64,000 bases of DNA, taken from NCBI RefSeq assembly GCF_005771565.1, contig NZ_VAWA01000001.1, positions 74,638-138,637 on the forward strand, given 5' to 3'. Origin of the DNA: Nesterenkonia sphaerica (GTDB lineage: Bacteria > Actinomycetota > Actinomycetes > Actinomycetales > Micrococcaceae). Positions 1-64,000 of the stretch are shown one piece after another. The translations under genes and the position numbers were made by a program. The stretch's first letter is position 1; the number at the start of each line of letters is the position of its first letter. Under the pieces are notes generated by a model. That model saw nothing but the letters and a program-made list of their open reading frames with translations, was not told the DNA's origin and did not search any database.

Positions 1-213
1 TCGACCAGTGCCCCTACAGGATTCCCTAATACTCGGTGGTTTTTGCGATCATCACCTCATACTGTCGCTATTAATTCATTCAAGACAACTTTGCCCTACA
101 ACTCCAAGAGGCTAGGTTTGGCCTGACAATTAGTTCCCCAGGCCGCGCCCATGAACCGTGCCGAGTCCACGACAATAGCTTCATGGAAGCCCACGGTGCG
201 CATGGCTCGAACG
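1..213. other. Non-coding left edge, nothing recognised
   Basis: This stretch lies downstream of the Gfo/Idh gene. A 35-codon minus-strand frame (96-203) has no ribosome binding site and no recognisable product, so I do not call it. No clear terminator hairpin was seen. Confidence 0.4.
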
Positions 214-1212
214 CTAGTCAATCGTGATAGGAGCGCGAGTCTGAATTGACTCACGTATTGCGTGAACAACCTGCTCAGTTTGACGTGCGTCGGCTAGCGT
301 CATCGTCGGAATCCCGCCTGACTCTACGCAATCTAGGAAGTGGCTAATGCTAGAACGCAGATCTCCCCCTACCCCATCCCGACCAGAGGGCCAATGTACG
401 AGGTCCGGACGTTGGAGGCCACACTCTCCTACGAACGAAAGTCCTTGGTCGGCCCCTTCGATCGTTGCCGAACCACCGGTGCCAATTACCTTGAACCCTG
501 CATCAAGTGGCGCCGGCACAGATGAGGGCAGCACCCAGCTTGTATCCAACGAACCGATCACTCCATTTGCAAATTGCAGCGTCGCCACTACAGCGTCTTC
601 GTGTCCCCATTGAGCTGATTGTCCACCAATTCCTTCGGCATATACGCGGGTAATTGGCGCACCTATAACCCAGGCCATTGCGTCAATGTCATGAATGGCA
701 GTCGAAATCAGCAGATTGGTCCAAGGCCCCAACTGTTGGACTCCAGCGGCCGTACCCCGGCGGTGTGCGGAAATGGTCCGCACCGTGCCCAACCGCCCTT
801 GTTGGACGGCCTCTTGCACCTTGAGGAAACGCGGATCGCTGCGCAATATGAAGTTCACCATAATTGTGCCAGCGCAGCCGGCCATCTTGTCGACGAAATC
901 ATCGGTTTGCGCCAAACTCGGGGTCAAAGGTTTCTCTAATAGAATGTGACATCCGGCGCGCCCGACCACAAGGCTGGGCTCCAACCGCGCATGTTCCGGC
1001 ACAGCGATAGTGACAACATCCGGGCGGGCCTGCTCGACGAGTTCCTCGGCATTGCGAAATACGGCTACCCCCAGCTCCGCGGCTACTTGCTCTGCCCGCT
1101 TCGAATCGGCATCAACCACACCGACCAGTTCAGTACGAGCATCGCGGGCGTAGACCGCCGCATGGAGCGCCCCAATGCGCCCCGTTCCGATTACGCCTGC
1201 ACGCAGTCTCAT
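214..1212 (-). CDS. Gfo/Idh/MocA family oxidoreductase
   Basis: A predicted NAD(P)-dependent sugar or cyclitol dehydrogenase of 332 residues, the usual family length. The N-terminal Rossmann fold carries GTGRIG at residues 9-14, and the family EKP motif, whose Lys acts in catalysis, is at 93-95. The C-terminal half is the alpha/beta substrate domain with a probable catalytic His in the TAIHDIDAM segment. Its ATG overlaps the TGA of the preceding metallo-beta-lactamase gene (ATGA), so the two are translationally coupled in the operon that starts near 7.1 kb. Family members act on inositols, glucosides or 3-keto sugars. The exact substrate cannot be read from the sequence. Family assignment is firm; the role in sugar or cyclitol breakdown is inferred from the ABC importer and creatininase-family neighbours. 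Confidence 0.88.
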   Translation of the reverse strand: MRLRAGVIGTGRIGALHAAVYARDARTELVGVVDADSKRAEQVAAELGVAVFRNAEELVEQARPDVVTIAVPEHARLEPSLVVGRAGCHILLEKPLTPSLAQTDDFVDKMAGCAGTIMVNFILRSDPRFLKVQEAVQQGRLGTVRTISAHRRGTAAGVQQLGPWTNLLISTAIHDIDAMAWVIGAPITRVYAEGIGGQSAQWGHEDAVVATLQFANGVIGSLDTSWVLPSSVPAPLDAGFKVIGTGGSATIEGADQGLSFVGECGLQRPDLVHWPSGRDGVGGDLRSSISHFLDCVESGGIPTMTLADARQTEQVVHAIRESIQTRAPITID

Positions 1213-1967
1213 ATGGGTGCACCTGGACGAAATGCACGGTCGTGGCCGGGGAAAACAACTGTAGGTTTGAGGTCGTGAATAGCCTGCAGACTTCGAGCCA
1301 TCTGCTCACGTTGTGCACCGGCGTACCAATGTCCCAGTTCCTGGGTCTCGAACTCTCGGCGGGTCATGGCTGCATCACCAGTGGCTATGTAGCGCTCGAC
1401 GTCAGTCTCAATAAGAACGCTAATTGATCCTGGCGTGTGCCCCGGTGTGGAAATTGCACGGACTCCCGTGCAAAGCTGCAGGCTTCCCCCCAACGGAACT
1501 TCCGTGGTGGAGCCGGCCCCGCTGATCATGGCCTCAGTCTTGGAGTTCCCATAGATTTCCCGGGCGAACTCCAGCTCGCCCTCGCCAACGACGAGTTCGG
1601 CACCTTCGAAGACTGATACCCCAGCCATGTGGTCGTGATGGCAATGGGTAGCGACGACGAGATCAACCTCGTTCGTGTCCACCCCCAGCTTGTGTAAAGC
1701 GCTGGGCAATATCCCGTAACTCGACGTGTGATGATTTCCTGGGTCAACCACAATGGTCTTCTCTCCTCGGATCAACAAAGTGGTAGCCACCGGCAAGAAC
1801 CCGAGATTAGAGTCAAAGACGGTGTCGCGCTTGGGATCGATCCCGAATCGCTTTTCCATCTCGTCCAATTGGGAGTCCGCTCCCGCCGCGAAGTGGTACG
1901 AAATCTCATTGCCGATAAGGCTGAAGCGCAGCACGATCGGTTGTATTGCTACGTCCACGTGTACCAT
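1209..1967 (-). CDS. Metallo-beta-lactamase fold hydrolase
   Basis: A protein of 252 residues with the metallo-beta-lactamase zinc motif HxHxDH at 108-113 (His108, His110, Asp112, His113). Later come STPGHTPGS (third His), an ATGDAAM segment (bridging Asp) and a C-terminal FPGHD, so both zinc sites look complete. The start is the ATG at 1967, not an upstream in-frame start. AAGGAG sits six bases before it, inside the end of the upstream gene whose TGA is two bases away. Enzymes of this type hydrolyse lactones, thioesters or phosphoesters. In this operon, lactone hydrolysis after a dehydrogenase step is a reasonable guess only. It has no signal peptide and is probably cytoplasmic. Confidence 0.85.
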   Translation of the reverse strand: MVHVDVAIQPIVLRFSLIGNEISYHFAAGADSQLDEMEKRFGIDPKRDTVFDSNLGFLPVATTLLIRGEKTIVVDPGNHHTSSYGILPSALHKLGVDTNEVDLVVATHCHHDHMAGVSVFEGAELVVGEGELEFAREIYGNSKTEAMISGAGSTTEVPLGGSLQLCTGVRAISTPGHTPGSISVLIETDVERYIATGDAAMTRREFETQELGHWYAGAQREQMARSLQAIHDLKPTVVFPGHDRAFRPGAPI

Positions 1968-1969
1968 TC

Positions 1970-3190
1970 TCAAACTCCTTGTCTGGTCTGGAAATCTGTC
2001 ACGACCTGTCCGATCCATTCGAAAGCCGGCTCACCCACAAAGCCATAGTTGTAGAACGAGAGTCCGTCCACTTTCCCTTGCAGTGGAGCGATGGTCTCCT
2101 GCAGCGCAGTGGCGTTGTGTACCTGAGGCAAGATCGCTCTGACTGCGGGATGCACTGGTAAGCCTTGGGGCAACACCGCAAGATACGAGTCGATTGATTC
2201 TTTATTGGCCTGGGGATCAGCCAAGTAGAAAGTAGGGTGCACTTCATCGGCAATATCGGCGAGGTGGGTTAGATCGAGCCCACTTTGCCACCTCGTACCG
2301 TCAACGGGTGTACCGTAAATCGGGCCGAAATCTAGCACACCGATCCGCGCTGAACTCACAGCGCGGATCGCGTTTACGACGGTTGTAAGTAGGTAGTCGA
2401 CCGCCTGATTTCGCAGGTCCCAATAACGACCCAATTCACCACCGTAGCCGGAACGAAAACGATCCCAGTCCAACGATTTCGCTCCAGCAAATGGATTGGC
2501 AAGGTCGTGGTTCACCCGCCCACGGACCCACTCTCGAAGGCCGTCAACGTCAATGTCTTTTTTCTTCGCCGAGGAGGAGCACCAAGAGCAGAAGCAAAGT
2601 GTCAGCAACAGGCTTGTACTAGGCGCCACCGGGACACCGATCACTTCGTGATGATACCCATGTTGGAACGGCATGTACTCAAAGGATTCCAGGAGCACGC
2701 GGTCGGCACCCGTAACCTGAGCTGCGTCACCGACTGCGCACTTGAGGAGGTCGATAACCGCAGGATTAGCGGCACACAAGTCGGTCATCAAGACATCGCC
2801 GAACGCATTGCGCACTGCGACCTCTGGATGGGTCGAACCAACTTGTGAGTTATGCAACCCCAAGCACCAAGTTGTCAGTGTCTGCCCACGGACGTCGAGT
2901 TCCGTCCGTACTTCCGGCCAGAATTGTTCAGTCAGCTCGGACCAGATGGGTGGTTGAATCGGGGCAGTGTCGTACCAAGACCGTTCCGGATTAAAATAAA
3001 GTGCGCCCGGTTGTGGAAAATAAATCTTTCGACGCGGGTTATGAGGGAGAAGAAATCGTCCCGAGTGGTATATGGAGGCGACTTTGACGTCACCGATTCC
3101 CGCGGTGTGCATCTTCTGGATAGCTCCTGCAACGCCCTCATCCTGAAGATCCCACGGATATGCCCACATCGATGCATCTTTAACGTGCAT
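1970..3190 (-). CDS. Uncharacterised TIM-barrel, glycoside hydrolase-like protein with CFCxxC motif
   Basis: A protein of 406 residues without a signal peptide. The start is an ATG 7 bases after a strong GGGAGGAAC ribosome binding site, overlapping the creatininase gene by 11 bases. It resembles a family of actinobacterial proteins usually left as hypothetical or alanine-rich. Shared features are an N-terminal AYPWD segment, an AYHSGR-like segment, THPEVAVRNAFGD, a central HGYHHE, and the cysteine motif CFCSWC. The alternating beta-alpha pattern and the HHE and FGP segments suggest a TIM barrel related to glycoside hydrolases. The cysteines could bind a metal. No reaction is established. The neighbours suggest it works on the imported sugar or a derivative. 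Confidence 0.6.
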   Translation of the reverse strand: MHVKDASMWAYPWDLQDEGVAGAIQKMHTAGIGDVKVASIYHSGRFLLPHNPRRKIYFPQPGALYFNPERSWYDTAPIQPPIWSELTEQFWPEVRTELDVRGQTLTTWCLGLHNSQVGSTHPEVAVRNAFGDVLMTDLCAANPAVIDLLKCAVGDAAQVTGADRVLLESFEYMPFQHGYHHEVIGVPVAPSTSLLLTLCFCSWCSSSAKKKDIDVDGLREWVRGRVNHDLANPFAGAKSLDWDRFRSGYGGELGRYWDLRNQAVDYLLTTVVNAIRAVSSARIGVLDFGPIYGTPVDGTRWQSGLDLTHLADIADEVHPTFYLADPQANKESIDSYLAVLPQGLPVHPAVRAILPQVHNATALQETIAPLQGKVDGLSFYNYGFVGEPAFEWIGQVVTDFQTRQGV

Positions 3191-3983
3191 CGTTCCTCCC
3201 TACGATTGTCTGCGGATTCTGCCAGTCCCATCTCTTGAAGTCCTCCAGGAAGCCAACCAGTCCTCGAACGACCGCTTCGAGCAGCTCGCGGCCGCGTTCG
3301 GCTGTGGCTAATTCTGGATGACCAAGGGTCCCGTCGGCAGTTACCTCGGCGAAATCCCAGGGTGTCGCGACCGCGCCTGAACCCAGCAGGTCGTTGCTGA
3401 GGTATGGATTGGCGAATGTGATTGGTGTATTAGTCGCTTGCTCGGGCTTCACCTGGTCACCATGAGAAGTGAGCATCAGGGAGGTCTCCATTTCACAGGC
3501 GTGATTAATCCCGCCAAGGGGGGACTTCCGCCAGTTAGCAATCGCATCGCTGGCAAAAGACCAATAACTAGCTACTGTAATCCTGACGTCCAATTCAAAT
3601 CTTAGAGTCTGAGCAGCCGCACCGAGCAGGTTCATGTTCCCGCCATGCCCGTTCAGAAAAAGGATTCGCCTGAAACCATGGTGCCACAAGGACTCCGCAA
3701 CATCCCGAATCATGGCCATCAGCGTCTCGGAACGCAGGCTGACCGTTCCGGTGTACTCCATGTGATGAGGAGAATACCCAGTCCAAATGGCTGGCGTGAC
3801 AACGACGTTTTCGACGTCCTGGGCCGCACGCTGAGCCACTGTCTCGGCCATAGTGAAATCAGTCCCTAACGGCAAATGGGGGCCGTGCTGCTCGGTGGCG
3901 CCAATGGGAACAATAACGATCCCGTCGGAGGCGCAGAAATCCTGCGCATCCACCGTAGTCATTCGATGATAATCAACACTCAT
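3180..3983 (-). CDS. Creatininase family hydrolase
   Basis: A protein of 267 residues, typical for the creatininase family of two-metal amidohydrolases. Visible metal ligands are Glu31 and His33 in GATEQHGPHLPLGTD, Asp42 at its end, and the later NGHGGN. The family includes creatininase, formamidopyrimidine deformylases, the mycofactocin peptidase MftE and cyclic ketone hydrolases of inositol breakdown (IolN type). No creatine or sarcosine genes lie nearby. A sugar-type ABC importer and a Gfo/Idh dehydrogenase do, which favours a sugar or cyclitol ring-opening role over creatinine; that is inference. It sits 26 bases after the inner permease gene. Confidence 0.88.
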   Translation of the reverse strand: MSVDYHRMTTVDAQDFCASDGIVIVPIGATEQHGPHLPLGTDFTMAETVAQRAAQDVENVVVTPAIWTGYSPHHMEYTGTVSLRSETLMAMIRDVAESLWHHGFRRILFLNGHGGNMNLLGAAAQTLRFELDVRITVASYWSFASDAIANWRKSPLGGINHACEMETSLMLTSHGDQVKPEQATNTPITFANPYLSNDLLGSGAVATPWDFAEVTADGTLGHPELATAERGRELLEAVVRGLVGFLEDFKRWDWQNPQTIVGRNDAR

Positions 3984-4009
3984 CTTGTTTCCTCCTTAAG
4001 AAAATAACC

Positions 4010-4837
4010 TCAGCGGTCGGCACCAGTCAGTACACCCACAATTCGACGCTGGAAAACGACAGTCACCACAACGACCGGTATGGCAGTGACCACTGCCGCT
4101 GCGGCCAGTTGGCCGATTTGAATGTCAAAAGACGATCGAAATAGCGCCAGACTAACGGTCATGATGTCTAACTGCGACGTGAACAACAATGGAGTGGTGA
4201 ATTCCACCCAAGAGAGAATAAAACCCAGGATAAGCACAGCGAAAATTCCCGGTTTCATGAGCGGCAGGTAAATACGGGTAAGAATCATTCTCGTCGTAGC
4301 CCCATCAATACGGGCAGCTTCCTCGACCTCCATAGGTACTGAGCGCACGAAAGTGCCGAGAATAAAAATCATGACAGGCAGGACAAAAGCAGTATAAGGA
4401 ATAATGAGGCCGGTCCTGGTGTCGAAAACACCCAAATTAACCCACATTATATATAACGGTATAATGAATAGTAGCGTCGGAAACACGTAAATAGCTGCTA
4501 GTGCCCCCATCATCAGTCGGCGTCCCGGGGCGCTCGTGCGATAGAGAGCATACGAAGCTGGCACGGCCAACGCCACTCCCAAGAAAGCGGAGAACATAGC
4601 AACCACCACACTGTTGCCAATGGCCGAGACCAGCGGAACGGGGTGGCCATCGCTAAAGAGTGACGCATAATGGGAAAAGTCCAAAGTGGTTGGAATGAGC
4701 GATAACTCTGGAGACCTAATGACTGACTCTGGTTGAAGACTTGTCAGGACGACGCCGTATAGTGGGAAACCCATTAGGACGACGGTCACAATTGCCGCCA
4801 GGTAGATGGCCACCTGCTTCTGTTTAGTCGCTCTCAT
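4010..4837 (-). CDS. Carbohydrate ABC transporter permease (MalG type)
   Basis: A 275-residue inner-membrane permease with about six membrane segments, starting with a long hydrophobic helix at residues 10-30. The EAARIDGATTRMI segment (about residues 172-185) is the EAA loop that contacts the ATPase. It is the second of two permeases (CUT1 family). Its ATG overlaps the stop of the upstream permease by four bases. No ATP-binding subunit is encoded in the cluster, so a shared MsiK-type ATPase elsewhere is likely. The gene is noticeably AT-rich: one 60-base line near 4441 is about 37 percent GC by count. Confidence 0.92.
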   Translation of the reverse strand: MRATKQKQVAIYLAAIVTVVLMGFPLYGVVLTSLQPESVIRSPELSLIPTTLDFSHYASLFSDGHPVPLVSAIGNSVVVAMFSAFLGVALAVPASYALYRTSAPGRRLMMGALAAIYVFPTLLFIIPLYIMWVNLGVFDTRTGLIIPYTAFVLPVMIFILGTFVRSVPMEVEEAARIDGATTRMILTRIYLPLMKPGIFAVLILGFILSWVEFTTPLLFTSQLDIMTVSLALFRSSFDIQIGQLAAAAVVTAIPVVVVTVVFQRRIVGVLTGADR

Positions 4838-5781
4838 CGCACCTCTTTATTGGCGAAGATAAGTCTATTTATTAAGACCAATATACCTATTACTAAAATT
4901 GTTACAAGCGTAAGTAGCCACGCTATGGCTGCTGCCGTGCCAAACTGGAATGTTTCAAAACCTTGCTCATAAACCCAATAGTTCATCGTAGTAGTTGAGC
5001 CGCCTGGGCCGCCTCGAGTCAACACGAAAATGATGTCAAATGTCTTCATAGCCCAAACGAAAACGAAAATAATAACCGGTATTATCGTGGGCATCAGCTG
5101 GGGGATTGTGATGTGCCATAACCGCTGTCGTGCATGCGCACCATCTACCTGGGCAGCTTCATAGGTGTTAGTGGGTATTGTCTGTAGACCAGCAAGAAGA
5201 AAGAGGGTAGCAAACGGAATCCAACGCCAGGCCTCGGCTATCGCTAGCGAGTGGAGGGCCAGGGCGGGGTCTGCCAACCAGATGGTGTCGTCCGGTAGAC
5301 CCAGTTCTCCTAGAATTCTATTGATGAATCCGAACTCGGACTGGAACATTTGGCCCCAGAGAACCCCACCGACGACAGGTGGCACTGCCCAGGGGAGGAG
5401 TACGACCAGTCGCACGAACGTGCGGCCGCGAAACTGTTCATTAAGCAATAATGCAATAAACATCGCCGGAACTAGGGTAATTAATACCACCAGCAATCCG
5501 AAGTACAGAGTTCTCAATAAGGTGGGGATGAAAGCTGAGGAGCTGATGACTCGAGTGAAGTTGTCCAACCCTACAAACGACTCAATCGTATATGTACCGA
5601 TGTCAATCGTGGCTACTGAATAGACGAGAGTGGCCGCAATCGGGTAGAGGTATACGCCCCCTACCAGGAGCAGCGCGGGCGCCACGAGTGCTAGACCAGT
5701 CCATTGATCGCGCCGCCTGGCGGATCGTGCGGTCTCCTTCCCTCGTTGCCCTGAGGCTCGTTTCTCCGTTGCCTGACTCAA
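4834..5781 (-). CDS. Carbohydrate ABC transporter permease (MalF/UgpA type)
   Basis: A 315-residue permease with a charged cytoplasmic N terminus (about 30 residues) followed by about six membrane helices. The EAA loop reads YEAAQVDGAHARQRLWHITI (about residues 208-227). It forms the heterodimeric channel with the next permease. Both gene ends overlap their neighbours by four bases (ATGA), so binding protein and permeases are co-translated. A CUT1-type importer for oligosaccharides or glycosides is the usual assignment; substrate unknown. Confidence 0.92.
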   Translation of the reverse strand: MSQATEKRASGQRGKETARSARRRDQWTGLALVAPALLLVGGVYLYPIAATLVYSVATIDIGTYTIESFVGLDNFTRVISSSAFIPTLLRTLYFGLLVVLITLVPAMFIALLLNEQFRGRTFVRLVVLLPWAVPPVVGGVLWGQMFQSEFGFINRILGELGLPDDTIWLADPALALHSLAIAEAWRWIPFATLFLLAGLQTIPTNTYEAAQVDGAHARQRLWHITIPQLMPTIIPVIIFVFVWAMKTFDIIFVLTRGGPGGSTTTMNYWVYEQGFETFQFGTAAAIAWLLTLVTILVIGILVLINRLIFANKEVR

Positions 5782-7103
5782 GAGGAGCGCTCGCTCTCGA
5801 TTTGCGAAACTGCCTCATCCAGTGCGGAGCTAATGTCGGCATCGCCTGTTAATACCGAATGGATTTGATCGGCCAGGATGCTTTTCCACATCGCTGCATC
5901 CGGACTGAACCCGAAGTCCACCGGATACTCGTAGGACTGCACGACAGCTTCGTTTACAGGAAACTTCTCGAGGACCTCCGGATCAAGGTTGACGTCGGAG
6001 AAGGCAGTGGCCCATCCCTCCATTGCGATCTCCTTCTGAACTTCCGGCGACAGGATGTACTCCAGGAATCGCTCCGCCTCACCCGTATTCTCTGCGAAAG
6101 CCGGAATGGCTAGGAACTCTGAACCATCGACCGATGCACTTGTTTCAACTGCCGGCTGGGGGGCGAATCCATTGTCTCCAGCAATTTCTGATTCCTCTGG
6201 ATCGGCTGCTACTCCAGCCATGAATGGCCAAGTGAAGAAGAAAGCGCGCGTACCGTTCAGGAAGGCCGGAGAGGCGTCGAAAACCCATGTATAAGTTGTT
6301 ACCGCCGGATCTACCACCTCGTGAGTGTGCAGAAGATCATAAAGCTTTTGAGTCGCCTCCTGCCCCGCTTCAGAATTGAAAATGGGTCGTCCGTCATCGT
6401 CGAACCAACGGCCCCCGTGCATCTGCAACAAGGAGCCCCAGGTATGGAGCACTGCCGTGTCTGCCCATGCATCGGTGAATCCGTAGACGTTCCGACCATT
6501 GATGGAGCCAGTTAGCTCCTTGGCGTACTCAACAAAGGTGTCCCACGAATTTTGTTGGGAGTGCCAGTTTGAAGGCGCTTCGGGGTCGAGACCTACTTCG
6601 CTGAGTAGGTTCTTGTTCCAGTGCATGATGGGGGCACCCACGTTCCAAGGCACCGCCAGGTACTGCCCCCCTGCATCTGCAGCCGTCATTGTGCCAGCTA
6701 TGAACGCGTCCCTCTGGGTATGAGCACTGAGCAAATCGCTGACATCTGTGAGCCATTGCCGCTCAGACATTTCCTGTACGACTTCGGCAGTGAGGAAGAC
6801 CGAATCCCATTGCGAACGTTGCGCCATGAATGCATTCGTCAAGACATTGCGTATGTCCGGAGTAGACACATGCTCAATCTCCAAGTCCACGTTGGTTTCG
6901 TCAGCATGCGTTTGGGCGGCAGTTTCGACTGGCGTCATATGTGAGCCCAAAAGTAGCCCCAAGGCACCCGTTAGTTCCGCTGGATCCCCTTGCGAGCCAT
7001 CCCGGTCGGCGCACGCCGCTAGAAAACCGATTAAGGCAAGGCTACTGGACCCTTGCAAGAAGCGGCGTCGGTTCACCAGTGCTCGGTTTATCTCAATGTT
7101 CAT
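5778..7103 (-). CDS. Extracellular sugar-binding lipoprotein of ABC transporter
   Basis: A 441-residue family 1 solute-binding protein. The N terminus has a twin-arginine motif NRRRFLQG (residues 11-18), a hydrophobic stretch and a lipobox FLAAC ending at Cys31. The protein is therefore probably exported folded through Tat and lipid-anchored outside the membrane. The mature part has the typical two-lobe pattern with aromatic residues for sugar stacking (for example WDTFVEYAKEL and NGRNVYGFTDAW). It is the first gene of the importer operon. GGAG lies 7 bases before the ATG. A candidate operator palindrome lies about 80-100 bases upstream. Confidence 0.92.
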   Translation of the reverse strand: MNIEINRALVNRRRFLQGSSSLALIGFLAACADRDGSQGDPAELTGALGLLLGSHMTPVETAAQTHADETNVDLEIEHVSTPDIRNVLTNAFMAQRSQWDSVFLTAEVVQEMSERQWLTDVSDLLSAHTQRDAFIAGTMTAADAGGQYLAVPWNVGAPIMHWNKNLLSEVGLDPEAPSNWHSQQNSWDTFVEYAKELTGSINGRNVYGFTDAWADTAVLHTWGSLLQMHGGRWFDDDGRPIFNSEAGQEATQKLYDLLHTHEVVDPAVTTYTWVFDASPAFLNGTRAFFFTWPFMAGVAADPEESEIAGDNGFAPQPAVETSASVDGSEFLAIPAFAENTGEAERFLEYILSPEVQKEIAMEGWATAFSDVNLDPEVLEKFPVNEAVVQSYEYPVDFGFSPDAAMWKSILADQIHSVLTGDADISSALDEAVSQIESERSS

Positions 7104-7184
7104 TTCATTTCTCCAAATGCCATACGCAGGATTTCTAAACCTAATGCAATGTTCGACCCTATGGAGCGGCCGTTCAGCTGGAGC

Positions 7185-7203
7185 CAGGTGAATCTTTCAC
7201 CTG
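7185..7203. promoter_or_regulatory. Perfect inverted repeat, candidate operator
   Basis: CAGGTGAA and TTCACCTG are perfect 8-base arms around a 3-base centre. The repeat lies 82 bases upstream of the binding-protein start, in the only sizeable gap (200 bases) of the cluster. There is no T-run, so an operator is more likely than a terminator. No regulator gene lies within the cluster. Confidence 0.45.
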
Positions 7204-7303
7204 TCGGCGTTATTCTGGCTTATGCAACGCCTGTTTCATCTAACGGTATGTATTGCGTAGTCTATGTGTCAAGCATCACAGCCTTCGTCAACTTGCTTTT
7301 GGC

Positions 7304-8647
7304 CTAACTAACCGTTGCAGGTGTTGCGCCGTCAGCGAGAGTTGCCTTGAGCGCCGCCTCGAAGACGTCCACCGTCTGCTCGACGTCGTGCTCGCTGTGC
7401 GCGGCGGACAAATACCAGCGGCCCCCGGGAAGCGTGAAGACCCCGCGACGAAGCATGTGCACCAACAGCCTGTCGTAAAACTTCTGGTCCGCAGCCAGAA
7501 AGTCAGTGAAGGTTGCAGCCTCCTTGACTCCGATCATGCATTGCACCACGGGACCCACTTGATTGATGGTCCCCGGAACTCCGTGTGCTGTAAGTGCTTG
7601 GGCGAACCCTTCGCCTAGCTTGCGTCCGTGGTTTTCGAACGTCTCGTAGACACTAGGCTCGTCTAGGGCCTCCAAAGTAGCTTTCGCAGCGGCAAGGACC
7701 ACAGGATTTCCGTTGTAGGTGCCCGCATGCACGACTCCACTTGTGGTCAGCTCGAGAAACTCGGCACGGCCCGCAACCGCCGCAAGCGGGTAACCACCGG
7801 CCACGGCCTTTGCAAGGACTACCAAATCAGGCTCCACGTCGTACCGTTCAGCGGCCCCACCTCTGCTCATCCTGAACCCCGTTATAACCTCGTCAAATAC
7901 GAGTACGGTTCCAGTCGCGTCACAAACCCGCCGAAGCTCCGTTAAGAAATTTTCCGGCGGGGCAAGAACTCCCGAGTTGCACAGCACAGGTTCACAGAAG
8001 ACAGCTGCGTATTCGTCACCCTGAAGCAGTCGCCGCACCGCCTCAATATCCCCCCAGTCAACGATTGTGACGTCATCGAGAACCGCTTCGGGTTGGCCTT
8101 CACTGCCCCTCGCGAGGTCGCCAGTTGGGCCGGGGCGATATCCCACGAGCATTGCATCGGACCAACCATGATAATGCCCACCGAACTTAATGAAACGTCG
8201 GCGCCCAGTCGCGCCCCGCGCGAGCCGCAGGGCGACCTGAGTGGCCTCCGATCCCGTGTTGCTCCATAGGACCCGCTCTGCGCCAGGAATGCGCTCGATC
8301 ACCATCTCTGCCACTTCAGCCTCTAGAACATGGCCAGCCCCGTAGGTGGCACCGTGAGGTAGCTGGTTTTGGACTGCTTCGGTGAGTCCAGGGTGTCCGT
8401 GTCCCAGGATTACCGGGCCCCAACCGAGGACATAGTCAAGGTAAGTATTGTCATCAAGGTCTGTCAGCCGAGACCCGTTACCACCTTGGAAAAACAAGGG
8501 ATGCGGCGGCATCGATGCTCGGAGGCCTGTCGAAACACCCCCGGGCAAAGAGCGCTTTGTACGCTGCCAGGCCCGTTGGGACTTGGGCCATGAGGACACA
8601 ATTTCCTCAGAACTCCCAGCTTCGACCGTTTGTTGTGCGTCAGCCAA
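7304..8647 (-). CDS. Class III aminotransferase, glutamate-1-semialdehyde aminomutase-like
   Basis: A PLP-dependent enzyme of 447 residues. It shows NTGSEAT (130-136, PLP phosphate binding), HYHGWSD (158-164), FDEVITGFR (251-259, the PLP-ring Asp) and Lys280 in LAKAVAGGYP, which forms the Schiff base. The closest recognised group is glutamate-1-semialdehyde 2,1-aminomutase-like proteins. No haem genes surround it, so a catabolic transamination in this cluster is more likely than haem synthesis. The start is a TTG at 8647 preceded by GAGGT; no ATG fits. It lies 200 bases upstream of the importer operon on the same strand and may belong to the same regulon. Confidence 0.85.
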   Translation of the reverse strand: MADAQQTVEAGSSEEIVSSWPKSQRAWQRTKRSLPGGVSTGLRASMPPHPLFFQGGNGSRLTDLDDNTYLDYVLGWGPVILGHGHPGLTEAVQNQLPHGATYGAGHVLEAEVAEMVIERIPGAERVLWSNTGSEATQVALRLARGATGRRRFIKFGGHYHGWSDAMLVGYRPGPTGDLARGSEGQPEAVLDDVTIVDWGDIEAVRRLLQGDEYAAVFCEPVLCNSGVLAPPENFLTELRRVCDATGTVLVFDEVITGFRMSRGGAAERYDVEPDLVVLAKAVAGGYPLAAVAGRAEFLELTTSGVVHAGTYNGNPVVLAAAKATLEALDEPSVYETFENHGRKLGEGFAQALTAHGVPGTINQVGPVVQCMIGVKEAATFTDFLAADQKFYDRLLVHMLRRGVFTLPGGRWYLSAAHSEHDVEQTVDVFEAALKATLADGATPATVS

Positions 8648-9096
8648 TGTGCACCTCTTTCAATCGGTGTACTCAAAGGACAGGTTATTGGAACGTGAGT
8701 TTCAATGCGTGAACTCTACGGCGAAGGGGTGCTCAGGTCAACAGCCAGGCGAATCCTCCTATGGGTTCTCGGTGATCCATTACTGGCCGATGAGGCTGCG
8801 TCTGGAAAGCGCTGCAGATAGGAACGTCGCCGATAGTGCCCTGGACAGAGTCTGCATTTCGATCCATGGGTTGTTGTGCTTTCGCTAGCGATCACGAAAT
8901 GACTGTTTTCACCACACCACAACTAAGTCAGAGTCCGCAGTGGATAGTTTGGTCAGGTGATAGAGGGCTAACACGGTGGTGAGTCGTGAAGTAGCGCACG
9001 CGGGCTGCTGAGCCATGCGATTGAACAAAGGGGTTGTGTGCTGGTTACAGTCAGCGGAGGGACCCGCATAGGAGTGCTTTCTTGCTCAGCGGGTGA
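8648..9096. other. Intergenic region at island boundary, no gene recognised
   Basis: About 450 bases with stop codons in all frames I followed. They must hold the aminotransferase promoter. The junction between the AT-richer cluster and the truncated methyltransferase lies towards the right end. I saw no transposase fragment or clear terminal repeat. Confidence 0.45.
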
Positions 9097-9558
9097 ATTA
9101 GGCGTTGGCCGTCCGGCTCCAAAAGCGCCATTCACCGCGCTGAAGCGCACGCACGGGAAGATGCCCAGTCTCACCCCACGGCCGGCTCAGCACACTTCCT
9201 GGTCGGAGTTCTTCCTCAGGACCTCCCGCCGGGTCCCTTCGACCTGGTCAGCGCCTGCTTCCTGCAGTCCCCGGTGGCACTGGACCGCTTAGCCATCCTG
9301 CATGCTGCGGCCCGGCAGGTGGCAGTGGGTGGGCACCTGCTCATCCTCTCCCACGCCGCGCCGCCTCCCTGGGCCCAGCATGGCCATGAGCACCCGGACA
9401 TGCCCACGGTCGTTGGCGACCTGCAGGCCCTGGACCCTCTGACGGAGTGGGAGCTCAAGGTCGCTGAGATCCGACAGCGTCCGACCGTGGCTCCGGACGG
9501 CCAACCAGCAACCCTCGATGACACCGTGGTCTTCGCCCAGCGGCTGCGGCTCTCTTAG
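9097..9558 (+). pseudogene. 5'-truncated class I SAM-dependent methyltransferase
   Basis: The frame is open from 9097 (just after a TGA) to the TAG at 9558. It reads as the C-terminal half of a class I methyltransferase: SKSAIHRAEAHARED (helix after the first beta-alpha unit), then GPFDLVSACFLQ (motif IV-like), ARQVAVGGHLLILSHA (motif VI region), HEHPDMPT, and a tail ending VVFAQRLRLS. The N-terminal SAM-binding glycine motif is missing, and no start with a ribosome binding site exists for a full protein. Homology appears to begin near 9115, next to the AT-rich cluster, so the gene was probably cut by an insertion or deletion. Confidence 0.7.
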
Positions 9559-9751
9559 TGGAGCGAAGTCACAGCCCCAGAATCGCCATGCCCGCCGGAA
9601 TTCTGCAGAGACTCATGAGCGGGCAAGACGATGGGACAACTCCACGTTGCAGCGCGGTGCGTCCCCTCGTTTGTTGCGTGGGAGGGTCGCCCCAGCAGGT
9701 CGCGAGTGCCAGCCCCCGGCCTCACCTGACATGCCGAACACGGCTGGTCTC

Positions 9752-10498
9752 CTACTCAGGGCGCAATCGCAGGGCTTCCATGCCGCCATCTACCGAAAGG
9801 CAGACGCCGATGGTGGAGCGATTCTCCGGATCTGCCAGATACGCCACTGCCCTGGCCACCTCGTCGGCGCTGACCAGTCTGCGGTGCGGTTGGCGGGCTT
9901 CCAGGGCGGCGCGTTCAGCGTCCGGATCGGCCGCCTGGTCCAGGAGTCGCTGAATCCAGGGCGTGTCCGCCGTGCCCGGAGCCACGCAGTTGACCCGGAT
10001 TCCCTCCCTGACGTGGTCGGCGGCCATGGCTTTCGTCATAGCCATGACTGCTCCTTTCGTCGCCGAATAAAGCACTCGCTGAGGAAGGCCAGCCAGGGAG
10101 GCCACTGAGGCCGTGTTAGTGATAGAAGCCGCCGGGGACTCCCGCAACGCAGGCAGCGCCGCGCGAGACACACGGGCCATCCCCACCACATTGACCTCCC
10201 ACGCCCGGCTCCACTCCGCGTCAGAATTGGCGGTGACATCGCCCTGGGCGCCGATTCCGGCATTATTGACCACGACGTCGAGCCGGCCGAAGCGCTTCAG
10301 AGCCCCGTCAACTGCGGCCTCCACCGAGGCAGTATCGGCTAAGTCACACTCCTCCCAATGGTGAGCCGACTGGGTGGGGGCCACGTCCAATACAGAGACG
10401 TCGGCCCCCTCCTGTGCGAGTTGATCGGCCACAGCGGCACCGATGCCGGAGGCGCCACCGGTCACCAGCGCGGCCATCCCTTGGAATCGTCCTGTCAC
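9752..10498 (-). CDS. SDR family oxidoreductase, probable 2-keto-3-deoxy-L-fuconate dehydrogenase
   Basis: A 248-residue short-chain dehydrogenase. The cofactor motif TGGASGIG is at 13-20, NNAG at 78-81, and the catalytic Ser131, Tyr144 and Lys148 (YSATK) have the standard spacing. The GTG start at 10498 is chosen because the upstream gene stops two bases before it; a longer frame would overlap that gene by 50 bases. It is the last gene of the aldonate operon. Beside L-fuconate dehydratase and a 2,4-diketo-3-deoxyaldonate hydrolase, the expected reaction is NAD-dependent oxidation of 2-keto-3-deoxy-L-fuconate at C4. This step is inferred from context and from the known non-phosphorylative L-fucose route. 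Confidence 0.85.
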   Translation of the reverse strand: MTGRFQGMAALVTGGASGIGAAVADQLAQEGADVSVLDVAPTQSAHHWEECDLADTASVEAAVDGALKRFGRLDVVVNNAGIGAQGDVTANSDAEWSRAWEVNVVGMARVSRAALPALRESPAASITNTASVASLAGLPQRVLYSATKGAVMAMTKAMAADHVREGIRVNCVAPGTADTPWIQRLLDQAADPDAERAALEARQPHRRLVSADEVARAVAYLADPENRSTIGVCLSVDGGMEALRLRPE

Positions 10499-10499
10499 G

Positions 10500-11351
10500 T
10501 CATTTCCCCCAAGCGTGATAGGTCTGGCGCTGACGGCCGAGTCCATCAATCTCCAGCTCCACCACGTCGCCGGGCGTCAAGTAGGCGAACCGGCCTGAGA
10601 GTGCCACCCCTTCGGGAGTGCCGGTGGAGATGATGTCGCCAGGTTCAAGCTGCATGTATTGGGAGAGGTCATAGACGATCTCTGCACAGTTGAAGATCAT
10701 GTCCGAGGTCCGTGAATCCTGGCGGGGCTCGCCGTTGACCCAGGACCGGAGGTTCAAGTCCGAGGTGTCAAGATCCTCAGCTGTGACGATCCATGGACCC
10801 AGGGGCATATAACCTGGGCTGCACTTGCCTTTGCTCCACTGCCCTCCGGAGGCCTCGAGCTGAAAGTCGCGCTCCGAGAGGTCGTTTGCCAATACATAAC
10901 CCCCGATGTGCTCAGCGGCCTCCTCGGCTGACGCGCAGTAGGCTGCGCGACTGCCGATGACGATGCCCAACTCCACTTCCCAGTCGGTCTTTTCTGAACC
11001 CCGTGCGATCGTGACCTCGTCATGTGGGCCTGCGATGGTGTTGGGGGTCTTCAGGAAGACGATCGGCTGCTTGGGTGGTTCGGCCCCGGATTCGGCAGCG
11101 TGGGCAGCATAGTTCTGTCCTATGCAGATCACGGCCGAGGCCGACGCGACAGGCGAGCCGTACCTGACTGTCTCTGCGAGCTCGACGGGCGTCAGCTTGC
11201 CCTCATCAGCGAGTTCCTTCAGCTTCCGGGGTCCATTCGCTGTCCAGAATTCCGGAGTGAAGTCCCCCACGGCGGAGGCGTCGTACAGGGTGCCGTCGAT
11301 CTCGACGAGAGGAATCTCAAAACCAGCTTCACCGCGGCGGGTCAGCTTCAT
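10500..11351 (-). CDS. Fumarylacetoacetate hydrolase family, probable 2,4-diketo-3-deoxy-L-fuconate hydrolase
   Basis: A 283-residue enzyme of the FAH fold. It has CIGQNYAAHAAE (about 105-116), the metal-ligand stretch TDWEVELGIVIG (about 146-157), ANDLSERDFQ with its Asp ligand, the substrate-binding QWSKGKCSPGYMPLGPW, and STGTPEGVA near the end. This pattern matches ureidoglycolate lyase/diketo-deoxyfuconate hydrolase relatives. In the L-fucose pathway it splits 2,4-diketo-3-deoxy-L-fuconate to pyruvate and L-lactate. The SDR start follows its stop almost immediately. An 80-base gap separates it from the dehydratase upstream. Confidence 0.88.
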   Translation of the reverse strand: MKLTRRGEAGFEIPLVEIDGTLYDASAVGDFTPEFWTANGPRKLKELADEGKLTPVELAETVRYGSPVASASAVICIGQNYAAHAAESGAEPPKQPIVFLKTPNTIAGPHDEVTIARGSEKTDWEVELGIVIGSRAAYCASAEEAAEHIGGYVLANDLSERDFQLEASGGQWSKGKCSPGYMPLGPWIVTAEDLDTSDLNLRSWVNGEPRQDSRTSDMIFNCAEIVYDLSQYMQLEPGDIISTGTPEGVALSGRFAYLTPGDVVELEIDGLGRQRQTYHAWGK

Positions 11352-11431
11352 ATCTGCTCCTTAATTGTTTGTGGTGCCGGTGTCTCAGGTCGCCCCGGCG
11401 GTGCTGGTCTGCTCAGGCCGGGGCGCAACTG

Positions 11432-12754
11432 TCAGTTGCGGGTCACCGCTGCTCGACCAGCCACTTCCTGCCAGCCCTGACCGTCGGGGAATGTCCACCG
11501 GGCACGTGACTCAGTGTGCATCTCTGCACCGTTGCCGGGGGCCTTGGGCGCCTGGTACCGGGCGTTCTTGATGACCACCGGCTCAGCGAAGTGCTCGTGG
11601 AGGTGATCGACGTACTCGATGTATCGATTGTGAAGACTTCCGGACACAGCGGCATAGTCGAAGAACGAGAAGTGTTGCACCAGTTCGCACAGTCCCACCC
11701 CGCCGGCGTGCGGGCACACGGGGACGCCGAACTTCTTGGCCAGGAGGAGGTTGGCGAGGTTCTCATTGACTCCGGCGACGCGGGTCGAATCGATCTGCAG
11801 CACGTCGATGGCCTGGGCCTGCAGCAGCTGCTTGAAGATGATTCTGTTGTGGACCGCCTCGCCGGTGGCCACCTTCATCGGTGCGACTGCCTTGCGGATC
11901 GTGGCGTGACCGAGCACGTCGTCAGTGCTGGTCGCTTCTTCGATCCACCAGGGGTTGAACTCAGAAAGTTGCTGCAGCCAGTCAATGGCCTCAGGCACGT
12001 CCCACCGCTGATTGGCGTCGATTGCGACCTTGATATCCTCGCCGACTGCCTCTCGTACAATTCTCAGCCGTCGACGGTCGCTCTCGAGATCCCCACCCAC
12101 TTTGAGCTTGATGAGGTCGAAACCGTTGCCGACCGCCTCCTTGCTGAGTCGGACAACCTTTTCGTCGCTGTACCCCAACCAGCCGGGCGAGGTGGTGTAA
12201 GCAGGGTATCCCTCTTCTTCCAGAGCACGGATGCGCTCTTCTTTGCCCGCTTGTCCCTCCTGCAGAATGGCCAGGGCTTCCTCGGGAGTCAACGCATCGG
12301 AGATGTGCGTGAAGTCGATGGCTTCCACGAGCTTCTCCGGGGACAGTTCAGCGAGGTATCTCCACAGTGGCTTCTCCGCGCGGCGGGCGGCGATGTCCCA
12401 TAGTGCGTTGACGACCGCACCGGCCGCCATGTGACTCACGCCCTTCTCGGGTCCCAGCCAGCGCATCTGAGAGTCGTGGACCAGCAGCTTCGACGCCGCG
12501 CCCATATTCGACAGCAGCTCGTCCAAGTCCCGACCAGCCAGGAGTTCGCCGTAGGACTCGATGGCCCGGACGATCACCTCGTTGCCTCGTCCGCAGGAGA
12601 AGACCAGTCCGTGACCGGCTTCCCCGTTATCCGCCTCCACCACCACATAGGCGGCAGAGTAGTCCGGATCTACGTTGACTGCGTCGGAGCCATCGAGCTC
12701 CAGCGAAGTGGGAAACCGGACGTCTTGGACCTTGATGTCACTGATAGTGGGCAT
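11432..12754 (-). CDS. L-fuconate dehydratase (enolase superfamily)
   Basis: A 440-residue protein of the mandelate racemase subgroup. The catalytic set is intact: KLK with Lys216 and Lys218, metal ligands Asp246, Glu272 and Glu299, and His349 in CPHAGG. Spacing and numbers are offset by two from the well-studied L-fuconate dehydratase of Xanthomonas (Lys220, Asp248, Glu274, Glu301, His351). The N-terminal capping domain covers about 1-140. The reaction is L-fuconate to 2-keto-3-deoxy-L-fuconate plus water. Family members also accept D-arabinonate and similar aldonates, which matters here because the operon also has pentonate-type downstream enzymes. Confidence 0.93.
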
Positions 12755-12797
12755 AGTGCGTTCCTTTCAAATGATTTTTCGAGCCATGTGTCTCGGG

Positions 12798-14072
12798 CTA
12801 GCTGACGATGCCAGGCAGCCACGTACTGAAGAAGGGGAAGAAGGTGATGAGAACCAGCACCAGCAGCAGGATTCCGTAGAAGGGGGCCACTCCGCGGATC
12901 ACTTTGGTCACCGAGTAGTTGGTCACCGATGAGAGGACGAATAGCACCAGACCCACTGGTGGAGTGAGCAGGCCCAACATGAGGTTGAAGATCACGATCA
13001 CCGCCACGTGCAGTGGTTCCAGACCAAACATGGTGGCAACAGGAGACAGGACCGGCACCAGGATCAGGATTGCCGCTGTGGGCTCCAGAACCGCACCCAC
13101 GATCAGCAGCACGATGTTGAGCAGGATCAGGAATACGATCGGGTTGGTGGTCACCTCGAAGGCCAGATCGGCGACCACCTGGGGAGCCCGTTCCCGTGAC
13201 AGCACCCAGCCGAAGAGCGCGGCGGCACAGACGATGAGCAGCACGGAGCCGCCCGTCTCGACCGAATTGGTCAGTGCACGTTTGAGCTGGTGCCACTTCA
13301 GCGAGCGGTAGCACAGGGCCAGCACCAGCATGTACAGCACGGCGACACCTGCGGCCTCCGTCGGAGTGAAGATGCCGCCCAGGATGCCGCCTAGGACAAT
13401 CACCGCCGTTCCGAAGCTGGGCAGCGCGGTGAGCACCGGCATCCAGCGCTGCTTGCCGCTGACCCGTTCGAGCCGGAGCTCATCCCTCTTCCGCAGCTTG
13501 AAGAACACCACGATCCCGAGTGCGAACATCAGCAGCAGCGCCGGGATGATGCCTGCGACGAAGAGGGCGCCCACTGAAATGCCAGCGGTCACGGCGTAGA
13601 TGATGGCGGGGATAGACGGCGGCAGAATAGGGGCGATCAGGGAGGACGACGCCGTGAGGCCCAAGGTGAAGCCCTCGGGATATCCACGCTTGACCATTGC
13701 AGGCACCTGCACCCGGCCCATGGCGGCCGCATCCGATATCGCTGCCCCGGACATCCAGGCGAAACCGAAGCTCGTCGCCACGTTGACGTAACCCAGGCTG
13801 CCGCGCAGTCGTCCGAATATCGCCGTAGCAGCGTCAAAGAGCCTGTCTGATATTCCAGACACGTTGGCGATGTTTCCCATCAGAATGAACAGCGGTACCG
13901 CCAGTAGAGGAAACGTGTTCACTCCGGACATGGTCTGCTGCGCCGCGGTGCCGAAGCCCACGGTGGCGTCAAGGAAGATGTACACCAGTGAAGGGACCAG
14001 CAGCGCGATGGCTGCTGGCACGCGCAGCACCAGCAGCACCAGCAGTGCTATGACCATCATGAAGAGTTCCAT
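12798..14072 (-). CDS. dctM: TRAP transporter large permease DctM
   Basis: A 424-residue membrane protein with about 11-13 hydrophobic helices, the standard size for DctM. Characteristic segments are VPLFILMGN (about 58-66), MSGAAISDAAAMG (about 107-119) and LLTPPVGLVLFV near the C terminus. It forms the sodium-driven translocation domain with DctQ. TRAP systems typically take up carboxylates and sugar acids, which suits a pathway that starts at an aldonic acid. It begins one base after the dctQ stop. Confidence 0.94.
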   Translation of the reverse strand: MELFMMVIALLVLLVLRVPAAIALLVPSLVYIFLDATVGFGTAAQQTMSGVNTFPLLAVPLFILMGNIANVSGISDRLFDAATAIFGRLRGSLGYVNVATSFGFAWMSGAAISDAAAMGRVQVPAMVKRGYPEGFTLGLTASSSLIAPILPPSIPAIIYAVTAGISVGALFVAGIIPALLLMFALGIVVFFKLRKRDELRLERVSGKQRWMPVLTALPSFGTAVIVLGGILGGIFTPTEAAGVAVLYMLVLALCYRSLKWHQLKRALTNSVETGGSVLLIVCAAALFGWVLSRERAPQVVADLAFEVTTNPIVFLILLNIVLLIVGAVLEPTAAILILVPVLSPVATMFGLEPLHVAVIVIFNLMLGLLTPPVGLVLFVLSSVTNYSVTKVIRGVAPFYGILLLVLVLITFFPFFSTWLPGIVS

Positions 14073-14073
14073 G

Positions 14074-14622
14074 TCACAGACCTGCCGTTTCGATTTCTTT
14101 TCCGCCGATGAACTGCTCGGGGTAACGCAGCGCCAGCACTAGGTTCAATGCGGCGTGAAGTGCGATCAGCGCGAAGCCGATCGGCAGTGCTGAGTAGACG
14201 TACCGAAAGGGAAGACCGGTGCCCGGGGAGGAGATGTTCCAGGTGCTTTGCACCATCAGGTACCCGCCCACCACCATCGCAATACTGACTGCGATGACGA
14301 CGGCGTAGGCGAAGACTTCGATCGCGGCAACGAACTTGCCAGTCTTGCCTCCGCCATAGAGCTGCACGATGATGTGCTTGCGCCGTGCGGCTACGAAGGA
14401 CGCGGCGGTAAACGTGAACCAGATGAAGGTAAACCGCGCCAGTTCCTCAGTACCGCTGATCGGTGCGCTGAAACCGTGTCTTGCCGCTACCTGAACAATG
14501 ATGAGAAGAAACAGCCCGACCAGCAGCAGCATCGCCAGCCCATGTTCGACTCTCACCAGGCCTCGGTACACAGCAGACCGTGATTCCAGGAAATCCTCAT
14601 CCCCGGGCGCCCGGACTGACAT
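14074..14622 (-). CDS. dctQ: TRAP transporter small permease DctQ
   Basis: A 182-residue protein with four predicted membrane helices (near residues 30-50, 60-80, 105-130 and 145-165 of the called start). The FTFIWFTFTAASFVAARRKHI segment is typical of the family. The start is the ATG at 14622, which shares a base with the TGA of dctP (TGATG). A longer frame would run 36 bases into dctP and lacks support. It pairs with DctM. Confidence 0.9.
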   Translation of the reverse strand: MSVRAPGDEDFLESRSAVYRGLVRVEHGLAMLLLVGLFLLIIVQVAARHGFSAPISGTEELARFTFIWFTFTAASFVAARRKHIIVQLYGGGKTGKFVAAIEVFAYAVVIAVSIAMVVGGYLMVQSTWNISSPGTGLPFRYVYSALPIGFALIALHAALNLVLALRYPEQFIGGKEIETAGL

Positions 14623-15632
14623 CAGTCTTCCTGGATTTCCAGGTAGATGTCGCCCCATTCGAACTCGTCTGGGATGCGCTCTGCTGCACGTTCGCGGAAG
14701 TGATCGACGTCGACATCATCGTTGATCTCAATCTCTCCGCTGTCGGCCCACTCTTCGAGGTAGGACTCCTCCTCTTCCTCAATGCAGGTACGGACCTCAT
14801 CGGCAGCGTCAGCCGTGGCCTCACGCAGCGCCTCCTGCTGGTCCTCGGGCAGCCCGGAGAGGGCATCCTGATTCCCGACGACCATAACTCCCTGGATCAC
14901 ATGACCGGTGAGATTGATGTAGTCCTGAACCTCTTGGAAACTGTTGCTGGCGATAGTGGGAACGGGGTTTTCCTGACCATCGATGGTGCCCTGCTGCAGC
15001 CCGAGGTAAACCTCGCCCAGGGCCATGGAGGTCGGGGAGCCGCCGAGCACCTCGGCCAGGGTCTGGTACAGCGGCGCCTCCGGAACGCGGAGAGTCTTAC
15101 CGGACAGGTCCTCAGAGGTGGTGACTTCCACATCTGAGGTCAGATGCCGAGTGCCGTAGTACCAGGAGGAGAGCACGTCGAGGCCGGAGGATTCCCGCAG
15201 GTCGTTCCAGATATCTTCGGCGATATCCCCATTGACGGTTTCCTCAAAGTGGTCCACATCGGTGAAGAGGTAGGTGGCGTCGAAGAGTTCGGCGTTCTGC
15301 TCCCACACGCCCAGGAAGGAAGGGCCCGCCACGGCGAGATCCAGAGCTCCGGATTGAACCTGCTCAAGGAGCTCCTCCTCGTTGCCGAGTTGCCCGGCAG
15401 CATAGGAGCTGATCTGCAGGCCCGAGTCCTCGAGGGCATCGTTGATGGCAGGGACCCCGCAGGTCTCCACCGGGTGTTCAGGATCGTAGACGTGGGCGAA
15501 GCGCAACTCGGTCTCTTCGGCTGCCTCGGTGTCACCGGTGTCCACCTCGGCATCATCGCCGACGCATGAGGTCAGGCCCAGTGCAATGACGGCACTGGCA
15601 GCCAGAAAGGGTGCGGATCCGGAATATCTCAT
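14622..15632 (-). CDS. dctP: TRAP transporter substrate-binding lipoprotein DctP
   Basis: A 336-residue extracytoplasmic binding protein. The signal peptide ends in a lipobox LTSC (Cys23), followed by an acidic linker. The mature protein shows the DctP pattern: LRFAHVYDPEHP, GKTLRVPEAP (about 170-180, including the conserved Arg that pairs with the ligand carboxylate) and GTIDGQENPVPTI (about 210-222). AAGGAG lies seven bases before the ATG. A conserved carboxylate-binding Arg supports an acid-sugar ligand. Confidence 0.93.
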   Translation of the reverse strand: MRYSGSAPFLAASAVIALGLTSCVGDDAEVDTGDTEAAEETELRFAHVYDPEHPVETCGVPAINDALEDSGLQISSYAAGQLGNEEELLEQVQSGALDLAVAGPSFLGVWEQNAELFDATYLFTDVDHFEETVNGDIAEDIWNDLRESSGLDVLSSWYYGTRHLTSDVEVTTSEDLSGKTLRVPEAPLYQTLAEVLGGSPTSMALGEVYLGLQQGTIDGQENPVPTIASNSFQEVQDYINLTGHVIQGVMVVGNQDALSGLPEDQQEALREATADAADEVRTCIEEEEESYLEEWADSGEIEINDDVDVDHFRERAAERIPDEFEWGDIYLEIQED

Positions 15633-15698
15633 GATGTTCTCCTTAAAATAGTTAGTGCGTTGTTGAGTGTGTCTGGCTGGGGCTCCGCCGCGTGCCGT

Positions 15699-16754
15699 TC
15701 AGTCCAGCTCCGGCGCCGCGACGTTCCACCGTTCTGCTGAGTTGCGCAGAAGCTCGACAGTGCTGAGGCTGAGCTCGATCTCCTGACTGTGGCGTACCCG
15801 GTTGATCGCTTCAATATCGCCGGGGGCGCGGACCTGCTCCCCGGAGCCACGAACCCGATCACGAAGTTGGGTCACGCGATTCCGCGTGTGCACGGCGCCA
15901 CCGAAGAATTCAGGATTGATGGCCCACAGGGTGTGACCCACATTCATCTTCGAACGCGGATCCACCCAGATATCGACGGTTTCGTGGGCATAGGACGCCT
16001 GGCTCAGCGCAGCTGAGAGTCCTTCCAGAGCGATAGCGAGTCCAGACCCCTTATGGCCGCCGAAGGCAGTCAAGGCCCCGTCGAGTGCCTCCTGCGGATC
16101 GGTGGTCGCCACACCCTGGGCGTTGACTGCCCACCCTTCCGGCAGCGCTTGATGCGTGTTCCGTGCCGAGACAACTTTGCCGTAAGCCCCGGTGCTGGTG
16201 GCCATATCCATGGTCATACTGGGACCTTCGGCAGTGGGCATGCCGATCGACAACGGGTTGGTGCCCAGTACCTTCCCTGCTCCGCCGAAGGGAGCGACGG
16301 CGGGTCCGGTGGTGGAGGTAGCTACTGCGATGAACCCGTGGTCAGTGAGCTTCTCCACCCAGAAGGCGCCGGCGCCAAAGTGAACACTGTTTTGGACTGC
16401 GACAACGCTGGATGCGCTGCGAGAAAGCTCATCGATGCTGAATTGCACTGCCTCCTCCATGGCGACCTGCCCGAAGGCGCCGTCGGCATCGAGCAAGCCT
16501 CCTCCCGGCGCGGTGCGTATCCACTTCATGGTGGCTGCGGTATTGATGCCGCCTTCTACTGCGGCCTCAGCGTAGAGCGGCAGGCGCAGCAGGCCGTGTG
16601 AAGCGATACCACTCCGGTCGGCGAAGATAAGGTTCTCAGCCGTAATGCGAGCGTCGTGCTCCCGGGCGCCGACCGCCACGAGGAGCCTGCGTGCAAAATT
16701 CTCGGCCTCTGCCACCGAAAGCCGCTGAGTTTGCGGCGCTGTCGTCTGCTTCAT
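15699..16754 (-). CDS. Ldh2 family (malate/L-lactate/ureidoglycolate) dehydrogenase
   Basis: A 351-residue NAD(P)-dependent oxidoreductase of the malate/L-lactate dehydrogenase-2 family, unrelated to Rossmann lactate dehydrogenases. Family signatures are SGIASHGLLRLPLYAEA (about 49-65), NSVHFGAGAFWVEKL (about 126-140), GTNPLSIGMPT and AFGGHKGSGLA (about 250-260). It sits between the GntR gene (four-base overlap) and dctP. One idea is oxidation of the L-lactate made by the diketo-deoxyfuconate hydrolase; another is reduction or oxidation of a related keto acid. The family is clear; substrate uncertain. Confidence 0.88.
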   Translation of the reverse strand: MKQTTAPQTQRLSVAEAENFARRLLVAVGAREHDARITAENLIFADRSGIASHGLLRLPLYAEAAVEGGINTAATMKWIRTAPGGGLLDADGAFGQVAMEEAVQFSIDELSRSASSVVAVQNSVHFGAGAFWVEKLTDHGFIAVATSTTGPAVAPFGGAGKVLGTNPLSIGMPTAEGPSMTMDMATSTGAYGKVVSARNTHQALPEGWAVNAQGVATTDPQEALDGALTAFGGHKGSGLAIALEGLSAALSQASYAHETVDIWVDPRSKMNVGHTLWAINPEFFGGAVHTRNRVTQLRDRVRGSGEQVRAPGDIEAINRVRHSQEIELSLSTVELLRNSAERWNVAAPELD

Positions 16755-17569
16755 GAAGTCTCCTTGTGTGAACTGACCGCACCCGTTGCCGAAGGCGGTG
16801 GGCCCAGAACCTGCGAACGCACAGTCCCGAGGCTGGATAGGGTGTCGTCGTGCCGTAGTCCCAGGGAGAACCGGTCCATAGCGGCGAAAAGGTGCGCCCG
16901 CATGGCTTCCTCAGCGGCCTGCGGGTCCGCTCGGCTGATCGCTTCGGCGATCGCCTTGTGCTCTTCGATGGTGTGAGTGCCGTCCAAATCGGCCGGGTAG
17001 AGCCGGAAGAGGTGAAGGTGAGCGTGCAGCTGTCGAAAAGCGTCGTGGAGAAAGGTGTTGCCCACGGCATGAAAGATCATGTCGTGGAAGGCGACGTCAT
17101 GGGATGCCAGAGCGTATCCCTGGTGTTTGAGCTCTCCTAGCTCGACGAAACGCTCAATCTCTGCGAGCATCTCCCGGCCGGGATTCGTTGCCCGGTCCGT
17201 CGCCGCGGATCGGGCCGACCAGGGCTCCATGAGCAACCGCACTTCGATGAGATCGCGAAGTTCCCGTTCACCCAGCAGGGGTGTGGTCCACAGTCCTCGA
17301 GGCTTCTTTCCCACCACGAGCTTGTCGCCCTCAAGGCGTTGCAGCGCCTCCCGTACCGGGGTTTGAGAGACACCGAGTTCGCGAGCCAGCTTGTCGATGT
17401 TGAGCTTGGTATCTGGTGGGATCGCTTTGGAAAGGATCATGGCCTTGATGCGGTCGTACGGCGGCAGGTCGGCGCCCGAAGCTTTTGGCGCCTCAGCTTC
17501 AGCCCACGGACGCTCCACCACAGGAATCTGATGGCCATCGGTCGACTGTGTCTGGGACGCGAGTTTCAT
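16751..17569 (-). CDS. GntR family (FCD subgroup) transcriptional regulator
   Basis: A 272-residue regulator. The winged helix-turn-helix spans roughly residues 33-95 (KLARELGVSQTPVREALQRL is the recognition region). The C-terminal all-helical FCD domain holds likely metal or effector ligands in the SHDVAFHDMIFH segment plus two later histidines in THTIEEH and AHLF. An N-terminal tail of about 30 residues is extra. FCD regulators usually sense sugar acids or carboxylates. It overlaps both neighbours by four bases, so it is made with the enzymes it probably controls. The paired CTATAG repeats ahead of the first operon gene are a candidate binding site. Confidence 0.93.
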   Translation of the reverse strand: MKLASQTQSTDGHQIPVVERPWAEAEAPKASGADLPPYDRIKAMILSKAIPPDTKLNIDKLARELGVSQTPVREALQRLEGDKLVVGKKPRGLWTTPLLGERELRDLIEVRLLMEPWSARSAATDRATNPGREMLAEIERFVELGELKHQGYALASHDVAFHDMIFHAVGNTFLHDAFRQLHAHLHLFRLYPADLDGTHTIEEHKAIAEAISRADPQAAEEAMRAHLFAAMDRFSLGLRHDDTLSSLGTVRSQVLGPPPSATGAVSSHKETS

Positions 17570-18744
17570 GACCCGTTGCCTGACTTTTCCAAACGGGCGA
17601 CATCACGAGAAAAGGCACGAATCCCGTAGGTCCACGGGGGCAGTTCTTCGGTTCGTCCCACGTGATTGACCAACGCGCCTAAGCTGTCGTTGGCGATGCT
17701 CACGACGTCGCCTATCTTGTGAGTGAAGCCCTCACCCGGGACGTCCCGGTCTTGTGTGGGAGCAAACAGCGTGCCCGTGAAAAGGGCGAATCCGTCAGGG
17801 TACTGATGGTGGTCGCCGCGGGTGGCGGTGACCAGATCTTCAAAGGGGCGGCTCAGTGCGGAGACGGCGTTGATCCCGCGCAGGGTGTACCCTTCTGGAC
17901 CCTCAACGGTGAGGGAGATCTCCAGCTGTTGGGCGTCCTCAAGAGTGAATGTGCTGGTAGTGAGCCGGATAAAGGGGCCAATCGCTGTGGAGCGATTATT
18001 GTCCTTGGCCTTCCCAAGAAGCAGGGCGCTGCGGCCCTCCACGTCACGGAGATTGACGTCGTTGCCCAGGGTGACACCCACAATGCTCCCGCGGGAATCC
18101 ACGACGAGCACCAGCTCCGGTTCCGGGTTATTCCACGAGGAGAAGTCCGGGATGCCGATCGGGCTCCCGCTGCCCACGGCCGCGAGAACTGGTGCTTTGG
18201 TGAAGACCTCGGGGTCTGGCCCCAGGCCCACTTCCAAGTACTGAGACCACCAACCCCGGTCCAGTAGGGCTTTCTTGACCGCCTGAGCCTCTTCTCCGCC
18301 CGGTACTACGCTGGCCAAGTCCACTCCGATTTCGCGCTGCATCTGCTCCCGGACGGTGGCCGCGACGGATGGGTCTCCCCCACTGCGCTCCTCAATAACA
18401 CGTTCAATCATGGAGCCGACAAAGGTCACCCCGCAGGCCTTGATCACTTGTGCATCGAGCGGGGCTAGGAGCAGCGGTGAATCAGCGTGCCCTTGACTTT
18501 CGAGTCGGATCTCGTGGATCTTCCAGGTGGGCTGGCGCTGCCTGAGCTGCGCAAGCTGGTGCTGAAGGTCCTCCAGCTCAAGCAAGTCGGCTGTCGTGGC
18601 AGCGATGTGCGAGGCATCCCAGACGTCTTCCCCGGAGTAGAGCACCGGTACCGGAAGATTCCGGGTGAGGTCCCAGATCCGCCCGATGTAAACGCCTGAA
18701 TCGTCTTGCGGAAGAATATCGGCGATGGTGTGTTCCGTTGTCAT
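17566..18744 (-). CDS. FAH family protein, probable 2-keto-3-deoxy-D-arabinonate-type dehydratase
   Basis: A 392-residue protein of the FAH fold with the longer N-terminal domain seen in 2-keto-3-deoxyarabinonate dehydratases. Metal-binding acids appear in NNPEPELVLVVD (about 209-220) and GNDVNLRDVEGRSALLLGKA (about 230-249), followed by a conserved AIGPF. The known reaction turns 2-keto-3-deoxypentonate into alpha-ketoglutarate semialdehyde, the substrate of the enzyme encoded just upstream. This pairing makes the assignment likely. Its stop overlaps the GntR start (ATGA), and it starts 11 bases after the aldehyde dehydrogenase. Confidence 0.82.
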   Translation of the reverse strand: MTTEHTIADILPQDDSGVYIGRIWDLTRNLPVPVLYSGEDVWDASHIAATTADLLELEDLQHQLAQLRQRQPTWKIHEIRLESQGHADSPLLLAPLDAQVIKACGVTFVGSMIERVIEERSGGDPSVAATVREQMQREIGVDLASVVPGGEEAQAVKKALLDRGWWSQYLEVGLGPDPEVFTKAPVLAAVGSGSPIGIPDFSSWNNPEPELVLVVDSRGSIVGVTLGNDVNLRDVEGRSALLLGKAKDNNRSTAIGPFIRLTTSTFTLEDAQQLEISLTVEGPEGYTLRGINAVSALSRPFEDLVTATRGDHHQYPDGFALFTGTLFAPTQDRDVPGEGFTHKIGDVVSIANDSLGALVNHVGRTEELPPWTYGIRAFSRDVARLEKSGNGS

Positions 18745-18755
18745 CAGCTAAGACC

Positions 18756-20195
18756 TCAGTTCTTCCATTCACCGTCGACTCGACGGCGCAGACCCAGTGG
18801 GTTGCTCTCCTGGAGCGCCGGAGGAAGATCGACGTCGGCAAAGTCCTGATACGCCACAGCACGGAGGAACCGGGACACCGCGGCAGTGCCCACTGAGGTG
18901 CCCAGTGCCGTGGTCGCCGGGTAGGGCCCACCGTGGTGCTGCGCATAGGTCACCGTGACTCCGGTGGGCCACCCATTCTTCAGCAGACGGCCGCACCGCT
19001 GGGCCAGCGCACTCATGAGATCTTCAATGTCTTCGTCCTGCTCAGCGTGGATGGTGCCGGTCAGCTGTCCGGGCAGGTAACCGAGGACGCGCAGCAGTTC
19101 TGCTGAATTCTCATACGTGATGACCACCGCCGCAGGTCCGAACATTTCAGTGTGCAGAACTTCTGCCTCGGGCCCCAGTTCTCCGGCTTCCACGGAGAAT
19201 ACGCTGGGGGCCGGGGGGTCCTGGTTCTCGCCGCCGCCGTCCGCCATCCTGGCCACACCGTCGAGGTTCGCCACGTGTTGCCGCGCCTCAGCAAAGCCTT
19301 CAGCAATGCGATCATTGAGCATTTTCCCCGGAAGCTCCACGCTCTGCAGCGCATCGGTGATGGCTTTCTTCGCCTGCTCGGCGACAGCGCTGGGGACAAG
19401 AACCAGTCCCGGCTTCGTACAGAACTGACCAATTCCCATAGTCATCGAAGTGACGAAACCCTCAGCGATCTTTTCTCCGCGCTGCTGCCATGCGTTCTCG
19501 GTGACGACCACGGGGTTGATCGAGCCGAGTTCGCCATAGAACGGGATCGGCTCAGGACGGGCCGCGGCCCGGTCGAACAGCGCGCGACCCCCGGGGACCG
19601 AACCGGTAAATCCGATCGCCTTCACCTGGGGGTGTTCCACCAGCTCGATGCCTGCTTCGCGACCGGTGATCGCTGAAAACATCCCCTCGGGGGCGCCGGC
19701 CTGCTGCAGGCTGTCCTCTATGACCCGCGCAGTCAGCTCTCCCAGCTTCACGTGGCCACCATGAATCTTGTGCACCACGGGGCAGCCTGCCGCCCAGGCG
19801 GAGGCAGTGTCTCCACCAGCCACGGAGAAGGCAAAGGGAAAATTGGATGCGCCGAAAACGCCGACGACGCCCAGAGGAACGTTGACACGCCGAATGTCCG
19901 GCCGGGGCCCCATGCCCCAGTCGGGGTCCTGATGGTCGATGGTCGCGTCCAAGAACTGACCCTGTCGAACCTCTTGAGCAAGCAGCTGAAGTTGGAAGAC
20001 GGTTCTGGTCAGCTCTGTGTTGAGGCGGGCGGCGGGCAAGTGGGTCTCGGCTTGGCCCACTTCGACCAACTGCTCGCGGTGACCCTCGAGCGCCTCTGCA
20101 ACAGCCTCCATCCACTCAGCGCGCTCCTGGAGGGTGCGGGTTCCCATGGCGAGGAACGCCTCGTGGGCCTTGGTGACTTTCGCTTCAACTGACAT
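18756..20195 (-). CDS. Alpha-ketoglutarate semialdehyde dehydrogenase
   Basis: A 479-residue NAD(P)-dependent aldehyde dehydrogenase. The segment FGASNFPFAFSVAGGDTASA (about 134-153) is typical of the ketoglutarate semialdehyde group. The Rossmann motif FTGSVPGGR is near 213, the catalytic Glu is in FYGELGSINP and the nucleophile Cys is in QFCTKPG. It oxidises alpha-ketoglutarate semialdehyde to alpha-ketoglutarate. It is the first gene of the aldonate operon. GGAAAGG lies ahead of the ATG and the CTATAG repeats lie upstream. Confidence 0.9.
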   Translation of the reverse strand: MSVEAKVTKAHEAFLAMGTRTLQERAEWMEAVAEALEGHREQLVEVGQAETHLPAARLNTELTRTVFQLQLLAQEVRQGQFLDATIDHQDPDWGMGPRPDIRRVNVPLGVVGVFGASNFPFAFSVAGGDTASAWAAGCPVVHKIHGGHVKLGELTARVIEDSLQQAGAPEGMFSAITGREAGIELVEHPQVKAIGFTGSVPGGRALFDRAAARPEPIPFYGELGSINPVVVTENAWQQRGEKIAEGFVTSMTMGIGQFCTKPGLVLVPSAVAEQAKKAITDALQSVELPGKMLNDRIAEGFAEARQHVANLDGVARMADGGGENQDPPAPSVFSVEAGELGPEAEVLHTEMFGPAAVVITYENSAELLRVLGYLPGQLTGTIHAEQDEDIEDLMSALAQRCGRLLKNGWPTGVTVTYAQHHGGPYPATTALGTSVGTAAVSRFLRAVAYQDFADVDLPPALQESNPLGLRRRVDGEWKN

Positions 20196-20210
20196 TAGTT
20201 GACACCTTTC

Positions 20211-20236
20211 CTATAGCTTCTGCCAAAAACCTATAG
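20211..20236. promoter_or_regulatory. Paired CTATAG repeats, candidate GntR operator
   Basis: Two copies of the palindrome CTATAG (20211-20216 and 20231-20236; on the minus strand both read GCTATAGG) lie exactly 20 bases apart, two helical turns. They lie 16-41 bases upstream of the first gene of the aldonate operon. The rest of the 287-base gap (20196-20482) shows nothing else I can name. Confidence 0.4.
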
Positions 20237-20482
20237 CATCAACGGCTGTGCTGCAAGTCACATCTCGCGGATTCTTCTCTACCCCTGATCGGCCGGGAAA
20301 GACGCGCCTGTGGGCAATCTGGTGGGCAATTCCAGGTTCCACCGCGGAGAGTCCCATCGTCTGTGCCCGAAAACCCATGGACACGGCCCCGCCGCGGGAG
20401 CCTGAGTAGGACATTTGCGCGTCTGGGCCCTGGTGTCCCCTCGGATGTGGCGGTTGGGCAGCTGTCAGGTGGCTGCTGGGGC

Positions 20483-21400
20483 TCAGATGTGAAGCAGGCG
20501 CGCGCCGTTGTCGTGCAGCACCGCCCGGAGCCACGAGTCGCCGAGATCAAGATTGATCAGCGCATCGAGGGCATGAGTGTAGGTGTACGGAATATTGGGG
20601 AAGTCCGAACCGAGGATGATGCGCTCCTGCATATCCCTCAGCTGAGACACGTGCTCACGCGGGAACGGGTGCAGCCTTTCGATGAAGTCGGTGAACACCA
20701 TGGTGGTGTCCAGGTGTACCCCGTAGAAACGCCGAGCCAGGGCCAGGAACTGCGCATATTCGGGCATCCCCATGTGGGCGATGACCAGCTGCAGCGTCGG
20801 GAACCGCTGCAGAAGCCGCTCCATTCGCTCCGGTCCGGTGAACTCCCCCGGATTGGGTCCCGACCCGCAATGAATGACCACCGGCGTCGCTGACGAGGAA
20901 AGCATCTCCCACACTGGGTCAAGGGCGGGGTCCCCGGGGTCGAACCCTCCGACCTGCACGTGAACCTTGAACACTCGGGTGCCGGCCTCAAGGGCCTCGG
21001 CCACATAGTCCGGCGCGGAGGGTTCGGGGAAGAAGGTCCCGCTCAGTGCGGCTTCAGGCACCTGATCAGCAAAGCGCCGAGAGTAGTCGTTGAGCCAGGA
21101 TGCCATCCCGGGCCGGTGGGCGTAGTTGAGTGAGGTGAAGGTCCGCACACCGAAGGACCGGAGGATACTGAGGCGTTGGTCCTCAGAGGTGCGATAGGTA
21201 ATCGGCCATTCCTGACCCAGAAGGGGTGCAACGCCGTCAAAGTAGGCCCAGACTTTTCGCAGCACATTGTGCGGCATGAAATGGGTATGTATATCGATGA
21301 GGCCAGGCAGGTTGAGCTGCTGCCAGCGGGCCCGGACGCCCTCCGCCTCGACCGCCCACTCATGTGCCGGGTCTCGACCGGAGCTGACATGGTGTTTCAT
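20483..21400 (-). CDS. Amidohydrolase family (ACMSD-like) metal-dependent hydrolase
   Basis: A 305-residue TIM-barrel amidohydrolase of the amidohydrolase-2 group. Metal and catalytic residues are visible in IDIHTHF (about 28-34), VIHCGSG (about 180), AHMGMPEY (about 215) and ILGSDFPN near the C terminus. The ATG at 21400 is the start. An upstream extension of the same frame would run through the tRNA-Ala gene and is rejected. Members are hydrolases or decarboxylases of small organic acids. It transcribes towards the aldonate operon, but a 287-base gap with its own candidate operator separates them, so co-function is unproven. A lactonase role (such as L-fuconolactonase) is possible but not shown. 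Confidence 0.8.
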   Translation of the reverse strand: MKHHVSSGRDPAHEWAVEAEGVRARWQQLNLPGLIDIHTHFMPHNVLRKVWAYFDGVAPLLGQEWPITYRTSEDQRLSILRSFGVRTFTSLNYAHRPGMASWLNDYSRRFADQVPEAALSGTFFPEPSAPDYVAEALEAGTRVFKVHVQVGGFDPGDPALDPVWEMLSSSATPVVIHCGSGPNPGEFTGPERMERLLQRFPTLQLVIAHMGMPEYAQFLALARRFYGVHLDTTMVFTDFIERLHPFPREHVSQLRDMQERIILGSDFPNIPYTYTHALDALINLDLGDSWLRAVLHDNGARLLHI

Positions 21401-21425
21401 TGGCGGTCCCCGATGCGGGACTGTG

Positions 21426-21498
21426 TGGAGCCTAGGAGACTCGAACTCCTGACATCCTGCTTGCAAAGCAGGCGCTCTACCATCTGAGCTAAGGCCCC
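21426..21498 (-). tRNA. tRNA-Ala (anticodon TGC)
   Basis: A 73-base cloverleaf. The acceptor GGGGCCT pairs with AGGCTCC and includes the G3-U70 pair that identifies alanine tRNA. The D arm contains GCTCAGATGGTAGAGC. The anticodon stem CCTGC/GCAGG encloses TTTGCAA, and the T arm contains GTTCGAGTC. The discriminator is A; CCA is not encoded. Confidence 0.97.
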
Positions 21499-21509
21499 GT
21501 GACGGATAT

Positions 21510-21629
21510 TCAGTTCTTGACCTCGTCGGTGGCCTGGTTCCAGACCTGACGAGTGCCTTCGTTCTTCTTCCACTCTCGGTACACAGCGATTCCTGCCACC
21601 GCTGCTGCCACAATCAGGATTCGTTTCAT
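21510..21629 (-). CDS. DLW-39 family small protein
   Basis: A 39-codon gene between the tRNA-Ala and tRNA-Ile genes. The product starts MKRILIVAAAVAGIAVYREW, a short positive N terminus and one membrane-type helix, and ends in a charged tail with VWNQATDEVKN. Length, position and the Trp/Asp-containing tail match the actinobacterial DLW-39 family named for its 39 residues, whose function is unknown. It is below most gene-calling cut-offs. The window also places it correctly between the two tRNAs downstream of gyrA. Confidence 0.85.
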   Translation of the reverse strand: MKRILIVAAAVAGIAVYREWKKNEGTRQVWNQATDEVKN

Positions 21630-21631
21630 AG

Positions 21632-21705
21632 TGGGCGTACGTGGACTTGAACCACGGACCTTCACATTATCAGTGTGACGCTCTAACCGCCTGAGCTATA
21701 CGCCC
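21632..21705 (-). tRNA. tRNA-Ile (anticodon GAT)
   Basis: A 74-base cloverleaf. The acceptor GGGCGTA pairs with TACGCCC, and the D arm contains GCTCAGGCGGTTAGAGC. The anticodon stem TCACA/TGTGA encloses CTGATAA, and the T arm contains GTTCAAGTC. The discriminator is A; CCA is not encoded. It is the standard neighbour of gyrA in actinobacteria. Confidence 0.97.
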
Positions 21706-21810
21706 GAAACCTGTTCCTTCTCATCGCTGCGGAGAGCGACCACTACACATTACATCAGCGCTCCCGCGCTGAACAAATCAGCAGTGCCCGGCCGCCTTCG
21801 GCTGCAGACC

Positions 21811-22458
21811 TCAGTCGTCGGTGAGGGTGACACCGACGCCGCCCACCAGGGAGGCAGACAGGTTGTACAGCACGGCCGCCAGCATCGACAGCACCGTCAG
21901 CAGCACCACATTCACCACCGCGATGATGGTGGCGAAGGACGCCACCTGCCCCACGGTGACCAGCTCCTGGAGCTGGAAGCCGCCTGCCTCAGCGTTGCCG
22001 CCCAGTATCTGGCCGGCCAGATCGTTCACCCGGTCGAAGACCCCGGTGAGATCCATCATCGACCACAGGGTGACCGCGCAGACGACCAGCATGATGCCCA
22101 GTGCCACCGAGAGCAGGAAGCTCATCTTCAGCACTGACCACGGATCCACCTTGGAAACCAGAAGCCGGGCTTTGCGGACCTTCGCCTTGGGAGTCGGCCT
22201 CACCAGTGGCTGGGCCTGACGTCCACTCCCCGGACGGGGCCCGGGCTGGGGACGTGCTGTCGGCTTGCCCTGAGGCCGCGGTCGCGGAGCTGCAGGTTTA
22301 GGTGTTGAGTGCCCAGCACTCTGCGGCGCCGTCGCGATCTCTTCCTTGATGGCAGGCATGTTGGTCATCGTGGCACCACGCGGCCGCGGCGCGGGGAAGC
22401 GCCGTTTGGCCTCAGCCGCGCCAGTCTGGCCGCTCCGGCCGTCCTTGCTCTCGCTCAC
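21811..22458 (-). CDS. DUF3566 domain-containing membrane protein
   Basis: A 215-residue protein. The first 90 residues are a basic, proline-rich disordered tail. The DUF3566 domain follows, from the KARLLVSKVDPWSVLKMSF segment (about 97-115) to the end, with two membrane helices (about 113-135 and 176-203). The start is a GTG with GGAGG upstream. It lies immediately downstream of gyrA as in most actinobacteria. The family is known by position and is of unknown function, with membrane-anchored roles near cell-division or envelope proteins proposed. Confidence 0.9.
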   Translation of the reverse strand: MSESKDGRSGQTGAAEAKRRFPAPRPRGATMTNMPAIKEEIATAPQSAGHSTPKPAAPRPRPQGKPTARPQPGPRPGSGRQAQPLVRPTPKAKVRKARLLVSKVDPWSVLKMSFLLSVALGIMLVVCAVTLWSMMDLTGVFDRVNDLAGQILGGNAEAGGFQLQELVTVGQVASFATIIAVVNVVLLTVLSMLAAVLYNLSASLVGGVGVTLTDD

Positions 22459-22518
22459 AAATGACCTCCAAGGGAAGGTGTAGTCGTACTCATCGAGAGA
22501 CCACGGTACTGCATATGG

Positions 22519-25122
22519 CTATTCTGAGCTCTCAGCATCCTGAACCTCAGCTTCAGATGTTGCGGCTTCGTTATCAGTGGGGGCATCCTCGATCTCCGGT
22601 GCCTCCTCCGCCTCCTCGCCGGCAGCGGCGAGGGCCGCACCGGAAGATTTGGCCACTTTGAGGATCCGATCATTCTTCCGCGGCTTGGCAAAGATCACAC
22701 CCATAGTGTCGCGTCCCCGGGGCGGGACGCCCGAAACAGCGGAGCGGACCACATTGCCGGAGTTCATGACCACCAGCACCTCGTCGTCCTCTTCCACCAC
22801 CATCGCGCCGACGAGGTCTCCCCGGTCCTCGACGAACTTGCCGACTTTGATGCCGAGACCTCCCCGGCCCTGCACCCGGTATTCGTCTACATGGGTGCGT
22901 TTTGCGTAGCCGCCTTCGGTGACGATGAAGACGTAGGAATCGGGGGTGACCACATCGGCGGTGAGGAGTTCATCCTCGCCGCGGAACTTCATCCCCGTCA
23001 CCCCGGAGGTCGCCCGGCCCATGGGCCGCAATGCCTGGTCAGTGGCAGTGAACCGCAGCGACTGCCCGTGCCGGGAGACCAGCATCAGATCATCCTGAGC
23101 GGAGACCAGTTTGGCGGAGACCAGCTCATCCTCTTCGCGGAGATTGATCGCGATCACCCCGGCCTGGCGCGGCGAATCGTAGTCGGTGAGCTTGGTCTTC
23201 TTCACCAGTCCCGACTTAGTCGCCAGCACCAGGTAGCTGGCGTCGTCGTAGTTCTTCAGCGCCAGCACCCCGGCGATGGTCTCATCGGGTTGGAAGGCCA
23301 CCACGTTGGCCACGTGCTGGCCCTTCGAGTCCCGGCCCGATTCCATCAGGTCATAGCACTTTGTCCGGTAGACCCGGCCCAGGTTGGTGAAGAACAGGAT
23401 CCAGTGGTGGGTGGTGGTCACGAAGAAATGCTCGACGACGTCGTCGGCGCGCAGCTGGGCACCGCGGACGCCCTTGCCACCGCGGATCTGGGCACGGTAG
23501 TTGTCGATCCGGGTCCGCTTCACGTATCCGTCACGGGTGATGGAGACGACCACGTCTTCCTCGGGGATGAGGTCCTCCATGGACATGTCACCGCCGTAGC
23601 CGCGCAAAATGTGGGTTCTCCGGTCATCGCCGAACTTCTCCACTATCGTGTTCAGCTCGTCACTGACGATCTGGCGCTGCCGGTCCTCACTGGCGAGGAT
23701 GGCTTGGTAGTCGGCGATCATGCGCATCAACTCGTCGTACTCGTTCTGCAGCTTCTGCCGCTCCAGGCCGACCAGGCGGCGCAGCTGCATGTCCACAATC
23801 GCTGTGGCCTGGCTGTCGTCAATGTCGAGCAGCCGCTTCAGACCCTCCCGGGCTTCCTCCACGTTGGCTGAGCCACGGATGGTCTCAATCACTCGGTCGA
23901 TCTCATCCAGAGCCTTCAGCAGACCCAGCTTGATATGCGCCTCAGCCTCCGCCTTGGCCAGCCGGAACCGGGTCCGCCGGACGATGACCTCGATCTGGTG
24001 AGTCACCCAGTGGTGGACGAACGCATCAAGGCTCAGCGTGCGGGGAACTCCATCGACCAGGGCGAGCATGTTCGCCGAAAAGTTCTCCTGCAGCTGAGTG
24101 TGCTTGTAGAGGTTGTTCAGCACCACCTTGGCCACGGCGTCGCGCTTGAGAACGATCACCAGACGCTGACCCGTCCGGCCGGAGGATTCGTCCCGGATCT
24201 CAGCGATGCCGCCGATCTTGCCGTCTTTGACCAGGGCTGCGATCTTCCGTGCCAGAGCGTCAGGGTTGGCGTGGTAGGGAAGCTCGGTCACCACCAGGCA
24301 GGAACGGCCCTGCAGCTCCTCCACGCTGACCACAGCCCGCATGGTGATGGATCCGCGTCCGGTCCGGTAGGCATCCTCAATGCCCTGGGTGCCCAGAATT
24401 TGCGCGCCGGTGGGGAAATCCGGTCCCTGCACCCGCTGCAGCAGAGCCTCCAAGAGCTCCTCCCGGGTGGCCCCGGGGTTCTGCAGGTACCACTGGACCC
24501 CGGATGCGACCTCACGGAGGTTGTGCGGTGGAATATTGGTGGCCATGCCCACCGCGATGCCGGAGGAACCGTTGACCAGCAGGTTGGGGAAGCGGGCGGG
24601 AAGCACCACAGGTTCCTGCTGCTTACCGTCGTAATTGTCCTGGAAGTCAACGGTGTCCTCGTTGATGTCCCGGACCATCTCCATCGCCAGCGGCGCCATC
24701 TTGGTCTCGGTGTAACGCGGAGCGGCCGCGCCGTCGTCACCGGGGTTGCCGAAGTTCCCCTGGCCCGTCGCCAGCGGGTAACGCATCACCCAGTCCTGGA
24801 TGAGCCTGACCAGAGCATCGTAGATCGCAGAGTCGCCGTGGGGGTGGTAGGAGCCCATGACGTCGCCCACCACGCGGGCGCACTTGTTGAAGGACCGGTC
24901 AGGTCGGTAGCCGCCGTCGTACATGGCATACAGCACCCGTCGATGCACCGGCTTCAGGCCGTCCCGGACATCCGGAAGGGCGCGGCCGACGATCACTGCC
25001 ATCGCGTAGTCCAGATAGGACCGCTTCATCTCTGTCTGCAGGTCCACCTGCCGGACCCGGCCCACTTCTACACCGCTCAGCGGCGCCGGCACATCCGGGT
25101 TCTCTGGAATGTTATCGCTCAC
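22519..25122 (-). CDS. gyrA: DNA gyrase subunit A
   Basis: An 867-residue subunit that cuts and rejoins DNA. The N-terminal part has the quinolone region [20 protein letters not shown] (about 91-110) with Ser and Asp at the two usual resistance positions, so it looks wild type. The active-site Tyr is in APRYTE (about 132-137). The C-terminal beta-pinwheel contains the GyrA box-like QRGGKG equivalent ([10 protein letters not shown]). The end is a long acidic tail (about 55 residues rich in Glu and Ala), longer than in E. coli. It lies 65 bases downstream of gyrB on the same strand. Confidence 0.98.
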
Positions 25123-25187
25123 GTATTCTCTTCCTTCGAGGTCTCAACAGCTGACGACGACGCCTGGGCAAGCCGCAGGGCGGGCCA

Positions 25188-27413
<2,226 letters not shown>

Positions 27414-27503
27414 TCAAATGCGGCATATCGTCAATCACGGCGATCCATGTCAATGCTGAATTGACCACTGTGGTCCCCCCAGCTCGAGCGCAGTCGGGGA
27501 GGT

Positions 27504-28052
27504 TTATCCGTAGGTGTCACGAGGCCCGCGTCCGCGCACGGAATACCGGCCTTTCTTCCAGCTCGGCGCCTGAGGTCCACGAATCTCAATCTCGGTCACG
27601 ATCCCTTGGCCCAGTTCTTTTTCGAAGACGTCAAGGATCTTGGGCTTCATCAGTTTGAGGTTGGTCGCCCAAGCGGTGGAGTCACAACCCACCACCACCG
27701 TGCCGTCTTCGAAGGTTTCGGGCCGGCAGTGTTGTGCGATGGCCTCACCCACCAGCTGGTCCCATCTGCTGATGACAGATCCGACCGCTACTGGTGCCTT
27801 CCACCCTCTGGTGCGTACCAACGTCTGCAGCGCCTCGCCGAGGAGCTTGGGGTCACGCAGGTCCCCTTGCTGCCCTGCGGCAGCACCCGCTCCCTCGCGG
27901 GGGGCGCTCTGTGAGACATTCCTGGGGTCAGAGTTCAGGGAAACGTTCTTGGGCGGTCGGCGCAGGCGCTGCTGTCCCCTGTCCTCGGCGGCTTTGCGGA
28001 AGCGATTGAACAGGACTGTGGCAGCATCTGGCAGCTCCACCTCCTCATTCAT
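27504..28052 (-). CDS. dciA: DUF721 family replication protein DciA
   Basis: A 182-residue protein. The first 90 residues are basic and low-complexity. The DUF721 domain spans about 75-165, with GSVISRWDQLVGEAIAQHC and VVVGCDSTAWATNLKLMKPK as the conserved parts. DciA is the ancestral loader of the DnaB helicase in bacteria without DnaC or DnaI, and dnaB is present in this window. It overlaps recF by 8 bases. Confidence 0.9.
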   Translation of the reverse strand: MNEEVELPDAATVLFNRFRKAAEDRGQQRLRRPPKNVSLNSDPRNVSQSAPREGAGAAAGQQGDLRDPKLLGEALQTLVRTRGWKAPVAVGSVISRWDQLVGEAIAQHCRPETFEDGTVVVGCDSTAWATNLKLMKPKILDVFEKELGQGIVTEIEIRGPQAPSWKKGRYSVRGRGPRDTYG

Positions 28053-29274
28053 CGTGCCCCCGGAGGGGACCGGCCGCGGTCGCAGTGCTCAGCTGGTTGG
28101 CCGACTCCACGCGGTAGGCGTTGCTCAACAACGCTTCCGGCACATCATCATCCACCGCAGCGGTGACAATCAGCTGTTCAGCCCCGGTGGAGAGGTCTGC
28201 CAATCGGCTTCGGCGCCGTGCATCGAGCTCAGCGAAGACATCGTCCAAGATCAAGATGGGCTCCGCTCCCGGCTCCGGGTCGTCATCGAGCATCACCCGG
28301 TAGCTCGCCAGCCGCAGTCCCAAAGCGAAGGACCACGTCTCGCCGTGGGAGGCGTAGCCCTTCACGGGGGTGGAGTCCAGGCTGAAGTGAATATCGTCGC
28401 GGTGCGGACCGACCAGCGTCACACCGCGCTCGCGCTCGCGGCGGCGCACAGAACGCAGCGCGGCCTGCAACTCGGAGACCAGTTCCGCAGCTGAGGCCCC
28501 CTCCAACGGGGAAACGTCTCCGGCTGGATCCTCAACGGTCGGCCCGCTGAGGTCTTCACCGTCCTCATCATGGCCGGTCAGCGAAGACAAATAGCGCATC
28601 CGTGCGGTACGGACGGAGTGGGAGAGATCCTGGTAGGCCTCACTCAAGTGCGGGCGCAGCGCTGCAAGAACGTCCAGCCTGGCGCGCAATACTCTGCCTC
28701 CCACCTGCGCCAATTGAGCGTCCCATACCTCAAGGGTGGATTCATGAGTGGGAGTGAACCCCTGGTGGCGGATTGACTTCAGCAGGGCGTTGCGTTGGCG
28801 CAGCACTTTGCCGTAGTCCTGAGAGAGCTGGCCCAATGTTGGCTGAAGCTGCACGGCCAGGGAGTCGAACAGGCGCCGACGCACCGTGGGCGCTCCTTTG
28901 ACCAGTTCAAGGTCTTCGGGGGCGAAGAGCACAGTGCGCAGGATACCCAGTGCCTCAGTGGCGCGGACCGCGGATCCCCGGTTGATTCGGGCCCGATTGG
29001 TCTTCCCCGGATTGATCTCCACTTCGAGATATGCCTCGCGCGCGCCGCGATGTGCCTGGGCGCGGATAATCGCCTGGGATTCTCCGTGGCGGATCAGCGG
29101 GGCGTCGTGGGTAACCCGATGTGAAGAGAGAGTCGCCAGGTAGGCCACCGCCTCAGCGATGTTGGTCTTCCCCACACCGTTGTATCCCAGGAACACATTC
29201 GGTCCCGGACGCAGGGAGAGATCAGTTTCCGCGTAACTGCGAAAATCCTGCAGAATCAGCCGAGAAAGCCGCAC
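28045..29274 (-). CDS. recF: DNA replication and repair protein RecF
   Basis: A 409-residue SMC-like ATPase that helps load RecA at gaps. It has Walker A GYNGVGKTN (about 34-42), the ABC signature region LVGPHRDDI (about 300) and Walker B ILILDDVFAELD (about 343). It starts 21 bases after dnaN and its frame overlaps dciA, which is the usual tight arrangement. Confidence 0.96.
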   Translation of the reverse strand: MRLSRLILQDFRSYAETDLSLRPGPNVFLGYNGVGKTNIAEAVAYLATLSSHRVTHDAPLIRHGESQAIIRAQAHRGAREAYLEVEINPGKTNRARINRGSAVRATEALGILRTVLFAPEDLELVKGAPTVRRRLFDSLAVQLQPTLGQLSQDYGKVLRQRNALLKSIRHQGFTPTHESTLEVWDAQLAQVGGRVLRARLDVLAALRPHLSEAYQDLSHSVRTARMRYLSSLTGHDEDGEDLSGPTVEDPAGDVSPLEGASAAELVSELQAALRSVRRRERERGVTLVGPHRDDIHFSLDSTPVKGYASHGETWSFALGLRLASYRVMLDDDPEPGAEPILILDDVFAELDARRRSRLADLSTGAEQLIVTAAVDDDVPEALLSNAYRVESANQLSTATAAGPLRGHDE

Positions 29275-29295
29275 CGCGTATCAGCGACTCAACTC

Positions 29296-30438
29296 TCAGC
29301 GATCCTGCAGCCGCACCGGCATCAGCAAGTACCGGAAATCTGTGGAATTCTCTCCCTCGCCTTCCTGCTGGCCTGTAATCATGGCAGGTTTGGGCGCGGA
29401 GACGAAGCTGAATCGCAGATATTCGGTGTCGAAGACGCTGAGTCCTTCATTGAGGTAGCTCGGGTTGAATCCCACCGTGATCGGTTCTCCACTCAGCTGC
29501 GCTCCGACTGCTTCCGAGGCGGAGGCATTGTCATCCACGCCAGCGTCCAGAGTCACCCGGTCATCGTCGGTGAACTGCAGCCGGATGTAGCCGTTGCGTT
29601 CTGAGACGAGGGAGACGCGGCGGGCGGCTTCAATCAGCTCAGCAGTGTTGACCACTGCGTGAATGGGCGTCTCTTCGGGAAAAAGCTGACGAATCTTCGG
29701 ATAATCACCGTCGACGAGTGTGCTGGTGGTTCGCCGGCCTCCGGAGGAAAAGCCCACCAGCGCGTCGTCGTCGGAAATTGCTAGTGCCAAATCGCCAGCA
29801 CCGGCGAGGGACTTCGCCACTTCGCTGAGCGTTTTTGCCTTGATCTGCAGCGAGGTAGAGATCGACGGGTCTGTCGGCCGCCACGTGATCTCCCGCATTG
29901 CCAGCCGGTACCGGTCAGTGGCGAAGAACGTAATCGTGTCGCCTTCGATCTCGAGTTTCACTGCGGTCAGCAGCGGCAGGGTGTCGTCCCGGGCTGCGGC
30001 AGTGATGACTTGGGAGACCGCGCGAGCGAATGCCGTGCCGTCAACCACACCTGCCACGTCGGGCTGAGCCGGCAGATCGGGATACTCATCCACCGGCATT
30101 GTCGTCAAGGTGAACGTGGAGGACTTACACGTCAGAATCACTTTGGTCTCCTCCAAGGAGACAGTGACCGGGGCATGCGGCAAGGACTTCACAATGTCAT
30201 TGAGCAGCCGTCCTGAGACCAGCACGGTTCCTTCGTGAGCGATCTCGGCATCGATGCTGAGCTGGGCCGAGACCTCATAGTCAAAGCTGGAGATGACCAC
30301 TTGCTGGTTCTCCGCTGTGATGAGGAGACCGGAAAGCACCGGAGCCGGCGGTCGGGGTGACAGAGAGCGTGCAGCCCACGACACAGCCTCGGACAGGACG
30401 TCTCGGTCTACGGTGAACTGCACGGAGGGCTCCCTCAT
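29296..30438 (-). CDS. dnaN: DNA polymerase III sliding clamp (beta)
   Basis: A 380-residue clamp with three repeated domains. The N terminus VDRDVLSEAVSWAARSLSPR is the conserved first helix, and the C terminus ends in YLLMPVRLQ. The start is placed at the ATG at 30438, because the family begins just before FxVDRD; in-frame starts further upstream would add 27 poorly conserved residues. No clear ribosome binding site decides between them. Confidence 0.95.
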   Translation of the reverse strand: MREPSVQFTVDRDVLSEAVSWAARSLSPRPPAPVLSGLLITAENQQVVISSFDYEVSAQLSIDAEIAHEGTVLVSGRLLNDIVKSLPHAPVTVSLEETKVILTCKSSTFTLTTMPVDEYPDLPAQPDVAGVVDGTAFARAVSQVITAAARDDTLPLLTAVKLEIEGDTITFFATDRYRLAMREITWRPTDPSISTSLQIKAKTLSEVAKSLAGAGDLALAISDDDALVGFSSGGRRTTSTLVDGDYPKIRQLFPEETPIHAVVNTAELIEAARRVSLVSERNGYIRLQFTDDDRVTLDAGVDDNASASEAVGAQLSGEPITVGFNPSYLNEGLSVFDTEYLRFSFVSAPKPAMITGQQEGEGENSTDFRYLLMPVRLQDR

Positions 30439-30974
30439 AGTCAAGCATTCGGCCAGGTGTGTCTGAGGCATGAGCTTACAGTCTTCCCCAGATATGCCGA
30501 AAGTCTGGGATTCCAGCACAACATCTGGGCCTTGAGCAGAACAGTTGCTTATGCATAGAGATGGAATTTAAAAGATCAGAGGTGGTAGTAACTGTTGTGG
30601 ATTCTGTGGATAAGTGCCGGGTCGGGCGCCAGTGACGGGATCCCTCTGTGTAATTTTCCGTGGTGATCCTCGGGTCGAGATGTGAACTACACGGGGAGGA
30701 TTTTCACAGGGAAAACAGGAAATCCCCAGGGCAGGGGCAGTTATCCACAGATTTGGTGACTATCGCACGAATAGTTCAGGGTTTTTCCACAATCCAGAGC
30801 AGGGACGTCCCTCAAACTTCACCTCGACCTGTGGATATGTGAGGAAAACTGTGGAATACCCATCTGTCAACTAGTGCGCCACGCGCTCATTCCGCGGAAC
30901 TACATCCGTGTGAGATGTGTATGAGTTGGCAGTTCACAGTGTGATTCTTCCGGAAAAGTCACCAAAGTTGCAGG
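30439..30974. other. oriC: Chromosomal replication origin oriC
   Basis: The 536-base dnaA-dnaN gap holds several DnaA boxes. Perfect TTATCCACA is at 30741-30749 (plus) and 30605-30613 (minus). Close matches are TTTTCCACA at 30783-30791 and, on the minus strand, sites at 30596-30604, 30830-30838 and 30850-30858. An AT-rich stretch (about 30547-30577) is a candidate unwinding element. Both position and boxes match actinobacterial origins. Confidence 0.9.
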
Positions 30975-32450
30975 TCAGCGGCCATGCTTGATCTTGTTGG
31001 TCAGCTCGGTCACCTGATTGAACACAGCCCGGCGTTCGGCCATCAACTCTCGAATCTTTCGCTCTGCGTAGATCACGGTGGTGTGGTCCCGGCCGCCGAG
31101 TTCCTGTCCTATCTTCGGCAGTGACATCTCCGTCAGTTCGCGCAGCAGATACATGGCGATCTGCCGCGCGGTGACCAGATTCCGGCTGCGAGACTTGGAC
31201 ATCAGGTCCTCAACGGTGAACGCGTAGTACTCCGCAGTGGCGTTGATGATCTGCTGGGCGGTGATCTCTTTGGCGTGATCATCGGAGATCAAGTCCCGCA
31301 TCACCTGTTCCGCCAAGGAGAGATCCACCTCCTGCTTATTGAGAGCCGAGTAGGCGGTGACGCGAATCAGCGCTCCCTCAAGTTCACGAATATTGGTGGA
31401 GATCTTGGACCCGATGTATTCGAGCACGTCATCCGGACAGGAAAAGTTCTCTGCGTTGGCCTTCTTGCGCAGAATCGCGATCCGGGTCTCCAAGTCTGGG
31501 GGCTGAATGTCGGTGATCAGGCCCCATTCGAACCGGGAGCGCAGCCGTTCCTCGAACCCGGAGAGCTTCTTGGGCGGCTCATCAGAGGTGATGACCACCT
31601 GCTTATTGTTGTTGTACAGGGTGTTGAACGTGTGGAAGAACTCTTCCACCGTGCGTTCTTTGTCTGCCAGGAATTGGATGTCGTCCAAGAGCAGGATGTC
31701 CACGTTCCTGTACAGGTGCTTGAAACTGGCACCCTCATCATCGCGGATTGAGTTGATGAAGTCATTGGTGAACTCCTCTGAGTTCACGTACCGCACTCGG
31801 ATGCCGGAGTAGAGACGTTGGGCGTAGTGCCCGATTGCATGGAGCAGGTGGGTCTTGCCCAACCCTGAGTCTCCATAGATGAATAGGGGATTGTAGGCCT
31901 TCGCTGGTGCTTCAGCCACGGCATTGGCAGCAGCATGGGCGAACCGATTCGATGAGCCGATGACAAAGGTGTCGAAGATGTAGCGAGGATTCAGCCGTGA
32001 AGTCTCGGAACCGACGTTGGTCGGTGCTGCGGCAGTCGGTGACGGGGGCCGGACCGGCGAAGCAGGCTCAAAGGGAGCAGCGGCCCCATCCTGGCCCGCT
32101 GCCGAGGAGGGTGCCGGCGCCTGGGGTGTGGCCGGAGCCGCGGTGGTCTCATCCCGCTCGCTCTGGGCCCGGGCTAACTCCGGATCTATGACATAGGCGC
32201 AGAGGATGTCGCGTCCAAACACGGTGTGCAGGGCGTGTGAGAGCTCAGTCTGCAGGGTGGTGTGCAGTAGTTGGCGGACCCGCTCGTGCGGGACGGCGAG
32301 AAGCAGCGTGTCCCCGATGAGGTGATCGGATTGGGGTACGGCGCGGGCGACGTCGGCGAGCTTCAAGCCAGTGATGCCGTGATTCTCACGCAGCTCAGTC
32401 AGAACCTGCTGCCATTGGGAAGAGACGGAGGAATTGGAGTCGGCGGGCAA
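30975..32450 (-). CDS. dnaA: Chromosomal replication initiator DnaA
   Basis: A 491-residue initiator. Domain I is at about 1-90, followed by a proline- and alanine-rich linker (about 110-165). The AAA+ domain has Walker [10 protein letters not shown] and Walker [10 protein letters not shown]. The C-terminal DNA-binding domain has the signature [15 protein letters not shown]. It binds the boxes in oriC and probably the inverted pair upstream of its own gene. Confidence 0.98.
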
Positions 32451-32499
32451 GCTGCTCCCTCATAACTGACGTGGGGCCGGGCAATCTTATTGCTGTCAG

Positions 32500-32522
32500 T
32501 ATTCCACAACTACTGTGGAAAA
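32500..32522. promoter_or_regulatory. Inverted DnaA-box pair upstream of dnaA
   Basis: TATTCCACA (32500-32508) and TGTGGAAAA (32514-32522) face each other across five bases, about 50 bases upstream of the dnaA start, in the dnaA-rpmH gap (32451-32703). DnaA autoregulation of dnaA is a known pattern. Confidence 0.6.
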
Positions 32523-32703
32523 AGTCGGGAAATCTGGGGACAGGCAGCATCGACGTCGAGTGAGCGAGCGTGTCGGAGACCAGTATTTGACGGAAAGAAA
32601 CGTGCTCACCTATTGTTGACAGATCACCCTGGAATACTTGCGTGCCCTGGCACGGGTGTTTCAGGACACCAAGACTTCACGTCCATCACCATGGGAGTAC
32701 ACA

Positions 32704-32841
32704 GTGAGCAAGCGGACATTCCAGCCGAGCAACCGCCGTCGCAGCCGTAAGCACGGCTTCCGGTCCCGTATGCGGACCCGCGCCGGCCGTTCGATCATTT
32801 CGGCCCGCCGCCGGAGCGGACGCCAGAAGCTCTCGGCATAA
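32704..32841 (+). CDS. rpmH: 50S ribosomal protein L34
   Basis: A 45-residue protein, the standard length, starting at GTG (32704) with [18 protein letters not shown] and ending [12 protein letters not shown]. It is divergent from dnaA, as in nearly all bacteria. An upstream in-frame ATG at 32638 would add 22 residues without homology and is rejected. Confidence 0.97.
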
Positions 32842-32862
32842 GCCCAGCAGCACTACAAGGCC

Positions 32863-32893
32863 AAGGCCCACTACGCATCTGCGGGTGGGCCTT
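32863..32893 (+). terminator. Hairpin between rpmH and rnpA
   Basis: The arms AAGGCCCAC (32863-32871) and GTGGGCCTT (32885-32893) are perfect complements around a 13-base loop, followed by a short T run. It probably reduces read-through from rpmH into rnpA. Confidence 0.7.
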
Positions 32894-32922
32894 TGTCATG
32901 CCGGTGCAGGTACCGTAGATCC

Positions 32923-33297
32923 ATGCTTCCCGCCCCGCACCGGCTGACCTCCTCCGGTGATTTTGCCGCAGTGATGCGCCATGGACGCCGTGCGGGCAGC
33001 AGAACTGTGGTGGTCACCGCGCGATTGCATGATCGCCCAGCGTCACCTAGTTGGCGGTGTGGGTTTATCGTCTCAAAAGCTGTCGGCAACGCCGTGGTCA
33101 GGCATCGCACCACCCGCCGTCTGCGGCACCTGATGGCGGAGCTGATGCCGCAGCAGGGACTTTCCCTGCCGGAAGGTATGGCTGTTGATATTGCTGTACG
33201 AGCTTTGGCGGAAGCCGCTGGCGCGGAGCACAGGCAGCTCCGTGCAGACTTGGATTCGTGCCTGCGCAGAGCACTGAACAAGGCAAGAATGCCGTGA
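32923..33297 (+). CDS. rnpA: Ribonuclease P protein component
   Basis: A 124-residue basic protein that supports the RNase P RNA in trimming tRNA 5' ends. It starts [18 protein letters not shown], and the RNA-binding motif is [19 protein letters not shown] (about 55-73). The start at 32923 is chosen because the family begins at this LPxxxRL segment. It overlaps yidD by four bases (GTGA). Confidence 0.95.
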
Positions 33298-33743
33298 CCT
33301 GGGTCCGCCATGCTGACTTCTATGACGAGGAGCATTCGACCCCAGCAGAAAACTTTGAAGGTCGAGTCGACTCGGAGACGCCGCATGGGCCGGGGACTGG
33401 TGTCACCGAGGAAGAGATTCTGCGCTTGTGGTGGCCGTGGTGGCGCCGAGCCGCTGCAGCTCCGCTCCTAGCGTTCATCTACCTCTGGCGAAAAGTGGTC
33501 TCGCCCCTCTACGGCCAAGTGTGCAGTTTCTATCCCAGCTGTTCTGCCTATGGGCTTGAGGCCGTCACGGTACACGGACTGCTCAAAGGCTCGGTACTGA
33601 CCGCGTGGCGGGTGCTGCGGTGCAACCCCTTCACGGGTGGAGGAGTAGACCATGTGCCTGTCTCGCAGCGTGTCTGGCCTGAGGAGCAGGTTCCTGAAAT
33701 CGTTCGGTTAAACCATCCGCCAATTCCCCGAGATCCAGACTGA
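33294..33743 (+). CDS. yidD: Membrane protein insertion efficiency factor YidD
   Basis: A 149-residue protein. The conserved YidD core is [20 protein letters not shown] (about 64-83) and CSAYGLEAV, then [14 protein letters not shown] (about 106-119). An N-terminal extension of about 45 residues is longer than in most relatives. The GTG at 33294 is chosen: its codon overlaps the rnpA stop and AAGG precedes it. It helps YidC-dependent insertion at the membrane. Confidence 0.92.
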
Positions 33744-33830
33744 TCAAGTACCCTGAAGGTTGATTTTCTCGCACTCCGCGTGTCCGGCTCACAACAGTGC
33801 TTCCGCCGGACCTGACACCCTGAGAGAGTA

Positions 33831-34844
33831 ATGGCTTTCCTAGACACGATTATGTGGCCCTTCAGCTGGGCAGTGTCCTTCATCCTCAGTGCCTGGCACA
33901 GTCTTCTGACCATGCTTGGCATGCCAGAAGGTTCAGGTTGGAACTGGGCACTGTCCATCCTGCTGCTGGTGCTGGTGATTCGCATCATCCTGATTCCGCT
34001 GTTTGTGCGGCAAATCAAGTCCCAGCGCGGGATGCAGATCATCCAGCCGGAGCTTCAGAAACTCCAGGCAAAGTACAAGGGCAAGAAGGATCCCGTCTCC
34101 CGGCAGGCTCAGGTTGCTGAACAGCAGGCGCTGTTCAAGCGCCACAAGGTCAACCCCTTTATGACCTGCCTGCCGATTCTGGCTCAGATGCCGATCTTCC
34201 TGGCGCTGTTCTGGACGCTGAACCGCATCGGCGGTTCCGGGCGCATGGGCACCGGGGATGTCGATTATCAGGAGGAGGGCTACTATGCCCTCTCCAGCAG
34301 CGAGGTCACCAGCTTTGCCAATTCGAGAATTTTCGACGTCGGCATGCCCGATACTTTTCTGGGAGCAGTGCAGGGGGATCCGTCGCTGATGGGCGGCACC
34401 GTGGCAGTTATCGCGCTGACCACGGTGATGATCATCATGATGGTCAGCACGCAGTTCTTCACGCAGAAGCAGCTGATGTCGAAGAACATGTCCGAAGCTG
34501 CACTTCAGGGCCAGTTCGCCCAGACCCAGAAGATCATGCTGTATGCGCTGCCTCTGGTGTTCATCTTCGGCGGCGTGTACTTCCCGGTGGGCGTGCTGAT
34601 TTACTGGACGGCCACCAACTTCTGGACCATGGGCCAACAGTGGTGGGTCATCCGCAACAACCCCACCCCGGGATCCTTGGCGGAGAAGGAGCTCAACCTG
34701 CGCCGAGCAGCCCGGGGTCTGCCGCCCGTCGGAGAAGAGGCCCGGAAGGCACGTGAGGATGCCGAGAAGCCCAAAGGCCAGCACAAGGGCGCCACCGCCC
34801 AGCCCAAGAAGAAGAAAAAGAAGAAGAAAAAGGGACAGCGATGA
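33831..34844 (+). CDS. yidC: Membrane protein insertase YidC
   Basis: A 337-residue insertase of the Gram-positive type with five membrane helices. It has the central QRGMQIIQPELQKLQAKYK coiled region (about 63-81), the MTCLPILAQMPIFLALFWTL helix (about 114-133), and SEAALQGQFAQTQK further on. The C terminus is a run of nine lysines within KKKKKKKKKGQR, a positive tail that can contact the ribosome. There is no long periplasmic domain and no lipobox. Confidence 0.96.
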   Translation: MAFLDTIMWPFSWAVSFILSAWHSLLTMLGMPEGSGWNWALSILLLVLVIRIILIPLFVRQIKSQRGMQIIQPELQKLQAKYKGKKDPVSRQAQVAEQQALFKRHKVNPFMTCLPILAQMPIFLALFWTLNRIGGSGRMGTGDVDYQEEGYYALSSSEVTSFANSRIFDVGMPDTFLGAVQGDPSLMGGTVAVIALTTVMIIMMVSTQFFTQKQLMSKNMSEAALQGQFAQTQKIMLYALPLVFIFGGVYFPVGVLIYWTATNFWTMGQQWWVIRNNPTPGSLAEKELNLRRAARGLPPVGEEARKAREDAEKPKGQHKGATAQPKKKKKKKKKGQR

Positions 34845-35374
34845 CCGAACAGAATACCCAAGACACGCTCCTGGACGAGTCCGACGACCAGCCAGATTCC
34901 GCCGCGGCGGATTCCGGAGCCGATGAGGGTGACGTCGCTGCTGACTATCTTGAAGAGCTGTTGGACATTGTGGACCTCGACGGCGACATCGAGATCGAAA
35001 TCCGGGGAGAGCGCACGTTCATTTCGATCCAGGCCGATGAGGGCGCAGAGCAGCTCCAGGACCTGGTGGGTCATCAGGGCGAGACGCTCGATGCGCTCCA
35101 GGAGCTCACCCGCTTGGCTGTGCTAACTGCCACGGGGAATCGGTCGCGCTTGATCCTCGACATCAATGGCCACCGTGCAGCTCGCGGTGAGGAACTCAGA
35201 CAGCTCGCGCAGGATGCCGTGGACGAAGTCAATGCAGGTTCCGCACCAGCGCATCTGCCGCCCATGAGTGCCTATGAGCGGAAGATCGTGCACGACTTCA
35301 TTGCTGAGGCAGGGCTGGTTTCTGAGTCCGAAGGCGAGGGCAAACGCCGGCACGTCGTCGTTACCGCTGAGTAG
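34841..35374 (+). CDS. khpB: R3H/KH domain RNA-binding protein KhpB (Jag/SpoIIIJ-associated)
   Basis: A 177-residue protein. It has an acidic N-terminal tail (about 1-40), a KH-like domain (about 45-110) with GHQGETLDALQELTR, and a C-terminal R3H domain (about 128-175) with LPPMSAYERKIVHDFIAE. It overlaps yidC by four bases (ATGA). The function is post-transcriptional control in relatives. Confidence 0.93.
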   Translation: MTEQNTQDTLLDESDDQPDSAAADSGADEGDVAADYLEELLDIVDLDGDIEIEIRGERTFISIQADEGAEQLQDLVGHQGETLDALQELTRLAVLTATGNRSRLILDINGHRAARGEELRQLAQDAVDEVNAGSAPAHLPPMSAYERKIVHDFIAEAGLVSESEGEGKRRHVVVTAE

Positions 35375-35389
35375 GATACGCGTATTCCG

Positions 35390-36061
35390 ATGAGCGACCC
35401 TCTTGCGGAGGACCCGGAGCAGCAGCCTCTGCCGGTTCTTGAAGGATCTGAGCTCGACGCCGCGCGCCAGATTTTCGGACAGCAGCTCCCTGGTGCTGAG
35501 AAGTACGTGGAGCACCTCTGCACCACTGGTATCACCCACGGTCTTCTGGGACCCAGGGAAGTTCCCAGGATGTGGGGCAGGCATGTACTGAACTGCGCGG
35601 TGGTGGGAAGCGAACTTCCGGAATCAGGCACGGTGGCGGATGTGGGGTCGGGGGCGGGCCTGCCGGGGATCGCCTTGGCGTTGGCGCGGCCGGACCTGGA
35701 CTTCATACTTATCGAACCTATGGAACGCCGGGTGGACTGGTTGGATATGGTCACCGGTGATCTCGAGCTGACGAACGTCCAGATCATTCGTGCTCGTGCC
35801 GAAGACGTCTCAGATGAAGTGATGGCGGATGTGGTCACGGCGCGTGCTGTGTCAGCTTTGAAGAATCTGATACCCCTGACTGTGCCGCTTCTGGATGATC
35901 ATGGGGAGCTGCTGTTCCTGAAGGGACGGACGGTGCAGGCAGAAATCGATTCGGCGCGGAAGGTCCTCAGCCGGTATCGACTTCAGGCACCGGAGATTCA
36001 CCTGGTTGGGACGGATGTGCTGGAAGAACCGACAACCGTAGTACGGACTCGGCGTCGCTGA
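35390..36061 (+). CDS. rsmG: 16S rRNA (guanine-527-N7) methyltransferase RsmG
   Basis: A 223-residue SAM-dependent methyltransferase acting on 16S rRNA. It has ADVGSGAGLPGIALALARPD (about 82-101) for SAM binding, then a conserved ARAVSAL and PLLDDHGELLFLKG. It sits between khpB and parA as in most actinobacteria. Confidence 0.95.
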   Translation: MSDPLAEDPEQQPLPVLEGSELDAARQIFGQQLPGAEKYVEHLCTTGITHGLLGPREVPRMWGRHVLNCAVVGSELPESGTVADVGSGAGLPGIALALARPDLDFILIEPMERRVDWLDMVTGDLELTNVQIIRARAEDVSDEVMADVVTARAVSALKNLIPLTVPLLDDHGELLFLKGRTVQAEIDSARKVLSRYRLQAPEIHLVGTDVLEEPTTVVRTRRR

Positions 36062-36119
36062 GCGAGATCGGTGTTTTCCGTGCGCTCAGCGGCCTGCCCC
36101 AGACGATAGTCTTGACCTT

Positions 36120-37010
36120 ATGACAGAATCGTTGTCCCACTCCCCGCTGGCTGCACAGTTGAAAGATGAACAGGACCGCCGCAAGAGGCTGTTGGGACGA
36201 ACGCTTCAACGGCCGGAAAACACCCGGATTCTGACCGTCTCCAACCAGAAGGGCGGAGTCGGAAAGACGACCACGACTGTTAATCTGGCGGCAGCCCTGG
36301 CTGACCACGGCTTCAACGTACTGGTCATTGATATTGACCCCCAGGGCAATGCGTCGACTGCGCTGGGAATCCCCCACTCGGCGGATACGGATTCTGTCTA
36401 CGATGTGCTGATTGACGATCTTGCACTGGCGGATGTCGTGACCGAATGCCCGGATATGGACAGACTGTGGGTTGTCCCTGCGACCATTCACCTTGCCGGG
36501 GCTGAAATTGAGTTGGTCTCGTTGGTCGCCCGTGAGCAGCGCCTGCAGCGCGCTTTGCAGGAGTACTTTCAGAGTCGGGAGAACGACGGGCAAGAGCGGC
36601 TGGACTACGTGTTTATTGACTGCCCGCCAAGCCTGGGTCTCCTGACGGTAAACGCCTGCGTGGCTGCTCAAGAAGTGCTGATCCCGATCCAGTGTGAGTA
36701 CTATGCGCTGGAAGGACTGAGTCAGCTGCTGAACAACATCCAGATGATCCAGAAGCATCTCAATCCGGTGCTGGCGGTCTCTACGATTCTGCTGACCATG
36801 TATGACGGGCGAACAAACTTGGCGTCCCAAGTTGTCAGTGAAGTCAAGGAACACTTTGCTGACGAAGTGCTTTCGGCAAAGATTCCCCGCAGTGTGCGCA
36901 TTGCGGAGGCTCCCAGTTACCAACAGTCCGTCATTACCTATGATCGGGCCTCTACCGGTGCACTGGCTTATTTGGAGGCCGCGGCGGAAATAGTCGAACG
37001 GGGTCAGTAA
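36120..37010 (+). CDS. parA: Chromosome partitioning ATPase ParA
   Basis: A 296-residue Walker-type ATPase. The deviant P-loop is NQKGGVGKTTTTVNLAAAL (about 42-60), followed by VIDIDPQGNAST and FIDCPPSLG. It moves origin regions with ParB and parS. No clear ribosome binding site precedes the ATG. Confidence 0.96.
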   Translation: MTESLSHSPLAAQLKDEQDRRKRLLGRTLQRPENTRILTVSNQKGGVGKTTTTVNLAAALADHGFNVLVIDIDPQGNASTALGIPHSADTDSVYDVLIDDLALADVVTECPDMDRLWVVPATIHLAGAEIELVSLVAREQRLQRALQEYFQSRENDGQERLDYVFIDCPPSLGLLTVNACVAAQEVLIPIQCEYYALEGLSQLLNNIQMIQKHLNPVLAVSTILLTMYDGRTNLASQVVSEVKEHFADEVLSAKIPRSVRIAEAPSYQQSVITYDRASTGALAYLEAAAEIVERGQ

Positions 37011-37026
37011 CTGGCGTAGCGATCTG

Positions 37027-37042
37027 TGTTTCACGTGAAACG
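37027..37042. promoter_or_regulatory. parS: parS centromere site 1
   Basis: TGTTTCACGTGAAACG matches the parS consensus TGTTTCACGTGAAACA in 15 of 16 bases, in the parA-parB gap. Confidence 0.95.
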
Positions 37043-37113
37043 GCCTGTCGTCTCCCGAACACGTTCTTCACCTCTAGAATTGAGGGGATTGACACTCAGA
37101 CCGGGAGGACGAC

Positions 37114-38364
37114 GTGGCGGAACGAAAGAAACGAGGCCTTGGCCGAGGGCTCGGCGCGCTGATCAACAGTGACGGCGGCAATGGGACGGGCCCGTCAGGG
37201 GCCGTGAACGCGGTTCCGACTATGGAGCCTAAACTTGCCCCAGAGCCATTGGACCCGGCTCCGTCGGACGACGTGGCAGCCGGTGGCGCCGAACGGCCGA
37301 TTGATGTCTTCTTTTCCGCTAAGTCTCACCTGCAGACGCAACGTGTTTCACGTGAAACGCACCAAGAAGCTGGTTCTTCCCGCGCTTACGGGTCTCGCGA
37401 GACGTCACCGCGCAGAAAGAACGGCGTGGGGCGCGTCGAAATGCCTGACGTCCTTGGGGCACGGAAAACCGAGCAGGATACCGGAGGATTTTCGCCAGGT
37501 GGAGATCACGCTGGCGTTTCACGTGAAACGACGCCCAGCCAGGACGACGACGCAGTATTTCGTGACATCGATGTGAATCTGGTGCAGCCCAATCCCCGTC
37601 AGCCCCGAGAGGTCTTCGATGAGACGGATATGGCTGAATTGGTGCACTCTGTCCGGGAGATTGGCGTGCTGCAGCCGGTGGTAGTCCGCCCCGTTGAGGA
37701 CGGCCGATATGAGCTCATCATGGGAGAGCGACGCTGGCGTGCCTCTATTCAAGCGGGTAGGACAACCGTACCCGCACTCATCCGGAAGACGGCGGACGAG
37801 GATCTGCTGCGGGATGCGCTCCTGGAGAATATTCACCGCTCTCAGTTGAATCCGCTGGAGGAAGCAGCTGCCTACCGACAGCTATTGGACGATTTTGGCA
37901 TCAGTCAGGAGGAGCTTTCCCGGCGAATCGGCCGCTCCCGTCCTCAGATCTCCAATACGCTGCGTCTGATGAAACTTCCGGCGGCCGTTCAGCGCCGTGT
38001 GGCTGCAGGGGTGTTGTCCTCGGGACATGCTCGGGCGCTGCTCAGTCTTGAGGACCCTGACCAGATGGACGAGCTGGCGCGGCGTATTGTCTCGGAGGGT
38101 CTCTCAGTGCGCAGTGCAGAGGAGCAGGCCCTGGTGGTCAAAACCGACAAAGCCGAGGACAACGTTTCACGTGAAACGCGTCGACTGCCCAGCACGACCC
38201 GCGTGCAGGAACTCGACGAATATGCAGAAGCCCTGACCGACAAATTGGACACTCAGGTGAAGATCAGCATGGGGGCGCGCAAAGGACGCATCGCTATCGA
38301 TTTTGCTTCTGTGGAGGACCTCGAGCGAATCCTGGAACACATGGGTGCCTACGTCCAGCGATAG
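37114..38364 (+). CDS. parB: Chromosome partitioning protein ParB
   Basis: A 416-residue CTP-dependent clamp. The first 150 residues form a long, low-complexity tail. Then come the ParB N-terminal domain with GERRWRA (about 209-215) and ENIHRSQLNPLEEA (about 238-251), a helix-turn-helix (about 260-300) and a dimerisation domain (to 416). The GTG start has GGGAGGAC upstream. Three parS sites lie inside the gene, in the same frame, each encoding VSRET (residues 78-82, 135-139 and 351-355). Confidence 0.96.
   Translation: MAERKKRGLGRGLGALINSDGGNGTGPSGAVNAVPTMEPKLAPEPLDPAPSDDVAAGGAERPIDVFFSAKSHLQTQRVSRETHQEAGSSRAYGSRETSPRRKNGVGRVEMPDVLGARKTEQDTGGFSPGGDHAGVSRETTPSQDDDAVFRDIDVNLVQPNPRQPREVFDETDMAELVHSVREIGVLQPVVVRPVEDGRYELIMGERRWRASIQAGRTTVPALIRKTADEDLLRDALLENIHRSQLNPLEEAAAYRQLLDDFGISQEELSRRIGRSRPQISNTLRLMKLPAAVQRRVAAGVLSSGHARALLSLEDPDQMDELARRIVSEGLSVRSAEEQALVVKTDKAEDNVSRETRRLPSTTRVQELDEYAEALTDKLDTQVKISMGARKGRIAIDFASVEDLERILEHMGAYVQR
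37344..37359. promoter_or_regulatory. parS: parS site 2, inside parB
   Basis: TGTTTCACGTGAAACG is in parB codons 78-82, encoding VSRET. The palindromic 14-base core GTTTCACGTGAAAC is perfect. Confidence 0.95.
37515..37530. promoter_or_regulatory. parS: parS site 3, inside parB
   Basis: CGTTTCACGTGAAACG contains the perfect 14-base parS core, in parB codons 135-139 encoding VSRET. Confidence 0.94.
38163..38178. promoter_or_regulatory. parS: parS site 4, inside parB
   Basis: CGTTTCACGTGAAACG contains the perfect core, in parB codons 351-355 encoding VSRET, in the region before the dimerisation domain. Confidence 0.94.
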
Positions 38365-38404
38365 GTCGCTGAGTAATCGACATACAGAGTAATGGACACA
38401 CGAA

Positions 38405-38446
38405 ATGAATTGGCCCCCTCTCCAGAAGGACAGGGGGCCAATTCAT
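38405..38446. terminator. Bidirectional terminator between parB and trxA
   Basis: Perfect 15-base arms ATGAATTGGCCCCCT and AGGGGGCCAATTCAT enclose a 12-base loop. It lies between convergent parB and trxA and can serve both directions. Confidence 0.9.
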
Positions 38447-38473
38447 GCGCACGGGCTCAGACGGCGCCGGTGA

Positions 38474-38800
38474 CTATTTCAGCCATTGAGCGAATTCCTG
38501 CTCCAGCGCGGGCTTTGGCTTAGCGCCGATTGAGGCGTGCACCTTCTCCCCGCCGCTGAAGGCGAAGACGGCTGGGATGGACGTGATGCCGTACTTCGCG
38601 GCCGTACCGGGATTCTCATCCACATTGAGCTTGACGACCTCGATCTGTCCGGAGTGCTCGTCAGCCAGTTTTTCCAGCTCAGGGCCCAAAGCCCGGCAGG
38701 GTCCGCACCACTCGGCCCAAAAGTCGACAAGAACTGGCTTATCGGCCTTGAGCACATCCTCCTCGAAGCTTGCATCGGTGACGGCTTTGATATTAGCCAT
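38474..38800 (-). CDS. trxA: Thioredoxin
   Basis: A 108-residue thioredoxin with the active site WCGPC (residues 30-34) and conserved cis-Pro region in GITSIPAVFAF. It lies 39 bases downstream of trxB on the same strand. Together they form the cytoplasmic disulfide-reducing pair. Confidence 0.97.
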   Translation of the reverse strand: MANIKAVTDASFEEDVLKADKPVLVDFWAEWCGPCRALGPELEKLADEHSGQIEVVKLNVDENPGTAAKYGITSIPAVFAFSGGEKVHASIGAKPKPALEQEFAQWLK

Positions 38801-38839
38801 TGAACTGTCCTCTCTCGTGGGATCGCTGGGGATGGGGGA

Positions 38840-39841
38840 TCAGCGCGCGGCGGCCGGGACCGCCTGCGCCTCGTGAGTCTCAGCGGCATCAGTGTCCGAG
38901 GCATCGGCCAAGTACTGCTCGACATCCAGGGCTGCAACACATCCGGAGCCAGCTGCGGTGACGGCTTGGCGATAATGCGGATCGAGCACGTCCCCTGCAG
39001 CAAAGACTCCCGGGAGGGAGGTTCGGGAGGTTCTGCCGACCACCTGCACCGTTCCCTCCGGGGTGAGATCCAGTTGGTCAGCGAACAGCTCCACCCGGGG
39101 GTCATGACCAATGGCCACGAACAGACCTGTGACATCCAGGGTGGACTCAGTACCGTCGACTGTGTTGCGCAGGTCCAGCCGGCTGACCTTGCCCTCTCCG
39201 GCGACCGCTGTGACGGCGGTGTTCCAGATGAACTCGATCTTCTCATTCGCCTTGGCTCGGTCGGCCATGATCTGGGAGGCGCGCAGTGAATCTCGGCGGT
39301 GAATGACGTACACCTTGGAAGCGAACTTGGTGAGGAAGAGTGCCTCCTCCATCGCTGAGTCCCCGCCACCGACCACGGCAATGACCTGGTCGCGGAAAAA
39401 GAACCCGTCGCAGGTGGCGCACCAGCTGACGCCGTGACCTGAGAGCTGCTTCTCACCCGGAACACCGAGCTCCCGGTAGGCAGAGCCGGTCGCCAGGATC
39501 ACTGCGCGGGCATGCAGGGTGTCCCCGGAGCCGAGGGTGATCTCTTTGATGGGGCTGTCGAGTTTGAGCGCGGTGGCGTCTTCATGGCGGATGTCTGCTC
39601 CGAACCGGCGGGCCTGGGCCTCCATGTTCATCATGAGGTCTGGGCCCAGAATGCCTTCCGGAAAGCCCGGGAAGTTCTCCACGTCGGTGGTGTTCATCAG
39701 CTCACCGCCAGCGGTGACCGAGCCGGCCAGCACGACGGGGCTGAGATTGGCCCGCGCAGTATAGACCGCAGCTGTGTAGCCTGCCGGGCCGGAGCCGACA
39801 ATGATGACGTCGTGGACCTGGTCGGGTGTCTGGTGAGTCAC
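38840..39841 (-). CDS. trxB: Thioredoxin reductase
   Basis: A 333-residue flavoprotein. It has the FAD motif [15 protein letters not shown] (about 15-29), the redox CATC in [10 protein letters not shown] (about 138-147), the NADPH motif [12 protein letters not shown] (about 156-167) and a C-terminal FAD site [10 protein letters not shown]. It reduces TrxA with NADPH. The start is a GTG at 39841. Confidence 0.97.
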
Positions 39842-39911
39842 TATGAGTACGTCCTTGATGTATCGAAAGGTGTCGATGTAGCCAACAGGTGTCTGGTGAC
39901 GAATATTCCAA

Positions 39912-41090
39912 TCAGCCGCTGAGCACCATGAACATGATGATCGCAGCTACGAGCACCAGAATGCCAAGAACCCCCGCAGCGAGCCACCTGCTCAGGCTGG
40001 GTGAAGACTGCCCACCCTTGCCCGAACCCTCCTGGGCCGCGGAGGGGAAGGGAGCCGGTGAGTTGGTGCCTACCGCACGGATCAGGCTGGTGAAGCTTGC
40101 TGGCTCTCGGTCCGCGCCTGGTCGCTGTGTGGCTCCGGTCGAGGCGAACGGGCTCTCTGCAGCACGCTGGTCCGTATCCTGGTGGGTCGCCCGCACTAAG
40201 TTACGCCGGTCGTACTCTTCCAGGGGAGCCTCCGGAGGGCTGTCGACGACCTCTTCGCCCTCGGCAATGAGGTCTTCCACCTCAGATGCAGAGGATCGCG
40301 ACCCGGCCAGCCCGGGAGCGGAGGTGGAGCTGCCGGTGCCAGGCTGCTCGCCGGCCGCCTGCGGCCCTTCGGCGGCGGAGGGTCGGGTGCTCTCCCGCAC
40401 TGCTGAGATGGAGTCTTCTGAAGCATCAGCAGCCGGATCTGCTTCGACTTCCTCCAGATCGCTCCGGAGTGAGAGTTCGACCCGCGAAATCTCCTGCGAG
40501 ATGTTCAGCCCATGGGCATCCCCGGCTGACTCCAGAGCTGACTCCAGCTCCGCCTGTGTATGGTGCGTCGGCGCAGGAGCGCTGGCTTTGGAGGAGGGCA
40601 CCACTTTGTCCAGGAAGGCCGGTCTGCGGTCACGCCGGCGCTGCTCCCCGGCGACCCGCCCCGTGTGCAGCCGAGCGTAGTACTCGTCGTCGTCCTCGTA
40701 GGTCTGGGGCTGCATCTCCCGGGACCGGCCGAACAGCTCGGAGCCCAGCGAGTCCGTGAAGTAGGGCTCCACATACGGTGCAGTGTCCGGCACCACCAAG
40801 TCGAGCAGATTATTGGGATCGACCAAGGTGGATATGAGGAAGGTCCGGTCCTCCGCCAGCCCTAAGTCCAACACCTCAACCTCGGAGTGGCGCTCCCCGG
40901 TGGCCAGTTCCTTGGCGGAGGTGGCAACCTGTTTGGCGTTGGCGCGGGAGGCTAAGAGCACAGAGACCTCACGGCCGAGAACCTGGTCGGTCGCCTGGAA
41001 AACGATGTCCTGGTCGGCCGAGGTCACCACGTGGCGAGTGATGCGGTAGCGGCCGCCCACCACATCACCGATGCCTAGCGGCTGGGGCAC
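39912..41090 (-). CDS. Membrane-anchored pseudokinase-like protein next to MurJ
   Basis: A 392-residue protein. The first 80 residues resemble the small lobe of a serine/threonine kinase ([11 protein letters not shown], then [20 protein letters not shown]), but the strand that should carry the ATP-binding Lys reads VSVLLAS, so it is probably inactive. A long acidic, disordered middle (about 110-360) follows, and a single membrane helix lies at the very C terminus (about 367-390) with no exported domain. In mycobacteria, a pseudokinase is fused to MurJ (MviN) and recruits a forkhead-associated partner. Here it is a separate gene 77 bases after murJ. The role is inferred from this position. Confidence 0.6.
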
Positions 41091-41167
41091 GAGCTGTTCC
41101 TCCCGGTCTGCAGATCAGAGTCGTCGAGGCCTAAGCCTACCGGGGATCGCTGGCGGTGGAGGATTGA

Positions 41168-42937
41168 TCACGGCGCCAGTCGCGCCAGGGCCGGGATCCG
41201 GCGGGCTACAGGATCCATGAACTCGCCGAACTCCCGAACCTTCATAGCTCGCAGAAGAATCAGGTACACCGCACCCATCACCAGAACGACGGCGCAGCAG
41301 CTCACCGCCGCGGTCCCGATGGAGGACCAGGCGAACCCGCCGGTGAAACCACCCAGCGCGAGGAGCACCAGGGCGCCGGCGGCCCCGGAAGCCGCCGCCG
41401 CGAACCCGGAGCCAATGTAGGCCCTGACCACGCTGTCGAGTCCGTAGGGGCCCCAGCGTCTCACCGCAATGCGGTGGAAGATCACGGTGCGCACCACATT
41501 GAGCGCGCTGAAGAGACTGACCACCACATACGGCAGGTACTGAGTCGGAAGCAGGGCCGCACAGGTGTAGGTGATCGCCAGTCCGATGGGTGCCAGGATG
41601 CAGGTCACCACCATCGGGGTCTTCGCGTCCTCGGCGGCGTAGAACGCCCGCATGAGGTAGAACTGCGCGGAGCGGAACGGCAGCCCCACCGCATAGATCA
41701 GCAGCAGCTGTCCGATAGCGGCGCCGGCCAACGCGGCCTCCGCCGAGGTTCCGCTGAAAAGACGACCAATGGGACCGGCCAGCACCACGAAGACCACCAT
41801 GGAGAACATCACCGGAATGGCGAAGATGCGCAGCCCCCGGTTCAAGGTGGCACGGGCGGCGGAGATGTCCGAGTCCTGCATGGCCGCAGTCATCTGGTTG
41901 AACAGCACCGTGGCCAGGGACAGTACAAAGACCGAGTGCGGGAGCAGCACAATGAGCTCCGCGATGTTCGCAGCGTACTCTCCGGGCAGGTGCGCACCCT
42001 CCTCCAGCTGCTCTCGCACCGCCGTGGCCCCGGAGACCAGGCGCATGTGCAGCAGTGAGGAGAAATTGCCCACCATCATGGTGATCAGCGTCCACAGGGC
42101 GATTCTGCCGGTCTGTTCCAGCCCAAGACCGCGGAGGCCGAACTTCGGCTTGAGCGGGATGCCCAGCTTCGACAATGGCCACAGCAGCAGCGCTGCCTGC
42201 AGGATCACGCCGAGGGTGTGGCCCCCGGCGAGGATGATCGTCTGGCGGGTGGTCCATTCGGCTGCCTGGTTGTCCCCGGAGGAATAGCTGCCGAAGGTGA
42301 TGATGAAGACCACAATGAACCCGATGGCGATCACGTTGTTCAGCACCGGCGCCCACATGTACCAGCCAAACTTGGCATTGGCGTTGAGAATCTGACCGAC
42401 CACGGCATAGAGCCCGTAGAAGAAGATCTGCGGCAGAGTCCACAGCGCGAAGGCCGCCCCGAGCGCCAACTGCGCGTCACTCCACTCATAGGTCAGCGCC
42501 ACGATGATCGGATAGGCCGCCAGGGTGATCAACAGCGCGGCAGCCCCGAGCACCACCACCGTCAGCGTCAGTAGCCGCGAGGTGTACTCAGCGCCTTTGT
42601 CGCTGGCCTTTGCGGCCTTGATCAGCTGCGGAACCAGTACCACGTTGAACATACCGCCAGCGAGCAGCACATAGATGATGTTCGGGATGGAGTTGGCCTT
42701 CTCGAACACGTCGGCCATGGTGGTGGTCGCCCCAATGGCCACCGCCAACAGTGCGGTGCGGACAAAGCCCAGCACGCGCGAGACCATGGTGCCGCCAGCC
42801 ATCAGGGCCGAGGCTGCCGCCATGCCCTGGCGCGGGATGTGCGCTGGAGGCGGTTCAGTCTGGGGCGCAGCCGCAGGTTCGGCCGGCGTAGGTGCCCCGC
42901 GGTGGCGGGGCTGGTATGCAGAAGGTGTGGGCGTCAT
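41168..42937 (-). CDS. murJ: Lipid II flippase MurJ
   Basis: A 589-residue membrane protein with about 14 helices. The start of the family fold is MAGGTMVSRVLGFVRTALLA (about 46-65). Conserved features include FEKANSIPNIIYVLLAGGMF (about 79-98). It flips lipid II to the outside for peptidoglycan synthesis. The N-terminal 35 residues form a proline-rich cytoplasmic tail. Unlike the mycobacterial version, it has no fused pseudokinase. Confidence 0.95.
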   Translation of the reverse strand: MTPTPSAYQPRHRGAPTPAEPAAAPQTEPPPAHIPRQGMAAASALMAGGTMVSRVLGFVRTALLAVAIGATTTMADVFEKANSIPNIIYVLLAGGMFNVVLVPQLIKAAKASDKGAEYTSRLLTLTVVVLGAAALLITLAAYPIIVALTYEWSDAQLALGAAFALWTLPQIFFYGLYAVVGQILNANAKFGWYMWAPVLNNVIAIGFIVVFIITFGSYSSGDNQAAEWTTRQTIILAGGHTLGVILQAALLLWPLSKLGIPLKPKFGLRGLGLEQTGRIALWTLITMMVGNFSSLLHMRLVSGATAVREQLEEGAHLPGEYAANIAELIVLLPHSVFVLSLATVLFNQMTAAMQDSDISAARATLNRGLRIFAIPVMFSMVVFVVLAGPIGRLFSGTSAEAALAGAAIGQLLLIYAVGLPFRSAQFYLMRAFYAAEDAKTPMVVTCILAPIGLAITYTCAALLPTQYLPYVVVSLFSALNVVRTVIFHRIAVRRWGPYGLDSVVRAYIGSGFAAAASGAAGALVLLALGGFTGGFAWSSIGTAAVSCCAVVLVMGAVYLILLRAMKVREFGEFMDPVARRIPALARLAP

Positions 42938-42959
42938 CGGGGGTGACTATAGCCGGTAG

Positions 42960-43505
42960 TCACAGGGAGTCCTCAATGACTTGCCTGGCAAGCTTCACGA
43001 TCCGCCGCTCGTTCGGGAAGGAGAGCACCCGGTCCAGGTCCTCCAAATTGACCCAGGCGACGTCCACGGCCTCATGATCGGGATCCTTCTCAATAGTCAG
43101 CTCTCCGCCGACGGCCTCAAGCAGAAAGTGATGCACCGTCTTGTGGACTCGATGGGTGGGCACGGTGAACCAGTACTCGATGCTGCCGAGGCTGGTGAGG
43201 ATGGACCCGGCGATTCCGGTTTCCTCCTCCACCTCACGCACCGCTGCCTCCTCGAAGTTCTCCTCGCCTTCCGGGTGGCCTTTGGGCAGACACCATTCGA
43301 GCCGGCCCCCGCGGTTGTAGCGGGCGATGATGGCCACATCGAAACCCTTGGAGGCAGGGGTGATGACGACGCCGCCGGCGCTGACCTCCTCCTCGGTGGG
43401 CAGCTGCCGGCTGGACCGGTTCAGGGCAGAACCACTGGCGCGGCGGGCACCCATCGACACTGTCAGCGGAGTGCGCCGCACACCTCCGGTTTCCGCGTTG
43501 GTCAT
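42960..43505 (-). CDS. NUDIX hydrolase (MutT4-like)
   Basis: A 181-residue pyrophosphohydrolase. The Nudix box is GHPEGEENFEEAAVREVEEE (about 76-95) followed by TGI, complete in the pattern Gx5Ex7REUXEEXGU. It corresponds in position to the NUDIX gene next to murJ in mycobacteria (mutT4). It lies divergent from cca with a 42-base gap and 22 bases before murJ. Confidence 0.92.
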   Translation of the reverse strand: MTNAETGGVRRTPLTVSMGARRASGSALNRSSRQLPTEEEVSAGGVVITPASKGFDVAIIARYNRGGRLEWCLPKGHPEGEENFEEAAVREVEEETGIAGSILTSLGSIEYWFTVPTHRVHKTVHHFLLEAVGGELTIEKDPDHEAVDVAWVNLEDLDRVLSFPNERRIVKLARQVIEDSL

Positions 43506-43547
43506 GTAACTACTTTAACTGGGGCGTGTGTAAAACTGTTCAGCGTG

Positions 43548-44972
43548 ATGGTTTCGCTTCCCCAAGGCTTCCCTGCAGGCGCGTCGGTACCCGACATCGT
43601 CGTCGAGCTCGGCGAAGTGTTCGCACGCGCTGGGCATGAACTGTCCCTAGTGGGCGGCCCGGTGCGGGACCTGTTCCTGGGCCGGAGCTCTCCCGACCTG
43701 GACTTCACCACTGAGGCCACCCCGGATCAGATCACCGCTGCGGTGGAGGGATGGGCTGACGCGCAGTGGGACATCGGCCGGGCTTTCGGGACCATCGGCA
43801 TCCGCCGCGGGCAGCACACCCTGGAGGTCACGACCTACCGTTCGGAGGCCTACGATGCGGCCTCGCGGAAACCCGTAGTCCAGTTCGGCGAGTCGCTGGA
43901 GGAGGACCTCCTGCGGCGGGATTTCACGGTCAACGCCATGGCGCTGCGGCTGCCGAGCTTTGAACTGGTGGACCCCCACGGGGGTGTGCGGGACCTGCAC
44001 GCCGGCGTGCTGCGGACTCCCGCCACGGCGCAGGAGAGCTTCAGCGATGACCCGCTGCGCATGATGCGCGCTGCCCGGTTTGCTGCGCAGCTGGGGCTCA
44101 GGGTGGCACCGGAGGTGCGGGAGGCGATGTCCGACATGGCCGATCGGCTGCGCATTGTGTCCGCCGAGCGCATCCAGGCTGAGCTGGTGAAGCTGATCTG
44201 CGGTGCCGACCCCCGGGCGGGGATCGACGTGATGGTGGAGACTGGCCTGGCCGATATTGTGCTGCCGGAGATACCTGCGCTGAAGCTCACTGACGATGAA
44301 CACCGCAGGCACAAGGACGTCTACCAGCACTCGCTGCAAGTCATGGAGCAGGCAGCGGAGCTGGAGACCGATGCTGATGGGCCGGTGCCGGGGCCGGACT
44401 TTGTCCTGCGGTTTGCTGCGCTGATGCACGACGTCGGCAAACCCAAGACTCGGCGGTTCGAACCCGGCGGAGGAGTCAGCTTCCGGCATCACGATGTGGT
44501 GGGAGCCAAACTCACCCGCAAGCGCATGCAGGCGCTGAAGTTCGACAAGGAGAGCATCCGTGCGACCTCCCTGCTGGTGGAGCTGCACATGCGCTTCTAC
44601 GGCTACGGAGGCCAGGGGTGGAGCGACTCCGCGGTACGGCGCTACGTCACCGACGCCGGAGACCAGCTGGAGCGGCTGCACCGGCTTACCCGGTCTGACG
44701 TCACCACGCGCAACCGCAAGAAGGCCAACCGGCTCTCCCACGCCTACGACGATCTGGAGGCGCGCATCAGTGAGCTGCAGGAGAAGGAGGAGCTGGCCAA
44801 AATCCGCCCCCACCTCAACGGTGAGCAGATCATGCAGCTTCTGGAGATCCCTCCCGGGCCGCTGGTGGGCAGGGCATATAAGTTCCTGCTGGAGCACCGC
44901 ATGGAGCACGGCCCCCTGGAGGAAGCCGAGGCCGAGCACCTGCTTAGGCAGTGGGCCGAAGACCACCTCTGA
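43548..44972 (+). CDS. cca: CCA tRNA nucleotidyltransferase
   Basis: A 474-residue enzyme that adds or repairs the CCA end of tRNAs; this matters because the two tRNA genes in the window lack encoded CCA. It has the nucleotidyltransferase motif LVGGPVRDLFLGR (about 30-42) with DLDFTTEA, RRDFTVNAMAL (about 124-134), and an HD domain with VYQHSLQVMEQ and LMHDVGKPKTR (about 257-300). The start is the ATG at 43548; a longer in-frame extension would run through the NUDIX gene on the other strand and is rejected. It overlaps the convergent membrane-protein gene by 29 bases. Confidence 0.94.
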   Translation: MVSLPQGFPAGASVPDIVVELGEVFARAGHELSLVGGPVRDLFLGRSSPDLDFTTEATPDQITAAVEGWADAQWDIGRAFGTIGIRRGQHTLEVTTYRSEAYDAASRKPVVQFGESLEEDLLRRDFTVNAMALRLPSFELVDPHGGVRDLHAGVLRTPATAQESFSDDPLRMMRAARFAAQLGLRVAPEVREAMSDMADRLRIVSAERIQAELVKLICGADPRAGIDVMVETGLADIVLPEIPALKLTDDEHRRHKDVYQHSLQVMEQAAELETDADGPVPGPDFVLRFAALMHDVGKPKTRRFEPGGGVSFRHHDVVGAKLTRKRMQALKFDKESIRATSLLVELHMRFYGYGGQGWSDSAVRRYVTDAGDQLERLHRLTRSDVTTRNRKKANRLSHAYDDLEARISELQEKEELAKIRPHLNGEQIMQLLEIPPGPLVGRAYKFLLEHRMEHGPLEEAEAEHLLRQWAEDHL

Positions 44973-46335
44973 ACATCCGGCCGACCACCACAGCGCAGAT
45001 GTAGAGCGTGGAGAGAAGCTGGCCCAAGACTGCGGCCGCATAGACATTCTCATCCAGCAGGTGCTGCGGCTCAGCGTCGCTGATCTGCGCGGCTAGGTGC
45101 ATCCAAATCGCCCAGAAGTGCAGCAGCTGGAAGCCGTGCCAGATCAGCACGTCGCGCAGCCCCACCCCGGCCAGGACCATCAGCGGCACCAGCCAGAGCA
45201 TGAACTGGGGTGAGTAGACCTTGCTGCAGATCAAGAACGCCGCCACTATCAGCAGCAGCAGCTGCGCCACGTCGGGACGCTGCGGCGCGGTGAGCCCGAG
45301 CACCAGCACCGCGGCGCAGCTCGCTGCGAAAATCCCGAGGCTCCAGCCAGAGACCGCTTCAGCTGACATCGGCGTGCCGGTGAGCAGCCCCCACAGGTGC
45401 CAGATGGAGGACCATCCGGGGCCCCGTTCGGCGGAGAAGACGTAGAACTCGCTCCAGGCGGCAAAGCTGGTCAACATCACCGGGACATTGATCAGCGCCC
45501 AGGCCACCGCAGTGCCTGCGGCGACCCGGCCGAAATCAGCCCATAGGACGGCGTCGTACTCCTGCCGGCGGCGTACCGAACTGCGCAGCGCCAAGGTGAC
45601 CACGGCGCCCAGCAGGAACAGCGGATACAGCTTCAGCGAGGCCCCGATGCCAAGCAGCACCCCGGCGGCGAACCAGCTGCGGCGCAGGCACAGCAGCACT
45701 GCCAGCGCCAGTGCCGCGGCGGGAAAGATGTCCCAATTGATGCCGATGCCGAAGATGATGGCTGGTGACAGGGCGACGACGCCGGCTCTCCACGGGTGCG
45801 CCGGGGCCGCCCGCAGCACCGCCAGGGTGAGCACAAACCACGCCAGCGCGCCCACCACAAAGGTGAGATCCCAATAGAGCAGTCCGGTGCGCTGACCCCA
45901 ATAGTCCACCGGGGTTCCTCCGAAGACGGCGTCAGCTGTGTGGGTGGCCGCCGCCAGGACTGAGGCCAGGAACATGGTCAGTGCCGGGTACTCGAAGGCG
46001 GGGTAGTCATCCAGGAACGGCGCCCACGGGTGCTGATTGAACTCCCGGGAGGACCACAGGGCCGCGACATCCGAATAGCAGCCCCAGTGGTAGACCGCCA
46101 CGCCGCCCCAGCCATTGACGCGGCAGTACTGCGAGGCGAGCACCGCCAGCAGCACACCCAGCGAGGTCAGCGCGGCCAACACCGGGGCCGCCCGCCACCT
46201 GCTGCTGCCGGCGCGGCGAGCTCGGCGGCCGGTGGGACCACCCCAGCGGTCAGCCAGGTGCAGCGCCAGGGGGTCAGGCGGCTCGGTTTCCGTGCCGGCC
46301 CGGGAAGCTGGCGGAGGCTCGGAAGATCTGCTCAC
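44944..46335 (-). CDS. Integral membrane glycosyltransferase (GT87/DUF2029-like)
   Basis: A 463-residue membrane protein with a 45-residue basic N terminus and about ten helices. The first extracytoplasmic loop after helix 1 has the acidic DLDYPAFEYPA-like segment (DDYPAFEYPALTMFLASVLA, about 108-127) typical of polyprenol-phosphate-mannose dependent mannosyltransferases (GT-C fold). It likely adds mannose to a lipoglycan or cell-wall glycan. The assignment rests on this layout; the acceptor is unknown. It overlaps the convergent cca by 29 bases. Confidence 0.72.
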   Translation of the reverse strand: MSRSSEPPPASRAGTETEPPDPLALHLADRWGGPTGRRARRAGSSRWRAAPVLAALTSLGVLLAVLASQYCRVNGWGGVAVYHWGCYSDVAALWSSREFNQHPWAPFLDDYPAFEYPALTMFLASVLAAATHTADAVFGGTPVDYWGQRTGLLYWDLTFVVGALAWFVLTLAVLRAAPAHPWRAGVVALSPAIIFGIGINWDIFPAAALALAVLLCLRRSWFAAGVLLGIGASLKLYPLFLLGAVVTLALRSSVRRRQEYDAVLWADFGRVAAGTAVAWALINVPVMLTSFAAWSEFYVFSAERGPGWSSIWHLWGLLTGTPMSAEAVSGWSLGIFAASCAAVLVLGLTAPQRPDVAQLLLLIVAAFLICSKVYSPQFMLWLVPLMVLAGVGLRDVLIWHGFQLLHFWAIWMHLAAQISDAEPQHLLDENVYAAAVLGQLLSTLYICAVVVGRMFRGGLRPTA

Positions 46336-46425
46336 AGTCCCAGCTTATGATGAGCAGGCAACGGTGACCCCGGAGATCGGGTCAGGCGCTGCCGCACACC
46401 TGCAGCCGATGAAAGGAACATGTTC

Positions 46426-47511
46426 GTGTCAGAGAATCCGGTCCGGGTAGCCCTGGTGGGTGTCGGGAACTGCGCAGCATCGCTGGTCCAGGGAGTGGAG
46501 TACTACAGGGAGGCTCCCGATGATCAGGACGTGCCAGGTCTGATGCATGTGCGCTTCGGCGATTATCACGTCAGCGATGTGCAGTTTGTCGCAGCCTTCG
46601 ACGTCGATGACAAGAAAGTGGGCAAGGACCTCTCTGAGGCGATCATCGCCAGTGAGAACAACACCATCACACTGGCTGAGGTCCCCTACAGCAGCGTCAC
46701 GGTGCAGCGCGGTCCGACCCTGGACGGTCTGGGGGACTACTACCGGGAAACTATTGAGGAGTCCGCTTTCGACCCCGTGGACGTGGTTGCGGCACTGCGA
46801 GAGGCCCGCGCGGATGTGGTGGTGTGTTACCTGCCGGTGGGGTCGGAGCAGGCCGCACGCTTCTACGCTCAGGCCGCTATCGACGCCGGCTGCGCGTTCG
46901 TCAACGCCCTGCCGGTCTTCATCGCCGGCACCCCCGAGTGGGCCCAGAAATTCACTGACGCCGGGTTGCCGATTGTCGGCGACGACATCAAGTCCCAGGT
47001 CGGGGCCACCATCACCCACCGGGAGTTGGCGCATCTGCTGGAGGACCGCGGGGTGCACCTGGATCGGACCTACCAGCTGAACTTCGGCGGCAATATGGAC
47101 TTCATGAATATGCTGCAGCCTGACCGGCTGACCTCAAAGAAGGTGTCGAAGACACAGGCAGTGACCTCCAACACATCCGCCAAGTTGGCCGACCGGGATG
47201 TGCACATCGGACCCAGCGACTACGTGCCCTGGCTGGATGACCGGAAGTGGGCCTATATCCGGTTGGAGGGCCGCAATTTCGGTGACGCCCCGCTGTCCAT
47301 CGAGCTGAAGCTGGAAGTGTGGGATTCACCGAACTCCGCAGGTGTCATCATTGATGCAGTCAGAGCGGCAAAGATCGGCCTGGACCGCGGCATCGGCGGC
47401 CCGCTGCTGTCAGCCTCAAGCTACTTCATGAAGTCCCCGCCGGAGCAGTTCCATGACTCGGTCGCCCATGAGAAGGTGGAGGCCTTCATCCGCGGCGACG
47501 CCGACTCCTGA
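46426..47511 (+). CDS. ino1: Inositol-1-phosphate synthase
   Basis: A 361-residue NAD-dependent enzyme that turns glucose 6-phosphate into inositol 1-phosphate, needed for phosphatidylinositol and, in many actinobacteria, mycothiol. It has [20 protein letters not shown] (about 6-25) as Rossmann motif, [20 protein letters not shown] (about 48-67), ASENNTI and [13 protein letters not shown]. The GTG at 46426 is chosen over an ATG two codons upstream, because AAGGA lies 8 bases before the GTG but only about two before the ATG. Confidence 0.95.
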
Positions 47512-47520
47512 CCGCGCCCC

Positions 47521-48762
47521 GTGCCGCGCCCTGTGCCCAGCCCCTCCGCAGGTGAGGCCTCCGGTCGAGCACACCGGCGGATTCCTGCAGTCGACGCGCT
47601 GCGTGCGGTGGCACTTCTGGGCATCCTCAGCGTCAACATCTGGTTCTTTGCCCGTCCGGAGATGCTGCTGCCGGGAGTGCGCGGTGAGCCGGTGGACTCC
47701 GCGGCCGGGCAATTGGTGCGCTTCACCGTCTCGGTGCTGTTCGAAGGCAAGTCCTATGTCCTGTTCAGCTTCCTGTTCGGTCTCAGCTTCGCCTTGGCCT
47801 GGGCCCGCGGCGCGGCCCTCGGAGCCAGCCCGGTGCAGCACGCCCGCCGCCGTTTCGCGGCGCTGATACTGCTGGGTCTGCTGCACGGGGTCTTCCTCTT
47901 CGCCGGGGACATTCTGCTGGCTTACGGCCTGCTGGGGTTCCTGCTGCTGAGACTGCGCAGAATCTCCACCGCCGCGGCCCTGGTAAGCGCTGGTGCGCTG
48001 TACACCGTCGTGGTGGTGCTGCTGCTCGTGCTGGCAGGGGTGGCGCTGCAGGCCGACGACGCCGCGGCAGCCACCGGTGCCGCAGGCCTCGACGGTGCGG
48101 AGCAGGCTGCGGCTGCCTACACCGGCTCAGCGGGCCAGTGGTTGGCCTACCAGTGGGGTGCCTACCCGGCAGCCCTTGCCTCGGTGCTCGTGGTCCAAGG
48201 GCCCGTGGCGCTGGCCGCCTTCCTCGCCGGACTTCTCGCCGGGCGATACCGGGTGCTGCAGCGCCTCACTGATGGGGAGTTCCGGACGCACCGGCTGGTG
48301 CTGACAGGGGCAGTAGGCTTGGTGACCGGCTTGACGCTGAGCGTCCTCGCCGCCCGGCTGCGCTGGGGACCACCGGGGGTCACCGACTACACCGCCGGGT
48401 ACGGTGCCGAGCTGCTGGGAGCGGCGGTCAACCTCGCCGCGGGGCCGTTCCAGGCCTGCGGCTACGCCATCTTCCTCCTGCTGCTGTTTCGCTCCGCGCC
48501 GCGTATCGCTGGGGTCCTGGCACCAGCTGGCCGAATGACGCTGACCCACTACCTTGGTCAGTCCCTGGTGCTGGCGCTCTTGTTCTCCGGACTGGGCTTC
48601 GGATGGGGCGGGCAGGCCGCAGAGGTGACGGTGGGCGTCGTCGTGCTGGGACTCTGGCTGACTCAGCTGGCGCTGTCTCACCTGTGGCTGAGACGGTTCC
48701 GGCACGGGCCCTTGGAGCTGCCGCTGCGCGCGTGGACCTACCGGGGCACTGAGCCTGTGTGA
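47521..48762 (+). CDS. DUF418 domain-containing membrane protein
   Basis: A 413-residue protein with about ten helices. It begins with a cytoplasmic tail and RIPAVDALRAVALLGILSVN (about 20-39), typical of the DUF418/acyltransferase-3-like group. The C-terminal DUF418 part has APAGRMTLTHYLGQSLVLAL (about 335-354). The function is unknown. It starts nine bases after ino1 at a GTG without a clear ribosome binding site, so the start is uncertain. Confidence 0.8.
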   Translation: MPRPVPSPSAGEASGRAHRRIPAVDALRAVALLGILSVNIWFFARPEMLLPGVRGEPVDSAAGQLVRFTVSVLFEGKSYVLFSFLFGLSFALAWARGAALGASPVQHARRRFAALILLGLLHGVFLFAGDILLAYGLLGFLLLRLRRISTAAALVSAGALYTVVVVLLLVLAGVALQADDAAAATGAAGLDGAEQAAAAYTGSAGQWLAYQWGAYPAALASVLVVQGPVALAAFLAGLLAGRYRVLQRLTDGEFRTHRLVLTGAVGLVTGLTLSVLAARLRWGPPGVTDYTAGYGAELLGAAVNLAAGPFQACGYAIFLLLLFRSAPRIAGVLAPAGRMTLTHYLGQSLVLALLFSGLGFGWGGQAAEVTVGVVVLGLWLTQLALSHLWLRRFRHGPLELPLRAWTYRGTEPV

Positions 48763-48806
48763 GATGGTGCCGGTGAGGCGGCGAGCCCAGCCGTAGGATG
48801 GAAGTC

Positions 48807-50120
48807 ATGAACCCGCCGACTGCAGCCCGGAATGTTGATGAGCTGATCGATGACCTGGCGACCTTTGTGACGGAGTCGCCATCGTCCTATCACGCGGCAG
48901 CGGTGACCGCCCAGCGCCTCGTGGAGGCCGGTTTCACTCAGTTGGGCGAGCATCAGGACTGGCCCGCCGAACCGGGGAAGTATGTGGTGGTGCGCGACGG
49001 CGCCGTCTTGGCGTGGATCCTGCCCCAGGCCGCCGGTCCCGCCACGCCGCTGCGGGTCCTGGGCGCACATACCGACTCCCCCGGGTTCAAGCTCAAACCC
49101 CAATCCACCGTCACCCGGCACGGCTGGGTGCAGGCCGGGGTGGAGGTGTACGGGGGACCGCTGTTGAACTCCTGGTTGGACCGCGAGCTGCGGCTTGCGG
49201 GCCGACTGGTCACCCGGGATGGCGCGACCCATCTGGCGGCCACCGGACCGGTGGCTCGCATTCCGCAGCTGGCGATTCACCTGGATCGGCAAGTCAACGC
49301 CGAGGGGATCAAACTCGGCAAGCAGCAGCACACGATGCCGGTGGTGGCCGTGGCCGGGTCTGCCGAGGCAGCGGCTGAGGCGGACGTGTTGGAGATCGTC
49401 AGCCGGGCCGCGGGTGTGGCGGCTGATCAGGTGGACGGATACGACGTGGTGGTCGCCGACGCCCAGCCCCCCGCACGTTTCGGAGCACAGCGGGAATTCC
49501 TGGCCTCGGGACGACTGGACAATCTCTCCTCACTGTATGCAGGGCTGCAGGCCATGCTGGCCGCAGACACCTCAGCGGCTGTGATCCCCATGCTGGCCGC
49601 CTTCGATCATGAGGAGCTGGGCTCAGCCTCGCGCTCCGGCGCCGCCGGGCCCTTCCTGGAGGAGGTGCTGGACCGGATCTATGAAGGCCTGGAAGCCACA
49701 GCGACGCAGCGAGCGCAGGCCTGTGCAGGCTCCTGGCACCTAAGCGCCGATGCCGGGCATGCGGTGCACCCGAACTATGCGGAACGCCACGATCCCGCGA
49801 ACCGGCCGCTGCCCAATGCGGGACCGCTGCTGAAGATCAACGCCAATCAGCGCTATGCCACTGACGCCGCGGGAGCAGCCATGTGGGCCCAGGTGTGCCG
49901 CGCCGCTGGGGTTCCCACCCAAGAGTTTGTCTCCAATAATGACCTCCCCTGCGGCTCCACCATCGGTCCGCTCACCGCCACCCGGCTTGGGCTGCGCACT
50001 GTGGATGTGGGAATTGCGCTGCTGAGCATGCACTCCGCCCGGGAGATGTGCGGGGTCCACGACGTCGCCCACCTCCGGGATGCTGTGACCGCGTTTTTCA
50101 CCCAGGAGCTCACTGTCTGA
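48807..50120 (+). CDS. M18 family aminopeptidase
   Basis: A 437-residue metallopeptidase of the aspartyl-aminopeptidase family. It begins DELIDDLATFVTESPSSYHA. The zinc ligands are in GAHTDSPGFKLK (about 78-89), DHEELGS (about 266-272) and the C-terminal MHSAREMCGVHDV. It removes N-terminal (often acidic) residues from peptides in the cytoplasm. The ATG at 48807 is preferred over one three codons upstream, because AGGATGG is then at a suitable distance. Confidence 0.92.
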   Translation: MNPPTAARNVDELIDDLATFVTESPSSYHAAAVTAQRLVEAGFTQLGEHQDWPAEPGKYVVVRDGAVLAWILPQAAGPATPLRVLGAHTDSPGFKLKPQSTVTRHGWVQAGVEVYGGPLLNSWLDRELRLAGRLVTRDGATHLAATGPVARIPQLAIHLDRQVNAEGIKLGKQQHTMPVVAVAGSAEAAAEADVLEIVSRAAGVAADQVDGYDVVVADAQPPARFGAQREFLASGRLDNLSSLYAGLQAMLAADTSAAVIPMLAAFDHEELGSASRSGAAGPFLEEVLDRIYEGLEATATQRAQACAGSWHLSADAGHAVHPNYAERHDPANRPLPNAGPLLKINANQRYATDAAGAAMWAQVCRAAGVPTQEFVSNNDLPCGSTIGPLTATRLGLRTVDVGIALLSMHSAREMCGVHDVAHLRDAVTAFFTQELTV

Positions 50121-50217
50121 CCTGGCCGTTCGTGCTCACAGCTGATCAGGGGTAATATAGGTCAGTCTGTGCTGGGTGCTCTCCTGGGCGCCCTCAGCGA
50201 CAGATATCACGCAAAGA

Positions 50218-50261
50218 ACCTCCTGTTACGGAAATCCCGTGACCGCAAGACCGAAGGAGGT
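50218..50261 (+). promoter_or_regulatory. rpsF leader hairpin covering the ribosome binding site
   Basis: ACCTCCT (50218-50224) is perfectly complementary to the rpsF ribosome binding site AGGAGGT (50255-50261). Between them is a second stem GTTACGG/CCGTGAC (50225-50231 and 50237-50243) with a five-base loop, then CGCAAGACCGA. A CCG directly before the closing stem resembles the S6-S18 binding leader known upstream of rpsF in many bacteria. Feedback on rpsF by its own product with S18 is the likely role. Confidence 0.65.
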
Positions 50262-50270
50262 GGGTTCATA

Positions 50271-50570
50271 ATGCGTCACTACGAACTGATGGTGCTGGTC
50301 GACCCCGAGGTTGACGAGCGCACCGTAGAGCCCACACTGGGCAAGTACATGGAACTGGTCAAGAAAGACGGCGGAACCGTCGACGAGATCGACATTTGGG
50401 GACGCCGTCAGCTGACTTTTGAGATCCAGAAGAAGACTGAGGCGATCTACGCGGTGGTGAACTTCCACTCCACCCCGGACTCCGCCAAAGAGCTGGACCG
50501 TCTGCTGCGTCTGAACGAGACCATTCTGCGCACCAAGATCATCCGCCCCGAAGAGTTCAAGGTCGCCTGA
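50271..50570 (+). CDS. rpsF: 30S ribosomal protein S6
   Basis: A 99-residue protein beginning [20 protein letters not shown], with the conserved [20 protein letters not shown] (about 45-64). The start is fixed by a perfect AAGGAGGT upstream; an in-frame start 34 codons earlier is rejected. It begins the rpsF-ssb-rpsR-rplI operon. Confidence 0.98.
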
Positions 50571-50626
50571 ACCGGCACCTGGGCCACCATATTTGGTACG
50601 CCACTGAGTGAAAGAGGTACACAAAC

Positions 50627-51181
50627 ATGGCCTATAACGAGACTGTCATCACTGTCGTGGGAAACCTGACGGCAGACCCCGAACTGCGATTCACGCCTTC
50701 CGGGGCACCGGTGACGAACTTCGTCATCGCTTCCACCCCGCGGTACTTCGACCGGCAGGCTAACGAGTACAAGGACGCTGAGACGCTCTTCGTGCGCTGC
50801 TCGCTGTGGCGCGAAGCCGCAGAGAACGTCTGTGAGTCGCTGACCAAAGGCACCCGTGTGGTCGCCCAGGGACGCCTTAAGGCCCGCAGCTTCGAAGACA
50901 AAGAAGGCAACAACCGGACCAGCTGGGAACTCGACGTGGACGAAATCGGCGCCTCGCTGCGCTACGCCACGGCCAAGATCGAGCGCCAGGCTCCCCGTCA
51001 GGGCGGTGGCGGCTTCGGCGGCAACCCCGGCGGAGGCCAGGGTGGCTTCGGCGCAGGCCAGCAGCCCGGCGGGTTCGGTGGCGGATCCTACGGTGGTGGC
51101 CAGCAGCCGGACCCCTGGGGCGGACAGCCCTCCCAGGGCGGCGGTTGGGACACCGGCGGCAATGACGAACCCCCGTTCTGA
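50627..51181 (+). CDS. ssb: Single-stranded DNA-binding protein
   Basis: A 184-residue SSB. The OB fold covers about 1-110 ([20 protein letters not shown] at the start, [20 protein letters not shown]). A glycine-rich linker (about 120-175) leads to an acidic tip ending NDEPPF that binds partner proteins. The spacing to rpsR is short, in the usual operon. Confidence 0.97.
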
Positions 51182-51254
51182 TACTGAACGACTGACAACT
51201 ATTCACCATCCCGCGTGACAGCGCGGGCTCCCACCTATGAAAAGGAGCACCACG

Positions 51255-51497
51255 ATGGCAAAGGCTGAAATCACCAAGAAGCCCAAGCCCAAAGCGAACC
51301 CGCTGAAGGCTGCTGACATCAAGGTCATTGATTACAAAGACACCGCCCTGCTGCGGAAGTTCATCTCCGATCGCGGCAAGATTCGTGCTCGGCGGGTGAC
51401 CGGAGTCTCCGTCCAGGAGCAGCGCAAGATTGCCCAGGCAATCAAGAACGCTCGCGAAATGGCCCTGCTGCCGTACTCCGGCGCTGGCCGCGGCTGA
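51255..51497 (+). CDS. rpsR: 30S ribosomal protein S18
   Basis: An 80-residue S18. It shows [19 protein letters not shown] (about 25-43) and [14 protein letters not shown] at the end. The ATG at 51255 follows AAGGAG; six extra upstream codons are rejected. The tail lacks the CxxC zinc motif of the alternative S18 paralogue, so this is the zinc-independent form. Confidence 0.96.
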
Positions 51498-51525
51498 TCA
51501 CTGAGGAAGGAAAGGATCTACTGAT

Positions 51526-51978
51526 ATGTCAAAGCTCATCCTGACTCAGGAAGTCACCGGCCTCGGTGCCCCCGGCGACGTCGTCGAGGTCAAAGACGGC
51601 TATGCACGCAATTACTTGCTGCCCCGCGGCTACGCACTGACCTGGACCAAGGGCGGCGAAAAGGACGTCGAGCGGATTCGTCAGGCCCGTAAGGCCCGCG
51701 AAATCGCCACGGTCGAAGAAGCTCAGTCCGTAGCCGAGAAACTGCAGGCCAAGACCGTGGAGGTCTCCGTGAAGACCGGCGATTCCGGCCGGCTCTTCGG
51801 CACCGTCGGTGCCGCCCAGATTGCGGAGGCAGTTGAGGCCGCAGGGCTGGGAAGCATCGACCGGCGCACCGTCCAGCTGCCGGAGCGGATCAAAGCGGTA
51901 GGACATTACACCGCGACGGTGAAGCTGCACCCGGAGGTCACCGCGACCATCGATCTGCAGGTCGTTCCCGCGCGATAA
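51526..51978 (+). CDS. rplI: 50S ribosomal protein L9
   Basis: A 150-residue protein. The N-terminal domain is [20 protein letters not shown] with the conserved [13 protein letters not shown] (about 26-38), then a long helix and a C-terminal domain ending in [15 protein letters not shown]. It closes the rpsF operon. Confidence 0.98.
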
Positions 51979-51991
51979 AGCAGAAAACGCT

Positions 51992-52036
51992 GAAGGCCCC
52001 CGGCTGGTTCATGTGCTGAACCGCCCGGGGGCCTTC
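51992..52036. terminator. Terminator after rplI
   Basis: Perfect 12-base arms GAAGGCCCCCGG (51992-52003) and CCGGGGGCCTTC (52025-52036), with an inner stem GGTTCA/TGAACC. It ends the operon and can also stop the convergent gene from the right. Confidence 0.9.
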
Positions 52037-52052
52037 TCGCGTCATCGAGCCG

Positions 52053-53195
52053 TTACCCGGCTCGGCTGGGTGCCTCGGCCCCGGCGGCCGGCGGGCCGCC
52101 AGGCACCGGATCCTGTCCGGCATCCCGCCGAGCCCGCAGCAGCTGGTGGGTCGGCGGGGCGGGTGTGCCTTCCGGGGCACGGGCGGCGACTTCTTTGCGC
52201 AGCACCGGAACCACCTCTTCGCCCAATATCTCGATCTGCTCCAGGACCGTCTCAAGCGGCAGTCCGGCGTGATCGATGAGAAACAACTGGCGCTGGTAGT
52301 CTCCCGCATAGTCGCGGAAGCTCAGGGTCTTCTCAATGACCTGCTCTGGAGTCCCCACCGTCAGCGGTGTCATCTCGGTGAACTCCTCCAGGGACGGGCC
52401 TCCTCCGTAAACGGGGGCACGGTCAAAGTAGGGCCGGAACTCCCGCACCGCATCCTGCGAGTTGGGCCGCATGAACACCTGCCCGCCCAGGCCGACGATC
52501 CCCTCCTCAGGCGTACCGTGCCCGTAGTGGGCGTACCGCTCCCTGTAGAGTTCGACCATCCGGCCGGTGTGTTCCTTGTTCCAGAAAATGTTGTTGTGGA
52601 AGAACCCGTCGCCGTAGTAGGCGGCCTGTTCGGCGATTTCCGGGGAGCGGATGGACCCGTGCCAGACAAACGGCGGGACCCCGTCCAGGGGGCGTGGAGT
52701 GGCGGTGAAGTGCTCCAAGGGGGTCCGGAAACGCCCGCTCCAGTCGACGTCTTCCTCCCTCCAGAGCCGGTGCAGGAGCGCATAATTCTCCACGGCGAGG
52801 GGGATTCCTGCCCGAATGTCTTTGCCGAACCATGGATACACTGGGCCGGTGTTGCCCCGCCCCAGGGTCAGATCCACCCGCCCCTCACTGAGGTGCTGAA
52901 CATAGGCGTAGTCCTCAGCGATGCGGACCGGGTCCGTAGTGGTGATCAGAGTGGTGGCAGTTGACAGCAGCAGCCGCGAGGTCTGTGCGGCCACATGAGC
53001 CATAAAGATGGGCGGATTGGCCGGAGCCACAAATGGGGGATTGTGGTGCTGACCGATGGCGAAGACATCAAGCCCCACCTCTTCGGCTTTCTGCGCCATG
53101 GCCACGGTGGAAGTGATGCGCTGATGTTCTGTAGGGACGCGACCGGTGGTGGGATCAGGCGTGACGTCGCCGATGGAGAAGATGCCGAATTGCAT
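52053..53195 (-). CDS. LLM class flavin-dependent oxidoreductase
   Basis: A 380-residue luciferase-like monooxygenase (F420 or FMN dependent). The N terminus is MQFGIFSIGDV, and the family core is FAIGQHHNPPFVAPANPPIF (about 46-65), LTLGRGNTGPVYPWFG (about 116-131) and YGDGFF. The start is at 53195; an upstream extension of 15 residues lacks homology. The last 30 residues are proline- and alanine-rich and unusual. The substrate is unknown. Confidence 0.88.
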   Translation of the reverse strand: MQFGIFSIGDVTPDPTTGRVPTEHQRITSTVAMAQKAEEVGLDVFAIGQHHNPPFVAPANPPIFMAHVAAQTSRLLLSTATTLITTTDPVRIAEDYAYVQHLSEGRVDLTLGRGNTGPVYPWFGKDIRAGIPLAVENYALLHRLWREEDVDWSGRFRTPLEHFTATPRPLDGVPPFVWHGSIRSPEIAEQAAYYGDGFFHNNIFWNKEHTGRMVELYRERYAHYGHGTPEEGIVGLGGQVFMRPNSQDAVREFRPYFDRAPVYGGGPSLEEFTEMTPLTVGTPEQVIEKTLSFRDYAGDYQRQLFLIDHAGLPLETVLEQIEILGEEVVPVLRKEVAARAPEGTPAPPTHQLLRARRDAGQDPVPGGPPAAGAEAPSRAG

Positions 53196-53250
53196 GTAGC
53201 TCCTTGAGAGTGCGGGAACACACCGAGAATCGCGGTGCACTCCCAGGATA

Positions 53251-53264
53251 CTTCAAATTTGAAG
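53251..53264. promoter_or_regulatory. Palindrome CTTCAAATTTGAAG, candidate operator
   Basis: A perfect 14-base palindrome, 55 bases upstream of the luciferase-like gene. It has the size and symmetry of sites bound by small dimeric repressors; the regulator is not identified. Confidence 0.45.
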
Positions 53265-53323
53265 GACATTCATCCAGTACTGGGACTGAGCCGGAATCGC
53301 CGGAGTTCGATGCCCGAGGCTGC

Positions 53324-53553
53324 TGTGGAGAGTCTGTGGAAAACCAACCGGAAGAGGTCCTATACACCCGAAGCAGAGGCGAGAGCAAGTACTTGTCCGG
53401 CCACCACATGAGGCGAAAAAAATATTTTAATTCACAGTGTGTCGCTACAAAGCTCCAGGTCAGACCGTTGCACCGGCTATTCCTACAGCGGCATCCACAG
53501 GTTTCCCTCAAGATCTTCACACGACACGCCGGAGACTCCACACGTAATCCACA
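53324..53553. repeat. Cluster of DnaA-box-like TCCACA motifs
   Basis: On the minus strand there are motifs at 53324-53332 and 53335-53343 (the second is TTTTCCACA, one mismatch to the consensus). On the plus strand, GCATCCACA is at 53491-53499 and TAATCCACA at 53545-53553 (one mismatch). Four sites lie in 230 bases outside oriC. Confidence 0.4.
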
Positions 53554-53674
53554 ACGACTCGTCCGGGAGCTATTGCCCAGGGCTGCTTCTGGGCCTACAG
53601 TGGCAATCGTCCCTCCTCACTGCGGAAGTCCTCTGCTGGCCCTCAGGGCTCACGTGAGACTTCTGGGTGCGCGA

Positions 53675-53720
53675 GTGACGCGGATATTGGCCGGTGGCTC
53701 TCGGCGTGCATCCGCGTCAC
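53675..53720. repeat. Inverted repeat with 11-base arms
   Basis: GTGACGCGGAT (53675-53685) and ATCCGCGTCAC (53710-53720) are perfect complements around a 24-base loop. A separate palindrome CTCACGTGAG lies just upstream at 53649-53658. A structural or transcript-stabilising role is possible. Confidence 0.5.
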
Positions 53721-53823
53721 CGTTACTCGCCGCCACATGAGCACGTGGGTAGGTGATCAGGACAAGCGCATCCCCACTGCGGGACGTTCGCGGTTGGCCT
53801 GACCCCTCAAGGGACGACCTGCA

Positions 53824-53922
53824 GATCGGATCGCCGACCCGAGGCAATGGGAAGGGGATCACGGACACTGGGCCGTGATCCTGCCGAAGCGCCCCCACGG
53901 GGCCCGGATCGGCGATCCGATC
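53824..53922. repeat. Three-way-junction inverted repeat structure
   Basis: The outer arms GATCGGATCGCCGA (53824-53837) and TCGGCGATCCGATC (53909-53922) are perfect 14-base complements. Inside are a 9-base hairpin GGATCACGG/CCGTGATCC (53856-53864, 53873-53881) and a 5-base hairpin GCCCC/GGGGC (53891-53895, 53899-53903). Together they would form a 99-base three-way junction on either strand. Confidence 0.6.
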
Positions 53923-53938
53923 GCTCGCTGAGCGCAGG

Positions 53939-54727
53939 TCAGCGGCGGTACTGGCCGACAAAACTCGCCACTCGACTCGGCCAGGTGGCCAGATCATGAG
54001 GCGTTTCAGCAATGGAGAACTCCGAGCCGGGCAGCAGGCGGTGGAGGGTTTCAGCACTCGAGACCGGATGGGCAGCATCATGTGTCCAGGCAAGAATCTG
54101 AACCGGCACCTGCAGTCTTGCGAGGTCCTCGGGTGCGGGCAGGTCGGTCATGGAGGCTCCGCGCAGAACGGCTGGCAGCAGCTCTGGGCTGACGGCCGGA
54201 CGCAGCTGACGGGTCCGGCCGGCCTGGGCAGGCGGCGGCGGTGCGCTCCCGGTGAGGCGGACGAATGTCTCCACCCCATGTTGTTCCACCACCTCGGCAG
54301 AACGGAGGTACTGATCAGTTTGCTCGGTCCGGGTGGACCACACTGTCGGAGGGACCAAGAGGCTCAGCGAGGCGAACCTGTGAGGTTCCTCCAGCGCCGC
54401 GCACAGCTGGGTGGCGGCTCCCATGGAGGGGCCACCCGCGTGGACCGTTTCGCCCGGAGCCACTGCCTCGAGCAGATGCAGCAGATCCTCGGCCAGCTGC
54501 GGCCAGAGATAGTCATCGGGGACTGGTCTGCCGGTGGAGGATCCATGGCCGCGCGAGTCATAGCGCAGCACTCGGAAGCCGGAGAGCTCACCGGTGACGT
54601 CGAGCCCGGCGTGATGCTCGCGCCAGGCGGAGGAGGTCAGCCCGTGCAGTTGGACGAACAGCGGGTCCGTCTCCTTCCCCACCACCTCAAAAGAAAGTTG
54701 CGCTCCCGCTGTCTGGAACCTGGCCAC
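53939..54727 (-). CDS. Alpha/beta hydrolase
   Basis: A 262-residue enzyme. The nucleophile elbow is AGGPSMGAATQL (about 92-103), with a Ser in the GxSxG-like position (GPSMG). The oxyanion region is FVQLHGLTSSAW (about 23-34), and the late Asp and His are in QILAWTHDAAHP and AETPHDLATW. It resembles 3-oxoadipate enol-lactonase-like hydrolases. It is divergent from the condensation-domain gene with only 17 bases between starts, so the two are probably controlled together. Confidence 0.87.
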   Translation of the reverse strand: MARFQTAGAQLSFEVVGKETDPLFVQLHGLTSSAWREHHAGLDVTGELSGFRVLRYDSRGHGSSTGRPVPDDYLWPQLAEDLLHLLEAVAPGETVHAGGPSMGAATQLCAALEEPHRFASLSLLVPPTVWSTRTEQTDQYLRSAEVVEQHGVETFVRLTGSAPPPPAQAGRTRQLRPAVSPELLPAVLRGASMTDLPAPEDLARLQVPVQILAWTHDAAHPVSSAETLHRLLPGSEFSIAETPHDLATWPSRVASFVGQYRR

Positions 54728-54744
54728 CGGCCTAGACTACCGGT

Positions 54745-56121
54745 ATGCGGCTGACCAATATTGCGCAGATGCAGGTCCAGCCCGGCCGGGCGTACAGCTA
54801 CTGTGTCCGCGCCGAGTTGTCCGACGCGGCGGCCTCCAAGCCGCTTCCGGTGTCCTTCGATCAGGAGCGTCACGTGGGGTTCGGGCCCCGCCCCGGATCA
54901 TGGATGGCGGTGAGCTTCTCCTTGCCGGTCCACGCCGACCGTGAAGTCATCGCCCAGGGATGGATGGAGGTTGTGGAGCGTCACGGCACTCTGCGGACCG
55001 TCTTCCTGGGCGCTGACGAGGGCAATGGCCGCAAGCCGGAGCTGGTCCTGACCTCGGTCAGCGTCGAGCCGGGGGAGTGGGAACAGCTCGGAGACGGTAG
55101 TGCGATGACGCCTACAGCGCTCAGAGCAGTGATCCGTGAGCATTTTGACTTGGTGTGCCGGTCGCTGGAAACACCCTCTTATCGGCTGTGCGTGGTCGAG
55201 GATGAGACCGGAGTGCAGCCGCCGCAGGTGATCATTGGCTCCGATCACGCGCACGTGGACGCATGGAGTCTGCTGGTGCTCACTCGCGACCTCGCCACCT
55301 GCGTGCAGAACCTTCAGGCCGGACGTGAGCCCACCGCGGGTCTGCCACCGACCGAATCATTCGCTGACCATACACGGGCGTTGGAGCAGGAACCGGCCCC
55401 GCCGCGGGAAGTGATTGAGCGGTGGCGTGAGATCCTGCACGCTGGCGGTCATGCGATGCCCACGTTCCCGCTGGATCTGGGTGATTTGTCAGAGCCGGTG
55501 GGGGAGTTCGTCGAAATCCGTGACGTATTCGACGCCGAGGAACTGGCCCAGGTGGAGGCCCACGCCGCAGAACATAGGGTGCGGTTGATCGCGGTGGCGG
55601 TATCGGTGATGACCAGGCTCGCCGCTGAGCTCTCCGGTGAACCGCTGCGTGCGGTCTTCCCGGTGCACTCCCGGCACGGGACGCGGTGGTTCGACTCGGT
55701 GGGCTGGTTCATCACCAACTCGGTGCTGGAGAGCCATGAGGAGGACTACCAGGACTGCTACAGGTCGGTGAAGGAAGCCATCCGGCTGGGGTCCTACCCG
55801 CTGGCGCCGATCATGCGTCCCTACGGGGGTATGCCGCAGTCGCCTGGCATGTTCGCTATGTCCTGGCTGGATCACCGGAAGCTGCCAGTCAATGTGGATG
55901 ATGACCTCAACCCGCAGCACGTCTCGGCGGTGATCCGCACTGACGGGGTGATGATCTGGTTTGTGATTAACCACACCGGATTGCACCTGCGCTGCCGCTA
56001 CCCCGACACCCGCCAGGCCAGGCGATCCATGCGCACCTGGCTGGCTGGCCTAGTCTACGGGTTGCGCGCCCCGCTGGAGCACCACGCTCTCCGTGAGATC
56101 AGGGCGAACTCCCGGCGGTGA
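54745..56121 (+). CDS. Stand-alone condensation-domain acyltransferase-like protein
   Basis: A 458-residue protein with the fold of non-ribosomal peptide condensation domains and mycobacterial PapA acyltransferases. The catalytic motif HxxxD appears as SDHAHVDAWS (about 170-179), where the usual Gly after Asp is Ala. The first part has PLPVSFDQERHVGFG (about 34-48), like the opening motif of such domains. A later region shows FPVHSRHGTRWFDSVGWFIT. No adenylation or carrier domain lies nearby. It may join an acyl or amino-acyl group to an alcohol or amine. The substrate cannot be told. Confidence 0.75.
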   Translation: MRLTNIAQMQVQPGRAYSYCVRAELSDAAASKPLPVSFDQERHVGFGPRPGSWMAVSFSLPVHADREVIAQGWMEVVERHGTLRTVFLGADEGNGRKPELVLTSVSVEPGEWEQLGDGSAMTPTALRAVIREHFDLVCRSLETPSYRLCVVEDETGVQPPQVIIGSDHAHVDAWSLLVLTRDLATCVQNLQAGREPTAGLPPTESFADHTRALEQEPAPPREVIERWREILHAGGHAMPTFPLDLGDLSEPVGEFVEIRDVFDAEELAQVEAHAAEHRVRLIAVAVSVMTRLAAELSGEPLRAVFPVHSRHGTRWFDSVGWFITNSVLESHEEDYQDCYRSVKEAIRLGSYPLAPIMRPYGGMPQSPGMFAMSWLDHRKLPVNVDDDLNPQHVSAVIRTDGVMIWFVINHTGLHLRCRYPDTRQARRSMRTWLAGLVYGLRAPLEHHALREIRANSRR

Positions 56122-56205
56122 GCCGAGCAGGCGGCGTCGTGTTCCTGCCGGGCGGTAGAGTAGGAGCTCGCGTAAATCCCCGAGGTGCCTGAGGAGTGTG
56201 TCTGC

Positions 56206-57570
56206 GTGAGTGTGGAGACGTATAACCCCAGCACAGGTGCTGGCGCTGAATCGCGCACTCCTCCGCAGGACATGGTGGCGGAGCAGTCGGTGCTGGGCGG
56301 GATGATGCTGTCCAAGGACGCCATTGCCGATGTGGTGGAAGTGGTCCGCGGCGGAGACTTCTACCGCCCGGCCCACGAGATGATCTTCGAAGCGATCATT
56401 GATCTCTATGGCCGCGGGGAGCCAGCCGATGTGGTGACCATCGCCGACCAGCTGACCAAGACGCAGCAGCTGCAGCGGATAGGCGGTCCGGCCTATCTGC
56501 ACAATCTGGCTCAGGCCGTCCCGACGGCGGCCAATGCTGCCTTCTATGCAGACATCGTGCGCGAGCGCGCCATTCTGCGGCGTTTGGTGGAGGCGGGCAC
56601 CAAGATTGTGCAGTTGGGGCACACCTCTGACGGTGAGGTCGACGCCATCGTCAATGAGGCTCAGGCCGAGGTCTACAACGTGGCGGAGAACCGGCAGACC
56701 GCAGACTATGCGCGGCTGTCGGAGGTGCTGGCACCGACCATTGAGGAGATTGAGGTCAATGCTGCAAACGACGGCACGCTCTCCGGCATCCCCACCGGTT
56801 TCCGTGATCTGGACGAACTCACCCATGGCTTCCACGGCGGTCAGCTGATTGTCATCGCTGCCCGGCCGGCGATGGGCAAGTCTGTGCTGGCTCTGGATTT
56901 TTCCCGTTCGGCGGCGGTGAACCACCGGATGACCACTGCGTTCTTCTCCCTGGAGATGAGCAAGGTGGAGCTGACCATGCGTCTGCTCTCGGCGGAGTCC
57001 CAGGTGCTCTTCGGCGACCTGCGCAAAGGCTCGAGCCTGAAGGACCAGGATTGGGAGAAGATGGCCCGGGCGATGGACAAGCTGGAGCAGGCGCCGCTGT
57101 TCATTGATGATGCGCCGAACCTGACGCTGATGGAGATCCGGGCCAAGTGCCGGCGGCTGAAGCAGCGGGAGAACCTGAAGCTGGTGGTGGTGGACTACCT
57201 GCAGCTGCTGATGTCCGGCAAGCGTGTGGAGTCCCGCCAGCAGGAGGTCAGTGAGTTCTCCCGGACGCTGAAACTGCTGGCCAAGGAGCTTGATGTGCCG
57301 ATCATTGCGCTCTCGCAGCTGAACCGGGGGTCCGAGCAGCGCCCGGATAAGCGCCCGCAGGTCTCGGATCTGCGTGAATCTGGGGCCATTGAGCAGGACG
57401 CGGATATGGTCATGCTGCTGCACCGTCCGGAGGTCTACGACAAGGAGACCGAACGTGCTGGGGAGGCTGACATTATCGTGGCCAAGAACCGCAACGGGCC
57501 GACCCGGGACCTCACCGTGGCGTTCCAGGGGCACTTCCAGCGGTTCAGGGATATGGCCCGGGAGTTCTAA
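56206..57570 (+). CDS. dnaB: Replicative DNA helicase DnaB
   Basis: A 454-residue hexameric helicase. The N-terminal domain begins TPPQDMVAEQSVLGGMMLSK (about 19-38). The RecA-like motor has the P-loop ARPAMGKSVLALDFS (about 225-239), FFSLEMSKVELTMRLLSAES, LVVVDYLQLL (Walker B) and SQLNRGSEQRPDKRPQVSDL. It has no intein. The GTG at 56206 is preferred, since GAGGAG lies 10 bases ahead. It overlaps the convergent gene by four bases. Confidence 0.96.
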   Translation: MSVETYNPSTGAGAESRTPPQDMVAEQSVLGGMMLSKDAIADVVEVVRGGDFYRPAHEMIFEAIIDLYGRGEPADVVTIADQLTKTQQLQRIGGPAYLHNLAQAVPTAANAAFYADIVRERAILRRLVEAGTKIVQLGHTSDGEVDAIVNEAQAEVYNVAENRQTADYARLSEVLAPTIEEIEVNAANDGTLSGIPTGFRDLDELTHGFHGGQLIVIAARPAMGKSVLALDFSRSAAVNHRMTTAFFSLEMSKVELTMRLLSAESQVLFGDLRKGSSLKDQDWEKMARAMDKLEQAPLFIDDAPNLTLMEIRAKCRRLKQRENLKLVVVDYLQLLMSGKRVESRQQEVSEFSRTLKLLAKELDVPIIALSQLNRGSEQRPDKRPQVSDLRESGAIEQDADMVMLLHRPEVYDKETERAGEADIIVAKNRNGPTRDLTVAFQGHFQRFRDMAREF

Positions 57571-57959
57571 CCCGCAGCACCCTCGTAGAAACCGTAGGGT
57601 GCCAGCAGGCCTAGAATCTGCTCGAGGTAGAGGAACCCGGCCACGGAGTACACTGCCCCCGTCCAAAGACCGTGGGTGAGGCTGAACCAGAAGCGTCCCG
57701 AGCCCACTAACAGGCCGAAGGTCACCGGAAGGCAGGCCATGCCGTAGCCCGAAACCACAAGCCACAGGCCCAGCCACTCCAAACGGGCGAGCATGAAGAC
57801 ACCGACCCCCAGGGTCCAGACCATGGTGGGTTCGAACAACAGGGCTGCGATAACTAACCCGGTCACCACCGCCCAGAGGTACCGGGCGGCGACCAGAGAG
57901 TGTCGGGTGGCGGCCCGGCGGCGGGACCTCGAGGTCTTGTGGTTCGTGTTCTTGGGCAT
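57567..57959 (-). CDS. Small membrane protein of unknown function
   Basis: A 130-residue protein with a basic tail (about 1-22) and four helices (near 25-45, 50-70, 75-90 and 98-118). It ends LLAPYGFYEGAAG. I do not recognise the family. It lies convergent to dnaB with a four-base overlap. Confidence 0.65.
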   Translation of the reverse strand: MPKNTNHKTSRSRRRAATRHSLVAARYLWAVVTGLVIAALLFEPTMVWTLGVGVFMLARLEWLGLWLVVSGYGMACLPVTFGLLVGSGRFWFSLTHGLWTGAVYSVAGFLYLEQILGLLAPYGFYEGAAG

Positions 57960-58013
57960 TCTCCGATCAGACTATCGGGCGCCTCGGAGATCCCGCCTTA
58001 GTGCCGAAGCCCG

Positions 58014-58223
58014 CTACAGGCCGCTGAGATACGGAAGCATGAGAATCAGCACCATCAGGGAGATGCCGAGGACCAGGGTAATGGTGATGGTGCGGTTAGA
58101 TGCGGCGTATCCAAGATTGTCGGAATCGTCGTGGCGTGAGCCCGGGTGCCGTCTGCCTTTCTCTCGGCCGGCAAACCGGAGCCCGAAACCACGGTGGAGC
58201 TCGTCCTGCCCTTGTGACGTCAT
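58014..58223 (-). CDS. Small single-helix membrane protein
   Basis: A 69-residue product. It has a polar, basic N-terminal half and one membrane helix (about 44-66) near the C terminus, a tail-anchored layout. The ATG at 58223 follows GAGGTGG; a GTG two codons earlier is possible. No function is known. Confidence 0.5.
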   Translation of the reverse strand: MTSQGQDELHRGFGLRFAGREKGRRHPGSRHDDSDNLGYAASNRTITITLVLGISLMVLILMLPYLSGL

Positions 58224-58389
58224 GGCCACCTCGCTGCGCGCGGATCGACTGAAAACTGCTTCGTACGTGCAATAACGGTAAGGACCTACTCTGAGAGAGA
58301 CCTGAGCGGAAGGTCAACCTAGGCGTCGAATTTCGCAGTACAGCCATATCGCCGCAGGAGCCGGTCTGTGCGCGGCCGTGTCGCACAGT

Positions 58390-59058
58390 TCAGTGCAGCG
58401 CCCCGAGCTGAGCGGCCGTGTCCGGTGCCTCGGATAGGGATTCGCAGATAAGCAGATCCAGGGCCAGCACCGCCTGTCCTACGGTGACTGGAGCATCTGC
58501 GGCGTGGAGATCCGGTACGTGGACAAATCCCGCCCGAGTCTGGGGCGCCTGTCGACCGAGGTGGTGCAGCACGGTATAGAGCAGGTCGTTGCAGACATAA
58601 CTGCCCGCGGAGAGTGAGAGTGAGACCGGGATATCTGCTGCGGCAATGCGCTCGCCTGCGGCCTTGAGCCGCAGTGTGCTGAACAGTGCGGATTCGCCCT
58701 CCGCGGTGATCGGTTCGTCCACCGGCTGCGCCCCGGCGTTGTCCGGGATGCGGGCATCGCGCAGATTCAGCCCCACGCGTTCGAGCCTGATGGTGTCGGT
58801 GCCTGCTGCCAGTCCCACGGAGATCACCAGCGCGGGCCGGTGCTCAGAGATCGCACGGGTCAGCAGCTGCCCGGCTGTGCTGAACTCTACCGGCAGCAGG
58901 ACCGGGACGACCACCACGCCGGCGTGCTCCTGCTGAGCCGAGAGCTGACCGCGTTCGGCGCGACGAGTGAGTTCCTGAACGACGTCGTGGGACGGGTTGC
59001 GCTGCGCGCCGCCGAAGGGCTCGAAGGCGGAGACGAGGATGGGGTGCACGGTGGCCAC
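58390..59058 (-). CDS. pcp: Pyroglutamyl-peptidase I
   Basis: A 222-residue cysteine peptidase that removes N-terminal pyroglutamate. It begins ILVSAFEPFGGAQRNPS (about 7-23). The Glu is in TIRLERVGLNLRD (about 88-100), the Cys in SAGSYVCNDLLY (about 148-159) and the His in AGFVHVP (about 175). All three catalytic residues are present. The length is typical. Confidence 0.93.
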   Translation of the reverse strand: MATVHPILVSAFEPFGGAQRNPSHDVVQELTRRAERGQLSAQQEHAGVVVVPVLLPVEFSTAGQLLTRAISEHRPALVISVGLAAGTDTIRLERVGLNLRDARIPDNAGAQPVDEPITAEGESALFSTLRLKAAGERIAAADIPVSLSLSAGSYVCNDLLYTVLHHLGRQAPQTRAGFVHVPDLHAADAPVTVGQAVLALDLLICESLSEAPDTAAQLGALH

Positions 59059-59153
59059 CGCTCCAGCCTGTCTGCGGCTGACGTGGAAGTCAATGGCGTT
59101 GAAGTTCAGCCCCCGGTTGTCGTCACCGGCCGTGGGGTGCCTAGACTGGGTCT

Positions 59154-59966
59154 ATGATGATGCCGCCTCGGGAGGTGACGTCAACCCTTGAGGTTGAGGT
59201 GACCGCCAGCACCGAACTTGAATTCCAGATTGCGGTGGCGGCGCTGCCCGGTCTGACCGTGGATGAGTCGCTGCAGATAGTGCTCAATGACCAGGCTGTG
59301 ACTCCGGATGAGATCCCTGCGGGATATGGCGGCCGAATTCACCGCCTCAGGGTGGGGCCTGGGCGTCTGATCGCGCAGTATCGCGCGCATATAGAGGGTC
59401 ACGCCGAACCGATGGCGGCCCGGGACAATGACCGGTCTCTGTTCCTGCGGCCCAGCCGCTACGCCGAGTGTGACAAGTTTTACGGCTTTGTGGCTGGTCA
59501 GTTCAATCTCTCCAAGACCACCGAGGAGAAGATTGCTGATGTTGCTGAGTTTGTCGCCTCGCGGCTGAGCTACGTTCCGGGTTCCAGCGACCCCATTGAC
59601 GGAGCTACCGACACGCTGCTGGCCGGTGCCGGGGTGTGCCGTGACTACGCGCACCTGGTGGTGGCGCTGCTGCGCGCCATGCATATCCCAGCACGGCTGG
59701 TGGCTGTTTACGCTCCGGGGTGTGATCCCATGGACTTCCATGCTGTGGCCGAAGCCATTGTGGATGGCAAGTGGGTCGCAGTGGACCCGACCTGGTTGGC
59801 TCCTCGGCAGTCATTGGTGCGCATCGCCACCGGGCGCGACGCCGCCGACACCGCCTTCCTGGACAATCACGACGGCGGCATCATCCTCCACTCGGCAGTC
59901 GTCACCGCCACGGTGGACGGCGATCTCCCCACCGACAAGGGCAGTGACCTCATCCCGATCCGCTGA
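59154..59966 (+). CDS. Transglutaminase-like cysteine protein
   Basis: A 270-residue protein. The N-terminal domain (about 1-110) is beta-rich. The transglutaminase core follows: GVCRDYAHLVVALLRAMHIP (about 161-180) with the Cys, DFHAVAEAIV with the His and WVAVDPTW with the Asp. It probably acts as a peptidase or hydrolase in the cytoplasm; no signal peptide is seen. Three ATG codons in a row make the start ambiguous by two codons. Confidence 0.88.
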   Translation: MMMPPREVTSTLEVEVTASTELEFQIAVAALPGLTVDESLQIVLNDQAVTPDEIPAGYGGRIHRLRVGPGRLIAQYRAHIEGHAEPMAARDNDRSLFLRPSRYAECDKFYGFVAGQFNLSKTTEEKIADVAEFVASRLSYVPGSSDPIDGATDTLLAGAGVCRDYAHLVVALLRAMHIPARLVAVYAPGCDPMDFHAVAEAIVDGKWVAVDPTWLAPRQSLVRIATGRDAADTAFLDNHDGGIILHSAVVTATVDGDLPTDKGSDLIPIR

Positions 59967-60003
59967 GGGGTGGGGGTGCACCTCCTCGACGTCTTGTCCC
60001 GCC

Positions 60004-61644
60004 TTACCGTGTCGTGACAGGCTGCTCTTCGGATGTCTCCCAGAAGCTGGTGACGAATTCGGCGGGGTCTTTGGACACGATGGCAAGGAACGCGGCAGCG
60101 AAAAGTCCCAGGGTCACTAGGAACAGCGCCAACCCGGTCAGGCCGTAGCTGGCCAACCATTCCCATTTCAGCGCGGTCAACACCGCAACGGTACCGGCGG
60201 AGAACAGCGCTGCTGCGCCGCGGCCTCGTGCCTGCGGGGAGGGGCTCGGACGCCATTGCACCTGGGTCAAGCTGACCACCACCAGCGTGGCCATGTTGAC
60301 TATCATTCCTATCCACACCGGGTGGGTGCCGAGGAAGAAGTCTGTGGCGCTGAAGCCGGACAGCGCGTACCAGCCCAAACCGGCACCGAAGCCACCCAGT
60401 AGTGCGGAGACGGCTGCAGTTCGGGTGGCCAGCGGCCAGAAGAATGCCGCCAGGACCGGAGCAAAGGTAGCCCCATTGCGGAGCGTCCAGGCCATGATGT
60501 TCCACCAGGCTGACTGTTCCGAGCGCAGCAGGCTCAGGCCGATGAGCACCGCGGTGAGGCCAATCAGTGCGATGCGGGTGTAGCGAACGAGTTCGGCCTG
60601 GGTGGCCTTGGGGCGAATGGCGCGGCCGAAGTCCCGACCCAATGACGTGGCCCCGGAGAACTGGCACGGCCCGGCCCAACCGAGTGCGCATGCCCACATA
60701 CCGACGAAAAACAGTGCTGCGGCCCATGGTGGAAGGGCCCCGGAAATGTACTCAGAAATGGCAACCAGCGGAAGCCCGGTATCGGGCACGACCATGGCGG
60801 CGGCCACGCCGACGAAGATCCCCAACAGGATCAGGGGGATGCCGATGACAGCTGCCAAGAAAAGGCCCTTCTGGCCGTCCTCGGGAGTACGGGCTGACAT
60901 GGACATTTGGAACGCGGCCTGGGCCAGCGGCACGTTGACAATAAATGTGCCGAACCAGGCAACGATCAGCGACACTCCAGCGTTTGCTGGTTCGAACATC
61001 TCCGGACGGTCAGCGCTGAATTCAGCGATTTCGCCGGACCCCGGTGAGACCACTAGTGCCCAGATTCCGACGGCGAACATGACGAATATCATGATCACAT
61101 TCATGGTCTGACTGAAAGCCACTGAGCGCATGCCGCCAAAGACTAAGAAGGCCAGGAGGATGATGGCGGTCAGGGTGATCGACTGCCACAGCGCGATGTC
61201 AGTGATCGCGTAAAGCGCTGAGGCGAACGCGATGCTGGTGGCCAGTGAGTACATCGGGAATGTGAAGCCGGTGATCAGCGCACTGATACCTTGAGCGGAT
61301 CGCCCGAAGCGATCCCCAATGATTCCGGTGACGGTCACCACGAGTTTGCGACGCAGAGGTTTGACCAGCAGCAGGGCGATCAACAGGACCTGGACGGTTT
61401 CGGCGACGCCGTACCAGACCGCTGAGATACCAGTGCGGTAACTCAGCTCCACTATGGCGATGTAGGAGGACCCGGAGAAGAGTCCGGTGATGCAGAAGGC
61501 TACCGTCCACGGGCTGAAGCTGCGGCCACTGACAAAGAAGTTCGCCCGGCTCTCCTGACGGGCCACCATCCACCGGCCGCCGATGACCAGCCAGGCGGTA
61601 TAAGCCAGAGCCAGTCCCAGAGTCCATATTCCGACTGCGCTCAT
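60004..61644 (-). CDS. Sodium:solute symporter (SSS family)
   Basis: A 546-residue transporter with about 13 helices. It begins WTLGLALAYTAWLVIGGRWM. SSS signatures are SFSPWTVAFCITGLFSGSSY (about 42-61) and the conserved FGGMRSVAFSQTMNVIMIF. It takes up a small organic solute with sodium. It follows the OsmC gene with a four-base overlap, an unusual pairing. The substrate is unknown. Confidence 0.92.
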   Translation of the reverse strand: MSAVGIWTLGLALAYTAWLVIGGRWMVARQESRANFFVSGRSFSPWTVAFCITGLFSGSSYIAIVELSYRTGISAVWYGVAETVQVLLIALLLVKPLRRKLVVTVTGIIGDRFGRSAQGISALITGFTFPMYSLATSIAFASALYAITDIALWQSITLTAIILLAFLVFGGMRSVAFSQTMNVIMIFVMFAVGIWALVVSPGSGEIAEFSADRPEMFEPANAGVSLIVAWFGTFIVNVPLAQAAFQMSMSARTPEDGQKGLFLAAVIGIPLILLGIFVGVAAAMVVPDTGLPLVAISEYISGALPPWAAALFFVGMWACALGWAGPCQFSGATSLGRDFGRAIRPKATQAELVRYTRIALIGLTAVLIGLSLLRSEQSAWWNIMAWTLRNGATFAPVLAAFFWPLATRTAAVSALLGGFGAGLGWYALSGFSATDFFLGTHPVWIGMIVNMATLVVVSLTQVQWRPSPSPQARGRGAAALFSAGTVAVLTALKWEWLASYGLTGLALFLVTLGLFAAAFLAIVSKDPAEFVTSFWETSEEQPVTTR

Positions 61645-62279
61645 GCTGGTACCGAGGGGGCGAGGTCTGCGTCGGTGACCGTGAGGAAAGGTTCGGGGGC
61701 GTGGTCGGTCTCGGTGTACCCCAGGGCGGCATTGCTGAGGCGCTCGGCGGCCTCAGCATGTGGCTGCTCAGTGAAACTCCACAAGACCTTGAGGCCGGTA
61801 TTGGCGTCGCGAAGCAGATTAATAGCCGGGCATATGTGCTCGGCCCTGGCGGCGAACTGGCGCAGTGTGTGCTCGTCGCGTTCAGGGGTGGTGATCACAA
61901 TCTGCAACCGGTACGCGTGGGCATAAGGCTGCACATCGGCGGTGCCGGCCAGTCCTCGGGTGTCCTGGGAGGCCAGAGTGTAAGTCTGCACATCCTCCAC
62001 GCTCAGCTGCTGCCGGGCAGCCAGCTGGTCGATCACCACGGTGATGCAGCTGTTCACCGCACCGGCGAGGTATTCCATGGGGGTAGGTCCCTGGTCGCGG
62101 CCACCGACCTTGTAAGGTTCATCGGCTGTGAACTCAAAATGGCGGACGTTGAGCCGAGTCTGCTGGGCCCCGGTCCACACGCCGGCTGCCCTGAGTGTCT
62201 TGGAGTGCTGGAAGGCAGGCTGCTCCGTAAACCGAGAGACTAGCTCTGTAAATTGGGGCGCGGAGGAGCATGGAGACAT
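61641..62279 (-). CDS. OsmC family protein
   Basis: A 212-residue OsmC-like protein. It contains NSCITVVIDQLAAR (about 75-88) with the first Cys and EHICPAINLLRDA (about 145-157) with the second, the pair that reduces peroxides in this family. The protein is longer than most by an N-terminal segment of about 30 residues. It is the first gene of a two-gene operon with the sodium symporter. Confidence 0.85.
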   Translation of the reverse strand: MSPCSSAPQFTELVSRFTEQPAFQHSKTLRAAGVWTGAQQTRLNVRHFEFTADEPYKVGGRDQGPTPMEYLAGAVNSCITVVIDQLAARQQLSVEDVQTYTLASQDTRGLAGTADVQPYAHAYRLQIVITTPERDEHTLRQFAARAEHICPAINLLRDANTGLKVLWSFTEQPHAEAAERLSNAALGYTETDHAPEPFLTVTDADLAPSVPA

Positions 62280-62437
62280 CTGATTCGCCTTTCATCGAAA
62301 CTGGCGTTAGCACCTGTCACCACGAATTTGGCGGGGTTGCTGCGACGTCATTGAGCCAGATCTCTCAGTCGCTCTGGATGATTCAGTCAGCGAACATACC
62401 TCAGGTCGGTTCGTCCATCAAATTGGGCTGAGCTTCT

Positions 62438-63787
62438 CTATACGGCCCGAGCGGCCGGGGAGGGGACGACCTCCAGAAAGCGAACCTCGGAGGAAAGCCG
62501 TGAGGCAGCGGCCGTCACCGCCTCCATGCGGCTGCGGGGAACCAGCACCAGCACGGAGCCGCCGAAGCCCCCGCCGATCAGCCGTGCGCCGGAGGCACCG
62601 GCCTCCACCACGGTGTCGACGACCTGGTCGGCCAGGTCAAAACTGACTTCAGCACATTCCTTCATAGAGGTGTGGCCGGCGGACATAATGTCCCCAATCA
62701 TCTCCGCGGTGTGGTCCACCCCGTGAGCATCACCGGTGAGGATCCGGTGGATCTGTTCGCTTCGCAGCATCTCCGTCAGCGCATGTTTCAGCCGCCGGCG
62801 GCAGGCTTCTGCGTCCTTCCCGCCCAGTTCCGCGCCCGACTCCAGCCCGCGGTCGAACTCCTCCAACGCCAGTTCCACATGCGTGCGCTTCGGCTTCTCC
62901 GGTAACGCGTCCCGCAACCGTTCCACCCCCAGCACCTCGGTGGCCGCCTCTGCCTCAGCCCGGCGGGCAGCGAACCTGCCATCGGCCAGCTCGTGAGGCA
63001 GCCCAGTATCGATGGCCAGGAACCGGTAATTGCGCAGCAGAAAAGTAATATCGGTGCGCACCAAGGAAAAGTCTCGGCAGTCCAGCGAGACGACCTTCCC
63101 TTCGGTGGCCCGCAGTGCCGTGGTCTGATCCAATCCGCCGGTGCCCGCCCCGACCGACTCCACCTCTGCCCGGACGCAGACCTGGGCCAGCACCGCACGC
63201 AACTGGTCGGTCAGGGCGCGGGTGAGATCATCCCCTTTGTTCTCCTCCCCCAGAGGTGTCCCAATAGCGACGAAGGCCAGGGCCGCAGCGCATTCCAGGG
63301 AGGCAGACGACGACAGACCAGCGCCAATGGGCAGAGTGGAGCGAATCAGCAGATCCGCACCCATCCCAGGACGGAGCTCCAACTCTGGTTGCTCATCTTT
63401 CAGCTGCGCCAACGCGGAGACCACACCGGCGACGTACGTGGTCCAGGAGGGTGCCTCCTGCCCCACCGGGGAGGAGGCGACGTCGGGGATTTCCACGATC
63501 CCGGTATCCAGTGAGGGATCCAACGTGCGCAGGCGCAACAGGCCATCGGTGCGCGGGGCCGCCGCGACATACGTGCCGTGGCGCAGCGCCATCGGCAGGC
63601 AGCGCCCGCCGTGAAAGTCAACGTGCTCGCCGTTGAGATTGGCCCGCCCTGGAGCGAACCATACGCCCTCTGGGTCGTAGTGGAACACCTGTGAGAAGCG
63701 GGTAGCCAGCGCCACAGAGATGGACTCAGGGTCCCCGGGCGCCAGCCAACGGGCGGAGTTGTCACGCATAGATTCCAATTCTGCCAC
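62438..63787 (-). CDS. galK: Galactokinase
   Basis: A 449-residue sugar kinase of the GHMP superfamily, longer than the 380-residue norm. It has the galactokinase signature APGRANLNGEHVDFHGG (about 44-60; the canonical GRVNLIGEH here reads GRANLNGEH), the ATP loop PIGAGLSSSASLECA (about 150-164) and a late GGGFGGSVLVLV (about 408-419). It phosphorylates galactose; altered signature positions leave room for a different sugar. The start is a GTG with no good ribosome binding site. Confidence 0.87.
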   Translation of the reverse strand: MAELESMRDNSARWLAPGDPESISVALATRFSQVFHYDPEGVWFAPGRANLNGEHVDFHGGRCLPMALRHGTYVAAAPRTDGLLRLRTLDPSLDTGIVEIPDVASSPVGQEAPSWTTYVAGVVSALAQLKDEQPELELRPGMGADLLIRSTLPIGAGLSSSASLECAAALAFVAIGTPLGEENKGDDLTRALTDQLRAVLAQVCVRAEVESVGAGTGGLDQTTALRATEGKVVSLDCRDFSLVRTDITFLLRNYRFLAIDTGLPHELADGRFAARRAEAEAATEVLGVERLRDALPEKPKRTHVELALEEFDRGLESGAELGGKDAEACRRRLKHALTEMLRSEQIHRILTGDAHGVDHTAEMIGDIMSAGHTSMKECAEVSFDLADQVVDTVVEAGASGARLIGGGFGGSVLVLVPRSRMEAVTAAASRLSSEVRFLEVVPSPAARAV

Positions 63788-63869
63788 TGATAAGGGGGGA
63801 TCGGCGCATCTGCAGGACTACCCTCTAGCCAGTAGCCCCAGTCTGTGGTGGTGTAGAAGAGCAACACAC

Positions 63870-63898
63870 GGTGACGCCGGCAGCCCCGGCTCGTCACC
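63870..63898. promoter_or_regulatory. Hairpin in the galK-Ohr divergent gap
   Basis: The arms GGTGAC-GCCGG and CCGGC-TC-GTCACC pair around a 5-base loop, 36 bases before the Ohr-like start. It is a candidate operator for a redox regulator, but this is weak. Confidence 0.3.
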
Positions 63899-63933
63899 GA
63901 GCTCGTGAGAAAAACCGTGAGAAAGGAACCTAC

Positions 63934-64000
63934 ATGGCAGTAGATGTGAAGTACACCGCAGAAGCGCTCGCCAGCGGCGATGGCCGCAATGGGCAGGTCA
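63934..64000 (+). CDS. Organic hydroperoxide resistance (Ohr/OsmC) protein, cut by the window end
   Basis: The first 22 codons read MAVDVKYTAEALASGDGRNG and QV before the window ends. The YTAEAxASGxGRxG pattern is the N terminus of Ohr peroxidases. AAAGGA is 7-8 bases before the ATG. Only 67 bases are visible. Confidence 0.7.
   Translation, partial: MAVDVKYTAEALASGDGRNGQV

Follow-up and report, generated by a model that had tools for sequence, protein, structure and literature searches.

The parS sites are the centromere sites to which ParB binds, and the locus studied here raises the question of why such sites lie inside the gene of their own binding protein. In the window, a stretch of 64,000 nucleotides from the Nesterenkonia sphaerica genome, three of the four parS sites are found within parB, and all three encode the same pentapeptide, VSRET. 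Either the DNA site or the peptide could be the object of selection, and the repeats could have arisen by copying or by independent gain.

Organization of the parB locus

The gene encoding the partition-locus ATPase, parA (positions 36120..37010, forward strand), is followed after a gap of 103 bp by parB (37114..38364, forward strand), which starts with a GTG codon and encodes a protein of 416 residues. Exact copies of the 14-bp parS core, GTTTCACGTGAAAC, start at position 37028 in the parA-parB gap (site at 37027..37042) and at positions 37345, 37516, and 38164 in parB (sites at 37344..37359, 37515..37530, and 38163..38178). Inspection of the cores verified the claim of the preliminary description that the internal sites share one frame: each is read GTT TCA CGT GAA ACG from codon position 1 of the GTG-started frame, and VSRET occupies codons 78-82, 135-139, and 351-355. 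Compared with the parS consensus TGTTNCACGTGAAACA, as given in PMC7022226, the four sites have exact 14-bp cores and differ in one or two of the outermost bases of the 16-mer. They span 1,150 bases and account for all sites detected with at most one mismatch in the whole assembly (2,789,228 bases, 86 contigs, 99.27% complete).

The preliminary description also reported a further related peptide, GSRET, at codons 93-97 (37390..37404, forward strand), written in codons that destroy the parS core. This was correct, since the corresponding sequence, GGGTCTCGCGAGACG, differs from parS at 5 of 14 bases and is not a parS site. Just 5′ of the first internal parS, the N-terminal linker contains the stretch RPIDVFFSAK (37294..37323, forward strand), which is invariant in eight Nesterenkonia ParBs. 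Pfam matches back the identity of rsmG, parA, and parB; the neighboring genes, which we take from their sequence to be yidC, jag, and trxA/trxB, were matched in relatives. Scanning positions 35900-38500 for promoters and terminators gave a single promoter-like match and two terminator-like ones, which did not stand out clearly from shuffled sequences.

The window's ParB is a predicted parS binder

Judged by its domains, the protein is a normal chromosomal ParABS protein of the Spo0J/ParB type. It harbors ParB_N (residues 149-241), HTH_ParB (244-339), and the C-terminal dimerization domain ParB_C (371-410), all above the Pfam cut-off, and its gene directly follows that of a ParA Walker ATPase (AAA_31, 1.2e-57). 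The best solved relative is Stage 0 sporulation protein J (6sdk, E 1.1e-46). A predicted CTP-binding motif, GERRWRA, is present at residues 204-210 and is invariant in eight sequences; a role of the GERR motif in CTP binding is described in PMC12207404. Residues R276, T282, K287, and G304, mapped by spacing, correspond to residues 173, 179, 184, and 201 of PMC7383237. On this mapping, R and G at the specificity positions point to a parS-binder rather than Noc. Assignment to the nucleoid occlusion protein Noc was rejected, the score being 208.7 bits versus a curated cut-off of 315 and R and G not being NBS-type residues. The same genome has another, distant match to ParB_N (G000:C20:14830-15021, E 2.2e-7), perhaps belonging to a mobile element.

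Distribution of parS in the genus and family

Comparison involved 165 loci from the genus (29), the family (76), and the class (60). The eight named relatives found were all Nesterenkonia. Short or overlapping loci (L001-L014 and L045-L070, of which L007-L014 entered a single separate analysis) and the second piece of a broken gene (L044) were left out of the counts; for the genomes of L025, L026, L028, and L030, longer loci were used instead. The class set comprised 60 of the 77 genomes other than G000 and G009, mostly those with the best ParB_N scores. Among 30 genus genomes, one (G204) had no ParB match.

Among the 29 genomes of the genus that have a parB locus, 28 carry one or more parS within the gene, for a total of 70 sites; individual members had one to four such sites, with a single member having none, and the total number of sites per genome with a parB match ranged from 4 to 13. 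The internal sites recur in four slots. N1 precedes the RPIDVFF motif and N2 follows it closely; N3 precedes the N-terminal domain, and C falls in the short linker leading to the dimerization domain. In the 27 genomes used for slot counts (L042 is broken and L043 could not be aligned), N1 was occupied in 24, N2 in 13, N3 in 23, and C in 15, with the reservation that some N1 positions may be non-homologous. The parB gene of the window fills N2 (codons 78-82), N3 (135-139), and C (351-355). In genome G201, all five sites are likewise confined to the interval that starts 55 bases upstream of parB and ends at slot C. The parB frame is split into two pieces in Nesterenkonia pannonica (L014) and in G207 (L042/L044), possibly owing to sequencing errors.

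In the family set, parB contained 59 parS sites and parA 42; other conserved frames accounted for 2 sites and the remaining fetched stretches for 353. A site was considered as coding if its open reading frame was conserved in 8 or more other loci, and the non-coding counts may therefore include some genes. At least one genome with a parB site was found in 21 of 31 other genera. Scarce intergenic room was considered as a cause of the sites in parB and rejected: the number of parB sites did not depend on the size of the parA-parB gap in the family (rho -0.06, p 0.60, 75 genomes), indicating that a shortage of room is not a general cause, and the genus displayed a weak trend (rho -0.43, p 0.06, 20 genomes). 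The gap reached 2.2-2.4 kb in L149 and L150, versus a genus median of 452 bp (20 genomes), which suggests additional genes or a miscalled parA.

Reading frame and position of the internal sites

All 135 parS sites found in parB genes of the 165 actinobacterial loci (70 in the genus, 59 in the family, and 6 in the class) were in the VSRET frame, as was one further class site detected with looser bounds. Counting one site for each of the 21 other genera and the four slots of Nesterenkonia, the frame was the same in 25 of 25 cases (binomial p 6e-8 versus an even choice between two frames). The VSRET frame was also used by 96 of 104 sites in parA (all three sets) and by 19 of 26 sites in RsmG open frames (class set). 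The remaining 8 parA and 7 RsmG sites were in the frame encoding FHVK, although some of these may precede the true start. In the class loci (L151-L210), parS was frequent inside parA (60 sites) and RsmG open frames (26 sites), mostly in the VSRET frame.

The shared frame has a simple explanation. One of the two alternative frames contains an in-frame TGA and the other introduces FHVK into a linker rich in Ala, Ser, Pro, and Glu, FHVK being 37-49 times less likely than VSRET on the basis of the residue and codon composition of the linkers. Thus, a function of the peptide is unnecessary to account for the frame.

The position of the sites obeys a second regularity. Among the 132 placeable parS sites of related ParBs, 117 were in the N-terminal linker, 15 in the C-terminal linker, and none in the folded domains. 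Placement was based on 153 of the 165 ParBs, 12 without an anchor being left out; one of the latter, L146 from another genus, also has its site in the C-terminal linker. An AlphaFold2 model of the window's ParB, of modest overall quality (mean pLDDT 57.9, eight sequences), displayed pLDDT values below 50 at residues 1-148 and 350-363, which include all three sites. These results support the idea, put forward with the preliminary description, that parS is tolerated inside parB because the sites fall in disordered linkers.

Selection probably acts mostly on the DNA site

Chance matches can practically be dismissed as the origin of the internal sites. With at most two mismatches allowed, the four matches compare with a mean of 0.15 and a maximum of 2 in shuffled sequences (none of 100 shuffles reached four), about 1e-4 exact sites are expected in 15,389 linker codons, and the slots are conserved in relatives. 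The serious alternative holds that the peptide is selected, as a linear motif of the ParB linker, and that the match to parS is incidental or secondary. VSRET should then abound in other codons. The 165 ParBs contain 115 VSRET peptides, of which 110 are encoded by the exact parS codons and 5 by codons differing by one base, leaving none (0/115) in non-parS codons. Single-base variants of parS in parB altered the peptide in 32 of 37 cases, mostly to VSRGT (17) or VPRET (8), and these peptides appeared where non-coding parS sites had changed likewise. The two commonest base changes accounted for 25 of the 37 variants in parB and for 100 of 156 variants outside par coding sequences. In genomes with mostly variant non-coding sites, 12 of 18 parB sites were variant, versus 13 of 109 elsewhere. 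For the 70 genus and family genomes, the association between variants inside and outside parB (Fisher 2e-6) and the correlation of their shares (rho 0.45) are overstated by these tests, related genomes being non-independent. In parA, 25 of 34 single-base variants altered the peptide and 9 were synonymous; these variants are of little informative value because the synonymous share resembles that of random change (10 of 42).

In five genomes (L029, L031, L147, L148, and L150, corresponding to G197, G202, G138, G153, and G212), GTTTCACGTGGAAC, GTTCCACGTGAAAC, or a double variant takes the place of the symmetric parS at every fetched site, or almost every one, whether coding or non-coding. In the first four, every site of the fetched stretch is variant, both inside and outside parB.

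The retention of VSRET in parS codons, together with the tracking of non-coding parS by the variants, indicates that the peptide follows the DNA. The peptide is also absent from slot N3 in three of the four genomes that have no parS there (L024, L029, and L148), the fourth (L147) having a nearby VSRE written in other codons. Although slot N2, considered below, behaves differently, the proposal that the peptide is the selected entity appears very unlikely. The sequence comparisons argue that the internal sites are kept by selection on DNA and that VSRET is mostly a by-product.

Peptide conservation at slot N2

The pattern that the preliminary description had set against its own reading, namely a peptide kept among relatives while its codons vary freely and match no parS, was absent for VSRET and was largely found at codons 78-82. 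All 14 of the 27 genus genomes without parS at N2 keep [VI]xR[DE] with varying codons, in spite of 5-7 mismatches to parS. According to a rough simulation assuming six independent losses, such retention would occur by random change with a probability of about 2e-10. In a clade of nine, the residues are VARDS, VARES, or IARES while the codons vary, within a stretch conserved from PIDVFF to MPDVL; slot C of the same clade reads LGRE. At N1, one of the three genomes without a site (L017) has VSRTT. The long-branch genus member L043 is an exception, with neither parS nor the peptide at N2.

The persistence of the peptide in 14 of 14 genomes indicates that selection on DNA is not the whole story at N2. 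Parsimony favored neither parS nor the bare peptide as the initial state (5 versus 6 changes). Hence two histories can be proposed from these sequences, either repeated loss of parS from a peptide that matters or repeated gain of parS on a peptide that nearly matched it, and codons 78-82 appear to be subject to a [VI]xR[DE] constraint overlapping the DNA site.

The neighboring motif P-x-[DE]-x-F-F, mostly RPVDxFF, was detected in the disordered N-terminal linker of 73 of the 76 ParBs from the family and 4 of the 60 from the class; a looser RPIDVFFSAK pattern was present in all 28 ParBs tested from the genus. This motif may bind a partner.

Origin of the internal sites and of GSRET

The occurrence of identical 14-bp cores, several per gene and all in a single frame, is in line with the suggestion of the preliminary description that parS spread within parB by copying, for which gene conversion and short duplication are candidate mechanisms. 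The flanks of sites from the same parB were slightly more alike than control pairs (32% versus 29% identity, 61 pairs), an excess of 3.7 points (Wilcoxon p 0.004) obtained with 26 related genomes that share slots and are non-independent. Outside the core, exact likeness did not exceed 3 bases on the left side and 5 on the right, which makes copying of a long unit unlikely. Moreover, the frame is accounted for without copying, and other genera have their sites at other positions of the linker. We therefore regard spreading by copying as unlikely, the small flank excess being weakly in favor of it at best. Repeated local gain of a short core agrees better with the sequences than does the duplication of a longer unit. 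The bare core may have been copied, an event indistinguishable from point mutation.

GSRET can be due to chance. About 1.0 SRET is expected by composition in the 15,389 linker codons of the genus and family, and SRET outside parS was observed four times in linkers, including one case at slot N2 and one just 3 bases off parS, and once in a folded domain. GSRET was considered as a decayed parS and rejected, with 5 mismatches and nothing similar at this position in L016 and L017. Its 12-bp palindrome is unremarkable, as the parB genes of the genus (39,402 bp) contain 21 perfect 12-bp palindromes lacking a central CACGTG. In Corynebacterium glutamicum, sites with at least three mismatches are reported to recruit no ParB (PMC7083940), which argues against GSRET being a site.

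Discussion

The three internal sites are most probably working parS centromere sites, kept by selection on DNA, accommodated in linkers, read in the VSRET frame owing to TGA and FHVK in the alternatives, and used for loading of ParB clamps. The sequence, its conservation, the frame rule, the linker placement, and the tracking of non-coding parS come from the present comparisons, and from known ParABS biology we infer ParB binding, CTP clamp loading, and centromere function. After loading at the three internal sites and at the nearby upstream site, ParB dimers would close into CTP clamps that slide along the par locus, which would make parB and the upstream gap the centromere of the chromosome. 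The conservation of the sites, which is that of parS, and their placement in linkers inside parB agree with the earlier suggestion that ParB binding, if it occurs, takes place on the gene of ParB itself.

Binding at this location could also hinder transcription of parB and thereby set the level of the protein, all detected sites of the window's genome being in or next to parB. In Pseudomonas aeruginosa, ParB represses genes adjoining the intergenic sites parS3 and parS4, and an excess of ParB lowers the mRNA levels of genes adjoining parS1-4, although native ParB has no such effect at the intragenic sites parS1 and parS2 (PMC5521831). In addition, genus members have one to four parB sites and one has none, a variation indicating that a fixed feedback is not conserved. 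Autoregulation by this route thus seems rather improbable. The same holds for a wider proposal that combines several claims and that we consider doubtful as a whole: that parB and the upstream gap would be the whole chromosomal centromere, that codons 78-82 would be selected twice, as DNA for ParB loading and as part of a linker motif (RPIDVFFSAK...[VI]xR[DE]), each constraining the other, and that ParB loading would tune the level of parB.

The presence of parS inside parB is already known. In Bacillus subtilis, as in the Nesterenkonia window, a native parS lies within parB: parS-359 is located in spo0J (PMC4442127), and ParB-GFP foci return upon its restoration as the sole site (PMC7614844). 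However, parS-359 is one of ten sites (PMC7022226), whereas the window's parB accounts for three of the four detected. Intragenic parS is also common in P. aeruginosa, in which 9 of 10 sites are most likely in coding sequences, but the relevant part of PMC4368675 presents these sites with neither a placement in parB nor a frame rule. C. glutamicum resembles Nesterenkonia by its actinobacterial ParABS system and its clustered sites, parS1-10, one of which is sufficient; it differs in that only parS1 is coding, in trpCF, the others being intergenic (PMC7083940). The sites in ParA and RsmG of other actinobacteria have the same core and mostly the same frame, but the host gene differs and the FHVK frame occurs. 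Limited literature searches did not reveal, in print, the concentration of every detected site at parB or the frame rule; among the matches listed, judged by title and start of abstract, none described a parS within parB for Nesterenkonia or its family, and the word VSRET gave no match in the literature searched. The sites themselves are of an ordinary type, and their concentration inside the gene of their own binding protein is unusual and well conserved.

In these bacteria, centromere sites are written in the coding sequence of the protein that binds them. The reading frame and the linker together provide a simple rule for the positions that bacterial centromere sites can take within genes. 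In lineages in which parS has drifted to GTTTCACGTGGAAC, the peptide of ParB is altered too, offering a natural case of selection at the DNA level overriding protein sequence.
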